Positions 1-64,000 of a DNA stretch of 64,000 nucleotides are shown here, in pieces. The number at the start of each line of letters is the position of its first letter. The stretch's first letter is position 1. Position numbers and translations under genes: made by a program. The DNA comes from Methylobacter sp. (GTDB lineage Bacteria > Pseudomonadota > Gammaproteobacteria > Methylococcales > Methylomonadaceae), in NCBI GenBank assembly GCA_024636505.1, contig JAGXGY010000054.1, positions 1 through 64,000 on the forward strand, given 5' to 3'. The notes beneath the pieces were generated by a model. That model was given only the letters and a program-made list of their open reading frames with translations, was not told the origin of the DNA and did no database searches.

Positions 1-346
1 CGGCCAAATCGATGGTTAATGCGCCGTCTACAAAAGCGGCCAGCATATCGGAACGGGTAACACCGCTGCTAAGCTGATTCTTCCAGTAGTCTACGCCACC
101 GGCATCGCCGGGCGCACCCAGAACGTTTTGATAAATGGCCTGAACGAAAGTCGAATCAGTCATCCCGCCGTAGGTTTCTGTAAACACCGGGTGACGGGTA
201 AAACCGGCGGCTAAGGCTGCAATAGCATTGCCTGCATTGGCAGAAAACTGAGTTTCCCAAAAAGCGAGTCCTGCCGCATCCGGCGCCCGGTTGAAGGTCG
301 CAGTGTACATCGCCGAAATAACTTGTTTATTCGTGGCTGTTGGCAT
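1..346 (-). CDS. DUF4214 domain protein, N-terminal part (runs off the left edge)
   Basis: The first 115 codons are visible and the gene continues beyond base 1. The start ATG at 346 follows a GAGGA ribosome binding site. The protein has no Sec signal peptide and opens straight into DUF4214-like repeats: a YTATFNRAPDAAGLAFW segment at about residues 14-30 and a related IYQNVLGAPGDAGGVDYW segment at about 70-87. In the family such repeats occur in large secreted or S-layer-like proteins whose signal for type I secretion is C-terminal. A complete type I secretion system is encoded 11 kb away on the same strand, so it is the likely exporter; this is inference. The C-terminus that would show a secretion signal lies outside the window. 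Confidence 0.75.
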   Translation of the reverse strand, partial: MPTATNKQVISAMYTATFNRAPDAAGLAFWETQFSANAGNAIAALAAGFTRHPVFTETYGGMTDSTFVQAIYQNVLGAPGDAGGVDYWKNQLSSGVTRSDMLAAFVDGALTIDLA

Positions 347-434
347 GTTTAAATCCTCAAATTATGGGGGGGGGTAATAGCTTGTCAGCGTAGTCCCCTC
401 CCTGATCTATGTCAACTGCAATCGATAACGCGTT

Positions 435-728
435 ATGCATTCCCACGCGGAGCGTGGGAACGAGGGGGTGCGGGGGTGCGGGGTGCGGGGTGCGGGGGTT
501 TCTGGTTCCCATGCTCCGGCGTGGGAATCTGTTTCTGGTTCCCATGCTCCAGCGTGGGAATCCGTACCGGCTTTGGGGGTGGTGGCGCTGTCGTATGCAT
601 TCCCACGCGCGAGCGTGGGAACGAGGGAGCGTGGGAACGAGGGAATCTGTACCGGCTTTAGGGGGGGGTGGCGCTGTCGTATGCATTCCCACGCGCGAGC
701 GTGGGAACGAGGGAGCGTGGGAATGAGA
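435..728. repeat. REP palindrome array 1
   Basis: This is a cluster of imperfect palindromes with arms TTCCCACGC and GCGTGGGAA, in two flavours: one followed by GAACGAGG and one beginning GGTTCCCATGCTCC. Copies start near 436, 508, 540, 596 and 682, alternating in orientation. All open reading frames here read the repeats in various frames (PRSHAPAWE-type peptides) and are not genes. The array fills the gap between the DUF4214 gene and the acyltransferase gene. Confidence 0.85.
465..500. repeat. G-rich short tandem repeat
   Basis: About five units of 7-8 bases of the form GGGGTGC stand between two REP palindromes. The run is a simple repeat and could form a G-quadruplex, but no function is implied by the sequence alone. 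Confidence 0.6.
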
Positions 729-736
729 GCGAAGAA

Positions 737-1891
737 TCAGGACGGTTTTTTTAACGGCCTGAAGCGCCGCCACAATGGACGTTCTACGCACCCATGGCCA
801 AGGGCGGCGCAGCCGATGGTCAGCACCGCGACGCTGGCGATGTCTTGGGCGGCGGCTACCGGCGGTTGCAGTTGCAGTAACCAGATCACCGGAAAGTGGT
901 ATAAAAATACGCCGTAAGACAGCGCGCCGAGGTTTTTATCCAGTCGGCTTGCGGCTTTTCTGGTTCCCATGCTCCAGCGTGGGAACCCAGACTGGCTTTG
1001 ATCGGGTTGCCATGCTCCGGCGTGGGAATCGGTACCGGCTTTGGGGGGGGTGTATGCATTCCCACGCGGAGCGTGGGAACGAGGGCGCGTGGGAGCGTGG
1101 GAACGAGGATCTGCTGGAGCGTGGGCTTGAGGCGATTTTTTTTTGCTTAGCGCCGCCAGCAAGGGCATGGCCAGCAGCAAGCCTAAGGAGACTTCGCGGT
1201 TATAGGGGATGTGCGCCTGTCCGATAATAAGCCAAAGCAGGTAAGCGGCATTGAGCAGCCATATCGCCAACAAAAGCCGGGGCAGGCTCTTATGCCGACT
1301 GCTTAACTGTTGCAAGGCGCCCAGGATGAAGATAAACAGGATGCCCGGCAACAGTCGATAGCCGTAATAATCGGTGTTCAGCCATTGGCTTTGCGCCAGC
1401 GCAAAGATAACTAGGCTAAGTGCCAGGCAGATAATTAACCTAGACAGCCGTTGCGACAACAGCAACGGGGCTATCAGGTAAAACTGAATCTCGGTGGCCA
1501 GCGACCAAGCGGGCGGTATCAGGGTAAAGCTGTCCTGGCCGGTGTACATATAATAGTTTAACGGGATGATCAGGGTGTTGGCCAGCCAGTCGGTCAGCGC
1601 AGGCGCCGCTGAGATAAACGGCGATTGCGCGCCGTTATGCCACAGCAGTGCCGCAAAGATCGCCGCGATGCTGTATTGCGGAACAATCCGCCAGCTTCTG
1701 TCGCGATAGAAATTAAACAATGCTTTAGGCTGGCGCTGCCATTTTGCCCACAGGCCCGCCACCACGTGTCCGGCGAGCAGGTAAAACGCTACCACGGCGA
1801 TCACCCCCGGGTTGAGTCCGGCTATGCTGATGCCCAGGTGGCTAAGCAGCACCAGGCTGGCTAGGATGAATCTGACGCTACCCATAGGCAT
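737..1891 (-). CDS. acyltransferase 3 family membrane protein carrying an in-frame REP insertion
   Basis: This looks like an integral-membrane O-acyltransferase of the acyltransferase 3 (OafA/YrhL) type, which transfers acetyl or other acyl groups to surface sugars. The start at 1891 (MPMGSVRF) or 1885 is chosen because everything upstream in the same frame is REP sequence. Seen: LLSHLG near residue 15, a WSLATEIQFYL motif near 129-139 typical of the family, about nine hydrophobic segments, and a C-terminal SYGVFLYHFPVIW segment. Residues about 256-311 are not family sequence: they are translated REP palindromes (bases 957-1128) that keep the frame open. Without them the protein would be about 328 residues, short but plausible. 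It lies in the polysaccharide island, which suits O-antigen decoration. Whether the protein still folds is unknown. Confidence 0.7.
   Translation of the reverse strand: MPMGSVRFILASLVLLSHLGISIAGLNPGVIAVVAFYLLAGHVVAGLWAKWQRQPKALFNFYRDRSWRIVPQYSIAAIFAALLWHNGAQSPFISAAPALTDWLANTLIIPLNYYMYTGQDSFTLIPPAWSLATEIQFYLIAPLLLSQRLSRLIICLALSLVIFALAQSQWLNTDYYGYRLLPGILFIFILGALQQLSSRHKSLPRLLLAIWLLNAAYLLWLIIGQAHIPYNREVSLGLLLAMPLLAALSKKKSPQAHAPADPRSHAPTRPRSHAPRGNAYTPPKAGTDSHAGAWQPDQSQSGFPRWSMGTRKAASRLDKNLGALSYGVFLYHFPVIWLLQLQPPVAAAQDIASVAVLTIGCAALGHGCVERPLWRRFRPLKKPS
957..1128. repeat. REP array 2, inside the acyltransferase gene
   Basis: Two or three REP palindromes in alternating orientation lie inside an otherwise normal coding region. 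Read on the minus strand they give a proline-, arginine- and glycine-rich linker with no stop codon, joining two family-like halves of the acyltransferase. Confidence 0.85.
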
Positions 1892-2222
1892 TCCTACGCG
1901 GGAGCGCGGGAGCGAGGGAGTGTTTTCTGGTTCCCATGCTCCCGCGTGGGAATCCATACCGGCTTTGGGTGTGGTCGTGCTTCCGTATGCATTCCCACGC
2001 GGAGCGTGGGAACGAGAGCGCGTGGGAGCGTGGGAACGAGGACGGGAACGAGGGAACGTTTTCTCTCTGGTTCCCATGCTCCCGCGTGGGAATCCATACC
2101 GGCTTTGGGTGTGGTCGTGCTTCCGTATGCATTCCCACGCGGAGCGTGGGAACGAGGACGCGCGGGAGCGTGGGAACGAGGACGCGCGGGAGCGTGGGAA
2201 CGAGGACGCGTGGGAACGGATT
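1886..2222. repeat. REP array 3 with a duplicated composite unit
   Basis: The array holds at least seven REP palindromes. A composite unit of about 87 bases (a GGTTCCCATGCTCC-type palindrome, a GGCTTTGGGTGTGGTCGTGC spacer, then a GCATTCCCACGC-type palindrome) occurs at about 1926-2012 and again, nearly identical, at about 2069-2155. Paired inverted REPs of this kind are called BIMEs. The array separates the acyltransferase start from the transposase stop. Confidence 0.85.
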
Positions 2223-2225
2223 GGC

Positions 2226-2756
2226 CTACCATGCCTTACAAACATCCAACAATCCCTCCGCTCCGGCATAATTTCTAGCACTTGAATATCGCCAATGTTC
2301 TGCCTGATCAACATAGCCGCGTTTCACCGGGTTGTGATGAATATAGCCCACTTTCTGCCGCATCATCTCTTCATTTTGAATCCACTCGGGGTGGCTGCCT
2401 TCCTGCCAAATCTGATAGGTCCGATCTTGTTTGTGGGCCTTTTTGTAAAAGGCCAGTTGCTCCAGAATTCGTCTTATCTTATTTTCAGATAAGTACTGAA
2501 TCAAGCGCTTTGCTGTATAGGACTTGAATCGCGAAATATCACGGCTCAGGTCGTCGCTTTGTACAATCATATGAAGGTGGTTTTCTAAAATCACGTAGGC
2601 GTAAACGGTCAATCCCTCTTTTTGCAAAAAACGTAACGACTCCAGAATAATATCCACGGTTTCCTGTCGGGTGAAAATGGGAATCCAATGCAGGATTGTA
2701 CAGGTGATAAAGTGCGGCAATGTCGGATCAACGATCTGATAACGGCTTCTTCCCAT
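2226..2756 (-). CDS. REP-associated tyrosine transposase (RAYT, Y1/IS200-like)
   Basis: This 176-residue protein is a single-domain HUH nuclease of the RAYT group, thought to mobilise REP palindromes by single-strand cleavage through a catalytic tyrosine. Seen: the HUH motif NHLHMIV near residue 60, and the YIHHNPVKRG motif near residue 140 containing the expected catalytic tyrosine, followed by the YSSARNYAG tail usual in the family. The start at 2756 is supported by an AAGGAGAT ribosome binding site; the longer open frame upstream is translated REP. REP arrays border the gene on both sides, which is the standard layout of a RAYT with its substrate. All motifs are intact, so it may be active. 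Confidence 0.92.
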   Translation of the reverse strand: MGRSRYQIVDPTLPHFITCTILHWIPIFTRQETVDIILESLRFLQKEGLTVYAYVILENHLHMIVQSDDLSRDISRFKSYTAKRLIQYLSENKIRRILEQLAFYKKAHKQDRTYQIWQEGSHPEWIQNEEMMRQKVGYIHHNPVKRGYVDQAEHWRYSSARNYAGAEGLLDVCKAW

Positions 2757-2770
2757 TTGTATCTCCTTTA

Positions 2771-3021
2771 TGCATTCCCACGCGGGAGCGTGGGAACGAG
2801 AACGCGGGAATCTTTGCTTGCCACTGCCCGTATGCATTCCCACGCGAGAGCGTGGGAACGAGAACGCGGGAATCTTTGCTTGCCACTGCCCGTATGCATT
2901 CCCACGCGGGAGCGTGGGAACGAGAACGCGGGAATCTTTGCTTGCCACTGCCCGTATGCATTCCCACGCGGGAGCGTGGGAACGAGAACGCCGGAGCATG
3001 GGAACGAGAAGCGTGGGAATC
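2771..3021. repeat. REP array 4: four tandem units of 62 bases
   Basis: Units begin at 2771, 2833, 2895 and 2957, exactly 62 bases apart. Each has a 22-base REP palindrome followed by a spacer ending in CTTGCCACTGCCCGTA. The units are nearly identical except for the last, which degenerates. The array is directly upstream of the RAYT gene. Confidence 0.9.
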
Positions 3022-3030
3022 TTTGCTTGC

Positions 3031-4095
3031 CTAGTTTTTATAAGCGACCACCGTGTAGTTGCTGTAGATCCGGGTTAGGTCGTCGTCGGGGATGCCCGGC
3101 AGTTGTTCGGGCAGGTTATAAATAATCTGCACTCCGGTGAGGCCGAGCCATTGCACCAGAAAACTCACATAGTTATCGGATAACGGTTTTTGATGGGTGG
3201 GATCGGTATAGAATCCGTTAACGGCCAAAGGATGACGCATGTTGATGGTTTCAAGCAACAGTACGCCGCCGGGGCATAGCCGCTCGACGCATTGCTGCAA
3301 GACCGGCAGGATGTCCGGCGGCGGCAGGTGTTCGATGACTTGCAGCAGGCTGATACCGCAAAATTGCTCTTCGGTTGCCGATAAAAATTGTTGGGCGCTG
3401 GCGGTGACGGCGGTCAAGCCCGCCGCAAGGGCCCGTTCGACTTCCTGCGGTTCGATGTCGATGCCGACGGCGGCGATGTTTTGTGTTTGTAAGTAACTGA
3501 GAAATTCGCCGTCGCCACAGCCTATATCCAGGAAGCGCAAGCCGCTGTCGGCTTTGATGGTTGGCGCATACAGGTCGTATTGCTGTTGGCGTATTTGCTG
3601 ATGCCCTGGCGCCATTTCGCTAAAGTAACTGTAAAAGGCCTGCGCTTTTTGTTCGGGGCTAAGGTCGTCGGCCAGTTTGCCCAGTTTGGATTCGGCGTTT
3701 TGTTGCCAGCAGGGTGCGGGGGCTGTCCAGGCAAACGGGTGTTCGGAAGGATAGAGGATACGTTTTACATCGTTTATTTGATGTCCGAGTGTTGCGGTGG
3801 TTTGCTGTAAATCAGTTTCCAGTTTGTTGATGGCCTCATGGTGTTCGGTTTCCTGTTTGTTGATAGCCTCATGGTGTTGTGCCGTGTTTAAGGCTAAGGC
3901 TTGCTCCAGTTTGCTGATGGCCTCATGGTGTTGTGCTGCGTTTAAGGTTAAGACTTGCTCCAATTGTTGAACCTGGGCATTAAGCTGCTGGGTCTGGTAG
4001 TAGGTACGTGCCACTAACAGCCATGAACGCAACCAGCGCAAGGGCAAGGCCAGCGGGGATCGCCGGATAAACTGTTTTACTGCGGAAAGACTCAT
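3031..4095 (-). CDS. coiled-coil SAM-dependent methyltransferase, possible O-chain terminator
   Basis: The protein is 354 residues long. Residues about 1-30 are basic and amphipathic, residues about 35-112 form a predicted coiled coil rich in Q, E and L with three HHEAI repeats (56-60, 74-78, 85-89), and the C-terminal two thirds is a class I methyltransferase with SAM motif FLDIGCGDGEF at 188-198 and QVIEHLP at 252-258. Known parallel: in ABC-exported O-antigens a WbdD-type enzyme caps the chain by methylation and uses a coiled coil to set its length. Here the coiled coil is on the N-terminal side, so the architecture is reversed and no kinase domain is present. Its place next to the glycosyltransferase and Wzm/Wzt genes supports a capping role. 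The function is inference. Confidence 0.72.
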   Translation of the reverse strand: MSLSAVKQFIRRSPLALPLRWLRSWLLVARTYYQTQQLNAQVQQLEQVLTLNAAQHHEAISKLEQALALNTAQHHEAINKQETEHHEAINKLETDLQQTTATLGHQINDVKRILYPSEHPFAWTAPAPCWQQNAESKLGKLADDLSPEQKAQAFYSYFSEMAPGHQQIRQQQYDLYAPTIKADSGLRFLDIGCGDGEFLSYLQTQNIAAVGIDIEPQEVERALAAGLTAVTASAQQFLSATEEQFCGISLLQVIEHLPPPDILPVLQQCVERLCPGGVLLLETINMRHPLAVNGFYTDPTHQKPLSDNYVSFLVQWLGLTGVQIIYNLPEQLPGIPDDDLTRIYSNYTVVAYKN

Positions 4096-4163
4096 GTTGT
4101 TGCTCCAACGGTTTAATAGGGTGTTTTTAGGGTGTGCGCCAGTAGTGTTTGATATTCCCCCCG

Positions 4164-4277
4164 GTTTCTGGTTCCCAGGCTCCTGCGTGGGAACCCATAC
4201 TGACTTATGCTTCCGGTATGCATTCCCACGCGGGAGCGTGGGAACGAGGGCACGCTCCTACGTGGGAACGAGGGCAA
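4164..4277. repeat. REP array 5
   Basis: Three REP palindromes lie between the methyltransferase and glycosyltransferase genes: a GGTTCCCAGGCTCCTGCGT type near 4169, a GCATTCCCACGCGGGAGC type near 4218, and a degenerate copy near 4252. Confidence 0.8.
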
Positions 4278-4332
4278 CTGGATGAGTTGCTTGGTTTTAA
4301 TCATACAAGTCTTGCCGGTTCGCCCCTACAAT

Positions 4333-7300
4333 TTATCGTGCCTGGATAATACGCTCAATAAGCTGCCGGGCGCTTTGCTGCCAGGTGAACCAGGGCATGT
4401 CTGCAGACTGCGGCGCCAGGCCGTCGGCATTGATTGCCAGCCAGTGTTTGACGGCATCGGCCAAGGCCTGTGGCTCAACGCCGCTAAAGTAGTGGGCGTG
4501 CTTGTCCGCCACTTCCCTGAATACGGGGATGTCACGGGCGATAATGGGCAGTTGATGTTGAGCCGCTTCAATCAGCGGCAAACCAAAGCCTTCTCCCTCG
4601 CTGGCGGCAATAAGGCAGGAACTGGCGGTGTAGATCTGTTGCAAATATTCATCGCTAATGCCTTCCAGCCAATACAGGCGGTTGTTCAATTCACGGTGGC
4701 CACGCAGTTTTTCAGCCAGCTTATCCATCATCCAGCCTTGGTTGGCTACGATGACAAGATTCACGTCTATATTGGCCTCCCAGAGCCGTTCAAAGGCGGC
4801 CAAGGTTTGCAAGTGGCCTTTGCGTGGCTCAAGGGTGCCGACCATCAAAAAAGTAGCTCGTTTGGTCAGTGCGGCCGCTATTGCCGAGGCTGTTTGGGGG
4901 ATGCCTGCCGACGGCACTGATGATTCAATATCAGCCCCCAGATGAAACCACTGTATATCGAAGCGACAATGCTGTGAGGGGGGGCGGTTGTCGGTTAACC
5001 AGGCGGCTACTTGTTCTGCAACGGATTTGGAAATGCACAGCACGCCGTCATTTTCAGTGACGACGGTCATCCATTGTGTATATGTCTCGAAAGCACTTTC
5101 AGCAAACGCCCAAGGCAGGGTAATAGGTAATAAATCGTAAACCACAAAGTTGACTTGCACGCCAACGTTACGCATCTTCCGGTAAAAATGCCGTTGCGCT
5201 TGCACGACGTGGAAATTTAAATCCAGTCCCAGAAAAATGTCCCCTGCTTGAAAGTCGATGGGCTCGTCTATAAGGCTGTTTTCGGGGCAACCTAGAAATC
5301 GTAAACTAAATTGCCGTGCATATTGATAACCCTGATCAGCGCTGGCATACACGGGCTCAACGCTAAAACCATCAGGGGGGTTCATCAATAATTCGTTCAA
5401 AATACTGCGGACGACCCGCTGGATACCTGACTTTACATCACGCTGCACTAATTCAGAAATATCTACGAACAATTGACGGCGAGCGGGTTGGATGGATACT
5501 GATTGGGCCACGGCTTGCGCCAAACTTGTCCAGGCGTGATCGTCTTCGGGTCGGGGGGTAATTTTGCCCAGTGCTTGGGTTAATCCGGCTAGTCCTGTTT
5601 GCGATGGGTTGTAAAACGATTCTATTGCCTGCACATATCGGTTGGCGCAATAATCCGGCTTATGCTCGGCCAATACGATTTCTCTGGCTCGTTGCCCTAA
5701 TTGCAGGCGGGACGCGGCATCTGCCGTTAGCGTTTCGAGCGCTGAAATGAGCTCGGCATCGGCAAATTCGTCAGCCAATTTCCAGACGGCATCATCGGGC
5801 ACATCGGCAACGCTTCCGTTAGCATTAACGATAGTCGGTAATCCGTAGTTCATGCAATCCAATATCGCGGCGGAGGTTTCTCCGCGAGAAAGTGTGCGCA
5901 ATTGTACGGCAATGTCGGCAGCCGCCAAGTAATGTCGAAAACTATCGGTATCGACCCATCCGGTAATTTGAATTTGCTTGCCCAGGGCGCTTTGTTCGAT
6001 TTTTGCAAGCAACTGTCTGCCATAATCACCGCCCGGCAGTTCGCCAACAAAAATCAGCTTATTACGCGGATCGCGGCTTAAATTGGACGCTATCCAGGCA
6101 TCGAGCAATCGGTGGTTGAGTTTGGTAGGGCCTAACATGCCAAAGCTGCAAACCACTACATCATTGGGGTCAATTTTCACTATTTGTCGGCTTGTGCGGC
6201 AGTCGGCGGCGGCTACCGGTACGCGCAATAGTGGCACCACTGTCCAGTTGTCTAAGACATCTGAACCTATCCACTGTCTGGCCAACCGACAAGAATAGTC
6301 CGAATGGACGACGACACCCAGTGCGCGTTGTATGACACTCAGGTTACACGGGTAGTCCCATACTACTTGCGGGCTGTTTGCTTCTTCAAAGCGCCGCTTT
6401 ATCGCCGCATAGCCATGGCTGTTATACAGGGTTTGCCCCCAAAGCCCTGGACGATAACCTGTGCCTTCCATATCCGCAACAACGGACGATAAAAAGAAGT
6501 CGTGCAACACGACCACTCCGGGCACGTCATCCAGCAATCCAAACATGTGTTTATGAAATGACGAGTTGCCAAAGTGATAAAGTACCCGGTCAAATTGATG
6601 TGAATGATTTTTGAACCACGCGACGCTACGAATAGGACAGTTTGCGTTTATCCAGGCATCAGATACGGCGTCTTGGTCTACGATGACTTCAATATCGTAG
6701 TATTGCGAAAGCTCCGGCAACAGCTCTGCACTATAATCGCTGATGCCACTACGTGCTGGCGGCAATGGCGAGATATAGGCCAGCTTTGGTCGATGGGTCA
6801 GTGTATTTACAGGCTTGGGTCGCTGATTTTTGTTGATGATCCAGGCTTCAAATGCAGCTATTGCTCGCTTTGCGCAACCATCCCAGGAAAACAACTTTGC
6901 CCGTTGCAATCCATTTTGCTCTAACTCTGCCCGGAAATCATCGTCAGTCAGAACCTGCGCCAATTTGGCGGTTATTGCCTTGTCGCTTCTCGGATCAAAT
7001 AGGGCATCGTCCCGGCCAATCACTTCCGGCAAACTGGAGGTATTGGCCGCAATGACTGCTTTACCGCAGGACATGGCTTCCAGCGCGGGCAATCCGAAAC
7101 CTTCGTGCCAAGAGGGAAAAACGAATGCTTTGCATAGGTTGTAAAGGGAAATCAAATCGTCTTCCGGCACGAATCCAGTTAATACTAACTCGCCGGTTTT
7201 AAGCCCCTGCTCTTTGGCCAGCGCTTCCAATTCGGCTCTGGTTTGTGGCTGGATAGCGCAGACAATTGCCAACTGGTGTGTCAGGCGCAATGCGTCGGGC

Positions 7301-8049
7301 AGCTTGGCGTAAGCTCGAATCAGTGCGGCTATGTTTTTGCGGTGATCAATGCCGCCGGTGTACATCACAAAGTGTCGATGCAATCCGTATCGCTGTTGAA
7401 TCTCTCGTTCTCGGTTGGCATCGATTGGCTGCGGCTGAAATTGCGGATCAGCCGCCGTTGAGATGGTGACGGCTAAATCGGATGGAAAATCAAGATATTG
7501 AATGCATTCTTGGCGGGAGGATTCAGAAATCGCCAGCAACAGGTCGGCACGGCGTAAATGCTCAATTTTGTGCTGATACCAGGCTTCAACATTGGCGTCT
7601 TCTAAATAGGTCTGCCTATGGATAAGCGGAATCAAGTCGTATAGGATTACCGCTGTCGGCAAGCCACTGCTCAATGCGCCTATGCTGGTGACCGTATCGT
7701 CGATTAGGCCTTCAAACAGGCTGCTGACGAGAACAATATCCGGCCTCAGACTAGCCAAAAATGCTTCTCGAACCAGCTCGGCGCTACGACGACGCCATGC
7801 ATTCTGGTTATTTAAGCCGTAAACGGGGCCTGGCGCTTCCCATACGCGAATATTTTTCTGCGGCACTATCCCGTCAAATGCGACGCGAATGGGTTCAATC
7901 GTATCTGGAAATAGCCCGTTGAGGGCCAGGATCACTTCATGATTGCCGCAATTTCGAACCATTGCCAGAGCCAAAGAAAGCGTATATCGGCCGATACCAC
8001 GTGTTCGGTTGCTTCCCTGGGCACCTTGCATGTCAATGATAATACGCAT
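4333..8049 (-). CDS. three-module GT4 glycosyltransferase
   Basis: This 1238-residue protein contains three GT-B fold, GT4-type glycosyltransferase modules in a row. Module 1 (about 1-405) opens with MRIIIDMQGAQGSNRTRGIG and has the donor-binding EGFGLPALE at 316-324. Module 2 (about 422-815) opens with SPLPPARSGISDYS and has a weaker GETSAAILD at 723-731. Module 3 (about 858-1238) has GTLEPRKGH near 1071 and EGFGLPLIE at 1153-1161. In known systems such multi-domain enzymes (for example WbdA) build the repeat unit of polymannose or similar O-chains at the cytoplasmic membrane. The nearby manC suggests GDP-mannose as donor. Its start overlaps the stop of the preceding small gene by one base (TAATG), so the two are translationally coupled. 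The sugar and linkages cannot be read from sequence. Confidence 0.85.
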   Translation of the reverse strand: MRIIIDMQGAQGSNRTRGIGRYTLSLALAMVRNCGNHEVILALNGLFPDTIEPIRVAFDGIVPQKNIRVWEAPGPVYGLNNQNAWRRRSAELVREAFLASLRPDIVLVSSLFEGLIDDTVTSIGALSSGLPTAVILYDLIPLIHRQTYLEDANVEAWYQHKIEHLRRADLLLAISESSRQECIQYLDFPSDLAVTISTAADPQFQPQPIDANREREIQQRYGLHRHFVMYTGGIDHRKNIAALIRAYAKLPDALRLTHQLAIVCAIQPQTRAELEALAKEQGLKTGELVLTGFVPEDDLISLYNLCKAFVFPSWHEGFGLPALEAMSCGKAVIAANTSSLPEVIGRDDALFDPRSDKAITAKLAQVLTDDDFRAELEQNGLQRAKLFSWDGCAKRAIAAFEAWIINKNQRPKPVNTLTHRPKLAYISPLPPARSGISDYSAELLPELSQYYDIEVIVDQDAVSDAWINANCPIRSVAWFKNHSHQFDRVLYHFGNSSFHKHMFGLLDDVPGVVVLHDFFLSSVVADMEGTGYRPGLWGQTLYNSHGYAAIKRRFEEANSPQVVWDYPCNLSVIQRALGVVVHSDYSCRLARQWIGSDVLDNWTVVPLLRVPVAAADCRTSRQIVKIDPNDVVVCSFGMLGPTKLNHRLLDAWIASNLSRDPRNKLIFVGELPGGDYGRQLLAKIEQSALGKQIQITGWVDTDSFRHYLAAADIAVQLRTLSRGETSAAILDCMNYGLPTIVNANGSVADVPDDAVWKLADEFADAELISALETLTADAASRLQLGQRAREIVLAEHKPDYCANRYVQAIESFYNPSQTGLAGLTQALGKITPRPEDDHAWTSLAQAVAQSVSIQPARRQLFVDISELVQRDVKSGIQRVVRSILNELLMNPPDGFSVEPVYASADQGYQYARQFSLRFLGCPENSLIDEPIDFQAGDIFLGLDLNFHVVQAQRHFYRKMRNVGVQVNFVVYDLLPITLPWAFAESAFETYTQWMTVVTENDGVLCISKSVAEQVAAWLTDNRPPSQHCRFDIQWFHLGADIESSVPSAGIPQTASAIAAALTKRATFLMVGTLEPRKGHLQTLAAFERLWEANIDVNLVIVANQGWMMDKLAEKLRGHRELNNRLYWLEGISDEYLQQIYTASSCLIAASEGEGFGLPLIEAAQHQLPIIARDIPVFREVADKHAHYFSGVEPQALADAVKHWLAINADGLAPQSADMPWFTWQQSARQLIERIIQAR

Positions 8050-8366
8050 TAGCGGCTTTCCTTATGGCTGTTTGCTATAGCCATTTTAATGTCGGCATAA
8101 ACACGCCGTGCATGCGGCGTTAAGTCGGCTAAATTATTGGCAATGGGGAACGGTGCTATGTCTATTATCACCGCCTGCTTGAGTCGACTTTTTAACGCAG
8201 GGAATAGCGTTAATAATGCGAGTACCGCATGCCTAAGTCTAGGCCGCCGATTAATGAAGAGCCGGAGATGATCCAGCATCAGTTTGATGGCTTGTTTAAT
8301 GTTCAACGTTATCTCTTTGTCGTAAGCGAAATGCGGTTTTCGCAGTATGCCACTCATTTTAAGCAC
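8049..8366 (-). CDS. small protein of unknown function, coupled to the glycosyltransferase gene
   Basis: The frame gives 105 residues from a GTG at 8366, or 102 from an ATG at 8357; neither start has a clear ribosome binding site. The protein is basic in its middle part (LRLFINRRPRLRHAVLALL) and ends with LTPHARRVYADIKMAI, a tail that resembles the C-termini of some polysaccharide-cluster glycosyltransferases and methyltransferases. It may therefore be the remnant or detached tail of a larger enzyme. Its stop overlaps the start of the glycosyltransferase gene by one base and it lies downstream of wzt in the same operon. I do not recognise a domain. Confidence 0.55.
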   Translation of the reverse strand: MLKMSGILRKPHFAYDKEITLNIKQAIKLMLDHLRLFINRRPRLRHAVLALLTLFPALKSRLKQAVIIDIAPFPIANNLADLTPHARRVYADIKMAIANSHKESR

Positions 8367-8437
8367 TGCGGTTATCCATGATGGTGATTTTGTTTGAGCG
8401 ATAAAATCAGGGTCTTAGCAGCTAATCGTCATTGGCT

Positions 8438-9661
8438 TTAGCTACGTTTCGATTCCCACACCGGCGGCAACCAGGTAACACCCATAAAGTGCGGGCGATT
8501 AATGTTAACCACGTTGAAAATAACGGCTCTATCTTTCCAAACGTAGTTGGCTGCATGATGCGAGTCTGACGCATGTAACGCCAGGGTGACGGCATAGGAA
8601 CCCACGCCCAAATTTGCAGGAAAAGAAAAGGTATATTCTACGCGCTCGCCCGGTTCAATATGCTTTAACGGTAATCCTAGATGGAGCGTGTTGGTGCCGT
8701 AAACCGGTTGGCCTAGACGATCCTTGATAATATAGCCCAACACTAATTCTGGAATACTTGCCTTGGCTCGCGCGGTAATTTTGAGTGTGATGTTTTCACC
8801 CACATTGACTATCTCAACGGGCTTGCCCTCGCTATTGAGAATAACGGCCAAATCCATTTCCATCTCACCTGTCCCGGAAATGGTTTGCACCTTGCCGTTA
8901 TCCAATACAACTTGTTCTATATTATAATTTCCTTTTTTCGCGATTAGGGCATTGTAGTAATCCATGACGGCTTCCGGCTCGCCCTGCAAGGCAATTTTGC
9001 CTCCATCAAGCAGGATGGCGCGGTCGCAAATGGATTGTATCGCCTGTTTATCGTGCGAGACGATCAGCAAGGTGGTGCCTTGTTTGCGAAATTCGCGGAT
9101 GCGCTCGAAGCTTTTGTGCTGAAAGTAGGCATCGCCGACCGATAAGGCTTCATCGACGATCAGTACGTCGGGGCGGCTGGCTGTTGCTACGCTGAACGCC
9201 ACGCGCATTTGCATGCCGCTGGAATAAACGCGCACCGGCTGGTCGAGGTAATCGCCTATTTCGGCGAAGGCTTCGATCTCCGGCATCAGGCCGGTGATTT
9301 CTTCCATGCTCATGCCTATCAGTTGACCGGCCATGTAGACGTTTTGTCGTCCGGTAAAATCGGGATGAAAGCCCATGCCCAGTTCCAGCAAGGCGGCGAT
9401 ACGGCCGGTGATGTGGACGCTGCCGGTGGTGGGCAAGGTGGTGCCGGTGATCATTTTCAACAGAGTGCTTTTACCGGCGCCGTTGATGCCGATAATGCCC
9501 AGCGCCTCGCCCGGTTTGACGCTGAAGTTGATGTCTTGCAAGACCCATTTGAGCTGATGCCGGGGTTTGTTAACCGGCAATAGCCATTCGGCCAGCCGCG
9601 ACCAGCGCGTAGGGTATTGTTTGTAGGCTTTGCCTAAATTGGTGATGGTGATGGTGCCCAT
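8438..9661 (-). CDS. wzt: polysaccharide ABC transporter ATP-binding protein with C-terminal carbohydrate-binding domain
   Basis: This is the ATPase of an ABC exporter that moves lipid-linked O-polysaccharide across the inner membrane. Seen in 407 residues: Walker A GINGAGKST at 58-66, signature YSSGMQMR near 146, Walker B DVLIVDEA near 165, and the switch histidine in IVSHDKQ near 202. Residues about 265-407 form the extra beta-rich domain of Wzt proteins that read a cap on the finished chain and so tie export to termination. The start at 9661 (MGTITITNLG) fits family alignments; the open frame continues 38 codons upstream without family resemblance. The partner permease is encoded upstream at 10473-11270, but a toxin-antitoxin pair separates them. 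Confidence 0.9.
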   Translation of the reverse strand: MGTITITNLGKAYKQYPTRWSRLAEWLLPVNKPRHQLKWVLQDINFSVKPGEALGIIGINGAGKSTLLKMITGTTLPTTGSVHITGRIAALLELGMGFHPDFTGRQNVYMAGQLIGMSMEEITGLMPEIEAFAEIGDYLDQPVRVYSSGMQMRVAFSVATASRPDVLIVDEALSVGDAYFQHKSFERIREFRKQGTTLLIVSHDKQAIQSICDRAILLDGGKIALQGEPEAVMDYYNALIAKKGNYNIEQVVLDNGKVQTISGTGEMEMDLAVILNSEGKPVEIVNVGENITLKITARAKASIPELVLGYIIKDRLGQPVYGTNTLHLGLPLKHIEPGERVEYTFSFPANLGVGSYAVTLALHASDSHHAANYVWKDRAVIFNVVNINRPHFMGVTWLPPVWESKRS

Positions 9662-9680
9662 ATATAAGTGTGTTTTAACC

Positions 9681-10103
9681 TCAGTTGGGCATAGCCGGAA
9701 TGGGTTTATGCAGGAAAGCGGCAATAAATTGCAGGCGATCTTTGGTGATAAGTTCGTAGACAAGTTGCATATCAATATTCATATAGTCATGCACAATCCT
9801 GTTGCGCAATCCAATCGCCGAATTCCACTGCTGCAACTCTTGCGAGTTTATATCGCCCTGTTGTTCGAGGCTGGCAAAGGCATCATAGGCAGATACAGGT
9901 ACCGGCTGGCCTGTTGCCTTGAGCAAATGTTTTGATTTACCGATGGCGTTTTCTATAAGAACTTGCAGCGCATGGAGTACGCCACTTTGTTCAAGCCGCG
10001 AAAGAGGCGCTCCCGACAGGATGCGTTGTTTCGCCTCGGTAAGCAAAGCCATTTGTTCGTTGGCAATACGTGCGCTTTCTGCCTGATACAGATCAAGCCG
10101 CAT
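9681..10103 (-). CDS. hepT: HepT-type toxin (HEPN RNase) of a MntA/HepT pair
   Basis: The 140-residue protein matches the HepT/HEPN family. Seen: the RX4HXY signature as RNRIVHDY at residues 100-107, with R100, H105 and Y107. In studied pairs R and H form the RNase site and the tyrosine is AMPylated by the partner antitoxin, which silences the toxin. The start at 10103 has a strong GGAGG ribosome binding site and overlaps the end of mntA by 11 bases. The longer upstream frame overlaps mntA extensively and is not needed. All key residues are present, so the toxin should be functional. Confidence 0.88.
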   Translation of the reverse strand: MRLDLYQAESARIANEQMALLTEAKQRILSGAPLSRLEQSGVLHALQVLIENAIGKSKHLLKATGQPVPVSAYDAFASLEQQGDINSQELQQWNSAIGLRNRIVHDYMNIDMQLVYELITKDRLQFIAAFLHKPIPAMPN

Positions 10104-10476
10104 GGTTTTTCCTCCAGTAATAATCTTCCAGTTCTCCCCATGTTTGGGTGAGGTAGTGGCTCCACGCCAGGGTATCCTCTCCCTTGAGAATAATTCCCTC
10201 TTCGGCAATCACGGCGCGCATGGCAAGCCGTGCCGATACCATGTCGATCAGGTCAACTTGATCCTTGTGTATCTCGATGACATCGGCAATTTGCTGTTTC
10301 AGGATTTCTGAGTTCTCCAGACGAGTCCAGCCATCGATGTGTTTTTTCCATCTAACAGCAATGTCCCAATCGCTCTGATCAGTTGCACTTCCATGTGCCT
10401 GGCTCCCAATCAATACTGCCAGTTCAAGATCAGTAATGGTTTGCAGCAACTGGGTTAACTTATCGAGCCGGGTCAT
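10093..10476 (-). CDS. mntA: MntA-type nucleotidyltransferase antitoxin
   Basis: The 127-residue protein is a minimal nucleotidyltransferase. Residues 24-38 carry the exact GSX10DXD motif (G24, S25, then D36 and D38) that defines MntA antitoxins, which use ATP to AMPylate HepT. The start ATG overlaps the stop of wzm by four bases (ATGA), and the 3' end overlaps hepT by 11 bases, so wzm, mntA and hepT are translationally coupled. MntA genes commonly precede hepT, as here. Being wired into an O-polysaccharide exporter operon is unusual for such a pair. Confidence 0.88.
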   Translation of the reverse strand: MTRLDKLTQLLQTITDLELAVLIGSQAHGSATDQSDWDIAVRWKKHIDGWTRLENSEILKQQIADVIEIHKDQVDLIDMVSARLAMRAVIAEEGIILKGEDTLAWSHYLTQTWGELEDYYWRKNHAA

Positions 10477-11270
10477 AGTTCATCGACCATTTCGCCGACA
10501 TGTCTGCTGAACAGGCGCATGCCGAAAGCGCACAGCGCAACAGCCAGCAGGGTTACCGGCCACAGGCTTTGCCAGACCGGCCACTGTCCGCTAACCAGAA
10601 TATCCTGACAGGCCCCGATAAGCGCAGCCATCGGATTATAGCGCATCAAGGTACGCACGGCTTCGGGCAGGATACTGACCGGATAAACGATGGGGGTGAG
10701 CCAGAACCAGAACTGGATGACGATGCCGAAAAATTGTCCAACGTCGCGGAAGAAGACGTTGAGCACGCCCAAGCTGATGCCCAGCCCGATCGCAAAAGCA
10801 ACCAGAATGGCAAAAACCGGCAATAATGCCAAGTAGACCAAACCGGGAAAGTTACCGGAAACCACTAGAAAAATGCTGAACAGGCCGAAGACGATAAAAA
10901 AATTCAACAGCGCGTTGGCGACGACGATAACCGGCAAACAAAGCCTTGGGAAGCTGAGTTTTTTAAGTAGGTTGGCATGTTCAAGAAAGGTGTTTTGCGC
11001 ACGGGTGACGATTTCGGCGAATAAGCCCCAGGTCAGTACGCCGGCGCACAGGTAGATGCTGTAAGCAAAGGCGCTGTCGATGCCGGGCAGCTTGGCGCGC
11101 ATGATTTGGGAGAAAATCACGGTATAGACGATGATCATCGCCAGTGGATTCAGGACTGTCCACGCCGCTCCGAGCAGTGAGTTCTGGTATTTGCTTTGAA
11201 ATTCGCGCTTGACGCTGCCAAGAATAAAACCTTTGTAGCGGTATAGGTGCCTGAGTCTGCCGATGATCAT
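10473..11270 (-). CDS. wzm: polysaccharide ABC transporter permease
   Basis: This 265-residue ABC-2 type membrane protein is the channel partner of Wzt. It has the cytoplasmic N-terminal stretch YKGFILGSVKREFQSKYQNS, followed by LLGAAWTVLNPLAMIIVYTV as the first membrane segment; about six membrane segments are visible. The segment VLNVFFRDVGQF, then FWLTPIVYP, is typical of O-antigen and teichoic-acid exporters. The gene is first in the minus-strand run wzm-mntA-hepT-wzt-small ORF-glycosyltransferase, and its stop overlaps the mntA start. Confidence 0.9.
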   Translation of the reverse strand: MIIGRLRHLYRYKGFILGSVKREFQSKYQNSLLGAAWTVLNPLAMIIVYTVIFSQIMRAKLPGIDSAFAYSIYLCAGVLTWGLFAEIVTRAQNTFLEHANLLKKLSFPRLCLPVIVVANALLNFFIVFGLFSIFLVVSGNFPGLVYLALLPVFAILVAFAIGLGISLGVLNVFFRDVGQFFGIVIQFWFWLTPIVYPVSILPEAVRTLMRYNPMAALIGACQDILVSGQWPVWQSLWPVTLLAVALCAFGMRLFSRHVGEMVDEL

Positions 11271-11308
11271 AGGGTTATAAGTTTCATAGAAGTAACGACT
11301 CAGCCATC

Positions 11309-11487
11309 AATATGGATTCCCACGCAGGAGCGTGGGAACCAGAAATATGTATGGCTCGGAGGGCGCGCACTTTTGTCCTCGTTCCCACGCTCCCGCGTGG
11401 GAATGCATACGGAAGCATGACCACCGCCCAAAGTCAGTATGGGTTCCCACGCAGGAGCGTGGGAACCAGAAAGCGTGGGAACGCATC
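11309..11487. repeat. REP array 6
   Basis: Three full REP palindromes (about 11315-11341, 11379-11410 and 11443-11470) and a partial copy lie between wzm and the tolC-type gene. The outer two share the unit GATTCCCACGCAGGAGC or a close variant; the middle one is inverted. Confidence 0.85.
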
Positions 11488-11488
11488 G

Positions 11489-12805
11489 TTACGATTTTTC
11501 CAGCCAACCGTTGATTTCCTGTAAATTTTCTTCGGAGATGGAGCCGATGGCATGCATGAAACGGATGCGGTTTTTAATGTAGTTGTATTTGGCCTGCGCG
11601 AAATCGTTTTTGGCCGAAAATTCATCCTGCTGCGCTTTGATCACGTCGCTGATGGTCACGACGCCGTAATGGTAACCGCGCTCCATGGCTTCGCGCGATT
11701 TTCCGGCTGAGTCCAGCGCTTTTTGTGCGGCTTTGATATGCCGCGCATTGGCATTGGCACTGAGAAAGGCATCGCTGGTTTCTTTGGTGATGGCGCGAAT
11801 GGCGGCTTCGTTGTCGTTTTTGCTGAGCTGCAAACGATGCTTGGCTTCAAACATTCGATGGGTGGTGGTGCCGCCTGAAAACAAGGGCACGCTGACATTG
11901 ATCGCCGCGACTTCGGTTTGTACGTTGGCCCCTAAACTTGAACTCTGGAATCCGGTGTTGGTGTCATAGTAATTCAGCTGCAAATCGGCAACCGGCAGGT
12001 ATTTGGATTGCTGGGCCGTTACATTGTTTTCTGCCGCTTCGATGGCAATCTGTTTTGCCGAAATGGCCGGGTTTTGGCTTTGCGCCATGTCAACCCATTG
12101 CTGAAGCTCGCCCTGAATTTCCTGATAATCGACACCATCGCGCAGTTTATCGAGTTCGGCCGGACTGACGCCGGTTAATTCTCTGAGGCTTTGTTGCGCG
12201 GTGACCCGCTGGCTCTCGGCCAATATCTCGGTAGCAATAATTTGATCAAGCCGCGCTTCTACCGCATAGAGGTCGGTGATTTTTACGATTTGCTTGGCAT
12301 ATTGTTTTTGTATCTGTTCAAGCTGTTTTTCCGCAGCCAATTTTTCTGTTTTGGCAAAATTCAGCTGGTCTTCGGCTTCCAGTTCGTTGAAATAACGCTC
12401 CACCACGTTGAACATTAACTGATTATGCGCTTCGATAGCTTCTGCCGCGTATTGATCCTCCACTTTAGACGCACGCCGCCATTCCCAGAATTTGGCAAAA
12501 TCGACCAGGGTTTGATTCAGCGAGACATAGTAGCGGGTACCGTGAAAATTGCTCACGGCATCCTGAGTTCTTCCGCTGACAGTTTGTTTGTTGGCGGACC
12601 AGTTTGCGCTACCGTTAATTTGCGGCAACATTTGCCCCAGGGCCTGGCCTTTTTGCGCCGAACCGATGTCGACTCTGATTTTGGCGCTTTGCAGCTCCGG
12701 ATCGGCTTGCAGCGCCTGCTGATAAATGCCGAGCAAATCTTCGGAGACTGCCGTTTGGCTGCAGGTCAGCAGGATCAGTATTAGCCCGTATCTGTGTATA
12801 TTCAT
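11489..12805 (-). CDS. TolC-family outer membrane channel of a type I secretion system
   Basis: The 438-residue protein has a signal peptide (MNIHRYGLILILLTC..AVS) and the two alternating helical/strand repeats of TolC proteins, with AYFNELEAEDQL-like and DAFLSANANARHIKAAQ-like helices. In the family it forms a trimeric outer-membrane tunnel. It is the last gene of a three-gene operon: it follows the HlyD-type adaptor by 5 bases, which in turn follows the ABC ATPase gene. A REP array directly follows its stop codon. Confidence 0.9.
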   Translation of the reverse strand: MNIHRYGLILILLTCSQTAVSEDLLGIYQQALQADPELQSAKIRVDIGSAQKGQALGQMLPQINGSANWSANKQTVSGRTQDAVSNFHGTRYYVSLNQTLVDFAKFWEWRRASKVEDQYAAEAIEAHNQLMFNVVERYFNELEAEDQLNFAKTEKLAAEKQLEQIQKQYAKQIVKITDLYAVEARLDQIIATEILAESQRVTAQQSLRELTGVSPAELDKLRDGVDYQEIQGELQQWVDMAQSQNPAISAKQIAIEAAENNVTAQQSKYLPVADLQLNYYDTNTGFQSSSLGANVQTEVAAINVSVPLFSGGTTTHRMFEAKHRLQLSKNDNEAAIRAITKETSDAFLSANANARHIKAAQKALDSAGKSREAMERGYHYGVVTISDVIKAQQDEFSAKNDFAQAKYNYIKNRIRFMHAIGSISEENLQEINGWLEKS

Positions 12806-12810
12806 ATCGG

Positions 12811-14130
12811 TTAGTCTTCTATGAATGAACGGGCAAAGAAATTGGTGGCGGGCTGGGCCAGATATTCAAACAGGGTTCTTTCGCCGGTGTTGATTAAAAC
12901 CTCGGCAGGCATACCGGGCAACAGTTGCAAATCCCCCAGTTTCTTGCGGCTTTCAGGGGTCAGTTCAACCCGGGCCTGGTAATAGGCGTTACCTTGCTCA
13001 TCGGTCAGTCGGTCGGCGGATAAATGGATCACCTTGCCGTCCATTTTGGGTGTTTTCGATTGTTTGAAGGCGCTAAAGCGAACTTCGGCCTGTAGGCCGA
13101 CGGCAACCCGGTCAATATCCATCGGCGACACCTGGGCTTCTATGATCAGCTCGGCATCCTGGGGAACAATGTCAAGAATAGGACGCCCCGGGGAGATAAC
13201 GCCGTTTTCGTTATGTACGGTCAAGCCAAGCACCATGCCGCTGGCCGGTGCTTCGATCACGATGCGGTTCAGTTTATCCTGGTTGGCCGCCAGACGTTCT
13301 TCCGCGTCGTTAAGTTGCGCCTGGGCTTCGCTGAGCTTGCCGGCCACTTCTTCCTGAAATTGTTTTTTTACTTGTAGAATCTGCAACCGGGTTTCGCTGA
13401 TCAGCATTTGGTTGGTGGCAATTTCGGCGTTAAGCTGGGCAATTTCGCCTTTTTGCATGGCGTGATTGCGCTGCAATTCGCGCAACCGTTGCTTGTCGGC
13501 GAAGCCTTCCGCCAACAGTTCTTTCAGGTCGCTGATTTCTTCGGCGTAGGAGGCGGTCAGTTGCCTTTTGCTGTCTATCTGCCCCCGCAGGCCGTTTATC
13601 TTGCTCGAAATTTGACCGATACGCTGATTCAACACGGCAATTTGACCCTCGTACGCACTTATTCTTGCCTTGAACACGTTGTTTTCGGCCGATGTTGCCT
13701 CAATGGTTCTGATGTCGCCGACGTCATTGAGTAATTCGGGGTAATCGACAGTTTTCAACTGATCCCTTTCGGCGCGCAATCTGGCTACCTGGGCGGCAAG
13801 GGTGATGTTCTGAGCGCGGGCGATTTCCAGCTGGGCTTTGATTTGGGTATCGTCAAGCAACAGTAACGGCTGGCCTTGTTTGACCAAGTCGCCGTCTTTG
13901 ACCAATATTTTTGCAATAATACCGCCATCGAGATGCTGTACTGTTTTTCGGTGCGATTTGACCACGACAACGCCCGGCGCCAGAGCCGAACTGTCCATAG
14001 GCGCAAAAAACGCCCAAATCCCAAATACGCCAAAAGTTGCAAAAACAATGGCGGCACCGATGTTGCGTATGCCCCGATCATTGGTATGCAAAACGGCAGA
14101 CGGGTTATTTACTGCGGGTTCTTCTCTCAT
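12811..14130 (-). CDS. HlyD-family periplasmic adaptor of a type I secretion system
   Basis: The 439-residue protein has one N-terminal membrane anchor (about residues 22-44, IGAAIVFATFGVFGIWAFF), a barrel-sandwich part starting APGVVVVKSHRKTVQHLDGG, a long coiled-coil hairpin (about 90-280) and a closing beta domain with IEAPASGMVLGLTVHNENG. It links the inner-membrane ABC ATPase to TolC. The proline and arginine pattern near the C-terminus (LLPGMPAEVLINTGERTL) is that of PrtE/HlyD adaptors. It stands 12 bases downstream of the ATPase gene. Confidence 0.92.
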   Translation of the reverse strand: MREEPAVNNPSAVLHTNDRGIRNIGAAIVFATFGVFGIWAFFAPMDSSALAPGVVVVKSHRKTVQHLDGGIIAKILVKDGDLVKQGQPLLLLDDTQIKAQLEIARAQNITLAAQVARLRAERDQLKTVDYPELLNDVGDIRTIEATSAENNVFKARISAYEGQIAVLNQRIGQISSKINGLRGQIDSKRQLTASYAEEISDLKELLAEGFADKQRLRELQRNHAMQKGEIAQLNAEIATNQMLISETRLQILQVKKQFQEEVAGKLSEAQAQLNDAEERLAANQDKLNRIVIEAPASGMVLGLTVHNENGVISPGRPILDIVPQDAELIIEAQVSPMDIDRVAVGLQAEVRFSAFKQSKTPKMDGKVIHLSADRLTDEQGNAYYQARVELTPESRKKLGDLQLLPGMPAEVLINTGERTLFEYLAQPATNFFARSFIED

Positions 14131-14142
14131 AATACTTCTATG

Positions 14143-15858
14143 TTATGCAGGTTGCGCGACAGGCGCGACCGCTTGTTGTTGCTGTTGTTGCAAATGGGCG
14201 ACAACCTGGTCTCTCGGCCCGTAAACGGCTAAGGTGCCCTCGCTGAGAATTAACAGTTTATCGACTTTGGACAGTACGCTATTACGATGGGTAATAATCA
14301 GCACGGTGGTTTGTTTTTCTTTGAGCTTTACCAAAGCCTTTTCCAGCGCGGTTTCGCCTTGTTCGTCGAGGTTGGAGTTAGGCTCGTCCAGGACCACCAG
14401 CACCGGGTTGCCGTACAGCGCCCGCGCCAGGCCGATACGCTGCCGCTGGCCGCCCGACAAGTTGCCGCCGGTAGAGCCGATAAGGGTGTCGTAACCGTCG
14501 GGGAAACGCAAAATCAGATCATGAACATCGGCCATTTTGGCGGCCTCCACCACCTGATCAGGATCTATGTCGCCGAAACGGGCGATATTTTCGCTGATAG
14601 TGCCTTCAAACAGTTCAATATCTTGCGGCAGATAACCGATAAAATCGCCCAGATGCTCGCGATCCCAACTGAATACTTCTGCGCCGTCAAGACGTATTGC
14701 GCCGTTGGCGGTAGGCCAGATGCCTAATATAGCCCGCGCCAAAGTCGATTTTCCGGCGCCGCTCGGCCCGATAACGCCGACAATATCGCCTTTTTCAATG
14801 ACTAGGTTGATGCCTTTGATAACGGGTACTTTACTGCCCGGCGGCACCACCACTGCGTTTTCCAGCTGGATGCGGCCATGCGGGTCGGGCAGCAGCATGC
14901 GGTCTTTATCGGCCGGAATTTGCAATAAGATGTCGTTAAGTCGCTGGTACTGTCCCCGAGCGCTGATAAAGCCTTTCCAGGTGCCGATAATAAGGTCGAT
15001 AGGCGCCATGGCTCTGCCCATCAGGATGGAGCCGGCGATCATTAAGCCGGGCGAAATTTCGCGCTCGATGACCAGATAAGCGCCCAAGCCTAAAATCAGC
15101 GATTGCGAGGAAATACGGATGATTTTAGATAACGCGGTGAGTAAGCCGGCACGCGAGCTGGCAATGGCTTGCAGCTCTAAAACCTTGACCGCGCCGACCA
15201 TCCAGCGCCCACGTATTTTACCCAACATGCCCATCGATTCGATGACTTCGGCATTTCTGAGATTTCTGCTCAGCGCGCCACGCGTCGCCATGGCGACATT
15301 ATTGGCTTCGCCGAGTATTTTAGTGGTGGCTTTTTCGGTGACGGCAGCGACTATACCCAGCAAGATGGCGGTTATGATTGAAAACCAGCCGAACCACGGA
15401 TGAAACATGAACAGCAAGGCCAGATATACCGGCATCCACGGCGCATCAAAAAAGGCGAACAGGCCGTTGCCGGTCAGAAACTGTCTCAGGCCGGTCAAGT
15501 CGTCCAGCGGCTGGGTGGTGGCCCGCTGCCCGCCGGAATACAGCGATTGCTTAAAGGCGACTTGAAACAGACGCTGATTTAACAGCAGTTCCAGGCGACT
15601 GCTGACTTTAACCAGAATTTGCGAGCGCACCCATTCCAACGAAGCCATGGTAATAAACAGCATGATCACTATCAACGTCAACATCAATAATGTCGATTTA
15701 TTACCGGTAGCAACGACGCGGTCGTAGACCTGCAGCATGTAGATAGAAGGGGTAATCATCAAAAAATTGATCAGCAGGCTGAAACCGGCTGCGGACAGGA
15801 ATGCGCCTTTACAAAGTTTAAGCGCTTCTTCTAAATCGGACTTAATATTTATTTTCAT
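14143..15858 (-). CDS. type I secretion system permease/ATPase, PrtD type
   Basis: The 571-residue protein combines a membrane half (about 1-310, six segments) with an ABC domain: Walker A GPSGAGKST at 364-372, signature LSGGQRQRI at 467-475 and Walker B VLVVLDEP at 486-493. It lacks the N-terminal C39-like domain of HlyB, so it belongs to the PrtD group that exports proteases, S-layer and other RTX-type proteins. The C-terminus has a short glutamine run. No secreted substrate gene is beside it; the DUF4214 gene at the left edge is a candidate substrate. Confidence 0.93.
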   Translation of the reverse strand: MKINIKSDLEEALKLCKGAFLSAAGFSLLINFLMITPSIYMLQVYDRVVATGNKSTLLMLTLIVIMLFITMASLEWVRSQILVKVSSRLELLLNQRLFQVAFKQSLYSGGQRATTQPLDDLTGLRQFLTGNGLFAFFDAPWMPVYLALLFMFHPWFGWFSIITAILLGIVAAVTEKATTKILGEANNVAMATRGALSRNLRNAEVIESMGMLGKIRGRWMVGAVKVLELQAIASSRAGLLTALSKIIRISSQSLILGLGAYLVIEREISPGLMIAGSILMGRAMAPIDLIIGTWKGFISARGQYQRLNDILLQIPADKDRMLLPDPHGRIQLENAVVVPPGSKVPVIKGINLVIEKGDIVGVIGPSGAGKSTLARAILGIWPTANGAIRLDGAEVFSWDREHLGDFIGYLPQDIELFEGTISENIARFGDIDPDQVVEAAKMADVHDLILRFPDGYDTLIGSTGGNLSGGQRQRIGLARALYGNPVLVVLDEPNSNLDEQGETALEKALVKLKEKQTTVLIITHRNSVLSKVDKLLILSEGTLAVYGPRDQVVAHLQQQQQQAVAPVAQPA

Positions 15859-15962
15859 TCCTGGATAACAACAATTTCAAACCTTGCATTTTCACATATT
15901 TGGCATTGAATTGATAGCGAGCTGCTTCAAATTTCCTTGCTGGTTTGAAACTTCCTCTTTCA

Positions 15963-15987
15963 GGGCATAGCTATCTACACAACTTAG
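15963..15987. repeat. short dispersed motif, copy 1
   Basis: The bases read GGGCATAGCTATCTACACA followed by ACTTAG. The same motif recurs three times at 17616-17740 and once, diverged, at 27484. Its nature is unknown. Confidence 0.6.
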
Positions 15988-16008
15988 AAACACTAAGCGG
16001 ATTGGGGT

Positions 16009-16111
16009 CTGGTTCCCATGCTCCTGCGTGGGAATCCATACTGAATTATCTGCGTCATCCGCGTTCTATTTTTCATTATCGGCGTTCTATTTTCGGCTGC
16101 TGAGTCGTCAT
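16009..16111. repeat. single REP palindrome next to a partial family-A MITE-like element
   Basis: A GGTTCCCATGCTCCTGCGT-type REP lies at about 16009-16040. Directly after it comes family-A sequence: TTATCTGCGTCATCCGCG, a second GCGTTCTATTTT block and the end GGCTGCTGAGTCGTCA. The MITE copy lacks a clear left arm. The gap 15859-16125 holds nothing else that I can see. Confidence 0.7.
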
Positions 16112-16125
16112 GTTTAGCCAATGAG

Positions 16126-17541
16126 TCAGGTTCGCCCGTAATTGTCTTCGAAGCGCACGATGTCGTCCTCGCCGACGTATCCGCCGCTTTGCACTTCGAT
16201 CATCACGCAAGGCACTGTGCCGGGATTGGTCAGACGATGCCTGTGACCTGCCGGAATAAAGGTGGATTCGTTGGTATTGATGATGATGTCTCGCTCACCA
16301 TTGATAACCTTGGCTACGCCGCTGACAACAACCCAATGTTCACTCCTCTGACGGTGCATTTGCAAACTTAAGCTGGCACCGGGTTTGACTTCGATGCGCT
16401 TGATCTTGAAGCCACGACCTTCTCCCAGTACTGTGTACATGCCCCAGGGACGGTATACAGTACGATGCGATTTATGAGCCTCGTGCCCCTTTGCCTTTAA
16501 TTCGGAATAAATGTGTTTTACATCCTGTGCGCTGGATTTGTCGGCTATAAGAACGGCATCCGGCGTATCGACAATGACAAGATTTTTCACTCCAACGGTA
16601 CCGACTAAACGGTCATTGCTTTGGATGGTGCAGTTTTGCGTATCGTACAACAGGGCATCGCCCTGGATTCGGTTACCATCGGCATCCGGCTCGGTAAGAT
16701 CGCCCAGCGCCGTCCAGGTACCGATGTCGCTCCAGCCGATATTGCACGGGACAACGGCAACCCGATCCGACTTTTCCATCACCGCATAATCGATGGAGTC
16801 ATCCGGCACATTGGCGAAAGTATCGGGTTCGAGTTCCAGCAGCCTAAAGCCCTTGCCTTCCGCCGACCGCGACTGTTCGATGCACACTTTTGCAGCGACA
16901 AGTATCTGCGGACAGTATTGTTCCATCTGTTGCAGCATGGTGCCGACGGAAAAGCAGAACATGCCCGAATTCCACAGAAACCGACCGGATGCCAGATATT
17001 GCTGCGCTTTCTCCAATGACGGTTTTTCAACGAAACGCAGCACTGTATTGCCGTCAGCCTCAAGGTAGCCGTAGCCGGTTTCGGGCGAGTCCGGTTGAAT
17101 GCCGAAAGTCACCAGTTTTCCCGAGGCTGCCAGCTCAGCGGCTTTCAGCACGGCTTGCTGGAAAGCCTGCTGATCAGCAATCAGATGGTCGGCGGCAAGC
17201 ACCAACATGATGGCATCCTTACCGTATTTTTCGGCAACCCGGGAAGCGGCCGCCGCAATCGCCGGAGCGGTATTACGGCCGAAGGGTTCCAGAATGAAGG
17301 ATGTTGTGACCGCGTCAGCATTGACCTCGCGAAACTCATCTTCTGTTTTGAAGAACAGTTCCCGATTAGTGACCGTTAGAACCTCTTCGACACCCGGCAA
17401 ACATGCGCCGCGCAAAAATGCCTTTTGCAAGAGGCTTTGCCCATCATCCAGGCGTATAAACGGTTTAGGGTGCAACTCCCGAGAGACCGGCCATAACCGG
17501 GACCCTGCTCCACCGCAAAGAATTGTTGGAATCAATAACAC
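16126..17541 (-). CDS. manC: mannose-1-phosphate guanylyltransferase / mannose-6-phosphate isomerase
   Basis: The 471-residue protein makes GDP-mannose. The N-terminal nucleotidyltransferase has GGAGSRLWPVSRELHPKPF near residues 9-28 and FVEKPSLEKA near 170. The C-terminal cupin with RPWGMYTVLGEGRGFKIKRI and QMHRQRSEHWVVVSG is the isomerase half. Length and domain order match the bifunctional AlgA/ManC/CpsB group. It stands alone, 0.27 kb downstream of the start of the secretion operon on the same strand, and would feed mannosyl donors to the three-module glycosyltransferase. Confidence 0.93.
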   Translation of the reverse strand: MLLIPTILCGGAGSRLWPVSRELHPKPFIRLDDGQSLLQKAFLRGACLPGVEEVLTVTNRELFFKTEDEFREVNADAVTTSFILEPFGRNTAPAIAAAASRVAEKYGKDAIMLVLAADHLIADQQAFQQAVLKAAELAASGKLVTFGIQPDSPETGYGYLEADGNTVLRFVEKPSLEKAQQYLASGRFLWNSGMFCFSVGTMLQQMEQYCPQILVAAKVCIEQSRSAEGKGFRLLELEPDTFANVPDDSIDYAVMEKSDRVAVVPCNIGWSDIGTWTALGDLTEPDADGNRIQGDALLYDTQNCTIQSNDRLVGTVGVKNLVIVDTPDAVLIADKSSAQDVKHIYSELKAKGHEAHKSHRTVYRPWGMYTVLGEGRGFKIKRIEVKPGASLSLQMHRQRSEHWVVVSGVAKVINGERDIIINTNESTFIPAGHRHRLTNPGTVPCVMIEVQSGGYVGEDDIVRFEDNYGRT

Positions 17542-17963
17542 GAGCTACCCTTGGATATTATTTTGGCGCCGACGAAAGCGCTGCAAGCTATAAAGGTGGC
17601 AAATCTTACCACACAGATATAGCTATCTATACAACTTATTGGCCCTCCGACGACGCCACCCGCAAGGCATCGCTATCTGCACACGTTTTCAAGGCGCGCA
17701 CGGCACCCCTACAGAGGGGCATAAGTATCTACACAAGTTTAAAGCCTCACTGCCATTAAGTTAAGCGCATCGACACACCGCAGCAGCGGCCGACTCAATG
17801 ATTAAAAAGCCGAGCAGCGATCACAATACCGACTGCGATGGCTTTCTAATGCCTTTTATTGAAATTCAGCTTATCATATCGATCGTTATTAACCTTGAAT
17901 GCAAAAATAATCTGCTGTACTTAACGCTGAATATTTGGCTAAAAACATTTATCATAGCCCGCC
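17542..17963. other. intergenic region with three short repeats, no gene seen
   Basis: The 420 bases between divergent manC and lptM contain three copies of a motif GGCATNGNTATCTRCACAA (starting near 17616, 17664 and 17716) and an AT-rich stretch near 17860-17950 that probably holds the lptM promoter. I see no supported coding region. Confidence 0.6.
17616..17740. repeat. three copies of the short GGCAT..TATCTACACAA motif
   Basis: Copies lie at about 17616-17638, 17664-17693 and 17716-17740, all in the same orientation, spaced about 50 bases. Two are followed by pyrimidine- or T-rich sequence. They may be ends of lost insertion elements or small regulatory sites; this is unresolved. Confidence 0.6.
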
Positions 17964-18122
17964 ATGAACCCTTATAAAATATTAATGCTTTTACTGCTAA
18001 CCTCGCTCATATCAGGCTGCGGGCAGCCCGGTCCGCTTTATTTGCCGGGTTCGGCTCCACCCATTCATGTGGAACCGGAACCTGCCCAAAAACCAGAACC
18101 CGAGCACAAAAACAACCAATAA
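17964..18122 (+). CDS. lptM: small lipoprotein LptM (YifL-like)
   Basis: This is a 52-residue lipoprotein. Residues 1-18 are a lipoprotein signal with lipobox LISGC, and the mature part begins CGQPGPLYLPG, the hallmark of LptM, which helps oxidise and mature the LptD/LptE lipopolysaccharide translocon in E. coli. The tail is proline- and glutamate-rich. It ends two bases before lysA, and the order lptM-lysA-dapF-DUF484-xerC is that of many Gammaproteobacteria. The frame is short and easily missed by gene finders. Confidence 0.88.
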   Translation: MNPYKILMLLLLTSLISGCGQPGPLYLPGSAPPIHVEPEPAQKPEPEHKNNQ

Positions 18123-18124
18123 AT

Positions 18125-19372
18125 ATGGATTATTTTCATTACCGAAACGGCGAACTGTTCGCCGAAGACATTGCGGTGTCCGACATCGCCCATCAGTACG
18201 GCAGCCCCTGCTACATCTATTCACGCGCCACGCTGGAGCGGCACTGGACGGCTTTCGACCGGGCTTTTGGCGACCGGGCGCATTTAATCTGTTATGCGGT
18301 CAAGGCCAATTCCAATATTGCGATACTGAATCTGCTCGCCCGTTTAGGTTCAGGATTCGACATCGTCTCTCTGGGCGAGTTGGAACGGGTTATCACGGCC
18401 GGCGGCAAGCCTGAAAAAATCGTGTTTTCCGGCGTCGGCAAACGCGAAGACGAAATTCTGGCGGCGCTGAAAATCGGCATACGCTGTTTCAATATTGAAG
18501 TCTGCGGCGAACTGGACCGGATTAACCGGCTGGCCGGGCAATTGGGCGTTATCGCGCCGGTATCTTTTCGGGTCAATCCGGATGTCGATGCCAAAACCCA
18601 CCCTTATATCTCTACCGGTTTAAAGGAAAACAAGTTCGGCATAGACATTGAACAGGCTTTGACCGAATATCGCCGTGCGGCGGCCATGCCCAATATTGCC
18701 GTGATCGGCATTGATTGCCATATCGGCTCGCAACTGACCGAAACCCGGCCTTTTCTGGATGCGCTGGATAAGGTTCTCGATCTGGTTGCCGCGCTTGAAG
18801 CCGAAGGGATTACGCTGCATCATCTGGATCTGGGCGGGGGCCTGGGTATTTGCTATCAAGATGAACAGCCGCCTGAACCGGCCGACTATATCCGGGCAAT
18901 TTTGGCGCGACTGGGCAAAACCGATTTTGAAATTCTGCTGGAACCGGGCCGCGCTATCGTCGGCAATGCCGGTATTCTGGTCACCCGGGTTGAATATCTG
19001 AAACCGACGGCAAATAAAAACTTTGCTATCGTCGATGCGGCGATGAATGACCTGCTACGCCCGTCTTTATATAATGCCTGGCAAGCTATTATTCCGGTAA
19101 ACCGGCAAAGCGACGCAAGCGAATTAACCTGGGATATCGTCGGCCCGGTCTGTGAAACCGGTGATTTCTTAGGCAAAGACCGTGCCCTGAGCCTGGCTCA
19201 GGGCGATTTATTGGCGGTACGCTCATCCGGCGCCTATGGCTTTACCATGAGTTCGAATTATAATTCCAGGCCGCGCCTAGCTGAGCTGCTGGTTGACGGC
19301 GGCAGCGTGCACCTGATCAGAGAAAGGGAAGCGATTACCCAGCTTTGGACGGGCGAGCATTTGTTGCCGTGA
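18125..19372 (+). CDS. lysA: diaminopimelate decarboxylase
   Basis: The enzyme (415 residues) decarboxylates meso-diaminopimelate to lysine using pyridoxal phosphate. Seen: the PLP lysine K60 in CYAVKANSN, the HIGSQL motif near 200, LDLGGGLGICY near 238, EPGRAIVGNAG near 280 and the active-site cysteine in VCETGDF near 343. Length is normal. It starts two bases after lptM, so the two share a transcript. The downstream dapF is separated by 201 bases occupied by a family-A repeat element. Confidence 0.96.
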   Translation: MDYFHYRNGELFAEDIAVSDIAHQYGSPCYIYSRATLERHWTAFDRAFGDRAHLICYAVKANSNIAILNLLARLGSGFDIVSLGELERVITAGGKPEKIVFSGVGKREDEILAALKIGIRCFNIEVCGELDRINRLAGQLGVIAPVSFRVNPDVDAKTHPYISTGLKENKFGIDIEQALTEYRRAAAMPNIAVIGIDCHIGSQLTETRPFLDALDKVLDLVAALEAEGITLHHLDLGGGLGICYQDEQPPEPADYIRAILARLGKTDFEILLEPGRAIVGNAGILVTRVEYLKPTANKNFAIVDAAMNDLLRPSLYNAWQAIIPVNRQSDASELTWDIVGPVCETGDFLGKDRALSLAQGDLLAVRSSGAYGFTMSSNYNSRPRLAELLVDGGSVHLIREREAITQLWTGEHLLP

Positions 19373-19373
19373 A

Positions 19374-19532
19374 TAGTTATCTATTCAGCACAGCGGAAAA
19401 TAGAACGCGGATGACGCAGATAATTATGATGAAAGCGGATAACCTCAAAATGGCGGTCAACTGCTTTTATCAGGATAAGAAAAAAATGTTATTCAATCAT
19501 TAATGATCAGCGTTCTATTTTTCTAGCAGCCG
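19374..19532. repeat. family-A MITE-like inverted repeat element
   Basis: The left arm reads TTCAGCACAGCGGAAAATAG then AACGCGGATGACGCAGATAA; the right arm, inverted, reads GATCAGCGTTCTATTTTTCT then AGCAGCCG. The arms are related to those at 16043, 31684, 44220 and 55690. It fills the lysA-dapF spacer and carries no coding capacity. Confidence 0.72.
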
Positions 19533-19573
19533 CATAAATAATTAAACTCACTTACCTAGTAAACACCGACTCA

Positions 19574-20398
19574 ATGATCAACTTCACTAAAATGCACGGC
19601 ATCGGTAATGATTTTGTGGTCATCGATGCCATTCATCAGCAAATCGCCTTAACCCCGGAGCAAATCCGACAGCTGTCCGACCGGCACCTGGGCATAGGCT
19701 TTGATCAGCTGCTGCTGGTTGAAAAAGCGCTAAGCGCCAATGCCGATTTCAAATACCGGATTTTTAACGCGGACGGCAGCGAAGTCTCCCAATGCGGCAA
19801 TGGTGCGCGCTGCTTCGCCCGTTTTGTCCGCGATAAAAAGCTGTCGGACAAGAATGAAATCCGCGTCGACACCAATTCCGGTCAATTGCTGCTGCATTTT
19901 GATGACGATAACCGGATCACTGTTAATATGGGCGTTCCAAGACACGCGCCCGCCGAAATTCCGCTGCTGGCGGAACAAGAATCCCGCTTTTATACGGTGC
20001 AGGTTAACGATACCGAAAAGGCTTTCGGCGCGGTTTCGCTGGGCAATCCGCATGCGGTTATCCAAGTCACCGACATTAAAACGGCACCGGTGGCTGAGTT
20101 GGGCAAGGCTCTGGAAAGTCATGCTTTTTTTCCGGAACGGGTTAATGTCGGTTTTATGCAAGTCGTCGACCGCCGACACATCAAGCTGCGCGTGTATGAA
20201 CGCGGCGCTGCGGAAACGCTGGCTTGCGGTAGTGGCGCGTGTGCTGCCGTGGTCATTGGCATTGAACACAACCTGTTGGATCATACGGTCTGCGTTGAGC
20301 TACCTGGCGGAATGCTAACCATCAACTGGCCTGGCCGCGGCGAGCCGGTGTTAATGACCGGACCCGCTGTTACTGTTTTTGAAGGACGCATCTTATGA
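19574..20398 (+). CDS. dapF: diaminopimelate epimerase
   Basis: The 274-residue enzyme interconverts LL- and meso-diaminopimelate without cofactor. Both catalytic cysteines are present: C74 in SQCGNGARC and C218 in LACGSGACAA. MHGIGNDFVVID near the N-terminus is typical. Its stop overlaps the next start by four bases (ATGA), coupling it to the DUF484 gene. Confidence 0.96.
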   Translation: MINFTKMHGIGNDFVVIDAIHQQIALTPEQIRQLSDRHLGIGFDQLLLVEKALSANADFKYRIFNADGSEVSQCGNGARCFARFVRDKKLSDKNEIRVDTNSGQLLLHFDDDNRITVNMGVPRHAPAEIPLLAEQESRFYTVQVNDTEKAFGAVSLGNPHAVIQVTDIKTAPVAELGKALESHAFFPERVNVGFMQVVDRRHIKLRVYERGAAETLACGSGACAAVVIGIEHNLLDHTVCVELPGGMLTINWPGRGEPVLMTGPAVTVFEGRIL

Positions 20399-21087
20399 AT
20401 GAATTAATCACGGAAATTACTCCGGATCAGGTTGAAAGCTATCTGCACAAACATCCCGAGTTCTTTCATCAGCACTTGAATTTACTGGAGCACCTTAGCA
20501 TTCCGCATCCCACCGGCGCTGCAGTTTCGCTGATTTCAAAACAACTGGAACTGTTCCGGAGTCGGCATCGTGACATGGAAAATCAACTCACTGCGCTGAT
20601 TGACATAGCCCGGGATAACGATACGTCGCTGAACCGTATGCACAAACTCACTTTGGCGCTGCTGGAAGCGGCAACGCTGGAAGACATGGTTGCGAATCTC
20701 GATGTGGTGCTGTCGGAATATTTTCTGGTCGACTTTGTCGCAGTGCGCATCATCAATCACCAGCCGAATCCCGCTGCTATCTCCAACCTGTTTATTGAAC
20801 CGGGTAGCAAAGACCTGGAACCGTTTGTCGGCGAACTGGCCGGCAATCAGCCTAAATGCGGTCGCCCGACGCTGGCTCAGGCAAGGGTATTATTCGGCGA
20901 ATCGGCGTTTGAAGTGAAATCCTGCGCCATTATTCCGCTGGCCTTTACCGAATTGGAAGGCATTTTAGCCATCGGCAGCCGCGAGGACGGCCGCTTTCAT
21001 TACAGCATGGGCAATCTGTTTTTAAATCAAATGAGCGAAATCATCGGTACCCGGCTGATCAACTTATTACAGCAACGGCAGGTTTAA
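20395..21087 (+). CDS. DUF484 family (GAF-like) protein
   Basis: The 230-residue protein belongs to DUF484, a GAF-like family found between dapF and xerC throughout Gammaproteobacteria. The N-terminal part VESYLHKHPEFFHQHLNLLE is the family signature; a helical region and a GAF-like fold (about 100-220) follow. Its function is not established. Overlap with dapF and the two-base gap to xerC place it in the same operon. Confidence 0.9.
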   Translation: MNELITEITPDQVESYLHKHPEFFHQHLNLLEHLSIPHPTGAAVSLISKQLELFRSRHRDMENQLTALIDIARDNDTSLNRMHKLTLALLEAATLEDMVANLDVVLSEYFLVDFVAVRIINHQPNPAAISNLFIEPGSKDLEPFVGELAGNQPKCGRPTLAQARVLFGESAFEVKSCAIIPLAFTELEGILAIGSREDGRFHYSMGNLFLNQMSEIIGTRLINLLQQRQV

Positions 21088-21089
21088 CC

Positions 21090-21998
21090 GTGCATGCTGA
21101 TGCCGAACGGATGCTGGCCGAATTTTTCACTCAGCTCACTGTTGAAGTTCGCGCCTCAACGCATACCGTGAAAAGTTATCAGCGTGATATTAAGCAGCTG
21201 TCCCGCTATTGTACCGACAAGGCCATAGCCCAATGGCCCGACTTGCAACATACCGATATTCGCGCCCATATAGCCGGGCGACACCGGAAAGGTCTGAGCA
21301 GCAAAAGCCTGCAACGCGAGCTGTCTGCGATACGCAGTTTTTATAACTACCTGTTAAAAACAAATCAGGTCAGCGTCAACCCTGCCCAGCATATTCACGC
21401 GCCGAAACAGGATCGAAAACTGCCTAAAACACTGGATGTCGATCAGTTATCCGGTTTACTGGAAGCCGGGGCAAGTTCGCTGCTGGAAATCCGCGACTTG
21501 GCTATGTTCGAATTATTCTATTCATCCGGCCTGCGGCTGAGTGAGCTGTCGGCGCTTGATACCGCCGATCTGGACTTGCCGGATAACACCCTGACGGTCC
21601 GTATCGGCAAGGGCGGCAAATCCAGAGTCTTACCGGTAGGCAGCAAAGCGGCGGCCGCTATTGAAAACTGGTTGCAACAACGCCGGATAAAAATACCCGC
21701 CGCCGACTCCGCGCTATTTGTGTCAATGCGCGGAATCAGGCTCGGTCAACGCAACATCGAATTGAGACTGGATCAATGGTGCAAAAAAAAAGGTATTGCC
21801 GAACATATCCATCCGCACATGCTCAGACACTCTTTCGCCAGCCATTTACTTGAATCCAGCCGGGATTTAAGAGCCGTCCAGGAACTGCTCGGCCATAGCA
21901 ATATCAGCACTACCCAAATCTACACCCATCTTGACTTCCAGCATCTGGCTGAAATTTATGACAAAGCCCACCCGCGAGCCAAAAAAAAACCTTTATAG
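21090..21998 (+). CDS. xerC: tyrosine recombinase XerC
   Basis: The 302-residue site-specific recombinase resolves chromosome dimers at dif together with XerD. Catalytic residues are all present: R149 (SSGLRLSEL), a lysine in GKGGKSR near 177, H243 and R246 (HMLRHSF), H269 (LLGHSN) and Y278 (TQIYTH). The N-terminal SAM-like domain (about 1-90) is complete. Translation starts at GTG 21090, two bases after the DUF484 stop; an in-frame ATG at 21108 is an alternative. Confidence 0.95.
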   Translation: MHADAERMLAEFFTQLTVEVRASTHTVKSYQRDIKQLSRYCTDKAIAQWPDLQHTDIRAHIAGRHRKGLSSKSLQRELSAIRSFYNYLLKTNQVSVNPAQHIHAPKQDRKLPKTLDVDQLSGLLEAGASSLLEIRDLAMFELFYSSGLRLSELSALDTADLDLPDNTLTVRIGKGGKSRVLPVGSKAAAAIENWLQQRRIKIPAADSALFVSMRGIRLGQRNIELRLDQWCKKKGIAEHIHPHMLRHSFASHLLESSRDLRAVQELLGHSNISTTQIYTHLDFQHLAEIYDKAHPRAKKKPL

Positions 21999-22122
21999 CG
22001 GCTTGTGCCATAAGCAAATCGCTAAAAAACCTGCTACTATGCAGTTAATTTTTTTATATAAAAAGCAATAGGGTGAAATATCTTTTTAGCCCTACAAAAA
22101 ACCTCTTTACGGGATTCCAAAA

Positions 22123-23145
22123 ATGGCGGCAAATGAAACACTGAACGAGATAAAATCGAAAGGAATACTCTGGGGTTTTGGCGTTTTTACTCTCATTGTA
22201 GTAGTTATTCTGATCTTGTTGGGCGCCTGGTGGGGCAGTGAGCCGGGACAGTTTAATATCCAGGACGAAGCGGTAAAACGCGCCGAAGAAACCCACACCA
22301 CCGATAATATGCCTGTCGGTTATGTTTACACCAACACCCTGGCTCATATCGCCGAGGTTCTGCTGCATAAACCCGGCGGCTATATTACCAATGATGTCGC
22401 GCCTCCCGGCGTATTGCTGGACAACATTTCCAACTGGGAATACGGCGCGTTGGTGATGCTACGCGATGCCACCACCGCATTAAGAAATCACTTCGCCAGA
22501 GATCAGTCGCAATCCGCCGAAGATCCGGATCTCGCGGTCGCCGAGCCCTACTTCTATTACGAACACAACTCCTGGGCATTGCCTTCAACGGAAGCCGAAT
22601 ATGAAAAAGGCGTCGAGGCTTTGCATAAATACATGTCGCGCCTGCAAAAATACGGCGGCCCGGTCAAAAAAGCGCAATTTTATTCCAGAGCCGACAATTT
22701 ATGGCAATACACCGAAATTGTGATAAAACGTCTGGGCGGCCTGTCGACCCGATTGAGCGCGAACGACTCCAGCAACTATGGCCCGGGGCTAACCAAGCTT
22801 GAAAAACAGGCCGCTGAAGAAAAAGGAACGCCCATCACTCAAGTGACCTGGCTGGAGATTGACGATGTCTTCTATGAAGCGCGCGGAGCAAGCTGGGCTT
22901 TATTGCACATCCTCAGGGCGATCAAACATGATTTTGCTGACATTTTGCTAGATAAGCGGGCGATGCGGACTGTTGACATCATGATTAAGGCGTTGGAAAA
23001 TGCGTTGACGCCTATTTTAAGCCCAATGATATTAAGCGGTAGCGGCTACGGTATTTTCGCCAACTACTCCTTATCAATGGCCAATTATATAGCCCGCGCT
23101 AATGCAGCGGCGCTTGATTTACGCGATATTATGAACCGAGGCTGA
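22123..23145 (+). CDS. DUF2333 family membrane-anchored protein
   Basis: The 340-residue protein has one N-terminal membrane segment (about 14-38, ILWGFGVFTLIVVVILILLG) and a soluble part matching DUF2333, with GYVYTNTLAHIAEVLLHKPGG near 66 and a SWALLHILRAIKHDF segment near 267. The family occurs in Gammaproteobacteria and has no assigned function. The next gene (DUF4389) follows after 5 bases, and the pairing of a bitopic and a small multi-spanning protein suggests an inner-membrane complex; this is inference. Confidence 0.85.
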   Translation: MAANETLNEIKSKGILWGFGVFTLIVVVILILLGAWWGSEPGQFNIQDEAVKRAEETHTTDNMPVGYVYTNTLAHIAEVLLHKPGGYITNDVAPPGVLLDNISNWEYGALVMLRDATTALRNHFARDQSQSAEDPDLAVAEPYFYYEHNSWALPSTEAEYEKGVEALHKYMSRLQKYGGPVKKAQFYSRADNLWQYTEIVIKRLGGLSTRLSANDSSNYGPGLTKLEKQAAEEKGTPITQVTWLEIDDVFYEARGASWALLHILRAIKHDFADILLDKRAMRTVDIMIKALENALTPILSPMILSGSGYGIFANYSLSMANYIARANAAALDLRDIMNRG

Positions 23146-23150
23146 TAACG

Positions 23151-23465
23151 ATGGACGAACAAATCAATTACAACTTGAAACAACTATCCAGCTGGAAAAG
23201 AATTTTCTTTATGCTGATTTTTGCGGCGATCGGCAGTCTGGTCAGAATGCTGCTTTGGGCCGTTATTATCTTACAGGTGGCCTCAACGCTATTAACCGGC
23301 AAAGCCAATGCCAATATTCTTAACTTTGGCCGCAACCTGTCGATTTATACCTACCATATTTTGTTGTTTCTGACTTTCAATACCGAGATCCTGCCGTTTC
23401 CGTTCTCCGACTGGAATATGACCGCAGAACTGAACCTGCCCGAACCGAAAAAAACCGACGAATAA
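23151..23465 (+). CDS. DUF4389 family membrane protein
   Basis: The 104-residue protein has two or three hydrophobic segments (IFFMLIFAAIGSLVRMLLWA, AVIILQVASTLL, IYTYHILLFLTF). The spacing and the motif LTFNTEILPFPFSDW are typical of DUF4389, a small membrane family of unknown function. It is translated just after the DUF2333 gene and likely works with it. Confidence 0.82.
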   Translation: MDEQINYNLKQLSSWKRIFFMLIFAAIGSLVRMLLWAVIILQVASTLLTGKANANILNFGRNLSIYTYHILLFLTFNTEILPFPFSDWNMTAELNLPEPKKTDE

Positions 23466-23537
23466 CCTAACGACCGGGCCGTTTATCCTATTTATCAGCG
23501 TCACCTACAGGGATGTAGGTGCTGGGCGTCGCACTGG

Positions 23538-23588
23538 TTGACATCCTCCCCCACAGTTACAGGCATAGGTCATTTCTGAATTGACTAA
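23538..23588. repeat. IS605-like end fragment joined to half of a family-B repeat
   Basis: The bases TTGACATCCTCCCCCAC resemble the outer end of IS200/IS605 elements such as the one ending at 33330 here. They run straight into CACAGTTACAGGCATAGGTC, which is the right half of the family-B repeat seen at 24421 and 58105. Confidence 0.55.
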
Positions 23589-23694
23589 GGATCGCGCACA
23601 AAATAAGGTGAGCAAGTTGCCAATAGCGGGAGTGCAAGCTTGCACTCCCGCTGAACACTTACGCCGCGAGTCGTTCAAATGGTTTGATGCTCAT
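23586..23694. repeat. 109-base repeat, copy 1 (inverted relative to copy at 27781)
   Basis: The repeat includes a perfect 28-base palindrome at 23625-23652 (arms AGCGGGAGTGCAAG). Its reverse complement begins ATGAGCATCAAACCATTTGA and ends near TCCTTA. A second, inverted copy of equal length lies at 27781-27889. The two face each other across darP, the SPOR gene, argS and the 131-residue gene. Confidence 0.85.
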
Positions 23695-23714
23695 TCCTAG
23701 TTTTTTCGAGCGGG

Positions 23715-24290
23715 CTAATCGATTTGCTGTTCATCCTCAAATCCCGACTCATCATCCAACTCGCCTTCAACCTGAAACAACAATTTCAGTTGACGATACA
23801 ATTGACGGGAGGATTTGGGCGGTTTACCGGCTTCGGCTTCTTTTTGAGCATTACGCAACAATTGTCTTAATACCTGCCGATCGGCCTGCGGCTGCTCGGC
23901 AAGCAATGCCATCAACGCATCATTGCCCTCGCTAATCAGCCGATCCCGCCAGCGCTCTACCGCGTGATGCTCGCGGACGGCATGAGCGCTTTTATTTTTA
24001 ATGCGCGACAGTTTCTCTAAGATGGGCTCTATGTCTATCTTATGAAGCTGGCCGGTAATAAATTTAAGCAGCCGTTTTCTCGCGCCTTTATGCGGCATTC
24101 CCGATACTTCGATAACCGCTTTATTGATAATCACGGGAAGCTCAAGCATTTTTAATTGCCCGGCCGGTAACTCGGATATTTCTTCGCTTAATGCAAAAAG
24201 TACGGCCATATCTTTCTTTATTTGCGTCTTATTCGGCCGGATTGCATAAAATTCTTCCGCCTCATCATCGTATTCGTATTCTTCACTCAT
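23715..24290 (-). CDS. darP: ribosome biogenesis factor DarP (YjgA, DUF615)
   Basis: The 191-residue protein matches DarP/YjgA, a late 50S-subunit assembly factor in E. coli. Seen: the acidic N-terminus, RPNKTQIKKDMAVLFALSEE near 18, the HKGARKRLLKFITGQLHKID segment near 87 and the C-terminal SRQLYRQLKLLF. It is monocistronic, flanked by repeats on both sides. Confidence 0.93.
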   Translation of the reverse strand: MSEEYEYDDEAEEFYAIRPNKTQIKKDMAVLFALSEEISELPAGQLKMLELPVIINKAVIEVSGMPHKGARKRLLKFITGQLHKIDIEPILEKLSRIKNKSAHAVREHHAVERWRDRLISEGNDALMALLAEQPQADRQVLRQLLRNAQKEAEAGKPPKSSRQLYRQLKLLFQVEGELDDESGFEDEQQID

Positions 24291-24420
24291 TTCATATCAA
24301 ACCATTGCGATAAAAAAACAACCCATCTCACTACACCAGTACTCTACATCAATCCGCTTTTGCTTTGCTCCATTGAAAACACAGGTTGTACTTGCAACAC
24401 CCTATCTGGCACCCAGACTC

Positions 24421-24485
24421 GTATTTTGTCAATTTAGAAATGACCGATGCCTGTAACTGTCAGAATAAAGTTGACTGGGTACTAG
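24421..24485. repeat. family-B repeat, compact copy
   Basis: Reading on the minus strand: CTAGTACCCAGTCAACTTTA, TTCTGACAGTTACAGGCATC, then a GGTCATTTCTAAATTGAC end. The same sequence with an inserted hairpin is at 58105-58209 and half of it at 23551-23588. Confidence 0.75.
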
Positions 24486-24501
24486 TTGTCTTCGTGGTGA
24501 A

Positions 24502-25101
24502 TTAATTACCGACTTCCATAACCAATACGTCAATACCATTGCCTCTTAATCGAGCTCGAATGGTACTTACGCTGGCCATCTGAGTATAAGGGCCGATTTT
24601 AACCCGATTCCAGACCGTATTGCCGACTTTCGCTTTCTCAACTTTAGACTCAATCCCCATTAAAGCCAGTTTGGCTCTTAAGGCATCGGCATCGTTAAAT
24701 TCCTTGAACGATCCGGCTTGCAAAATATAGTTAGCGGCTTTTGCCTGTCCGACTCGCTCTTCTCTGGCGCGGGTATTAATTTCGTAATCCGGCACGATCA
24801 CTTCTTTTTCCGGCAGAATGGTATAAAAATCGAATTGCGGCAACACCGGTCCCGGCTCGGGTTTTTTGTGCTGCACCGGCATGTCAACTGTTGCTGCGGG
24901 AGGCGTTGTCGATAACGCCTGCGGCGGCGGGGATGGCGGTTTCGATCCGGTACCACTCAAATAAACCAAAAAGACTACAAACGAAATAATCAATGCCGTA
25001 ATCAGCATCCAGCGCCACAGACTCAGACTTTGCGGCTTTTTTCTGTACGATATGGACGCAGTATTTTTATTCTGCGTTCTGTGTTTGTAGTCTTTGGCCA
25101 T
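24502..25101 (-). CDS. SPOR domain protein
   Basis: The 199-residue protein has a basic cytoplasmic tail, one membrane segment (about 29-49, WRWMLITALIISFVVFLVYL), a proline-rich linker and a C-terminal SPOR domain (about 122-199, YILQAGSFKEFNDADAL..RVKIGPY). SPOR domains bind denuded peptidoglycan at the division site, so it is probably a FtsN-like or accessory division protein. The start overlaps the argS stop by one base (TAATG), the usual arrangement of argS with a SPOR gene. Confidence 0.9.
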   Translation of the reverse strand: MAKDYKHRTQNKNTASISYRKKPQSLSLWRWMLITALIISFVVFLVYLSGTGSKPPSPPPQALSTTPPAATVDMPVQHKKPEPGPVLPQFDFYTILPEKEVIVPDYEINTRAREERVGQAKAANYILQAGSFKEFNDADALRAKLALMGIESKVEKAKVGNTVWNRVKIGPYTQMASVSTIRARLRGNGIDVLVMEVGN

Positions 25102-26861
25102 TACATTGCTTCAGGTGTGTTGATATTCAGCAAGCCCAAACCGTTTGCCAACACCTGTTTGACCGCGCAAATCAGATTAAGCCTTGCATTACGCGTTTTT
25201 GCATCGTCAACAAGAAATTGATGGGCGTTGTAGTAAGTATGAAACTCGTTGGCCAGTTCGCGCAGGTATTGAACCAACTGATGCGGTTCGTATTGCAAGG
25301 CGGCACGTTCCAGCATTTCAGGATAGCGCGCCAGGGTGCTTAGAAGATGGGTTTCATGCTCTTCGGTCAAGCATGTCAGGCTTGACATACCCAACAGCAA
25401 ATCCCGTTCCCAGTTCTTTTCATCCAGTTGGCGCAATACGCTACAGACTCTGGCGTAGGCATACTGTACGTAAAATACCGGATTTTCGTTGGATTTAGAG
25501 GTTGCCAGTTTCAGGTCGAAATCCATATGCTGTTCCGATCGGCGCATCACATAAAAGAAGCGCGCCGCATCTTTCCCCACTTCATTGCGTAACTGCCGTA
25601 AGGTGACAAATTCGCCGGAGCGGGTCGACATCGGCACTTTTTCTTCGCCGCGAAACAGCGAGGCAAACTGCACCAGCAGTACTTTTAGTTTCGATTCATC
25701 GGCGCCTAAGGCAGAAATAGCTGCCCTGACCCGTGGAATGTAGCCGTGATGATCGGCGCCCCAGATATTGATGATCTGGTCGAAACCGCGATCCAGCTTG
25801 TTCATGTGGTAGGCAATATCCGAGGCAAAATAGGTGGATTGACCGTTATCGCGAACCACTACCCGGTCTTTTTCGTCGCCCAATTTGGCGCAGGCAAACC
25901 AGGTCGCGCCATCTTGCTCGTACAGATGCCCGGCAACGCGCAAGCGCTCCAGGGCTTGCATGACCGCGCCGTCGTCCATCAGTTGACGCTCTGAAAACCA
26001 TTGCTGGTAGTCAACGCCAAACTCGCTCAAATCAATTTTGATGTCTTCGAGAATATTGTTCAAACCGATTTGAAAAAAGTCCTGATATAACGAGGTTCCC
26101 AGCAAGGTTTTAGCGCGGGCTATCAATGCATCGATATGTATTTCTTTATCGCCGCCTGCCGGTTCGTCAAGCGGAATATCTTCAAACACCAGTTCAATGG
26201 GTCTACGATAGTCATTATTGGTATTTTTATGGATGTCCCATGCAATTTTACGTACATATTCGCCGCGATAGCCATTGCTGGGAAAATGCACCACTTCGCC
26301 GCATTCTTCCAGATATCTGAGCCAGATACTGGTGGCGAGTATATCCATCTGCCGACCGGCATCATTGACATAATATTCACGGTGCACCTTAAAACCGACC
26401 GCCTGCAATAGATCGGCAACAACCGAACCATAGGCGGCTCCACGCCCGTGACCGACATGCAAAGGCCCGGTAGGATTGGCGGAAACGAATTCGACCTGAA
26501 CTTTTTTACCGGCACCGACTTGGCTCAAGCCGAATTCCCGACCCTGGTCGTGAATTTGCCGAACAATCTGATATTGAGCGGTGGGATCGATAAAGAAATT
26601 GATAAAGCCGGGACCCGCCAGTTCAACTTTAGTTATGACGGCATCCTGAGGCAGCGCGGCAATCAGTTTTTCCGCCAACTGGCGTGGGTTGGTATTGGCC
26701 GGTTTTGCCAGCATTAATGCCAGATTAGAAGCAAAATCGCCGTGCTGTGGGTCACGGGTACGGTCAATAGTAATATGCGGGGTAATTTCCTGAGCCAAAA
26801 CACCGTCTGATTTAAGTGTTTCAACGGCTTGCAGGATAAGTTCCTCTATCTTTTTTTTCAT
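25101..26861 (-). CDS. argS: arginine--tRNA ligase
   Basis: The 586-residue class I synthetase charges tRNA-Arg. Seen: the HIGH-type motif HVGHG at 135-139 in [17 protein letters not shown], the N-terminal Add1 domain, and an anticodon-binding C-terminus with [14 protein letters not shown]. As in many ArgRS enzymes the KMSKS motif is not canonical ([13 protein letters not shown]). The SPOR gene follows with a one-base overlap. Confidence 0.96.
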
Positions 26862-26996
26862 TGCTTCACTGCGTAGGTTAGATCAACTAAATAGGCGTGC
26901 ATTATCCATTAAAATCATTCGATTATCCATTCAAGCTAAAAAATCATTGGCCGGCTGTTTCAGAATAAAGCTTGTCGGCTCGATTGAGCGGCGTGA

Positions 26997-27019
26997 CGAG
27001 ACTTACAGGATAAGTCTCG
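26997..27019. other. hairpin of 9 base pairs downstream of the 131-residue gene
   Basis: CGAGACTTA and TAAGTCTCG pair across a five-base loop. There is no T-run on either side, so an intrinsic terminator is only a possibility. Confidence 0.35.
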
Positions 27020-27039
27020 CAGGAAGACGGGGGGTGAAC

Positions 27040-27435
27040 TTATTTTTTGGTAAAATACATATAGGTTCCGTACTTATTATCCTTAAGTACCATAGCCTTA
27101 TCGGTTTTTTCCACTAATGAATAAACATCGAATTTACCGGCTCTGCCCAGTATGCTGACTTTTAAATTACCGTCTTCCACAATATAGTCAACCGCAGGCG
27201 AGTCATAAGGCGCGCCTCTAACTTGCGGAATATCTTTTTGGATCAACTGATTGTTATTCAGCACCCAGGTCATGCCCATAGATTTTTTTGTAGGATCTTC
27301 AGGCGATTTTTTTGTATATTCCAAAAACCAGCTACCGATGATGTCCTTATCGGAATTCAGTGTACCGGCAAATACAGTCTGACTTGACAAGCCAAACAGC
27401 AAAGAGAGTGCGAGTAATATTTTTATTTTATTCAT
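27040..27435 (-). CDS. secreted small protein of unknown function
   Basis: The 131-residue protein has a clear Sec signal peptide (residues 1-23, cleavage likely after VFA) and a mature part of mostly beta character (IIGSWFLEYTKK, GMTWVLNNNQLIQKD, LKVSILGRAGKFDVYSLVEK, YGTYMYFTKK), like the small lipocalin-type fold. One residue pattern, GSWFLEY near the start of the mature part, resembles lipocalin-like families, but I do not recognise a specific one. It is single and periplasmic. Confidence 0.7.
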   Translation of the reverse strand: MNKIKILLALSLLFGLSSQTVFAGTLNSDKDIIGSWFLEYTKKSPEDPTKKSMGMTWVLNNNQLIQKDIPQVRGAPYDSPAVDYIVEDGNLKVSILGRAGKFDVYSLVEKTDKAMVLKDNKYGTYMYFTKK

Positions 27436-27483
27436 GATTTTTTCCTAAATTAAGACATTGAGCATTCGACATGCTTCCCACTG

Positions 27484-27510
27484 AAAGGCATCGGTATCTG
27501 CATCATTTTT
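27484..27510. repeat. short dispersed motif, diverged copy
   Basis: The bases AAAGGCATCGGTATCTGCAT followed by a T-run match the motif at 15963 and 17616-17740 in most positions. Confidence 0.45.
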
Positions 27511-27585
27511 TGAGCTAAAGAGTACCAATACCCCTTGGTATTCTATTCTATTACTGCTTGAGGGGTTAAAAGAAAATCGGCTTAA

Positions 27586-27780
27586 AAATGTTTCAATCCA
27601 CATTTGACCTCATCTGCCAAATGACTTGCCTTACGACCCTCCATCGACAGATAGAGGTCGGTGGACTGCCTCGCCGTAAACGACGAGGTTACCTGAAAGG
27701 ATAACGATGCTAAAGCATCGTTGTCAACGTTGAACGAATCTCCCTGAAGGGAGTAGGTTTCAAACCAACAAGGAAATTTG
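27586..27780. mobile_element. insertion-element remnant with several hairpins
   Basis: This non-coding stretch between the secreted-protein gene and dut contains hairpins (ACGATGCTAAAGCATCGT near 27704-27721 and CTCCCTGAAGGGAG near 27740-27753) and a ribosome-binding-site-like AAGGAAATTTG before a short ATG frame MSMKPFERLAA that ends inside the 109-base repeat. It looks like an end of a lost transposon, perhaps IS200/IS605-like. The 450-base gap 27436-27886 holds only this, the short motif and the 109-base repeat. Confidence 0.45.
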
Positions 27781-27889
27781 ATGAGCATGAAACCATTTGA
27801 ACGACTCGCGGCGTAAGTTTTCAGCGGGAGCGCAAGCTTGCACTCCCGCTATTGGCAACTTGCTCACCTTATTTTGTGCGCATTCCTTA
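27781..27889. repeat. 109-base repeat, copy 2
   Basis: Inverted copy of 23586-23694, with one mismatch in the central palindrome at 27823-27850. Its edge contains the TAA stop of dut (27887-27889), so the element appears to have inserted at or very near the dut stop codon. Confidence 0.85.
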
Positions 27890-28342
27890 ATGACGACCGG
27901 TATGGCCAAAACCGCCGGAACCGCGCAAACTTCGATCAAACTCGGCGACTTGTTCAAATGCCACCTGCACCACCGGCACAAAAACCATTTGGGCGATGCG
28001 CTCGCCGATATTAATGGTAAAAGCGGTATCGCCCCGGTTCCAGCAGGAAACAAAAACCTGCCCCTGATAGTCCGAATCAATCAGTCCGACTAGGTTGCCC
28101 AAAACGATGCCGTGTTTATGTCCCAGACCGGATCTGGGCAATAACACCGCCGCTAATTGGTGATCGTCAATATGGATGGCCAGACCGGTTGGAATTAACA
28201 GCGTTTCACCCGGTTTTAACTCGACCGCCTCATCCAGGCAGGCGCGTAAATCCAAGCCCGCCGAACCCGCTGTCGCATATTCAGGCAACGGAATATCTTT
28301 GCCTAAACGGCCGTCCAGAATTTTAAGCTGTATTTTTTTCAT
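27887..28342 (-). CDS. dut: dUTP diphosphatase
   Basis: The 151-residue trimeric dUTPase converts dUTP to dUMP and pyrophosphate, keeping uracil out of DNA. All five motifs are seen: [49 protein letters not shown] and the C-terminal [10 protein letters not shown]. Its start overlaps the coaBC stop by four bases (ATGA). Its stop codon coincides with the edge of a 109-base repeat. Confidence 0.96.
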
Positions 28343-29562
28343 GCGTTTTTATGTTCCATTCTCTCTGAAATCAAGCGGATTAATTGCTCGGCTAATTGGT
28401 TTTTATCGGTCATTGCCAGTGTTTTTTGGCCTTGCTGCCAAAAAACCTGCAAGGCATTTTGTTCGCTATCGAAGCCGCCTGTAGCGCGTCCTACCCAGTT
28501 TGCCGCAATCATATCCAGGTTTTTTCTCCCCAATTTATCTTGCGCATAATGTTCAAGATCATGGGTTTCAGCGGCAAATCCGACCGTAAACGGACGGGGA
28601 CTCAGTTGAGCCACTTCCGCCAAAATATCCCGGGTCTTTTGTAACGTTAGCGTGATTTGTTCGCTTTGTTTTTTTATTTTCTGTTCCCGCATGACCGGGC
28701 TGTAATCGGCAACCGCTGCGGCTCCTATGTAAATATCATGTTCTGCGGCTTTGGACATAACCGCCGCATGCATTTGCGCCGCCGTCTCTACGCTCACCAG
28801 ATCGACATGATCAGGCGCTGTCAGCGCCACCGGGCCGCTGACCAGCGTGACTTTGGCACCGGCATTTAAGGCTGCATTGGCCAGCGCATAACCCATTTTC
28901 CCAGAACTGCGATTGGTCAGGTAACGCACCGGATCTAAAGGTTCGCGGGTGGGTCCGGCGCTGATTAACACCTTAAGCCCGCTTAAACACCGGCTGCCCG
29001 ATTCAGCCAGTAAACACCTGCAAATTTTCGCAGGTTCGGACATTCTGCCAAAGCCGGTTTCACCGCAAGCCTGCTCGCCGGGTTCGGGGCCGATCACGGT
29101 AACGCCGTGGCTTTTGAGTTTATGAATATTTTCCTGGGTGACGGTTTTATGCCACATCGCCTGATTCATCGCCGGCGCCACATAAACCGGACAGGTCGCC
29201 GCCAGATACAGCGTCGATAATAAATCGTCGGCCAAACCGTGACTGCATTTTGCCAGGGTATTGGCCGTTGCCGGAGCGATAATAAGTGCATCGGCCCAGC
29301 GCGCCAGACTGATATGCCCCATGACATGCTCTGCACCCGCATCAAGCAATTCGCTATGCACCGGATTGCCGGACAGCGCCTGAAACGTCAGCGGACTGAC
29401 AAACTGCAGGGCGGAACGGGTCATGACCACGCGCACCTCCGCCCCTTGCTTGCGTAACAATCTGACCAGCTCAGCCGATTTATACGCAGCAATGCCGCCG
29501 CTGACAGCCAATAAAATATGTTTGTTAATAACAATGCCCGTAAACGTCAACAAAACCGGCAT
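28339..29562 (-). CDS. coaBC: phosphopantothenoylcysteine decarboxylase/synthetase
   Basis: This bifunctional coenzyme A enzyme first joins cysteine to phosphopantothenate (CoaB) and then decarboxylates (CoaC). The N-terminal flavodoxin-like half shows [20 protein letters not shown] and the PAMNQAMW motif; the C-terminal half shows [20 protein letters not shown] followed by SSGKMG. The start at ATG 29562 gives 407 residues; a TTG at 29577 is possible but less likely. It is followed by dut with a four-base overlap, a common pair. Confidence 0.94.
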
Positions 29563-29627
29563 TATGGCAAGTATCAAGAAATTCTTCTATGCTTAATAGT
29601 CAATTGCCATCACATCAGGGGAAGTGT

Positions 29628-30302
29628 ATGTCCATTAAGGATTGGTCGACTGAAGACCGGCCCAGGGAAAAATTGCTGCGACGCGGCTCAGCTGCGTTAA
29701 CCGATGCAGAGCTGCTGGCTATTTTTCTGCGTACCGGATCTCCCGGCAAATCGGCAGTTGATCTGGCGCGTGAGCTGCTGGCCGATTTCGGCTCGCTGGG
29801 CGCCCTATTGGGCGCCGAACAGCAACGCTTTTGCGAAGCCAAAGGCTTGGGCGATGCCACTTATGCCCAGCTGCAGGCGGTCCTGGAAATGGCCAGACGG
29901 CATTTTAAAGAAGTCCTGAAACGCGGCAACGCGCTAACCAGCCCGGAACTCACCCGCTCTTATCTGAGCGCTCAACTGCGCGGCTACAGCTACGAAGTCT
30001 TTGCCTGTTTATTTTTGGATAATCAGCACCGGGTGATACAACTGGATGAATTATTCAGAGGCACTATAGACGGCGCCAGCGTTTATCCCAGGGAAGTCGC
30101 CAAGCAGGCATTGCGCCATAATGCGGCGGCGGTGATCTTTGCCCATAACCATCCGTCCGGTATTTCCGAACCCAGCCAAGCCGATAAACAGATAACGGAG
30201 AAACTTAAGCAGGCATTAGCCTTGTTCGACATCCGGGTGCTGGATCATTTTATTATCGGTGACGGACAACCGTATTCGTTTGCGGAGCATGGCTTGTTGT
30301 GA
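29628..30302 (+). CDS. radC: RadC family protein (JAB/MPN+ domain)
   Basis: The 224-residue protein has an N-terminal helix-hairpin-helix region ([20 protein letters not shown]) and a C-terminal JAB domain with the metal motif HNHPSG preceded by VIFAHN. The function of RadC is uncertain; the original DNA-repair assignment was an error. The start at 29628 has a GGGGAAG ribosome binding site; the open frame extends 13 codons further but that part is not conserved. It is divergent from coaBC. Confidence 0.92.
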
Positions 30303-30344
30303 GACTGGGCTAATCATCTGATTTTCCGGCGCTGATGATTACTT

Positions 30345-30902
30345 TCAGCCTATTATTTCGGCCTGGTAGCGATAAATGCGGATGTTTTTCGACCAGTAGT
30401 CGGCCGCTAATCCGGCTTTTTGTTTTAAATGCCGCAGGAATTGTTCAGGCTCCGGCAATTGCTCCCATACCGACGGCAAAAAAGTGCCGCGCCGATGACC
30501 TTCTTCTAAAATCAGACCGTCTATGCCGGGCCGCAATTGGGCCAGAAAATCCTGTTCGGAACTGAACGTTACCGGTTCAGCAGGCGTCAGTATCGATAAA
30601 TGGATCTCCAGTTTATCCAGTTCCTCAGCGGTCAGCGGCGAAAATCGCGGGTCTTTAAAGGCGGCGGCATAGGCATTTTCGGCAATATCTTCAGCCAACG
30701 GCCTGAGCGCTTCCAGCATGCCGATGCAGCCGCGCAGTTGATGGTTTATCTCCAGGGTTACAAAAGTGGCGCGCGGCTCTGTTAATTCTCTAGGATAGTC
30801 CGTCAAGTCGATTTTTATCGGTCGGCCTGTTTGCAAACCCTGGCGAATAGAGTTTTTCGCCAAATCCAGCAGGCGCTGCTGATTTTCCTTATTCAATGAC
30901 AT
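30345..30902 (-). CDS. amrA: AmmeMemoRadiSam system protein A (AMMECR1 domain)
   Basis: The 185-residue protein is an AMMECR1-domain protein: RATFVTLEINHQLRGCIGML near 44, AAFKDPRFSPLTAEEL near 79, and PGIDGLILEEGHRRGTFLPS near 130. Together with the Memo-type protein and a radical SAM enzyme it forms the AmmeMemoRadiSam trio, whose reaction is unknown. Its start overlaps the stop of amrB by 14 bases. It converges with radC. Confidence 0.92.
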   Translation of the reverse strand: MSLNKENQQRLLDLAKNSIRQGLQTGRPIKIDLTDYPRELTEPRATFVTLEINHQLRGCIGMLEALRPLAEDIAENAYAAAFKDPRFSPLTAEELDKLEIHLSILTPAEPVTFSSEQDFLAQLRPGIDGLILEEGHRRGTFLPSVWEQLPEPEQFLRHLKQKAGLAADYWSKNIRIYRYQAEIIG

Positions 30903-31668
30903 AAGCGCCGTAGCCTACCACGCTGGTTTTATCGCCTGCGGTGTCGCCGGAATTACGCAGATCGATGGTTTTAACCGACAGCGATTTTTCCCGTGCCAGT
31001 TTTAGCAGACCGCTGACCGGCACCTTACCGCAAGCAAACTCCGAAGCAAGATATTCATATTGCAGCTTTTCGATGAGTCGGCTGGTGGCTTTATCCATCT
31101 GTTGAGCGCTTGCGTAGTCATGATAATGGCTCAGGTCGGAACTGATCACAATCAGCGTTTCATCGCCGCCCCACAGCGCATCAAGCACTTGGCTGACTTG
31201 TTCAGCCGAGGCATCGCCGGCAACGATGGGCACGATGTCAAAGTTATCCAGCACTTCCTGTAAAAAAGGCAGCTGCACTTCCAGGCTGTGTTCAAAGGTG
31301 TGCGCCTGCTCGAGATATTCAACAAAAGGCAGCCGGACTATGGTTTTCACAGCCTCCTGATCTACCGGGACGCTACCTAAAGGCGTGGTAAAGGTTTCAG
31401 ACCTGCTGACTGCCAGGCCTCTAAACGCAATGCGGTGAGACGGGCCGATCAGCACCACGCGGGTTATTCGGTCATGGGCTTTTATTAACCGGGCATAGGC
31501 ATTTGCAGCAATCGAACCGGAATAAATATAACCGGCATGAGGCACGATGATGGCTTTCGGTGCTTTTTTATCGGTTGCTGCATCATGCAAATACTGATCC
31601 ACCATCAGATGGAGCTGTTCTGGATTTGCAGGATAAAAAGAACCTGCTACGGCGGGCTGTCTATTCAT
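30889..31668 (-). CDS. amrB: AmmeMemoRadiSam system protein B (Memo-like)
   Basis: The 259-residue protein is a Memo-family member, related to LigB-type dioxygenases. Seen: RQPAVAGSFYPANPEQL at the N-terminus, IVPHAGYIYSGSIAANAY near 41, GPSHRIAFRG near 76 and SSDLSHYHDYASAQQMD near 176. It is translated with amrA (14-base overlap). The third member, amrS, is encoded divergently about 0.6 kb away, so the set is split by an intervening repeat and RNA-like region. Confidence 0.93.
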   Translation of the reverse strand: MNRQPAVAGSFYPANPEQLHLMVDQYLHDAATDKKAPKAIIVPHAGYIYSGSIAANAYARLIKAHDRITRVVLIGPSHRIAFRGLAVSRSETFTTPLGSVPVDQEAVKTIVRLPFVEYLEQAHTFEHSLEVQLPFLQEVLDNFDIVPIVAGDASAEQVSQVLDALWGGDETLIVISSDLSHYHDYASAQQMDKATSRLIEKLQYEYLASEFACGKVPVSGLLKLAREKSLSVKTIDLRNSGDTAGDKTSVVGYGAYVIE

Positions 31669-31683
31669 TAGCTTGTCCTGTTG

Positions 31684-31733
31684 TCACTACTCAGCAGTTA
31701 GAAAAATGGAACGCAGATGACTGAGTAGTTACT
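31684..31733. repeat. family-A MITE-like element, short internal-deletion copy
   Basis: The left arm CACTACTCAGCAGTTAGAAA, then AATGGAACGCAGATGA, is joined directly to the inverted terminus CTGAGTAGTTACT. The terminal inverted repeats (CTACTCAG / CTGAGTAG) are perfect. Confidence 0.7.
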
Positions 31734-31861
31734 CACTTAATTGTTATTCAGTGAATAACAAACCATTCAATCGCGAAAACGCTCTACAGCGTAATCCTGC
31801 ACCCTATTTATAACACAGGATGATAGAGTCAAAGCCCTCTGAGAGCTATACGTAGCATTAC

Positions 31862-32085
31862 GTGAATTACCCCGACCTAAAGGACGGAGCTTCCAGCTTC
31901 AACGGGGCGATGCTCGGCATAATGCGGAGTCTAAAGTCCCCTCGACTGGCAGTACCGGATATTCCCCCCCGGCAGGCTGACTTAGGGCGACTAGCGCCAT
32001 CAGCACAGGAAAAATCGTACCCGGATGCAAAGGCAAAGTCAAGAGCAAGCGCTTATATCCCCCACCTGAAGGAAGGGGATTTACG
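31862..32085 (+). ncRNA. structured-RNA candidate, possibly HEARO/IscB-type or IS605 omega RNA remnant
   Basis: The 577-base gap between amrB and amrS contains a G+C-rich block without a convincing gene. Paired segments: CCCCG 31870-31874 with CGGGG 31903-31907; GCTGA 31976-31980 with TCAGC 32000-32004 enclosing GGCG 31986-31989 and CGCC 31995-31998; and CCCC/GGGG around 32060-32078. The last hairpin (CCACCTGAAGGAAGGGGATT) resembles the IS200/IS605 end at 33340-33361. The open frame across it (MNYPDLKDGAS..) reads through stems. It recalls HEARO RNAs that partner IscB nucleases, but no IscB gene is present. The strand is a guess; an alternative is an IS remnant. Confidence 0.4.
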
Positions 32086-32245
32086 CTATTTTCCGTTAAA
32101 CCGACGAAAATCATTTATTTTATCCCGTTGATCAGTCATGCTGAATGATGAAACTTTTATAAACCGTAATACCCACAGCTAGCCCCTGAGTCAAAATAGT
32201 TGTCGCATCAGTAGAACAGGGTTTATCAACGAAATCAGGAGAATA

Positions 32246-33349
32246 ATGATGACTGAATTTGTTAGCAAAGATACCGTAAAAACCCGTTACTGGCATACCC
32301 TGGACGATGGTCGCGTACAATGCGACCTTTGCCCCCGGTTTTGCAAACTGCATAAAGACCAGCGCGGCCTGTGCTTTGTCAGACAGAATCTGGACGACCA
32401 GATTGTGATGACCAGTTACGGCCGTTCCAGCGGTTTTGCGATTGATCCTATCGAAAAGAAACCGCTGAACCATTTTTTACCCGGCACCTCGGTGTTCTCT
32501 TTCGGCACCGCCGGTTGTAATCTGGCTTGCAATTTTTGTCAGAATTGGGACATCAGCAAATCGCGGGAAATGGATACCCTGATGAGCAAGGCATCGCCCG
32601 ATGCGATAGCCCAAGCCGCACATGATCACGGCTGCGACAGCGTCGCTTATACCTATAACGACCCGGTGGTTTTCCATGAATATGCCATTGACACCGCCAA
32701 GGCCTGCCGGAGTCTGGGCATAAAATCGGTGTCGGTATCCGCAGGTTACGTCTGCGCGGAACCCAGAGCCGAATTTTATCAATGGATGGATGCTGTCAAT
32801 ATCGATTTAAAAGCCTTTACCGAGCATTTTTATTACAAGATTGTCGGCGGGCATCTTGAGCCGGTATTGGAAACGCTGAAATACATCAAGCATGAAACCT
32901 CGGTCTGGCTGGAACTGACCACCCTGATTATTCCCGGCGAGAACGATTCGGAAGCGGAACTGGAAGCCATGACCCAATGGGTGGTAGAGAATCTGGGCCC
33001 GGATGTACCGATGCATTTTAGCGCATTTCATCCTGACTGGAAGATGCGCGACAAGTCGCCTACGCCGCTATCATCGTTATTGCTGGCGCGAAACATCGCG
33101 ATCAAAAACGGCATGCGCTATGCCTATGTGGGCAACGTGCATGACAAGTCCGCAGACAGCACCTATTGCCACAAGTGCAAAAAACTGCTGATAGGCCGCG
33201 ACTGGTACGAATTGTCCGAATGGAATCTGGATGCGTCCGGAAATTGCCGCTTTTGCGGCGAACGTTGCGCGGGGGTGTTCAAGCCAAAGCCGGGAAACTG
33301 GGGGGGGGGCGAAGCGACAAGCGGTACTTTTGACTGCTCCCCCACCTAA
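32246..33349 (+). CDS. amrS: AmmeMemoRadiSam system radical SAM enzyme
   Basis: The 367-residue radical SAM protein has the cluster motif CNLACNFCQNW (CX3CX2C) near residue 92 and an N-terminal cysteine set CDLCPRFCKLHKDQRGLC near 27-44. Two further cysteine pairs near the C-terminus (YCHKCKK and CRFCGERC) bind metal in related proteins. The start at 32246 (or the next codon, 32249) follows AGGAG. The 3' end is odd: after GNW the gene has a run of ten G (33300-33309). In the present frame it ends GGGEATSGTFDCSPT inside an IS605 end; with two G fewer it would end RSDKRYF and stop at 33333, the natural place. The end is therefore likely frameshifted or length-variable. Confidence 0.88.
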   Translation: MMTEFVSKDTVKTRYWHTLDDGRVQCDLCPRFCKLHKDQRGLCFVRQNLDDQIVMTSYGRSSGFAIDPIEKKPLNHFLPGTSVFSFGTAGCNLACNFCQNWDISKSREMDTLMSKASPDAIAQAAHDHGCDSVAYTYNDPVVFHEYAIDTAKACRSLGIKSVSVSAGYVCAEPRAEFYQWMDAVNIDLKAFTEHFYYKIVGGHLEPVLETLKYIKHETSVWLELTTLIIPGENDSEAELEAMTQWVVENLGPDVPMHFSAFHPDWKMRDKSPTPLSSLLLARNIAIKNGMRYAYVGNVHDKSADSTYCHKCKKLLIGRDWYELSEWNLDASGNCRFCGERCAGVFKPKPGNWGGGEATSGTFDCSPT

Positions 33350-33460
33350 AAGAAGGGGATTCCTAATTCAACGAGAACAGGACACAGGGACTAACCCAAT
33401 GCCACTTACATTCTCTCCAAAGGCTAGAATCGCAAGCCCTGCGACTTTGATATTTACTGC
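33330..33460 (-). ncRNA. putative TnpB omega (reRNA) region
   Basis: In IS605 elements the guide RNA covers the 3' end of tnpB and the right end. The end here has a hairpin (AATCCCC / GGTGGGG) just after the tnpB stop, as expected. The guide would be the 15-20 bases outside 33330 on the minus strand, i.e. the 3' end of amrS. Position inferred, not observed. Confidence 0.4.
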
Positions 33461-34513
33461 CGCGTTACAGTCTCTATCGAGAACTGTAGAACACTCTGGA
33501 CACGTCCAGGAGCGCACCTCCAGCGGCATTTTATCCGAAATGTACCCACAGCAAGAGCAGCGTTTACTTGAGGGAAACCACTGGTCTATGGCAACAAAAG
33601 TACGACCGCCCCAAGTGGACTTGTACTCTATTTGTCTGGTCAGTTCGCCCCAAGAAGCGTCAGCAATATGCTTTGATAGCTTTCTGTTTTTAATCATATT
33701 CTTAATGCGGAGGGTTTCGACGCAGATAACTTGGTTCTCGTTAACTAATCTGCTGGACTGCTTGTGCAAGAAGTCCTTCCGGCAATCGGTAATTTTAGCG
33801 TGAACGCGGGCGACCTTAACTTTAGCTTTGCGCCTGTTGCTGCTTCCCAGTTTCTTTTTGGCAAGTTTGCGCTGGGCTTTAGCCAGTTTAGCCGCGTACT
33901 TTCTAGTGTGGCGGGGATTGCCGGACTTTTCACCGTCCGAAGTCATCATAATGTCAGTTATACCGACATCAATACCAATAGCCTTGTCGGTTACGGGAAG
34001 CAATGTTGGTTCAAACTCACACAGGCAACTGACAAAATAACGACCTGCGAAGTCTTTGGAAATGGTAATGGTGCTGGGGTCGCTGGGGAGCGGTTGACTC
34101 CAGCGAATAGCCAGAGGTGTTTTGGATTTAGCGATACACAGCTTACCGTCTTTGTAGGTAAATGCGCGGTAAGTGAACTCTGCGGATTGTTGTCCGTTTT
34201 TCTTTTTAAAGGTCGGGTATTTGGCTCGGCCAGCAAAGAAGTTGCTAAACGCGGCTTGCTGGTTACGCAAGCATTGCTGCAAAGGAACACTGGAAACTTC
34301 ATTAAGCCAGGACAGTTCAGGTTGTTTTTTAATGGCCGTCAGTCTGGCATTAGCCCCCAAATACGAAACGCTTTCTTTCGCCGCATAGTAAGCATCGGTG
34401 CGGTATCTGAGAATTTCGTTATACACAAATCGAACACAGCCAAACGTCTTGGCAAGCAATTCTGCTTGTTCTGCGTTTGGGTAAAACCTGTATCGATAGG
34501 CTTTCTTAAGCAT
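33368..34513 (-). CDS. tnpB: TnpB, RNA-guided nuclease of an IS200/IS605-family element
   Basis: The 381-residue protein is a full-length TnpB, a compact RNA-guided DNA endonuclease ancestral to Cas12. It starts MLKKAYRYRFYPNAEQ as usual. The RuvC residues are present: D182 (GIDVGITD), E266 (CVETLRIKN) and D348 (DRDCNAAVN). A zinc ribbon has C319, C322, C338 and C341. The ORF is intact, so it may be active. The stop is TGA at 33368-33370, immediately before the right-end hairpin. In-frame extension toward amrS does not occur. Confidence 0.93.
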   Translation of the reverse strand: MLKKAYRYRFYPNAEQAELLAKTFGCVRFVYNEILRYRTDAYYAAKESVSYLGANARLTAIKKQPELSWLNEVSSVPLQQCLRNQQAAFSNFFAGRAKYPTFKKKNGQQSAEFTYRAFTYKDGKLCIAKSKTPLAIRWSQPLPSDPSTITISKDFAGRYFVSCLCEFEPTLLPVTDKAIGIDVGITDIMMTSDGEKSGNPRHTRKYAAKLAKAQRKLAKKKLGSSNRRKAKVKVARVHAKITDCRKDFLHKQSSRLVNENQVICVETLRIKNMIKNRKLSKHIADASWGELTRQIEYKSTWGGRTFVAIDQWFPSSKRCSCCGYISDKMPLEVRSWTCPECSTVLDRDCNAAVNIKVAGLAILAFGENVSGIGLVPVSCSR

Positions 34514-34585
34514 ATTTCATATTGTAAGCTAACTTATGTGAGTTTCAATATGCAGGTAGTATATGCAAATATGAATTAAACAGCT

Positions 34586-34611
34586 GTGGGCGCGAATAAA
34601 TTCGCGCCCAC
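34586..34611. terminator. strong hairpin downstream of the DUF2058 gene
   Basis: GTGGGCGCGAA and TTCGCGCCCAC form a perfect 11-bp stem with a TAAA loop. It lies 17 bases beyond the stop of the DUF2058 gene and could end the glmU-glmS-DUF2058 transcript. No long T-run follows, so Rho-independent action is uncertain. Hairpins of similar design lie at 54762 and 58141. Confidence 0.5.
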
Positions 34612-34627
34612 CTAAATATGCCAAGCC

Positions 34628-35173
34628 CTACCAGATCAAATCATCGGGAACCTGATACGCCGCATAAGCATCATCTACAACATCTGCCGCTTTATTTTGA
34701 TCGTTAAACACAATCACGCTGGCTGCATCGCGCTGCTGTATTTTTCTTGCCGCATCGGCGGAAAGCACTTCATAGCCCGTTCCGAGTTTTACAATAGCCA
34801 GTCGTCCATCGGCAATTTGATCGCGCATCGCCTCCGAAACATACAGTCGCTTGACCTTGTTATTATCGGTAAAGTTATAGGCCAGTCCTTCCGCATCTCT
34901 GGGCAGGCGATTTAATTCAATAATCTGTTTTATTTGGGCGGCCAGCTGTTTTTTCCGGTCTTGCTGCCCGCGCAACTGATTAAGCTCCCTGTCCCTTTCG
35001 ATTTTTTCAGCCTGGGCTTGCTGAGCCAGATGTTTAGCCTCGTCAACCACCTCCACATTATTCTGACGCTGCTGCCGGGTTTGTTTGCGCTTATCGGATT
35101 TAACGCTTTTAGCTTGAGCTGAGCTAACTAATCCGGATTTTAACAGTTGCTCTTGTAGTGATAATTTTGCCAT
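34628..35173 (-). CDS. DUF2058 family protein
   Basis: The 181-residue protein matches DUF2058 (YaiL): the N-terminal MAKLSLQEQLLKSGLVSSAQ, a charged helical middle (about 25-85) and the conserved YNFTDNNKVKRLYVSEAMRD near 104. The family is cytoplasmic and nucleoid- or RNA-associated by charge, with no firm function. It starts two bases after the glmS stop, so it is cotranscribed with glmU and glmS. Confidence 0.88.
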   Translation of the reverse strand: MAKLSLQEQLLKSGLVSSAQAKSVKSDKRKQTRQQRQNNVEVVDEAKHLAQQAQAEKIERDRELNQLRGQQDRKKQLAAQIKQIIELNRLPRDAEGLAYNFTDNNKVKRLYVSEAMRDQIADGRLAIVKLGTGYEVLSADAARKIQQRDAASVIVFNDQNKAADVVDDAYAAYQVPDDLIW

Positions 35174-35175
35174 AT

Positions 35176-37005
35176 TTATTCGACCGTAACTGATTTTGCA
35201 AGATTTCTGGGCTGATCAACATCGGTACCTTTTAAAACAGCCACATGATAGGCCAACAGCTGCAAAGGAATGGTGTACACAATCGGTGAAGTTTCATTGT
35301 CGACTTGAGGTACTTTTACAATTTTTACATTGTCATCATTGGCGGCAGCCAATGTTTCATCCATAAAAACAATCAGCTGCCCGCCTCTGGCGCTGACTTC
35401 TTGAATATTCGATTTCAATTTTTCCAATAGGCTGTTGTTTGGCGCTACGGTCACCACAGGCATGTCGGCATCAATCAACGCCAAAGGGCCGTGCTTTAAC
35501 TCGCCTGCCGGGTAAGCCTCGGCATGAATATAGGAAATTTCTTTTAATTTTAACGCGCCTTCCATAGCTATCGGGTAATGGGTACCCCGACCTAAAAACA
35601 AGGCGTGCTGTTTTTCGGCAAATTGCTCGGCCAAGGCTTTGATTTCATCGTCCAGCTGTAATACTTGTTCAATTTTCCCCGGCAGACTGAATAACTCCGA
35701 GGTGATTTTTTGCTCGACTATCTCGGTCAGATGAAATCGTCTGCCGACGGCAATGACCAGCAGCATCAAGGTCGCCAATTGTGTCGTAAACGCTTTGGTT
35801 GAGGCAACGCCGATTTCAGGGCCGGCGCGAGTCATTAATACCAAATCCGATTCCCTGACTAACGAGCTTTCCGGCACATTGCAGATGGCTAATGAATAGC
35901 GTGCGCCCAGCTTTTTGGCCTCCAGCAATGCCGCCAGGGTGTCTGCGGTTTCGCCGGACTGCGAGATCGTAACTATCAGGGTATCCGCCGCCAATACCGG
36001 ATTCCGGTAACGGAATTCACTGGCGACTTCGATATTACAGGGAATACGCGCCAACTTCTCAAACCAGTAACGCGCCACCAGTCCGGCATGGTAACTGGTG
36101 CCGCAAGCTAAAATCTGGATGGATTTTATGTTATCGAATACTTCAGCAGCATTATGTCCAAATGCATTTTCCTGCAGACGGTTATTGATGAACCGGCCTT
36201 CCAAAGTTTGTGAGATAGCAAGCGGCTGCTCATAGATTTCTTTGAGCATGTAATGGCGGTATGTACCTTTATCAACCGAATCTGCGGTCAATTGACTTTG
36301 CTTGACCGGTCGTTTGACCGGTTGATCTTGCGCATCATAAATCAGCAGTTCATCGATAGTTATCTTGGCGATGTCGCCTTCTTCGAGAAAAATAAAGCGT
36401 TGCGTAACCGGCAACAAAGCGGCAACATCAGAGGCAATAAAATATTCGCCAAAGCCGATGCCGATCACTAGCGGACTGCCTTTTCTGCAGGCTATCAAGG
36501 TATCGGGATCATCAATACTCATGATCCCTAGAGCGTAAGCGCCTTCCAGATTTTTAACCGCCTTTTTAACTGCGTTCAGCAATCCATCTGTTGATTCCAT
36601 AGCGCAATGGATTTCATGGGCAATAACTTCAGTGTCCGTTTCCGAAGTGAACTCGTAACCGTTTTTCTGCTGTACCTTTCTTAAATGCTCATGATTTTCA
36701 ATAATGCCGTTATGGACGATGGCGACTTTATTTCGGCAAATATGCGGATGCGCATTAGCCGTACTGGGTTTTCCGTGGGTAGCCCAACGGGTATGCGCTA
36801 TGCCGATATTGCCGGAGATAGGATCGGCCGCCAGCAACAATTCAAGGTCTTTTACTTTGCCCAGCTCTCGTTTCCGATAAATTTTCTGATTGTTGATGAC
36901 CGCAAGCCCGGCCGAATCGTAACCGCGATATTCCAGGCGCTTCAACCCCTCCAGTAAAATAGGCACGACATTTCGTTGCGCGATACCACCAACAATTCCA
37001 CACAT
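35176..37005 (-). CDS. glmS: glutamine--fructose-6-phosphate aminotransferase
   Basis: The 609-residue enzyme makes glucosamine-6-phosphate, the first step toward UDP-GlcNAc for peptidoglycan and lipopolysaccharide. The N-terminal glutaminase has the nucleophile C2 ([12 protein letters not shown]) and RYRGYDSAG-like [14 protein letters not shown]. Two SIS domains follow ([44 protein letters not shown]), ending LAKSVTVE as expected. It starts one base after the glmU stop. No ribozyme is seen upstream, as expected for Gammaproteobacteria. Confidence 0.97.
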
Positions 37006-37006
37006 A

Positions 37007-38377
37007 TTATTTCTCCAATTTAACGGGTCGTTGCCACCCTGTAACAGAAACCTGTTTGGCCCGGCTTAAAGTCAACTGATTATCCGGACTGTTTTTGGTG
37101 ATGGTTGATCCTGCACCTATCGTGGCATTTTTCCCAATGGTTACCGGGGCGACCAGCTGGCTATTTGAGCCGATAAAAGCGCCGTCTTCGATAATGGTTT
37201 TAGACTTATTAACGCCATCATAATTACAGGTAATGGTTCCTGCGCCGATATTGACGTGTGCGCCCACTGTGGTATCGCCGATATAGCTTAAGTGATTTAT
37301 TTTGCTGCCGGCCGCTACCGATGATTTCTTGATTTCTACAAAATTGCCGATATGAACATTTTCTGCCAATACGCTTTCAGGCCTTAACCTGGCATATGGA
37401 CCAATTTTACTGCCTTGCCCAATGACCGCATCTTCAATAATACAATTTGCCAGAATGGCTACATTATCACCAATGATCGCGTTTTTTATATGCGTATTTG
37501 CACCTATTTTGACATGGCTGCCGATGCTGTTGTTTCCCTCTAAAATCACGTTAATATCAATTATTATGTCCTGACCCAAGCTTGCTATTGTTCCTCGCTG
37601 ATCAAAGCGCATCGGGTCTTTCAAGGTAACGCCCTGCTCCATCAGACTATTGGCTTGTTTTTGCTGATACACGCGCTCCAGATGACTGAGCTGTATACGG
37701 TTATTGACGCCCAGCACTTCATCCTCGGTTTCCGGCTGACTGGTAACGATGGCGATGCGATCGGCGACTGCCATTTCAATCACATCGGTCAAATAGTATT
37801 CACCCTGGACGTTGCTGTTATCTAACTGGCTAAGCCATTTTTTTAATGGCCTGCCCTGCACCGCCATGATGCCGGTATTGACTTCATTGATCTGTTTTTC
37901 AGCCTCTGTCGCGTCTTTTTCTTCAACAATTTTTATAACCTGACCGGCCGAATTTCTAACGATTCTGCCGTAACCGATAGGATGAGCCAAATTGACGCTG
38001 AGTAAAGCCAGTGATTGCTCGTTAACGTTGTTTATCAGTGAGCGAACGGTTTCCGGTTTTAACAAAGGCACATCGCCATACAATATCAAAACGATATCGC
38101 TATCTTCAATCTGATCGCTGACTTGCTGCACAGCGTGACCTGTTCCCAGCTGTTGCGTTTGTTCTATCCAATCGGCATTCAAGTCCTTTAAAGCAGCGGT
38201 AACTAAATCTGCACCATGGCCGACAACAATCTTGATAGCATTATTTTCCAAGTGTTTAGCTGTGTCGTAAACATGCCGTAACAAAGGTCTATTGGCAATT
38301 TCATGCAAAATTTTGGGCAGTTCCGAGCGCATACGCGTTCCTTTACCCGCAGCCAGAATAATGGTCGTTATGTTCAT
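37007..38377 (-). CDS. glmU: bifunctional N-acetylglucosamine-1-phosphate uridyltransferase/acetyltransferase
   Basis: The 456-residue enzyme acetylates glucosamine-1-phosphate and then makes UDP-GlcNAc. The N-terminal uridyltransferase has [19 protein letters not shown] near 8 and YGDVPLL near 99; the C-terminal left-handed beta-helix (about 250-456) shows hexapeptide repeats and the acetyltransferase residues around [20 protein letters not shown]. It is transcribed with glmS and sits just downstream of the ATP synthase operon, separated by a strong terminator. Confidence 0.97.
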
Positions 38378-38429
38378 TTGCTACTCCGTTACAAATCTGT
38401 CTAGAACAGGTTTGCATTTAGCTGAAGGG

Positions 38430-38497
38430 CGTCAGGCAAGACAGCCTGACGTGAAACTAAAAAAGCCCGATAGCGCATTCATGCGTTACCGGGCTTT
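38430..38497 (-). terminator. tandem hairpins ending the ATP synthase operon
   Basis: The nearer hairpin to atpC pairs AAAGCCCG (38462-38469) with CGGGCTTT (38490-38497) with a second inner stem CGCAT/ATGCG. On the minus strand it is followed by TTTTTTAG, a standard Rho-independent terminator. A second stem CGTCAGGC / GCCTGACG is at 38430-38451. Confidence 0.85.
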
Positions 38498-38532
38498 CAA
38501 TAATGGTAAAGATTTGGCGTGCAATATCCCTA

Positions 38533-38955
38533 TTATCCACCGCGTTTTCTAAATCGATCCAAGGTTCTTAATTGCATAATAGCTTGATGCAATTGTGCCT
38601 GAGCTGTGGCAAAATCAATTTGACCCGATTTATCTGCCAAGGCTTCTTCAGCTCTGGTTTTAGCTTCTATTGCAGCGAGCTCATCAATATCTTTCGCTCT
38701 TATCGCCGTATCAGCCAGGATGGTAACCAGATTGGGTTGTATCTCTAATATACCTCCTGACACATAGAACGGATAAATTTCCTTATCGCTGACTTTTACC
38801 CGAACTTCGCCGGGCTTAAGTCTTGATATTAAAGGGGCATGCCGTGGTGAAATACCCACTTCGCCGAGTTCAGCCGGCGCAAATACCATTTCCGCTAATC
38901 CGGAAAATATTTCCTTTTCTGCACTAACGATGTCTACATGTACGGTCATGGTCAT
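38533..38955 (-). CDS. atpC: ATP synthase F1 subunit epsilon
   Basis: The 140-residue protein is the epsilon subunit, which couples rotor and catalytic head and can inhibit ATP hydrolysis. The N-terminal beta domain (FSGLAEMVFAPAELGEVGIS; HAPLISRLKPGEVRVK) and the C-terminal helical pair rich in A, E and K are seen. It is the last gene of the operon, 18 bases after atpD. Confidence 0.95.
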   Translation of the reverse strand: MTMTVHVDIVSAEKEIFSGLAEMVFAPAELGEVGISPRHAPLISRLKPGEVRVKVSDKEIYPFYVSGGILEIQPNLVTILADTAIRAKDIDELAAIEAKTRAEEALADKSGQIDFATAQAQLHQAIMQLRTLDRFRKRGG

Positions 38956-38973
38956 AATTATTGCCTACAAGTT

Positions 38974-40365
<1,392 letters not shown>

Positions 40366-40390
40366 TTATTTTGTGTCATTTTACTTGGCC

Positions 40391-41254
40391 TTAAACAGCT
40401 GCGGCACCGGCAACAATTTCTGAAATTTCCTGAGTGATAGCGGCTTGTCTGGCTTTGTTATAAACCAACTGTAACTCGCTGATAATATTTCCGGCATTAT
40501 CCGAAGCACTCTTCATCGCCACCATTCTGGCTGCCTGTTCACAGGCATTATTCTCAACCAGTCCCTGGTAGACAATGGACTCGATATAGCGGCTTAGCAG
40601 ATGATCCAGAACTTCCTTGGCATCAGGCTCATAAATATAATCCCAATGACCTTTCAGATCGTCTTCAAGCTCATCGGCTACGACAGGCAGTAATTTTTCA
40701 ATAGTCGGCTTCTGCGTCATGGTGTTGACAAATTCATTGCTAATCACATGCAACTCATCGATTCTGCCTTGTTCATAGGCATCCAGCATGATTTTAATGA
40801 TACCGATAATATCATGCTGGTGCGGGGTATCGCCTAACTTAGAAACCTGACCGACCAGATTTGCTTTCAGATTACCAAAAAAACCGAAAGCCTTGGTACC
40901 TATGGTACAAATATCTACTGCAATATTTTCTTTGTCCCACTGTATGATCTGGGTCAGGGTTTTTCTGAATAAATTTGAATTCAGTCCGCCGCATAAGCCC
41001 CTGTCAGAGCTAATGACAATGATCCCGACCCGTTTAACTTGACGATCAACGAGAAAAGGATGTTTATACTCAGGATTTGCTTGAGCCAGATGTTTGATAA
41101 TCTGGCCGATTTTTTTTGAGTATGGACGTGTTGCCAACATTCTGTCTTTTGTTTTACGCATTTTACTCGCGGCAACCATTTCCATGGCCCGGGTGATCTT
41201 TTGAGTATTTTTGATACTCCCGATCTTGGTGCGTATTTCTTTACCAACAGCCAT
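40391..41254 (-). CDS. atpG: ATP synthase F1 subunit gamma
   Basis: The 287-residue central-stalk subunit has the expected N-terminal helix [33 protein letters not shown] near 78 and the C-terminal helix [19 protein letters not shown]. It follows atpA by 12 bases. Confidence 0.97.
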
Positions 41255-41266
41255 CTTAAGACCCTT

Positions 41267-42808
41267 TTACCAGCTATGCGTTTCAACAAAAGTCTGGATA
41301 GCGGTAAGCATACCCTTTCTTATGTCATCACTAAAATCGCCAGTTGTATTAATGTTGTTCATTAATTCAGAATGCTCTGACGTCATGTACGATTGTAAAG
41401 CAGCTTCAAAATCAAGAACCTTGTTAACTTCTAAGCTATCAAGGAAGCCTTCATTTGCAGCAAACAATGAAACCGCCATTTGTGCCACTGACATCGGCGA
41501 ATATTGATTCTGTTTCATCAGTTCGGTTACGCGTTGACCGCGCTCAATCTGCTTACGAGTACTTTCATCCAGATCCGATGCAAATTGGGCAAAAGCCGCC
41601 AACTCACGATACTGCGCCAAATCCAGACGGGTACCGCCGCCCAATTTCTTGATGATTTTGGTTTGCGCCGCACCACCGACACGCGATACCGATAAACCGG
41701 CATTCACCGCCGGGCGTATGCCGGAGTTAAACAAATCGCTTTCCAAAAAGATCTGGCCGTCGGTAATGGAAATTACATTGGTCGGTACGAAAGCAGAAAC
41801 GTCGCCGCCTTGGGTTTCGATAATCGGCAATGCGGTCAATGACCCGGTTTTACCTTTTACCTTGCCGTCGGTTAACTTCTCAACTTCGGCTGCATTAATA
41901 CGCGATGCTCTTTCCAGCAAACGGGAATGCAAATAAAACACGTCTCCCGGGTAAGCTTCGCGACCCGGCGGACGACGTAACAACAGGGAAATCTGACGAT
42001 ACGCCCAGGCTTGCTTAGTTAAATCATCATAAATAATCAACGCATCTTCGCCACGGTCTCTAAAGAATTCACCCATCGAACAACCGGTATAAGGCGCGAT
42101 AAACTGTAACGCCGCCGATTCCGATGCGGATGCCGCAACCACAATCGTGTGAGCCATTGCGCCATGCTCTTCGAGCTTGCGAACCACGTTGGCAATGGAT
42201 GCGCGTTTTTGACCGATAGCCACATAGATACATTTAATGCCCGTACCTTTTTGATTGATAATCGCATCAATCGCAATAGCTGTTTTACCGGTTTGTCTAT
42301 CACCGATGATCAACTCGCGCTGGCCGCGGCCTACCGGAATCATCGCATCGATAGATTTCAAACCCAATTGAACCGGTTGATCAACGGACTGGCGGGCAAT
42401 GACGCCCGGTGCAATTTTCTCAATCGGTGACGTTTCAGTGGTCTCAATAGCGCCTTTGCCGTCGATTGGATTACCCAGCGCGTCTACAACGCGACCCAGC
42501 AACGCTTCGCCAACAGGTACTTCCAGAATTTTACCGGTACATTTTACGGTGTCGCCCTCAGAGATATGCTGGTATGAACCTAATACCACCACGCCCACAG
42601 AGTCTCTTTCAAGGTTAAGCGCCATGCCGAAGGTATTGCCGGGAAATTCCAGCATTTCGCCTTGCATTGCTTCCGAAAGGCCATGTACTCGTACAATACC
42701 GTCAGTGACACTGACCACGGTACCTTCTGTATGAGTTTCAGCACTCAAGTCGAAGTTTTCGATCTTCTTTTTAATCAGATCACTTATTTCAGATGGGTTT
42801 AATTGCAT
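41267..42808 (-). CDS. atpA: ATP synthase F1 subunit alpha
   Basis: The 513-residue non-catalytic subunit has Walker [11 protein letters not shown] near 169, the family signature [17 protein letters not shown] near 365, and a normal N-terminus [19 protein letters not shown]. It lies 19 bases after atpH. Confidence 0.97.
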
Positions 42809-42827
42809 ATTCTTTTCTCGCTCTAGT

Positions 42828-43358
42828 TTAGAGTCGTTTTGCTAATTGTTGAAGCTGGCCTTTAATGGAACCGTCAATCACTCTATCGCCTGCACGTACC
42901 AGTACGCCGCCAATCAATGATTTATCCACGGTCACATTCATATGGACTTTTTTGCTTAGCGTTTTTTCCAGCGTTGAAGTAAATCGTTGCTTTTCTTCTT
43001 TGGAGAAGGCGTAAGCCGTAGCGACTTCAACATCGACATAACCTTCACTTTCTGCCTTATAGACTTCGAATAGCTTCGCAATAGTCGGCGCCAGCGTTAA
43101 CCGGTTGTTTTGAACCAGCAGTTTCAGAAAATTTGCGCCTTCCTCGTCCACTTGTCCCTGACAAATATCAAGCATCAGTGCCGATAATCTTTCTTTACTG
43201 ACTTTCGGATTATCCACTGCACCGGAAAACTCTTTGTCATTCAGCACAGCGGATATAAACGCTAAGCTTTCCGACCATTTTTGAGTCGTACCGGTTTCGA
43301 AGGATCGTTTAAACACTGCTGCTGCGTAAGGTCTTGCCAATGTTGCCAATTCGCTCAT
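42828..43358 (-). CDS. atpH: ATP synthase F1 subunit delta
   Basis: The 176-residue peripheral-stalk subunit (OSCP-like) starts [19 protein letters not shown] and ends with the conserved [20 protein letters not shown] segment. It follows atpF by 5 bases. Confidence 0.95.
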
Positions 43359-43363
43359 TATGC

Positions 43364-43837
43364 TTAACCCAATTGATTAGAAATTTTACTCAGGATGTCC
43401 TGGTGCTTGGTTTTATCGATTTCCGCACTCAGAATCTGTTCTGCTGCCCGCAAGGCCAAGGCGGCGACTTCTTTACGCAAACCTTCTTTAGCCTGCTGTT
43501 TTTCTTGTTCAATTTGCGCCTTTGCCACCAGAATCAAACGCTCGCCTTCTTTTTTAGCGGTATCTTTTGATGCCTCAACAATTTCAGTGGCACGTTTTTG
43601 AGCAAGATTAACAATCTCTGAAGATTGTTCTTTGGCTTGTTTTAAAACACCCGTGGCTTTTTTCTCTGCCAAGTGCATTTGTTCCTGACCTTTTTCAGCC
43701 GCAGCCAAACCATCAGCAATTTTCTTTTTACGTTGTTCTAAAGAGTCAAATAAAGGCGGCCAGATGTACTTCATGGTAAACCATACCAGAAGTGCAAAGG
43801 TAATCATTTGCCCAATCAGAGTAGCATTGATACTCAC
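43364..43837 (-). CDS. atpF: ATP synthase F0 subunit b
   Basis: The 157-residue subunit has one N-terminal membrane segment ([20 protein letters not shown]) followed by a long charged coiled coil (about 30-157), the stator stalk. The sequence is close to the E. coli length of 156. It follows atpE by 39 bases. Confidence 0.96.
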
Positions 43838-43876
43838 GATGCGTTCCTCTTGTTGCTAGTAAAGTTAAACAGTCTA

Positions 43877-44179
<303 letters not shown>

Positions 44180-44219
44180 TTAGTTAAATTATAAAAAGTT
44201 AAAAAATTATTGTATCTAC

Positions 44220-44368
44220 ACCAGCAACTAGAAAAATACGACCGCATGAATGCAGAAGGTAGAGCAACGCAGGAGCAGTTGCCAAGAACGCTGACAGTTA
44301 TGATCAAATAAGATTTTTTGAGTTATCCGCGTTAATCATATTTATCTGCGTCATCTGCGTTCCATTTA

Positions 44369-44370
<2 letters not shown>
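44220..44370. repeat. family-A MITE-like element inside the ATP synthase operon
   Basis: The left arm CAGCAACTAGAAAAATACGA is at 44222; the right arm, read inverted, is AATAAATGGAACGCAGATGA, then CGCAGATAAATATGATTAAC. The right edge touches the atpB stop codon. It enlarges the atpB-atpE spacer to 204 bases. Confidence 0.72.
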
Positions 44371-45154
<784 letters not shown>

Positions 45155-45169
45155 CTAAATATGTGTGTG

Positions 45170-45541
45170 TCAGCGCATCAGCAGCGCAAACCAAAAAACC
45201 GATAATGCTGCTATGTATACTGCCAGCAGCGGTAATATTTCTATGTTCGGAAGTTGGAAAATCATAAAAAACAGCATCACTGTTAACAATAACTTGCCTG
45301 ATTCTCCTGCATAGAAAGAATTTACAATCTTTCTTGCTTCCTGTCCCGCAGATTTATGTATGCGCAAGGCAAAATACAAATTGGGAATAAAGGCCGCCGT
45401 TCCGCCTAAAGCCGCCGATAAGGCGTAAGACTTCCCCGATGCCAGAGCGAATCCTGTCGTCATTATGATTATCGTTAGCACTTGATAACTCATGATTTTA
45501 CTGACAGTAGAGCGTTTTCTATCTACCACACCCAACTCCAT
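45170..45541 (-). CDS. atpI: ATP synthase protein I
   Basis: The 123-residue membrane protein has four hydrophobic segments and the AtpI pattern ALGGTAAFIPNLYFALRIHK near 46. AtpI is thought to help assemble the c-ring or carry magnesium. The promoter predicted at 45558-45586 puts the transcription start only about 10 bases upstream of ATG 45541, leaving no room for a ribosome binding site. A GTG at 45529, preceded by GGAG, is an alternative start (119 residues). Confidence 0.85.
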   Translation of the reverse strand: MELGVVDRKRSTVSKIMSYQVLTIIIMTTGFALASGKSYALSAALGGTAAFIPNLYFALRIHKSAGQEARKIVNSFYAGESGKLLLTVMLFFMIFQLPNIEILPLLAVYIAALSVFWFALLMR

Positions 45542-45557
45542 GCATAATAGCTCGGGG

Positions 45558-45586
45558 ATTATAGCTAGCGACCCTCATTAAATCAA
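45558..45586 (-). promoter_or_regulatory. sigma-70 promoter of the ATP synthase operon
   Basis: On the minus strand TTGATT (45586-45581) and TATAAT (45563-45558) are separated by exactly 17 bases. This is close to the consensus and points into atpI. It lies in the 108-base gap after parB. Confidence 0.8.
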
Positions 45587-45649
45587 GGAAGATTAAATTC
45601 AACCCGTGCTTTTTGTCGACCTTCATCGATCAGCGCCTTACCTATTCCG

Positions 45650-46513
45650 CTACTTAATTTGCTCAAGAATTCCATCCAACTCTTCTAAACTGGAATAAGC
45701 GATGACCAGCTTTCCGGTGCCGTTTTCTTTATGGTCGATCCGTACTTTTGCCCCCAGTTTTGCGGTCAAATCCTCCTGTAAACGTAAGGTGTCTTTATCA
45801 ACGTCCCTGACTCTGGTTTTTTTAGGCTCTGTCTGACTGTCTTTGACCAGACGCTCGGCTGCTCTGACTGTTAAACCTTCTTTGACAATCTTATTTGCCG
45901 CAGCAAGCTGTTTAGGGCCGTCTAAAGACAGCAATGCCCTTGCATGCCCCATTTCCAGATGCCTCGCAACCAATAATTTTTTTACGTCCGGATGTAAATC
46001 CATCAATCTCAATAAATTAGTCACCGTAGCGCGTGACTTGCCAACGGCATCGGCAACGTGTTGATGCGTCATTTCAAATTCTTCCAGCAACCGTTTTAAG
46101 GCTTCCGCTTCTTCCAAAGGATTTAGATCTTCTCTTTGGATATTTTCAATCAGCGCTATCGCCATCGCAGCCCGATCGTCTATTGCCTTGATAACCACAG
46201 GTATTTGCGGCAACCCGGCTAATTGCGCTGCCCGCCAGCGGCGCTCCCCCGCCACTATCTCGTATTTTTCCGACGCAATTTTGCGCACTACCACCGGTTG
46301 TATGACCCCCTGTGCTTTTATCGAATCCGCCAGCTCCTGAAGCTTTTCAGGGTTCATGTCTTTTCTTGGCTGATACTTGCCTCGCTGCAGATACTCGATA
46401 GGCAAGCTATGCAGTTGATGGCCCTCACTGACGTCCCTGTGCTCGTCTTTATCGGACATATTGCCTAATAAAGCATCCAGTCCTCGATTTAATCCCCGTT
46501 TTTTCACAGCCAT
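45650..46513 (-). CDS. parB: chromosome partitioning protein ParB
   Basis: The 287-residue protein binds parS and CTP and slides along DNA to organise the origin region. Seen: the N-terminal ParA-stimulating tail KKRGLNRGLDALL, the CTP-binding motif AGERRWRAAQLAG near 91, ALIENIQREDLNPLEEAEAL near 117, a helix-turn-helix (VADAVGKSRATVTNLLRLMD near 148) and a C-terminal dimer domain. It is separated from parA by the mini-ParB gene. Confidence 0.96.
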   Translation of the reverse strand: MAVKKRGLNRGLDALLGNMSDKDEHRDVSEGHQLHSLPIEYLQRGKYQPRKDMNPEKLQELADSIKAQGVIQPVVVRKIASEKYEIVAGERRWRAAQLAGLPQIPVVIKAIDDRAAMAIALIENIQREDLNPLEEAEALKRLLEEFEMTHQHVADAVGKSRATVTNLLRLMDLHPDVKKLLVARHLEMGHARALLSLDGPKQLAAANKIVKEGLTVRAAERLVKDSQTEPKKTRVRDVDKDTLRLQEDLTAKLGAKVRIDHKENGTGKLVIAYSSLEELDGILEQIK

Positions 46514-46571
46514 AACATTTAACTTTTCTCTTTATTTAATCATTTAACCGGCTAATGCCACTTGCGCTGAT

Positions 46572-46853
46572 TTATGACTGATCAGCGCGAAGTATCGATT
46601 CAAACTCTTCAATCATTTTTTTTAAAGCCTCGGCCTCTTCCTGCAGCACCAGATTTTCTCTTTGAATGCTTTTAAATAAGGCAAACACCGTTCCCGCGCG
46701 CTCATCCGCCTCCTCGATTATCTGCGGCTTAGCGGCTACTTCATTATTATCAACCGATGATTTTGTTTGCGGCTGATGCGGTTCTTTTTTAGCAGAATCA
46801 TCTGCCAGCAAGGCCTCAAGCCCGCGACCTAACCCACGTTTTTTTAAATTCAT
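46572..46853 (-). CDS. mini-ParB: ParB-like N-terminal tail fused to the ENIQRE segment, DNA-binding domain missing
   Basis: The 93-residue protein matches two separate parts of the neighbouring ParB. Residues 4-18 (KKRGLGRGLEALLAD) match the ParB N-terminal tail that stimulates ParA. Residues about 50-84 (DERAGTVFALFKSIQREN.. to ..MIEEFE) match ParB residues about 106-145. The CTP-binding GERRWR motif, the helix-turn-helix and the dimer domain are absent. It starts in a four-base overlap with parA and lies 58 bases upstream of parB. It may be a degenerate duplicate or a ParA-binding modulator; intact coding and coupling to parA favour a retained role. Confidence 0.72.
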   Translation of the reverse strand: MNLKKRGLGRGLEALLADDSAKKEPHQPQTKSSVDNNEVAAKPQIIEEADERAGTVFALFKSIQRENLVLQEEAEALKKMIEEFESILRADQS

Positions 46854-47626
46854 GCGCCGTCGTGCTTTTCTTTTCTGATCATTTCACCCGCCAAGGTAAT
46901 ATAGGCCACAGCGCCTCGCGAAGACTTATCATAGCTCAACACCGGCAACCCATGGCTTGGCGCCTCAGCCAGGCGGACATTTCTGGGAATACAGGTTCTA
47001 AAAACCTTATCGCCGAAATAGCGAATCAACTGCTCCGAGACATCTTTGGTCAGCCTGTTTCTGTCGTCATACATGGTGCGCAAAATGCCTTCCAGATATA
47101 ACTCCGGATTGACTGTATCCTGAATATTTTTCAGGGTACTCATCAATGCAGACAAGCCCTCAAGGGCATAATATTCGCACTGCATCGGCACCAGCACACT
47201 GTGTGCCGCGACCATCGCATTTAAGGTCAGCATATTCAATGAGGGCGGACAATCGATCAGGATATAATCGTAATCCGGTTTTATCGGGATTAAGGCATCG
47301 GCAAGCCGCCGTTCCCGGTAATCCGCCTGTATTAACTGCACTTCCGCCGCCGTAAGATCGCCATTACCGGGAATCACCGAAAAACCGATATCGGGAATGT
47401 TAATGACGGTTTCCGACGCAGGCACTTCTTCCATCAACAAATCATAACTGGAGTAGTTAACCGTCTGCTTATCGACGCCACAGCCCATAGCGGCATTTCC
47501 CTGCGGATCAAGATCTACCAGCAACACGCGCCGGTTAGCCGCAGCCAGCGAGGCTGCCAGATTTACACTGGTGGTAGTCTTTCCTACGCCGCCTTTTTGA
47601 TTGGTTATTGCAATTACTTTTCCCAC
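46850..47626 (-). CDS. parA: chromosome partitioning ATPase ParA
   Basis: The 258-residue ATPase has the deviant Walker A KGGVGKTTTSVN near 11, LVDLDPQGNA near 38 and YDYILIDCPPSL near 110. The start is GTG 47626, overlapping the rsmG stop by one base (TAGTG) and preceded by AGAGG; the longer frame reaches into rsmG. It overlaps the mini-ParB start by four bases. Confidence 0.95.
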   Translation of the reverse strand: MGKVIAITNQKGGVGKTTTSVNLAASLAAANRRVLLVDLDPQGNAAMGCGVDKQTVNYSSYDLLMEEVPASETVINIPDIGFSVIPGNGDLTAAEVQLIQADYRERRLADALIPIKPDYDYILIDCPPSLNMLTLNAMVAAHSVLVPMQCEYYALEGLSALMSTLKNIQDTVNPELYLEGILRTMYDDRNRLTKDVSEQLIRYFGDKVFRTCIPRNVRLAEAPSHGLPVLSYDKSSRGAVAYITLAGEMIRKEKHDGA

Positions 47627-48261
47627 TAGCTTACCTCTGCCTTTCCAGGCAATTCTATTCGTACTAAACATCTGTCAATATCAGTTCCCGGAACACTGAT
47701 CGGGATAACCGTTTTTTTTGCCGCTATCGACGCCAGCTCCGCCTCCAAATTCTGTCCCTTCATTGCCAGCAACACGCCCTCTTCGGCCAACAGATGCGAG
47801 GTCAACTTCACTATCTCGGGCAAGCCGGCAAATGCACGGGTCAGCACCGCATCATAGCCGCGCTCAGGCTGATGGTTTTCCACCCGGCTATGGATGACGG
47901 CTACGTTTTTAAGCTTTAATTCCAACACCACCTGCTGCACAAAGCGGGTTTTTTTAGCGTTACTGTCGAGCAACGTAAAGCTGATGTCAGGCAAGCATAT
48001 TGCCAACGGAATACCCGGCAAACCGGCACCGGTGCCAATATCGATAACCCGCGCACCCTCAATATACGGCAGGATTGCCAGGCTATCCAATATATGCAGA
48101 CGCGCCATCTCCTCTCTATCCCGTATCGCGGTCAGATTATAGGCTTTACTCCATTTTTCAATCAGCTTTATAAAGCCCAGTAACTGCTCTATCTTCTGAT
48201 CCGTTATGTTTACATTTAATGCGGCTATCCCGGAAACCAGGATTTTTCGACAATCTTCCAT
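47626..48261 (-). CDS. rsmG: 16S rRNA (guanine527-N7)-methyltransferase
   Basis: The 211-residue protein methylates G527 of 16S rRNA with SAM. Seen: VIDIGTGAGLPGIPLAI near 75 (SAM motif) and LLDSNAKKTRFVQQV near 98, plus a typical RsmG C-terminus RCLVRIELP. Its start overlaps the mnmG stop by one base (TGATG). Confidence 0.96.
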   Translation of the reverse strand: MEDCRKILVSGIAALNVNITDQKIEQLLGFIKLIEKWSKAYNLTAIRDREEMARLHILDSLAILPYIEGARVIDIGTGAGLPGIPLAICLPDISFTLLDSNAKKTRFVQQVVLELKLKNVAVIHSRVENHQPERGYDAVLTRAFAGLPEIVKLTSHLLAEEGVLLAMKGQNLEAELASIAAKKTVIPISVPGTDIDRCLVRIELPGKAEVS

Positions 48262-50132
48262 CAGGCACTTTTCTTCTTTAAATAAACTAATAATAGGGAA
48301 ATGGCGGCCGGGGTAATACCGGGAATACGCGATGCCTGACCTAAGGTTTCCGGCCGCTGTTTTTTAAGCTTTTCACTGACTTCATTGGACAGACCGGGCA
48401 CACCGGTGTAATCAATGATCTCCGGCAAGCGCAGGTGATCGAAACGCAAGGCTTTGTCTATTTCGGTTTGCTGCCGGTCGATATAGCCTGCATATTTGGC
48501 TTGAACCTCAACCTGCTCGGCGACCTGCGGATCCATGTCGCCAACATCCATTATAAAGGACAACAATTGTTGAATATCGACTTCCGGTCGACGCAGTAAA
48601 TCCATCAAATTGGCTTCGCGCAATAACGGCTTGCCCCAATATTGCTCGACTTGCGCGGCTTCTTCGGTCTCGGTCCTGACCCATTTCTTTTTCAGGTCCT
48701 CCTGCAATTGCGACACGGCTGCCCGTTTAATCGCGAACGCCTGCCAGCGATGATCGTCAACCAAGCCCAATTCACGGCCTTTTTCGGTCAGGCGCAAATC
48801 GGCGTTGTCTTCCCGAAGCAGCAAACGGTATTCGGCGCGGCTGGTGAACATCCGGTACGGCTCTTGCGTACCTTGGGTAATCAGGTCGTCGATCATCACG
48901 CCGATGTAGGCCTGATCGCGTCCCGGACACCAGCTGTCCAAGCCCTGCACCAAACGCGCCGCATTCAATCCGGCAATTAAGCCTTGCGCCGCCGCCTCTT
49001 CGTAACCGGTGGTGCCGTTGACTTGCCCGGCAAAAAACAGCGCATCCATATGCTTGGTTTCCAATGACGATTTCAAATCCCTTGGATCGAAAAAGTCGTA
49101 TTCAATCGCATAACCGGGGCGCACGATTTCGGCATTCTCAAAACCCAGCATTGAGCGCACAAACGCATACTGCACATCGAAAGGCAGGCTGGTCGATATG
49201 CCGTTGGGATAAATCTCATGGGTATTCAATCCTTCCGGTTCGACAAAAATCTGGTGCGAATCGCGGTCGGCAAAGCGCACGATTTTGTCTTCAATCGACG
49301 GGCAATAACGTGGCCCGATACCCTCGATAATCCCCGAATACAGCGGCGACCTATCTAGGCCGGAACGGATAATGTCATGGGTTTTGCTATTGGTGCGCGT
49401 TATATGGCAGGGAATCTGCCGGGGATGATGACCCGGCTTGCCGAGAAACGAGAACACCGGCACCGGATCGTCGCCGTGCTGCTCTTCCAGCTTGCCAAAA
49501 TCGATGGTGCGGCCGTCGATACGCGGCGGCGTGCCGGTTTTTAAGCGGTCGATCCGAAACGGCAATTCCCGCAACCGGTCGGCCAGCGCAATCGAGGCCG
49601 GATCGCCGGCACGACCGCCGCTGTAATTTTCCAAACCGATATGGATTTTGCCGCCTAAAAAAGTGCCGGTGGTTAACACCACGGCTCTTGCGGTAAAATT
49701 CAAACCCATTTGGGTTTTAACGCCGACAACTCTATCGCCCTCGACCATCAAATCGGACACGGTTTGCTGAAATAAAGCCAGATTGGGCTGATTTTCCAGC
49801 GCAGTCCTTACCGCCTGCTTGTAAAGCTGACGATCCGCCTGAGCGCGAGTCGCCCTGACTGCCGGGCCTTTACTGGCATTCAAGGTGCGAAACTGAATGC
49901 CGCCGTGATCGGTAGCCCTAGCCATTATTCCGCCCAAAGCATCAATTTCTTTAACTAAATGACCCTTGCCTATGCCGCCAATGGCAGGATTGCAGCTCAT
50001 TTGTCCCAGGGTGTCGATATTTTGCGTCAGCAACAAGGTGTTGGCACCGCTCCGGGCCGATGCCAGCGCGGCTTCCGTTCCCGCATGTCCGCCGCCCACT
50101 ACAATGACATCAAAGTCTTTTCTAAATTTCAC
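48261..50132 (-). CDS. mnmG: tRNA uridine 5-carboxymethylaminomethyl modification enzyme MnmG
   Basis: The 623-residue FAD enzyme works with MnmE to modify wobble uridine 34. Seen: [19 protein letters not shown] near 11 (FAD site), the conserved [20 protein letters not shown] near 47 and the C-terminal [13 protein letters not shown]. The order mnmG-rsmG-parA-parB-atp is classic near the chromosome origin, though I see no DnaA-box cluster here. Confidence 0.97.
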
Positions 50133-50212
50133 TAGCGCTATGGTCTCTTAAAAAATGCTGTATTATTGCCGTGCGGATTCACACAAACTTATCCTATTAT
50201 AAGAGGTAAATG

Positions 50213-50446
50213 ATGAAAAAACGTAAAAATCAAACAGCAAGCGATGCTATTCCGAACCAAAACCCGGTCGCCAAGTACGCGCACCTGTTTAATAAAGCGC
50301 AAACTTTTTGCGATAAAAGCAAATACAGCCGCAAAGCAAAACACACAAAGCAGGAGGCTATTCCAAGGGTTCTGGACAGAATTATTGGAATAGCCTCCTG
50401 CTTTGTTCAGGCTTGGCGCTCGACAAACCCTGCACACTACAGATAA
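50213..50446 (+). CDS. ArfA-like small basic protein, possible alternative ribosome-rescue factor
   Basis: The 77-residue frame starts at ATG 50213 after AGAGG; ATG 50210 is also possible. The N-terminal half is strongly basic, and KYSRKAKHTKQEA at about 38-50 resembles the SYMRKGKH segment of ArfA, which rescues stalled ribosomes by recruiting RF2. The second support is the mRNA: a perfect 21-bp stem lies inside the coding region from codon 45 on, as in arfA, where RNase III cuts a coding hairpin to make a truncated active protein. Residues after about 45 would then be absent from the active form. The overall similarity is weak, so the call is tentative. It is divergent from mnmG. Confidence 0.5.
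   Translation: MKKRKNQTASDAIPNQNPVAKYAHLFNKAQTFCDKSKYSRKAKHTKQEAIPRVLDRIIGIASCFVQAWRSTNPAHYR
50346..50405 (+). promoter_or_regulatory. 21-bp perfect hairpin within the ArfA-like coding sequence
   Basis: Arms 50346-50366 and 50385-50405 are perfectly complementary (arm core GCAGGAGGCTATTCC) with an 18-base loop. It is long enough to be an RNase III site and could also cause termination, although only a short T-rich stretch (CTTTGTTC) follows. Confidence 0.85.
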
Positions 50447-50507
50447 AAAATCCGCATATTATCTGTTGATCGATAATGGCAAAAATTGATGGTAAAAAAC
50501 ACCGGCG

Positions 50508-51818
50508 ATGGCACTCGATATAATACGCTTTATTAAAGAAGATATTTGGATGCTAAGCGAACATGAATTTTCCCCGCTTAAAGCAACCTTTATAAAATCA
50601 TTAAAAATAGTTTTATTAGCCCTCCACGGTTTTATGCGCGACCTTTGCCCATTGCGCGCCTCGGCTTTAACGCTTTACACCTTACTTGCTGTGGTACCCG
50701 TCATCGCCATGCTGTTTGGCATCGCTAAAGGTTTTGGCCTTGAAAAAATGCTGGAGCAACAACTGCTTGAACAAATACCCCATCAAGATACCACCGTACT
50801 CAAATTAATCGACTTCGCCCAAAATCTCTTGGAAAAGACCCAGGGCGAAGTGGTTGCCGGGATCGGCGTGATCATGCTGCTTTGGTCGGTAACCAGCATG
50901 ATCGGCAATATCGAGGATTCGTTCAATTATATTTGGAAAATCAGTAAAGGCAGGCCCTTAAATAGGAAATTAAGCGACTATATTTCGTTTATGTTGCTAG
51001 GACTGTTCTTATTAATCTTATCGAGCAGTATTACGGTATTTTTAAAAACTAAAATAACGGGGTTAAGCACAGCCATTGCCTTACCTCAATTCGGCGAAGG
51101 TTTGTTGCTTGGCGCCTTGAGCTTGTCGCCCTTGTTGCTGATGATCGGCTTGTTCTCGATTACCTTTATTTTCATGCCTAATCATAAAGTCAATACGGGC
51201 GCAGGTATCATTGCCGCTGTTGTCACCGGGATTATGTATCACGTTCTACAGTCGCTGTATCTAGGCCTGCAGATTGGCGTATCCAACTATAACGCAATTT
51301 ACGGCAGCTTGGCGGCACTCCCGTTATTCGTGATATGGGTACAAATAGGCTGGATGATTGTTTTATTCGGTTGTCAGATAGCTTTTTATACCCAGAATTA
51401 TTCGGGGTATCGGCATAATCACAGCTTTTCAGCATTCAGTTTCACCTTAAAAAAAATTGTCGCGCTGCATGTAACCGCCTTGATTGTTAACAATTTTGTT
51501 CATTTAAGCAAGCCGCTGACGGCTGATGCAATCGCTTCAGGATTACAGATTTCTAAAGCCGTTGTGCAAAGTCTTTTGGACTTTCTGACAGCCAGTCATA
51601 TTGTTATCAGGTTAAAAACCGAAGATGGCGATGATGTTTATTTGCCCGCTACCGATACCAATAAGCTGACGGTGGCTTTTGTGATTAATGCGATGGAACA
51701 GTGCGGTCGCAATAATCTTCCGGATTTTAAGCAAGACCCCTTGTTTGGCAATATGCTTAACCATTTCGGCAAATGCCTGGAAACCTCAGAACAAAACCGT
51801 TTGCTGAAAGATATTTAG
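50508..51818 (+). CDS. YihY/BrkB family inner membrane protein
   Basis: The 436-residue protein has the six-helix YihY/BrkB domain (about 35-310): RDLCPLRASALTLYTLLAVV near 43, TSMIGNIEDSFNYIWKI near 128, YHVLQSLYLGLQIGVSNYNA near 244 followed by IYGSLAALPLFVIWVQIGW. The remaining C-terminal 120 residues resemble a winged-helix tail (LTADAIASGLQISKAVVQSL). The old RNase BN annotation of this family is wrong; the function is not settled. Confidence 0.88.
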   Translation: MALDIIRFIKEDIWMLSEHEFSPLKATFIKSLKIVLLALHGFMRDLCPLRASALTLYTLLAVVPVIAMLFGIAKGFGLEKMLEQQLLEQIPHQDTTVLKLIDFAQNLLEKTQGEVVAGIGVIMLLWSVTSMIGNIEDSFNYIWKISKGRPLNRKLSDYISFMLLGLFLLILSSSITVFLKTKITGLSTAIALPQFGEGLLLGALSLSPLLLMIGLFSITFIFMPNHKVNTGAGIIAAVVTGIMYHVLQSLYLGLQIGVSNYNAIYGSLAALPLFVIWVQIGWMIVLFGCQIAFYTQNYSGYRHNHSFSAFSFTLKKIVALHVTALIVNNFVHLSKPLTADAIASGLQISKAVVQSLLDFLTASHIVIRLKTEDGDDVYLPATDTNKLTVAFVINAMEQCGRNNLPDFKQDPLFGNMLNHFGKCLETSEQNRLLKDI

Positions 51819-52084
51819 AAATGCACTCTACATCGCGATAAATTATAAATTATAAGAACAGCCGGTTGAGCCAAGGCTTGAATTATTTCAATTTCAGCCG
51901 TGACCGACCTGCAACAGACCTATTCCTGTTTTTTTCATTCATGGCTGCTAAATCATTACGAACATTTTATTGAATGTTAGAATAGGGCTAAAACATGCAG
52001 TGGATCGAATAGCAGCTATCTAAAAAACGCATAAAACGGGCATCGTCAACAACCATTTTTTATCTTATATTTAAAGAGGACACT

Positions 52085-54742
52085 ATGCGGAACATGAAGC
52101 TTTTACCCGCGCTGATTGGGGCGACACTTGTAATTGCTGTCATTTTATATGTTGCCTTTTATTTCATATTTCTTGATCTGTTTGTTGACTTATGGTGGTA
52201 CCAATCATTAAAACTCGAAGCCTACTTCTGGTTAAGATTGTTGTACAAGTTTTTTCTTTCCGGGGGGGTCACCCTGGCGTTCTTTGCTATTTTCTTTTTC
52301 CATTTCTGGATTGCATCGCGTTATTTGGGCTTAAATCCTCAGGATGAAATTCTCATCAACGCTGATAAACGCCGACGCTTCCAACGCTTTGCCGATACTT
52401 TCATGAGCGGATCGGCAAAAATATACACGCCGGTTTCTTTAATTCTAGCTTTTTTTATCGCCATTCCTTTCTACCATCAATGGGAAACCGCGCTGCTGTA
52501 TTTTTTCGGCAGCGCTTCGGGAGTGACCGAACCGGTTTACGGCCAGGACGTCAGCTTTTATCTATTGTCCTACCCGATCTACATGCTGATCCAGCAAGAG
52601 ATGCTAACCACGGCCAGCCTGATCTTCTGCATGGTTGGCGTATTGTATTGGCTGGAACATATTTTTGTGCCCAACCAGAGCAAGGAATTTCCGTTGGGCG
52701 CCAAAATCCATTTGGTCATACTGATGGGCTTTGTGGTTTTATTCGTGGTGTGGGGCTTCATGCTGCAACGCTTTTCGCTGCTGTATACCGACAGCCACGA
52801 GCCGATATTTTACGGCCCCGGTTTTACCGAAATCCGTTATCAACTGCCGCTGATTTGGCTGGCCATCATTGCCTTTCTGACGGTGGCCGTTTCCGCCGGC
52901 GTGTTTATTTTTTCAGAAAAACATCGCATCAAAACACCGCTGTTAATATCGTTTACCGTTTTTCTCGCCGTCCTGGGTCTACCCAAGGTTCAGTTTATTC
53001 CTGATTTAATTGAAAAATACATTGTCAACCCGAATCCGGTTAGAACCGAAAAACCGTTCATGCAGCACAATATCGATGCCACCGTCAATGCTTATGATTT
53101 AAAAAACATCAAAATCATCGACCTCCCGATCAAACTCAATGCCGTTGACGATATTGAAACATGGAGCACGCAAAAACATTTTGAAAACATACCGGTTTGG
53201 GACAGGGAAATCCTGATTGATACTTATAAACAGTTGCAATCGATAAGGCCCTATTACACCTTTCTATCTGTCGACGAGGATCGTTATTTTCTTCGCGACC
53301 ACGTCAGACAGGTCAATCTTGCCGCCCGGGAAGTCAATTTATCGAAGTTGCCCGCCGAAGCGCAAAACTGGGAAAACACGCATCTACGCTATATGCATGG
53401 CTGGGGCGCGGTGGTCACGCCTGCCGCACAAGATGCAGGTCGGCCTCTGCTCTGGTATTTGCGCGATTTAAACCTGAACTCAAATATCGGCTTAAGCGTT
53501 AAATATCCGGACATTTATTATGGTCAGGAACAATATGACTACGCCATCGTACCTAACAAGCTAAACGTGGTCGGCATTTCCGGCACCCTGACCGATCCCG
53601 GCGTGGAAAGCGTTTATAAAGGCGAGGGCGGCATACCGATTCCCTCGCTGTTCAGAAAGGCGTTATTCGCCTTTTATTTCAAGGACGAAAAAATATTCTT
53701 TTCGACCAATATCACGAAAGAAAGCCAGGTTTTGATGCGCCGGAATATCAGCGAACGCATCCAGACACTGACGCCTTTTCTGCACCTGGATAGCGACCCC
53801 TATTTGGTGCTAACCAAGGATCGGTTTTACTGGATACAGGATGCCTACACGCTTTCCAACCGATATCCCGTTTCCAAATCCGCAGACGATGATTTTCTCG
53901 ATGGCAAACAGGAATTCAACTATATTCGCAACTCCGTCAAGGTGGTGGTTGACGCGTTTGACGGCGGTGTACATTACTATATTTCCGACCCCTCGGATGT
54001 GATCATTCAAGCGTATAACATTGCCTATCCGAGCCTGTTTAAAAATCTGGAGGAAATGCCCGCCGAACTGAAGTCGCATCTGCGTTATCCGAGAGATCTT
54101 TTTTATCTGCAGATGAAGGTGTTCGCCAAATATCATCAAAACAAGCCCGAACTGTTTTACGAACAGGCCGAAACGTGGCAATTCGCTAAAGTCCGGGGAG
54201 AACCGGTAAGGCCTTATTATCAGACTATCGATTTCGGCAACTGCAATAACAAAGAAGAATTCGTCATGCTGAACCCGATGACGCCTATTAACAGCAACAA
54301 TCTGAGCATGATAGGGATCGCCGGCATAGTGGATAACGAGGACTGCGGTTCAGTCTATAAGCCCGGTATTACCCTTTATAAATTCCGCAAGGATGTCCAG
54401 GTCAACGGACCTGCGCAGGTTGAATCGCTGATCGAGCAAGATCCGGAGATTTCCGCGCAATTCACGCTCTGGAATCAGGGCGGCTCCAATATCCGCCTGG
54501 GCCGCATGATCATCATGCCGATGGGCAATAGCGTACTCTATGTGCAGCCGGTTTACATCGTCTCGACCACAAACGGCATCCCGGAACTGCTCAGGACTAT
54601 TGTTTCGATCGGCAATCACGTGGTCATGGACACCAACTTCTGGTCGGCGTTTAACCGATTGAAACAAATTCATCTCAAAAATGCCACCGAAAGCGACGGA
54701 ACAGGGACTTCCAAGCCTGCTACAGAACTGAAACAGAACTGA
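52085..54742 (+). CDS. UPF0182 family membrane protein
   Basis: The 885-residue protein has about seven membrane segments in the first 320 residues (e.g. LFVDLWWYQSLKLEAYFWLR region near 37) followed by a large extracytoplasmic domain. FVDLWWYQS, YGQDVSFYLLSYP near 157 and HNIDATVNAYDL near 325 are signatures of UPF0182. The family has no known function. Translation starts at ATG 52085 after AGAGGACACT. A hairpin follows the stop at 54762. Confidence 0.88.
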   Translation: MRNMKLLPALIGATLVIAVILYVAFYFIFLDLFVDLWWYQSLKLEAYFWLRLLYKFFLSGGVTLAFFAIFFFHFWIASRYLGLNPQDEILINADKRRRFQRFADTFMSGSAKIYTPVSLILAFFIAIPFYHQWETALLYFFGSASGVTEPVYGQDVSFYLLSYPIYMLIQQEMLTTASLIFCMVGVLYWLEHIFVPNQSKEFPLGAKIHLVILMGFVVLFVVWGFMLQRFSLLYTDSHEPIFYGPGFTEIRYQLPLIWLAIIAFLTVAVSAGVFIFSEKHRIKTPLLISFTVFLAVLGLPKVQFIPDLIEKYIVNPNPVRTEKPFMQHNIDATVNAYDLKNIKIIDLPIKLNAVDDIETWSTQKHFENIPVWDREILIDTYKQLQSIRPYYTFLSVDEDRYFLRDHVRQVNLAAREVNLSKLPAEAQNWENTHLRYMHGWGAVVTPAAQDAGRPLLWYLRDLNLNSNIGLSVKYPDIYYGQEQYDYAIVPNKLNVVGISGTLTDPGVESVYKGEGGIPIPSLFRKALFAFYFKDEKIFFSTNITKESQVLMRRNISERIQTLTPFLHLDSDPYLVLTKDRFYWIQDAYTLSNRYPVSKSADDDFLDGKQEFNYIRNSVKVVVDAFDGGVHYYISDPSDVIIQAYNIAYPSLFKNLEEMPAELKSHLRYPRDLFYLQMKVFAKYHQNKPELFYEQAETWQFAKVRGEPVRPYYQTIDFGNCNNKEEFVMLNPMTPINSNNLSMIGIAGIVDNEDCGSVYKPGITLYKFRKDVQVNGPAQVESLIEQDPEISAQFTLWNQGGSNIRLGRMIIMPMGNSVLYVQPVYIVSTTNGIPELLRTIVSIGNHVVMDTNFWSAFNRLKQIHLKNATESDGTGTSKPATELKQN

Positions 54743-54761
54743 GCGTCTCCGTTGAAATAAT

Positions 54762-54795
54762 CGCTGTAGGTGCAAATAAGTTCACACCTGCAGCG
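54762..54795 (+). terminator. hairpin after the UPF0182 gene
   Basis: CGCTGTAGGTG pairs with CACCTGCAGCG (11 bp with one G-T pair) across a 12-base loop, followed by GTTTAACTTATTT. It is a possible terminator and resembles the hairpin at 34586 in layout. Confidence 0.5.
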
Positions 54796-54849
54796 GTTTA
54801 ACTTATTTCGCCGCTGTTCCTGAAAAATCATGAAACACCAGGTAACCTT

Positions 54850-55680
54850 ATCATCATTTCTGTCGTTATCCCCAGCTACAATCGCCGCGACCTGCTGAAA
54901 CGGGCGCTATTATCCGTCTATGCTCAAAGCGTATTACCGACAGACGTTATCGTCATTGATGACGGCTCTACCGATGGTACTGAAGCCATGCTCCAACAGA
55001 AATTTCCTCAGGTAAATTATTACCTTCAGGAAAATCTCGGCGTCAGCGCAGCACGCAATCTCGGCATTCAAAGATCAACCGGCGACTGGCTGGCTTTTTT
55101 AGATTCCGATGACGAATGGCTGCCTGAAAAACTGGCTAAACAGATGGCAGCGCTGGCGGATCACCCCGAACATCAGGTTTGCCACACCGAAGAAAACTGG
55201 ATACGCAATGGAACCCGGGTTAACGTACCCCAAAAATACCTCAAAAGCGGAGGCTGGATATTTGATCAGTGCTTAACGCTGTGTGCGATGTCGCCCTCCA
55301 CGGTATTGATACACCGCTCGGTATTGACAGAAATCGGCCTGTTCGATACCCGACTGCCTGCTTGCGAAGACTATGACCTGTGGCTCAGAATTACCGCAGA
55401 TTATCCGGTTTTATTGCTTGAACAACCGCAAATAAACAAGCATGGCGGTCATCAAGACCAGTTATCCGGCGCCTATTGGGGTATGGATCGTTTTCGAATC
55501 AGCGCCTTGCAAAAAATCATTGATGCCGGTCATTTATCTGACAAAAACCGGCAGGCGGCGGTAAATATGCTGATAAAGAAAGCCAATATTTACCTTAACG
55601 GCGTTACAAAACGCGGAAAAACCGATGAAGCCAGCTATTACCAACAACTCATTAAGTGCTATGAAGCAGATGCTATTTGA
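54850..55680 (+). CDS. GT2 family glycosyltransferase with no normal start codon
   Basis: The frame encodes a GT-A type glycosyltransferase: ISVVIPSYNRRDLLKRALLS, DDGSTDGT, NLGVSAARNLGIQRSTGDWL and the metal motif LDSDDEW. The family begins about two residues before ISVV. No ATG, GTG or TTG occurs at the natural place: the frame is open back to 54802 with only CTG, ATT or ATC codons (54850 is ATC), while an ATG at 54830 is in another frame and the first in-frame ATG (54988) would remove the nucleotide-binding strand. Either a rare start codon, or a frameshift between 54830 and 54860, or a sequencing error. The C-terminal part of about 80 residues after the GT core is helical. Acceptor unknown. 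Confidence 0.7.
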   Translation: MIISVVIPSYNRRDLLKRALLSVYAQSVLPTDVIVIDDGSTDGTEAMLQQKFPQVNYYLQENLGVSAARNLGIQRSTGDWLAFLDSDDEWLPEKLAKQMAALADHPEHQVCHTEENWIRNGTRVNVPQKYLKSGGWIFDQCLTLCAMSPSTVLIHRSVLTEIGLFDTRLPACEDYDLWLRITADYPVLLLEQPQINKHGGHQDQLSGAYWGMDRFRISALQKIIDAGHLSDKNRQAAVNMLIKKANIYLNGVTKRGKTDEASYYQQLIKCYEADAI

Positions 55681-55689
55681 TCCTAAATC

Positions 55690-55828
55690 GTAACTACTCA
55701 GCGCCATCAAATACAATGGAACGCAGATGACGCAGATGAATATGATGAACACAGATACTTCAGAAAAATCTTACACATCATAATTATCAGCGTCATCAGC
55801 GTTCTGTTTTTGGCTGCTGAGTAGTAAC
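55690..55828. repeat. family-A MITE-like element, best preserved copy
   Basis: The left end GTAACTACTCAGCGCCATCA, then AATGGAACGCAGATGACG, and the inverted right end GTTACTACTCAGCAGCC, then AAAACAGAACGCTGATGACG, make an almost perfect inverted repeat of about 50 bases around a short centre. The right arm lies inside the reading frame of the regulator gene and supplies its last ten codons and stop. Confidence 0.85.
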
Positions 55829-56470
55829 CCTAAAGCTACAGTTACAATCACCCTTGGCCATACAGCTTAACTGCTCAACTTCTTTGTCTAGCAACGAGGA
55901 CATAAACGCCAAATCGAACTCGCAAATCTCATGATGTTTCTGCGCCAGATCGTGATAAATACAATGGTAAGCCTGGATATTCGGATATTCAGTTTCGGGT
56001 TCTTCATCAACTTTCACCTGAAAACCCAAATCGGTCATGATTACAATCAGTTCGGCAATACGTTCATGTGATTTTTTGCCTTCAAACTTGCCGCGTAGCT
56101 TATCCGCCATGTTGCTACCCAGTTTTTGCATATAAACTTTAAAGCGTTCAGCGCCCAATTCCTGTTGTAAATCGCTGAGAATCAGCTCTGAAAACCAGGC
56201 ATATTGCTTCGGGAAATAATTATTGCCTTTGTCGGTTATGACATAAATCATCACCGGACGCCCTGCTGTTTTATTGAGCGTATTCTTTCTGATATAGCCA
56301 TCCCGCTCAAGAACCACAAAGTGCTGCTGCACCCCTGTTCTTGAAATATCCAGTAATTTGGCCAGCTCATCAACACTCAAGCCGTTTCGGTTTACCATCA
56401 AGTGTTCAAGTATCTGATGTTGACGGGAACTTATTTTTTGAGGTATTAGCTGGGACATCCTTCTGATCAT
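55796..56470 (-). CDS. cysteine-rich HTH transcriptional regulator (SufR-like)
   Basis: The 224-residue protein has an N-terminal winged helix-turn-helix (about 15-75, LSVDELAKLLDISRTGVQQH) and a C-terminal segment with cysteines spaced C-X12-C-X19-C (HCIYHDL..HEIC..LSC) followed by KGDCNC. SufR and related sensors hold a Fe-S cluster on similar cysteines. It is divergent from the hemoglobin and reductase genes, so it may sense NO, oxygen or cluster damage and control them; this is inference. Residues 215-224 (VTTQQPKTER) and the stop are encoded by the family-A element. The start at 56470 has no clear ribosome site; ATG 56458 is an alternative. Confidence 0.75.
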   Translation of the reverse strand: MIRRMSQLIPQKISSRQHQILEHLMVNRNGLSVDELAKLLDISRTGVQQHFVVLERDGYIRKNTLNKTAGRPVMIYVITDKGNNYFPKQYAWFSELILSDLQQELGAERFKVYMQKLGSNMADKLRGKFEGKKSHERIAELIVIMTDLGFQVKVDEEPETEYPNIQAYHCIYHDLAQKHHEICEFDLAFMSSLLDKEVEQLSCMAKGDCNCSFRVTTQQPKTER

Positions 56471-56510
56471 TTCTGTTTTTCGAACAGCAATAATAGCCTA
56501 TTATGACGTA

Positions 56511-56530
56511 TATAACTTGTAAAAGTTTTA
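56511..56530. promoter_or_regulatory. candidate operator in the divergent regulator/hemoglobin gap
   Basis: An inverted repeat AACTT-GTAA-AAGTT (56514-56527), extended by TA on either side, lies between the two divergent genes. A possible promoter for the hemoglobin gene (TTGAGC, 17 bases, TAAAAA) is just downstream. It could bind the adjacent regulator. Confidence 0.45.
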
Positions 56531-56622
56531 TAGCAAAAAGTCATCTGTTGTTATAAACTTCCGCTTGAGCGAGTTTGCTTAAATACATAAAAATAATTAC
56601 TTATACACGACTGGAGACAAGA

Positions 56623-57015
56623 ATGAGCGAATCACAAGAAACAGCTTCAACCCAAACACTCTACGAACAACTTGGCGGCGAAGCGGCTGTTGATGCGGCT
56701 GTCGATATTTTTTATCGCAAAGTACTGTCCGATTACCGCATTAACCGTTTTTTTGACAATTCCGATATGGAGCAACAAGCCGCCAAACAAAAAGCTTTTT
56801 TGACTATGGCCTTTGGCGGACCCAATAATTACAACGGTACAGATATGCGTAACGCTCATGCCCATCTGGTCAAAATGGGCTTGAATGCCAGCCATTTCGA
56901 TGCCGTCATGGAGCATCTTGGCGCAACATTAACAGAATTAAATGTACCGCCGGAATTGATCGCCCAAGCTGCGGCGATTGCCGAAAGCACGCGCAAGGAT
57001 GTATTAGGCAAGTAA
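56623..57015 (+). CDS. group 1 truncated hemoglobin
   Basis: The 130-residue protein is a 2-on-2 hemoglobin: LYEQLGGEAAVDAAVDIFYR near 13 with the distal B10 tyrosine in DIFYRKVL, FLTMAFGG near 60 and the proximal histidine in AHAHLVKMGL near 84. Such proteins bind oxygen and nitric oxide. The start at 56623 has GGAGA upstream. The next gene, a reductase, begins 22 bases after the stop, suggesting a hemoglobin-reductase nitric-oxide dioxygenase pair. A close paralogue is at 61475. Confidence 0.93.
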   Translation: MSESQETASTQTLYEQLGGEAAVDAAVDIFYRKVLSDYRINRFFDNSDMEQQAAKQKAFLTMAFGGPNNYNGTDMRNAHAHLVKMGLNASHFDAVMEHLGATLTELNVPPELIAQAAAIAESTRKDVLGK

Positions 57016-57036
57016 CTGAAATATCAGGTGGAGACT

Positions 57037-58014
57037 ATGCAACGCATCACTATTGGCGAATCAACATTTTCCTGTCAACCCAATGAGACCGTATTGGAAA
57101 CCCTGCTAAGGGAAAACATAAAAGTCCCTCACGGTTGTCGCCAAGGTCTTTGCCAGGCTTGCCAAATGCGCAGTCTTGATAACTCTCCACCGACTTCATC
57201 CCAAGTCGGCCTTAAAGATACTCTGCAGAAACAACACTATTTTTTGGCGTGTCTTTGTCATCCTGAGCAGGATATGACTGTTGCCTTGCCCAACCAGCAG
57301 GGCGCATCCATTGAAGCCCGCGTTGTCAGCAAACAACTGTTGAGCCCCGATATCGTACAGTTGATTTTGGAATACCAAAGCCCGTTTAGTTTTTTCGCCG
57401 GTCAGTTTGTTAACTTAAAACGACCCGATGGTTTAACCCGCAGCTATTCGATTGCCAATATCCCGCTAGCCAAAAACATCCTGGAATTTCATATTCGCCG
57501 CTTGCCGAACGGTCAATTCAGCAGCTGGGTGTATGATGAAGTGGCGTTAGACGCGCAATTATCCATTTCAGAGGCTCAAGGCGCTTGCCATTATCTGCCG
57601 GGGCGCGCCGAGCAACCGTTAATGCTGGTCGGCACCGGTAGCGGCCTGGCACCGCTTTACGGCATTATTGCCGATGCTTTGGCGCAAGATCACTCAGGCC
57701 CCATCCACTTGTTTCATGGTAGCCGTGATATTAACGGGCTGTATTTCATTGATGAAATGCGTAAGCTTGCCGCAGAATTTGATAATTTCCATTACACACC
57801 CTGTCTTTCAGGCGAGGATATCGACTCCGAATACCTCCGGGGCCGCGCTGATGACCTTGCTTTATCATCCACTGAAACCTTAAGTGGGTGGCGGGTTTTT
57901 CTGTGCGGACACCCGGAAATGATCAATCAGGCAAAAAAAACGGCTTTTATGAAAGGCGCGTCTATAAATGATATTTACACCGACGCTTTTCATGTGTTCC
58001 AGGTAGAAAAATAA
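57037..58014 (+). CDS. 2Fe-2S/FAD/NAD(P)H oxidoreductase, partner of the hemoglobin
   Basis: The 325-residue protein contains an N-terminal plant-type ferredoxin domain with C34, C39 and C42 (CRQGLCQAC) and a fourth cysteine in ACLCHPE near 72, an FAD-binding domain with RSYSIANIP near 140, and an NAD domain with GTGSGLAPLYGI near 198. The domain order matches methane monooxygenase reductase-like proteins. It probably reduces the adjacent hemoglobin. Start ATG 57037 follows AGGTGGAG; a GTG at 57028 is possible. Paralogue at 60465. Confidence 0.9.
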   Translation: MQRITIGESTFSCQPNETVLETLLRENIKVPHGCRQGLCQACQMRSLDNSPPTSSQVGLKDTLQKQHYFLACLCHPEQDMTVALPNQQGASIEARVVSKQLLSPDIVQLILEYQSPFSFFAGQFVNLKRPDGLTRSYSIANIPLAKNILEFHIRRLPNGQFSSWVYDEVALDAQLSISEAQGACHYLPGRAEQPLMLVGTGSGLAPLYGIIADALAQDHSGPIHLFHGSRDINGLYFIDEMRKLAAEFDNFHYTPCLSGEDIDSEYLRGRADDLALSSTETLSGWRVFLCGHPEMINQAKKTAFMKGASINDIYTDAFHVFQVEK

Positions 58015-58104
58015 AACCTTGAACAACAAAAGCGACGGCGTGCTTTAGCTAATATAGTATCGATTCGATACCTGGACCCGTTTCCAGTGCAACTATCACT
58101 TAGC

Positions 58105-58209
58105 ACTCAGTCAACTTTATTCTGACGGTTAAGCAACTGGCTGTGGGGGCGACTTCAGTCGCCCCCACAGTTACAGGCCCCCATCATTTCTAAATTGACT
58201 AAATACTAG
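58105..58209. repeat. family-B repeat with an internal perfect hairpin
   Basis: The sides CAGTCAACTTTATTCTGAC and ACAGTTACAGG to TTTCTAAATTGAC match the compact copy at 24421. The centre at 58141-58170 is a perfect 13-bp stem (CTGTGGGGGCGAC) with a TTCA loop. The 348-base gap 58015-58362 holds only this. Confidence 0.75.
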
Positions 58210-58362
58210 ATTAACCGTAACTCAACTGGATTTAGTCACTTGCAATATGCCATCAAATAATTCATCGCGTTGCACAATGGCAACCGACCGATTGCCCTGC
58301 CGTTTATCGTACGCTCAAATTATTTGGATTGTGCTCCTTAATTAACAGTCACTCTAATCATA

Positions 58363-59529
58363 ATGATGAACATAAACCAGTTTTTCCGTTTCATTACCGT
58401 TGATCCCGTTAACTTAAGCATTAAGAGCAAGCTGCTCGCTGTTTTTTCAAGTTTCGCGGCCATTCTCATAGTGGCATTGATAACGGAATATTTCAGCCTC
58501 GATCGTGCCGATCCTATTATAGTGGCCTCAATGGGGGCTTCCGCAGTAATTCTGTTTATAATCCCGAACAGTCCGCTGGCACAACCCTGGCCACTGTTAG
58601 GCGGACAATTGTTGCCAGCCATTATCGGTATCGTTTGCGCCCAAACCATTACCGACATTGCTTTGGCATCGGCCTGCGCTGTTGGCGGCAGCGTTTTTGC
58701 CATGCTGTTACTGCGCTGCCTGCATCCTCCCGGCGCCGCAACCGCACTTGCATTCATCATGGGCGGCGATAGCATTAACTCATTGGGTTATAGTTTTGTT
58801 CTGATGCCCTTAGGTCTCAATGTAGCGATTTTATTGCTTATGTCGATTGCGATTAACCGTTGGGTGCTTGGCAATGAATATCCTATCGTCCCTAAACCCG
58901 ATAACAAAAAAAATACTTATGGCACCGTCATTGCTCCGTCGCAACTCACCGGTATTTCAGAACAGGATCTGGAGTCGGCGCTGGAAAATATGGATATGTT
59001 TATGGATGTCGCTCCGGGAGACTTGAGTAAGTTACTTACCAACGCCCAAAAGCATAGTTTTAAACGACTTAAAGGCAACGTCACCTGCAAAGATATTATG
59101 GTCAAAAACGTACTGTCGGTGGAATACGGAACGGAGGTTGAAGAAGCCTGGCACATCATGCGCCGCGAAAATCTCAAATCCATGCCGGTGATTAACAAGG
59201 CGAGACGCGTTATTGGCATTATTACCTGGAATGACTTTTTTAAATTCATCAAACTGAACACCGATAAATCTTTTCAGGAAAATTTTCGCGCTTTTATACG
59301 TCGCACACCTGATATATCGACCGATAAACCCGAATCTGTCGGCCATATTATGGCAACCTCCGTTGCCGTTCTGCATGAAAGCAGCCATATTGCTGAACTG
59401 ATTCCATTGATGTCAAATCAGGGCTACCGGCAAATTCCGATTGTCAATAGCGAGGATCGCCTAGTGGGCATGGTCTATCAGGCCAATTTGATTGCCGAAC
59501 TTTATAACGAACAGCTGGCCATCTATTAA
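58363..59529 (+). CDS. HPP family membrane protein with C-terminal CBS domains
   Basis: The 388-residue protein has an HPP domain (about 20-175, four membrane segments) with the motif CLHPPGAATAL near 126, and two CBS domains (CKDIMVKNVLSVEYGTEVEE.. and VGHIMATSVAVLHESSHIAE..). HPP proteins include a plastid nitrite transporter, and CBS pairs sense adenosine nucleotides. It lies between two nitric-oxide-type modules, so a role in nitrite or NO metabolism is possible but unproved. Confidence 0.8.
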   Translation: MMNINQFFRFITVDPVNLSIKSKLLAVFSSFAAILIVALITEYFSLDRADPIIVASMGASAVILFIIPNSPLAQPWPLLGGQLLPAIIGIVCAQTITDIALASACAVGGSVFAMLLLRCLHPPGAATALAFIMGGDSINSLGYSFVLMPLGLNVAILLLMSIAINRWVLGNEYPIVPKPDNKKNTYGTVIAPSQLTGISEQDLESALENMDMFMDVAPGDLSKLLTNAQKHSFKRLKGNVTCKDIMVKNVLSVEYGTEVEEAWHIMRRENLKSMPVINKARRVIGIITWNDFFKFIKLNTDKSFQENFRAFIRRTPDISTDKPESVGHIMATSVAVLHESSHIAELIPLMSNQGYRQIPIVNSEDRLVGMVYQANLIAELYNEQLAIY

Positions 59530-59584
59530 CCCGGTCTAAAGTCGCGTTTACCCGACAAAGTTATGCCCAAGATATTGGGCCTGC

Positions 59585-60376
59585 TTAATCAATGCGACGG
59601 ACCTTATCCCCAAGATGAATCTGCCCGCCTGCTCCAGCAGTCAGCATCGCAATAGCGAAAGTCGGCTTTTCCTGATGAAACGCACTGACCAGCGTTTTAA
59701 GAATCGGCAAATCCCGTTTGCCGGAGCTGGGATCTGCCTGCGTAGCAAGACATCGACTCTTCGGCATGACCGCTGCGAAATTAACCTGACCAATGCGAAT
59801 CTTGCGCCCCACCCAGCTTTGTTCTTCCCATGCGGCCAGACCGTCGATGACGATATTTGAACGAAAGCGAAGTTCACTGAGATCGTGATCGCCGACAGCG
59901 GCACCGACAGCCGCCAAACTTGCGCGACCGTGCAAGGTTATCTGTCCGGCCTCATTGTCCTGATAACGGGGCGCAATGCCGTTGCCAACCAATCGTAACG
60001 GCAGCCGCTCCGGGTGAGATGAAAGCGGATTTATATCCAATTTGAGTACATAATTTTCAATTGCAGCGGCAATTTTAATACGCCCCGCCCGATCCAGCGC
60101 CTCATTCACCAAAACCTCACCGTCCAAACCGATGCAAAGTCTCAAGGTTTGATGATCGAACCGAAGCTGAAGCCTTGCTATGCCGGGTGTGTTCATTAGA
60201 GCAACGAACCGGTGTTTTTCACTCCAGGCATCATCAATCACCCCTGAATCGCCAAAACGGACGCCAAGAACCCGATCTCCCGCAATTCGCCCTTCATCAA
60301 GAACATTGACAGCTTCGCACTGTTCGGGCGTGAAACCTTTCACGGGATAACGATACAAAGCAACGACGCGCGGCAT
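59585..60376 (-). CDS. MOSC domain protein
   Basis: The 263-residue protein begins with a MOSC N-terminal beta-barrel domain (VVALYRYPVKGFTPEQCEAVN) and a MOSC domain with the conserved cysteine in KSRCLATQADPSSGKRD near 205-221. Such proteins resemble molybdenum cofactor sulfurase C-termini and MOSC enzymes that bind molybdenum cofactor. Substrate unknown. It is downstream of the second hemoglobin/reductase module on the same strand. Confidence 0.85.
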   Translation of the reverse strand: MPRVVALYRYPVKGFTPEQCEAVNVLDEGRIAGDRVLGVRFGDSGVIDDAWSEKHRFVALMNTPGIARLQLRFDHQTLRLCIGLDGEVLVNEALDRAGRIKIAAAIENYVLKLDINPLSSHPERLPLRLVGNGIAPRYQDNEAGQITLHGRASLAAVGAAVGDHDLSELRFRSNIVIDGLAAWEEQSWVGRKIRIGQVNFAAVMPKSRCLATQADPSSGKRDLPILKTLVSAFHQEKPTFAIAMLTAGAGGQIHLGDKVRRID

Positions 60377-60464
60377 CCGGCAATCTCCATCGGTGAAGCT
60401 TAAGGTTACCTGCCGCTCTCAATTTTCCAGTTGGCGGTAACGTATCTGCTTGGTTTACAGTCAT

Positions 60465-61445
60465 TCACGAAGACTGACTGACATTAAACGCATCGACATA
60501 AATATCCTTCATGGAAGCGCCGGCCATAAAAGCTTTCTTCTTGGCTATTTTGACCATTTCAGGATGCCCGCAAAGAAACATGCGCCAGTTCTTGAGATTG
60601 GGCATCTGCTGAAAGGCCACGTCATCGGCGCGTCCCGCAGCAAAGCCGTGGGGCACGTCCTCGCCGGACAGACAGGGCACATAATTGAAATTCGAATATT
60701 GCCGAACCAGATCGTGCAGTTCTCCGGTCAGGTAAAGCCCGCTTAAATCGCGGCTGCCGTGAAACAAATGGATAGGACCGCTATGGCCCTGACTGAGCGC
60801 GTCGCGGATGATGCCGTAAAGCGGCGCAAGCCCTGAACCGGTACCGATCAGAATCAAGCCCTGGTCGCTGTTGCCGGGTATGTAAAAGCAGTCACCGCCG
60901 GGTCCGCGAATTTCGACGGTCTCGCCGGGACGCAATTCCTCATGTATCCAGCCGCTTACCCGACCTTCAGGCAGACGGCGAACATGAAGATGCAGATGTT
61001 CATCCTGGTGCGGTACGCTGGCGAGCGAGTAACTGCGGCCGAGCGCCTGATTCTGAAACAGGTTGATAAATTGCCCTGCTCTGTAATCAATAGGCAGGTG
61101 GCATTCGAGAACCACCTGCATGATGTCTGCATTGAGTAATTTCAGGCTTTTGACGGTAGCGGGAATCACCGCCTGAATATCATCGTCATCCGGCAAGGCG
61201 ACTTCAAGATCTGCGCTAGGATGACAAACGCAAGCGAGGAAATAGTTCTGAAGCTTGAGACTATCCTTTAAACCGTGTTGCGAAATTTCAGGAGGCGTGC
61301 CACCGGTGGCACGCATCAGACAAGTCTGACAGACGCCGCTGCGACAGGAAAAAGGAACCGGCACACCGTGACCGGTCAAACAATCCAGAACGGATTGATT
61401 TTCATCCAGCTCGAAATTGTCTTTTGCATAACGAATAGTAACCAT
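60465..61445 (-). CDS. 2Fe-2S/FAD/NAD(P)H oxidoreductase, second copy
   Basis: The 326-residue protein has the same three domains as the one at 57037: ferredoxin cysteines in CRSGVCQTCLMRA near 35, RSYSLASVP near 140 and GTGSGLAPLYGI near 202. The two are clear paralogues. It lies 29 bases after the second truncated hemoglobin and is probably cotranscribed with it under NsrR control. Confidence 0.9.
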   Translation of the reverse strand: MVTIRYAKDNFELDENQSVLDCLTGHGVPVPFSCRSGVCQTCLMRATGGTPPEISQHGLKDSLKLQNYFLACVCHPSADLEVALPDDDDIQAVIPATVKSLKLLNADIMQVVLECHLPIDYRAGQFINLFQNQALGRSYSLASVPHQDEHLHLHVRRLPEGRVSGWIHEELRPGETVEIRGPGGDCFYIPGNSDQGLILIGTGSGLAPLYGIIRDALSQGHSGPIHLFHGSRDLSGLYLTGELHDLVRQYSNFNYVPCLSGEDVPHGFAAGRADDVAFQQMPNLKNWRMFLCGHPEMVKIAKKKAFMAGASMKDIYVDAFNVSQSS

Positions 61446-61474
61446 AGCGGCGTACCTGATTCAAAGAGGGAAAG

Positions 61475-61849
61475 TTAACGGCACAGCACGTCGTTTCGAG
61501 TGCTTTCGGCGATGGCTGCAACCTGAGCAATCAGATCCTCAGCTACATTCAACTCGCGGAGGGTAGCGCCAAGGTCTTCGATCACCGCATCGACATGTGA
61601 ATCATTCAAACCGCGTTCGACCAGATGGGCATGACCAAGACGCATATCGAGGCCGGTGTAATTATGCGGCCCGCCAAAAGCCATAGTCAGAAATGATTTT
61701 TGTTTTGCGGCCTGTTTATCCATGTCCACGCCTTCGAAAAAGGCACTGATGCGGTCATCGCTCAATACCTTGCGGTAAAAAATATCAACGGCGGCATCAA
61801 CAGCGGCTTCACCGCCTATTTTCTCAAACAAAGATTGTTGTTGTGACAT
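61475..61849 (-). CDS. group 1 truncated hemoglobin, second copy
   Basis: The 124-residue protein is close to the hemoglobin at 56623: LFEKIGGEAAVDAAVDIFYR, FLTMAFGGPHNYTG and the proximal histidine in GHAHLVERGL. The start ATG 61849 is preceded by GGAGAAAAAT; a TTG at 61861 would add four residues. The intergenic region upstream contains two NsrR-type sites. Confidence 0.93.
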   Translation of the reverse strand: MSQQQSLFEKIGGEAAVDAAVDIFYRKVLSDDRISAFFEGVDMDKQAAKQKSFLTMAFGGPHNYTGLDMRLGHAHLVERGLNDSHVDAVIEDLGATLRELNVAEDLIAQVAAIAESTRNDVLCR

Positions 61850-61869
61850 ATTTTTCTCCAAATAATGAA

Positions 61870-61890
61870 AAGATGTTTAAAATACAGCTT
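61870..61890. promoter_or_regulatory. imperfect NsrR-type site near the hemoglobin start
   Basis: AAGATGTTT, one A, then AAATACAGCTT: the right half nearly matches the NsrR half-site but the left half is two bases short. It lies 21 bases upstream of the hemoglobin start codon. Confidence 0.5.
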
Positions 61891-61921
61891 CAATATCCCG
61901 GCTTTTCAGAGCTTTGATAAG

Positions 61922-61944
61922 AAGATGCATTTAAAATACATCTT
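61922..61944. promoter_or_regulatory. near-perfect NsrR operator
   Basis: AAGATGCATTT, one A, then AAATACATCTT is an 11-1-11 inverted repeat matching the known NsrR consensus (AAGATGYATTT, N, AAATRCATCTT) at essentially every position. It lies in the divergent gap between nsrR and the second hemoglobin operon, so it can control both. Confidence 0.88.
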
Positions 61945-62030
61945 ATGGTGTGATGATTAAATCGTCAAGCGCTATCTATTAATTTTAAAGCTTAAAATGG
62001 AATACAGACAATTTTGAAGGAGTATTAATT

Positions 62031-62477
62031 ATGCAACTTACGCAATTCACCGACCTTTCGTTGCGCCTGCTGATTTATCTTGCCCGCCTGCCGGAACCGG
62101 GCATGGCGACCATTGCAGAAATCGCCGAGTATCATCAAGTTTCCCGTAACCATTTGGTGAAAGTAGCAAATAGTCTGGCCAATCAGGGCTTTATTATGAC
62201 AACCCGAGGCAAGGGCGGCGGTATCCAACTGGCCCGGCCCGCAAATACCATTGGTGTCGGCGAAGTGGTACGAAAAACAGAACTTAACATGAATCTGGTC
62301 GAGTGCTTCGATGCCCCGAATAATCAGTGCCGCCTGATCCGCAACTGTTTCCTGAAGGCCACTTTATATGAAGCGCAACGCGCATTTATGACGGTGCTAG
62401 ACAAATACACCCTGGCTGAAGCTGCCAGCTTAGACGCTAACATTGACCGGTCAGCATTATCTGGAGATAAACCCTAA
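62031..62477 (+). CDS. nsrR: Rrf2 family nitric-oxide-sensing repressor NsrR
   Basis: The 148-residue protein has the Rrf2 winged helix (MQLTQFTDLSLRLLIYLA; VSRNHLVKVANSLANQGF) and the three Fe-S ligands C92, C100 and C106 (VECFDAPNNQC..RNC). NsrR loses its cluster on NO and releases its targets. It has AAGGAG upstream and is divergent from the hemoglobin gene, next to an NsrR box, so it likely controls that operon and itself. Confidence 0.92.
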   Translation: MQLTQFTDLSLRLLIYLARLPEPGMATIAEIAEYHQVSRNHLVKVANSLANQGFIMTTRGKGGGIQLARPANTIGVGEVVRKTELNMNLVECFDAPNNQCRLIRNCFLKATLYEAQRAFMTVLDKYTLAEAASLDANIDRSALSGDKP

Positions 62478-62480
62478 ACT

Positions 62481-63302
62481 ATGCAACAAAACCCGCCTAA
62501 AATTTTTATCTATGTCGCCCTGCCTTGCGAGGCCAAGCCGCTGGTCAAACATTTCAATTTAAAGAAAGAGACGACGATTCAGCCGTTTGCGGTTTATTTG
62601 AATAAGGAGGTCTGCCTGACGGTAACCGGACTGGGGAAAAGCGCGATGGCTGCCGGCGTGGCTTACACCCAGGCTTTGTTTGCAGCGATTAACCCGCCGG
62701 TGCTGCTCAATATCGGTATCGCCGGGCATATTGACCATACAGTCGGCCGCCTGTTTTTAATCGATAAAATCACCGATGTCGACAGCCGGAAAAACTATTA
62801 TCCGCCGCTGGTTTTTACGCCGTCTTGCTGCTCGGCAAGCATTCAAACGGTATCAAGGCCGCAGCTGATTTATGACCCGGAGCATCTGTGCGATATGGAA
62901 GCGTCCGCGTTTTATGAAACAGCAGTACGCTTTTCGACCGGCGAATTAATCCACTGCCTGAAAGTTATTTCGGATAATGAATTGTCCCCGGCGGAAAACA
63001 TCCAGCCCAAGCAGGTTGCGGCATTAATAGCCGCGCATGTCGCAGCGATTGAAGCTCTACTGACAGAATTAAGCCGTCTGGCGAAGCTGATAACGGTACA
63101 GGAACCCGAGCTGTTTGCCCAGCTGCTACAACGCTATCATTTTACCGCCAGCGAACAGGGACAGCTTAAAAAGCAGCTGTCCCGCTGGGCGGCATTAACC
63201 GAAACACCAATCCCCGGATTGGATCAAAGTTTGTTTCGCAAAGGCAAGGAGGTTTTATCGTGGCTGGATCAACATCTCAGTGAAATTGAATTTTCTTTAT
63301 AG
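62481..63302 (+). CDS. nucleoside phosphorylase/nucleosidase-like protein
   Basis: The 273-residue protein has the phosphorylase superfamily core (about 8-200): PCEAKPLVKHF, LTVTGLGKSAMAAGV, NIGIAGHI and CDMEASAFYE, with D/ME residues of the nucleoside-binding site. The remaining 70 residues form an extra helical tail (ELFAQLLQRYHFTASEQG to the end). HpnG-type hopanoid phosphorylases and MTA/SAH nucleosidases share the core; the exact substrate cannot be read. It starts four bases after nsrR and could be cotranscribed with it. Confidence 0.75.
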   Translation: MQQNPPKIFIYVALPCEAKPLVKHFNLKKETTIQPFAVYLNKEVCLTVTGLGKSAMAAGVAYTQALFAAINPPVLLNIGIAGHIDHTVGRLFLIDKITDVDSRKNYYPPLVFTPSCCSASIQTVSRPQLIYDPEHLCDMEASAFYETAVRFSTGELIHCLKVISDNELSPAENIQPKQVAALIAAHVAAIEALLTELSRLAKLITVQEPELFAQLLQRYHFTASEQGQLKKQLSRWAALTETPIPGLDQSLFRKGKEVLSWLDQHLSEIEFSL

Positions 63303-63306
63303 CGAG

Positions 63307-63669
63307 CTATAAAAAGAAAAAAGCGTCCTTGCTGACCGCGACTATGCCGATATAAATGAAGCAGGCCAATGCCCCGGCAAAAGCCTGCCAACGCAAAGCA
63401 CCCTGACGCTTGATAGCCACCATACCCAAGCCGATATAGCCCAGCAAAGCAATTATTTTAGCCACAATCCAGCCGAACTCGCCTGACAACCAGGAACCTT
63501 GAAATATCAACATAAAACCGGTGATCAGCAAAAAAGTATTCACGATATGCGGTCCGATTTTTATCCATTTTTGCTCCAGCATTTCAGGGCGTTTTTCTGC
63601 CAGAAAGACCCTGACCACAAAGCTGGTAATGGACAACAAAATAAAGGTGAGATGAAGTATTTTGATCAT
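63307..63669 (-). CDS. SirB2-like small membrane protein
   Basis: The 120-residue protein has four membrane segments (ILHLTFILLSITSFVVRVFL; IVNTFLLITGFMLIFQG; WIVAKIIALLGYIGLGMV; ALACFIYIGIVAVS), the layout of the SirB/invasion-gene-regulator family. Function is not known. The start at 63669 follows AGGAG and overlaps the upstream kinase stop by four bases. Confidence 0.82.
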   Translation of the reverse strand: MIKILHLTFILLSITSFVVRVFLAEKRPEMLEQKWIKIGPHIVNTFLLITGFMLIFQGSWLSGEFGWIVAKIIALLGYIGLGMVAIKRQGALRWQAFAGALACFIYIGIVAVSKDAFFFL

Positions 63670-64000
63670 GCAGTGCTCCTGAGATTGAAAGTATTGATAT
63701 TGCCCGATAAACAGGCGGATTGCCGATGCTGCGCTAGTATACGCCGGAAAACCAGCGGATCTTTTTGCTGAGTCATTGCGCCGGGACGCGGATAATATTG
63801 ATATTCCAACCGGGACAACCAAAAACGCAACGCCGCCGCCCTCAGCAGGGTCGGCCAGTGTTGCCTTTCCTGGGGTTTCAGCGGCCTCAGGCTTTCATAG
63901 GCCGCTAACAACGCCGCGAATTTTTGCTCATTAACGGTACCGTAATCGCAGCACCAATCGTTAGCCGCTATCGCAACATCGAGCAACAAGGTATCGGTGC
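63666..64000 (-). CDS. thrB: homoserine kinase, C-terminal part (runs off the right edge)
   Basis: The visible 111 residues match the C-terminal part of ThrB of the aminoglycoside-phosphotransferase type: LLDVAIAANDWC, LAAYESLRPLKPQERQHWPT and LLRAAALRFWLSRLEYQY. The enzyme phosphorylates homoserine in threonine synthesis. The ATP-binding N-terminus lies outside the window. It overlaps the SirB2-like gene by four bases (ATGA). Confidence 0.88.
   Translation of the reverse strand, partial: TDTLLLDVAIAANDWCCDYGTVNEQKFAALLAAYESLRPLKPQERQHWPTLLRAAALRFWLSRLEYQYYPRPGAMTQQKDPLVFRRILAQHRQSACLSGNINTFNLRSTA

Follow-up and report, generated by a model that had tools for sequence, protein, structure and literature searches.

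A Methylobacter type VII toxin-antitoxin pair at a putative recurrent docking site for toxin-antitoxin modules between wzm and wzt

The DNA analysed here, a stretch of 64,000 nucleotides that we call the window, belongs to a 2.8 Mb draft genome of Methylobacter sp. (G000; contig JAGXGY010000054.1), and the nearest named relatives of the locus under study are Methylobacter MAGs. On the minus strand, the genes of an O-polysaccharide exporter enclose two small genes, in the following order:

10473 to 11270, minus strand: wzm, permease of the O-polysaccharide ABC exporter, upstream neighbour of the pair (ORF; PF01061 ABC2_membrane, E 2.1e-23)
10093 to 10476, minus strand: mntA, predicted adenylyltransferase antitoxin, 127 aa, overlapping wzm by 4 nt (NF047752, GSX10DXD)
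9681 to 10103, minus strand: hepT, predicted HEPN RNase toxin, 140 aa from its ATG, overlapping mntA by 11 nt (PF01934, E 3.9e-22; RX4HXY)
9662 to 9680, minus strand: 19-nt spacer between the hepT stop and the wzt start (ORF coordinates)
8438 to 9661, minus strand: wzt, ABC exporter ATPase with a Wzt C-terminal domain, 407 aa, downstream neighbour (PF00005, PF14524)

An earlier note on this DNA had described an MntA/HepT toxin-antitoxin pair between wzm and wzt, and the ORFs and family models bear out a complete type VII pair there, with both overlaps; wzt does follow hepT on the same strand, at 19 nt and not at the 20 that the note gave. According to PMC7641770, type VII systems consist of an antitoxin with the motif GSX10DXD and a toxin with the motif RX4HXY encoded by neighbouring genes, and HepT is adenylylated by MntA on the tyrosine of RX4HXY. 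Both motifs are intact here, as the note had read them (GSQAHGSATDQSDWD in MntA and RNRIVHDY in HepT), and they lie in adjacent genes with the antitoxin 5' of the toxin and overlapping it. The two NCBIfam models score above their cut-off of 60 bits (MntA, NF047752, 65.1; HepT, NF047751, 83), and in Pfam the pair reaches 78.7 against a cut-off of 23.5 for PF01934 and 22.2 against 21 for PF01909. Across the four-gene stretch the HepT-like, Polbeta, NTP_transf_2, ABC2_membrane, ABC_tran and Wzt_C models all exceed their cut-offs, so that the flanking genes have the ABC-2 permease (PF01061) and the ATPase with Wzt C-terminal domain (PF00005, PF14524) of a Wzm/Wzt exporter. Among the stop-to-stop frames of at least 90 codons in the window, GSX10DXD occurs in one and RX4HXY in three, adjacent to each other only in mntA-hepT; since both proteins are also conserved in relatives, the pairing exceeds chance. 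The signature motifs are conserved across the MntA and HepT alignments, with H105 of the toxin at a frequency of at least 90%, and against two relatives (L033 and L034) mntA has a dN/dS of 0.23-0.27 and hepT one of 0.16-0.23; in the close pair L035/G008 that of mntA is 0.74, at a dS of 0.04. Judged on its sequence, mntA-hepT is very probably a real toxin-antitoxin (TA) pair.

The pair had also been described as built into the exporter operon. The overlaps agree with this, and a consensus scan gave two promoter-like sites against 2.2 expected, with no promoter directly 5' of mntA rising above chance, a kind of scan that cannot rule one out. Several copies of a palindromic, REP-like repeat of the GTTCCCACGC...GCGTGGGAAC type were seen by eye at 11310-11480, between an upstream TolC-like gene and wzm, and type I secretion-like genes (TolC-like, HlyD-like, ABC ATPase; by eye) occupy 11489-15858 on the minus strand, 5' of wzm. 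The genome holds a second HepT-like match with an in-frame TAG (L001, 868-1149, contig C21).

The earlier note had proposed looking for the same insertion in other wzm/wzt operons. A HepT scan of genome contigs returned 74 loci, and the order wzm-mntA-hepT-wzt proved identical in two Methylobacter relatives (L033 and L034). In more distant relatives the slot persists but its contents differ: in L035 and G008 mntA-hepT is followed by two further MNT/HEPN pairs before wzt. The placement is thus kept in close relatives and recurs in distant ones, so that the argument from missing conservation, which would have made the pair a random insertion, fails; a random single insertion is ruled out by the recurrence of the arrangement. 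In L041 the order is a Phd-PIN pair, a relic of the wzm end, mntA-hepT and wzt, and in L101 it is VapB-PIN, a relic joining a wzt start to a wzm end, and then mntA with a broken hepT. L192, which is the same locus as L040, holds MNT5/HEPN5 pieces, a PIN gene, VapB with a split PIN match, and HigBA; an ORF6N-like gene was seen by eye at 8579-11293 of L040, between a second wzm and wzt. A decayed hepT is all that remains of the pair in L158, and short stretches resembling the hepT end and its downstream flank were seen by eye in L156 and L160. The exporter genes persist despite the broken or lost pair in L101 and L158 and, by eye, in L156 and L160.

Between the window, L033 and L034, the dS of the pair (mntA 0.16-0.22, hepT 0.14-0.21) lies below that of the flanking genes (wzm 0.32-0.66, wzt 0.88-1.19). 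DNA identity among the three is 91-99% over mntA-hepT and 81-99% over most of wzm; for wzt among close relatives it is 73-93% in the 5' part and 43-74% in the 3' part (window 8455-9043), a drop that is expected for a glycan-specific C-terminal domain. The low dS of the pair and this identity profile fit the movement of a cassette by recombination anchored in conserved flanks.

We then read 143 wzm-wzt junctions from three exporter families, 124 of them from the window's bacterial family. Family a, to which the window's wzm belongs, was found in 30 of the 237 genomes of that bacterial family at E<=1e-60 and in 18 of 399 genomes from the order of G241 at E<=1e-90; family b was found in 75 and family c in 20 of the 237, and the junctions read numbered 45, 76 and 22 for a, b and c. 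Contig ends account for the unread wzm places (5 of 31 in one family a search, 2 of 78 in family b), L290 was excluded from the count as a duplicate of L318, and the L101 junction came in via the HepT search and not the wzm search. Many of the surveyed genomes are MAGs, in which strains may have been merged on assembly. As a rule wzm and wzt overlap or stand only a few nucleotides apart (a gap of -1 in 26 of the 46 rows of one junction table): 94 of the 143 measure less than 100 nt, 11 measure 100-399 nt, 26 are of at least 400 nt, and 12 have no located wzt. TA genes or their remains occur in 30 of the 143 junctions (10 in family a, 18 in b and 2 in c) and TA genes in 24 of the 26 gaps of at least 400 nt, the exceptions being L174 and L269; these counts cover wzm-wzt junctions alone. 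In one of the 24, L317, only a relic of the first wzt is left, and the gap runs to the wzt of a second wzm-wzt pair. The occupants are of unrelated kinds, comprising several MNT/HEPN families, VapB-PIN, Phd-PIN and HigBA, and a slot special to mntA-hepT is ruled out by the presence of these other families in it.

On the wzm trees, the TA label requires 11 state changes in family b, 11 of them forced by starred branches, and 5 in family a, 4 of them forced, which implies many gains or losses of TA genes; the label is also clustered on the trees, none of 500 shuffles giving so low a count, as expected under shared ancestry. TA matches number 107 in 53 kb of gap sequence (26 of 131 loci), 20 in 224 kb 5' of wzm (7 loci) and 2 in 431 kb 3' of wzt (1 locus), and within the gaps none was found on the opposite strand and all lie on the operon strand; both density and strand counts favour the gaps and the operon strand, since the TA references were drawn from the gaps' own plus-strand ORFs. 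Same-strand orientation and a tight fit are expected from selection for wzt expression as well. Non-TA inserts, labelled by eye, also occur, DUF-like in L174 and lipoprotein-like in L269, L340 and L346, and in L309, L312 and L313 other, non-TA genes follow wzm, with no wzt located. An ORF6N gene lies inside the junction of L316 (1725-2354; Pfam), and a Schlafen AlbA_2/HATPase_c_4 gene follows wzm_c in L235 (6097-7452) and L318, with a 26-residue fragment of it left in L317. Taken as sequence evidence, the survey makes the wzm-wzt junction almost certainly a recurrent dock for TA modules, and this is a stronger finding than the single pair first noticed. We found no description of TA modules at wzm-wzt in the literature searched, a body that mostly excludes subscription papers.

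Many occupied junctions hold more than one module. In L341, wzm is followed by an ORF6N tail, a wzt relic, MNT2/HEPN2 (with a split HEPN2 match), a second wzt relic, MNT4/HEPN4, a third wzt relic, an antitoxin/PIN module and wzt; the junction of L334 holds MNT4/HEPN4, MNT3 with a HEPN3 stub, MNT5/HEPN5 and antitoxin/PIN, and several modules are also found in L308, L310, L311, L315 and L316. Relics of the 5' end of wzt (within codons 1-78) accompany an intact downstream wzt in L101, L310, L311, L316 and L341, and L317 and L318 carry a wzt relic with no intact wzt of their own located. The relics share 71-86% DNA identity with the resident wzt start. In a different exporter, L065, a wzt start of 121 codons lies ahead of an intact wzt (by eye). 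Many junctions have no more than about 120 nt between the wzm stop and the first TA start, and at most a few tens of nucleotides between the end of the last toxin and wzt. A transposase-like ORF was seen by eye in one junction, L317. Tandem duplication followed by deletion could be an alternative origin of the wzt relics.

The mntA-hepT lineage shows a preference for polysaccharide operons in general. An O-antigen or nucleotide-sugar marker lies within 5 kb in 44 of the 74 MntA-HepT loci, and wzm or wzt in 13; L038 has the order gmd-mntA-hepT-fcl, and in L036 mntA-hepT sits between rfbD and rfbA. Among genomes of the window's bacterial family, an O-antigen marker was present within 5 kb in 15 of 27 loci of the window's HepT lineage against 4 of 36 loci of other HepT subfamilies (Fisher p 2.2e-4), and within 2 kb in 11 of 27 against 4 of 36 (p 0.008), where the 27 exclude the window's own genome, the second G011 copy and partial or broken matches, and the 36 are part of about 100 weaker places, taken mostly by rank, with some passed over. 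Our own tblastn found no HepT in three of the 36, and two of the four marker-bearing controls also adjoin wzm and wzt, one of them, L235, being a wzm-wzt insertion itself. The 15/27 against 4/36 comparison leads us to reject the idea that HepT genes in general keep to an O-antigen context. A phage-borne pair is likewise ruled out, as no HepT relative was found among 50,697 phage records at E<=1e-5; plasmid matches are three, and weak.

Several partners of the junction MNT genes are HEPN-like. HEPN2-5 and HEPN11 adjoin MNT genes in junctions and have no Pfam match, and the five HEPN-like partners tested gave no NCBIfam match; such Pfam-less families beside minimal nucleotidyltransferases are seen in the junction genes of L310, L334 and L317. 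In an alignment of HEPN2, HEPN3 and 12 relatives, which leaves out HEPN5 itself, the HEPN motif RX4-6H has R117, N118 and Y124 invariant and H122 at a frequency of at least 90%. A structure model of HEPN2 (pLDDT 90.9) predicts a HEPN-like helical bundle, and Foldseek against the PDB places HEPN toxins at the top with a probability of 1.00 and a target TM of 0.78, the best E being 0.013 and none reaching E<=0.001. The separate HEPN3 family keeps similar company to the MntA-HepT lineage. Of its best 25 full-length matches (54-99% identity), 10 are placed either in a wzm-wzt junction or 5' of a wzt, with wzm also present in 7; one precedes a wzm, four sit in an rfbA-rfbC junction, two are neighbours of a PseC-like aminotransferase gene, and the other eight have no marker within 1.5 kb. 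HEPN3 occurs between rfbA and rfbC in five genomes (L382, L384, L386, L392 and, as a broken copy, L393). The rfbA-rfbC junction is a second recurrent docking junction, for HEPN3.

Decay of the modules is uneven. If a part counts as full length when a single tblastn match spans 88% or more of its reference, whatever the state of its reading frame, 35 gap modules have both parts full length, 21 are fragments, 7 keep an antitoxin but no full toxin, and 0 have a full toxin but no full antitoxin. The 21 fragment rows include one mis-scored locus, L235, in which a truncated HepT of another subfamily adjoins an intact MNT gene, and one antitoxin-only MNT match, in L329, has 38% identity to its reference. 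Of the 98 rows of the MntA-HepT lineage, 82 are intact; in 11, from 9 distinct loci, the antitoxin is whole and the toxin is broken or has lost RX4HXY, against one, L089, with a toxin lacking its mntA and another MNT-like ORF upstream; in L042 mntA is truncated and the motif arginine of the toxin is replaced. Sign tests gave p 0.016 and 0.006, values that overstate independence because the 98 rows contain some genomes twice. As read from these gene remains, decay removes toxins ahead of antitoxins, which lends indirect support to the predicted toxicity of HepT and its neutralisation by adenylylation.

The junctions, as read, show that a tight boundary has been opened repeatedly, nearly always by unrelated TA families, on the operon strand, often in stacks and in several cases with wzt relics between the modules. 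Our best reading, to which we give about an even chance as a whole, is that mntA-hepT is one occupant of a TA docking site at which addictive modules take advantage of O-polysaccharide export loci that recombine, and may also help to stabilise them. Modules would come in on DNA of O-antigen loci, anchored by homology in wzm or wzt, and a join within the start of the resident wzt would leave a relic and an added module and not a replacement. Recombinants that replaced the resident segment would lose the resident antitoxin and be poisoned by leftover toxin; additive outcomes would survive because replacement recombinants are poisoned in this way, the net effect being an exporter locus that is addictive and resistant to replacement. 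Within this scheme, homology-anchored movement of the modules is rather likely, and stabilisation by addiction as the selected effect falls a little short of an even chance. A further step, in which the junction is a dedicated addiction dock whose resident TAs kill allele-replacing recombinants so that newcomers can only add modules, seems to us less likely than not. Against the main reading count the loss of the pair (L158 and, by eye, L156 and L160), the TA matches upstream of wzm, the non-TA inserts (L174 and L269, and L309, L312 and L313 without a located wzt), and the higher dN/dS of mntA between L035 and G008.

The same inserts are what one would expect if small modules simply keep landing in highly recombining O-antigen loci with no benefit to the exporter; TA modules, being small, common and not easily lost, would be over-represented, and the survivors would be the same-strand, non-polar insertions alone. 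This is a strong rival, to which we give roughly one chance in three; under it the modules would make no difference to whether the locus is retained, and it draws as well on the frequent decay of modules, on the lipoprotein-like L340 and L346, and on the lineage's presence in other polysaccharide junctions. It accounts less well for TA genes in nearly all large inserts, for the near absence of TA matches downstream of wzt in the same loci (counted with the biased reference set), and for a dN/dS below 0.3 in both mntA and hepT between the window, L033 and L034. The earlier note had proposed a guard, in which a phage attack or mutation that silences the operon could free the toxin; disturbed O-polysaccharide export would then lead to abortive infection or to the removal of polysaccharide-less cells. 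The embedding of the pair in the exporter operon suits this, as do the HEPN domains of several anti-phage systems (PMC3710099), but we found nothing in support of a toxin freed by exporter silencing or phage attack and do not favour it: silencing would stop both antitoxin and toxin, which overlap within a single operon, no exporter-sensing part was seen, relatives with a broken pair retain their exporter genes, the slot is common to unrelated TA families, the phage records searched hold no HepT relative, and PADLOC gives weak PDC-S09 matches to MntA (best E 3.9e-05) and none to HepT. The guard is therefore improbable, and the unrelated families and other polysaccharide junctions are more readily explained by addiction or hitch-hiking than by a dedicated sensor. 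Lastly, MntA, with its nucleotidyltransferase fold and its location in nucleotide-sugar and export operons, might with HepT modify sugar nucleotides or tune exporter gene dosage; this is very improbable, given that both curated TA models exceed their cut-offs, that both signature motifs are conserved, that toxins decay ahead of antitoxins, and that VapB-PIN, Phd-PIN and HigBA occupy the same slot.

The role of chromosomal TA modules is a long-standing open question, and here unrelated families converge on one junction of a fast-changing surface-antigen locus, where relics seem to record successive additions. The protection of a locus from replacement by chromosomal TAs becomes directly testable and, if true, would link TA biology to serotype evolution; the dock also points to HEPN-like partner families unnamed by Pfam and NCBIfam. 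Were the dock a dedicated one, the TA arrays and wzt relics would be a fossil record of attempted serotype switches, the killing would amount to a post-segregational killing that is chromosomal, specific to one locus and aimed at allelic replacement, and serotype loci would become resistant to replacement.

Among known systems, the window pair is closest to HepT/MntA of Shewanella oneidensis (SO_3166/SO_3165), with which it shares Class I composition (PF01934 with PF01909), a 5' and overlapping antitoxin and both motifs, and its MntA and HepT have sequence matches to the solved type VII pairs 5yep, 6m6u and 7ae2. According to PMC4621449, the Shewanella pair retains a plasmid in E. coli without selection and forms an operon of just the two genes under a promoter of its own, whereas the window pair overlaps wzm inside the exporter operon. 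The host genes are like those of Wzm/Wzt exporter operons, an ABC2_membrane permease followed by an ABC_tran ATPase with Wzt_C, but the junction, in such operons usually an overlap or a few nucleotides, here holds a TA pair. TA arrays stabilise mobile DNA, for example integrons and genomic islands. Like those arrays, the modules described here stand side by side though unrelated and would be addictive; unlike them, they dock at one junction within an operon, on one strand, and among relics of the downstream host gene.
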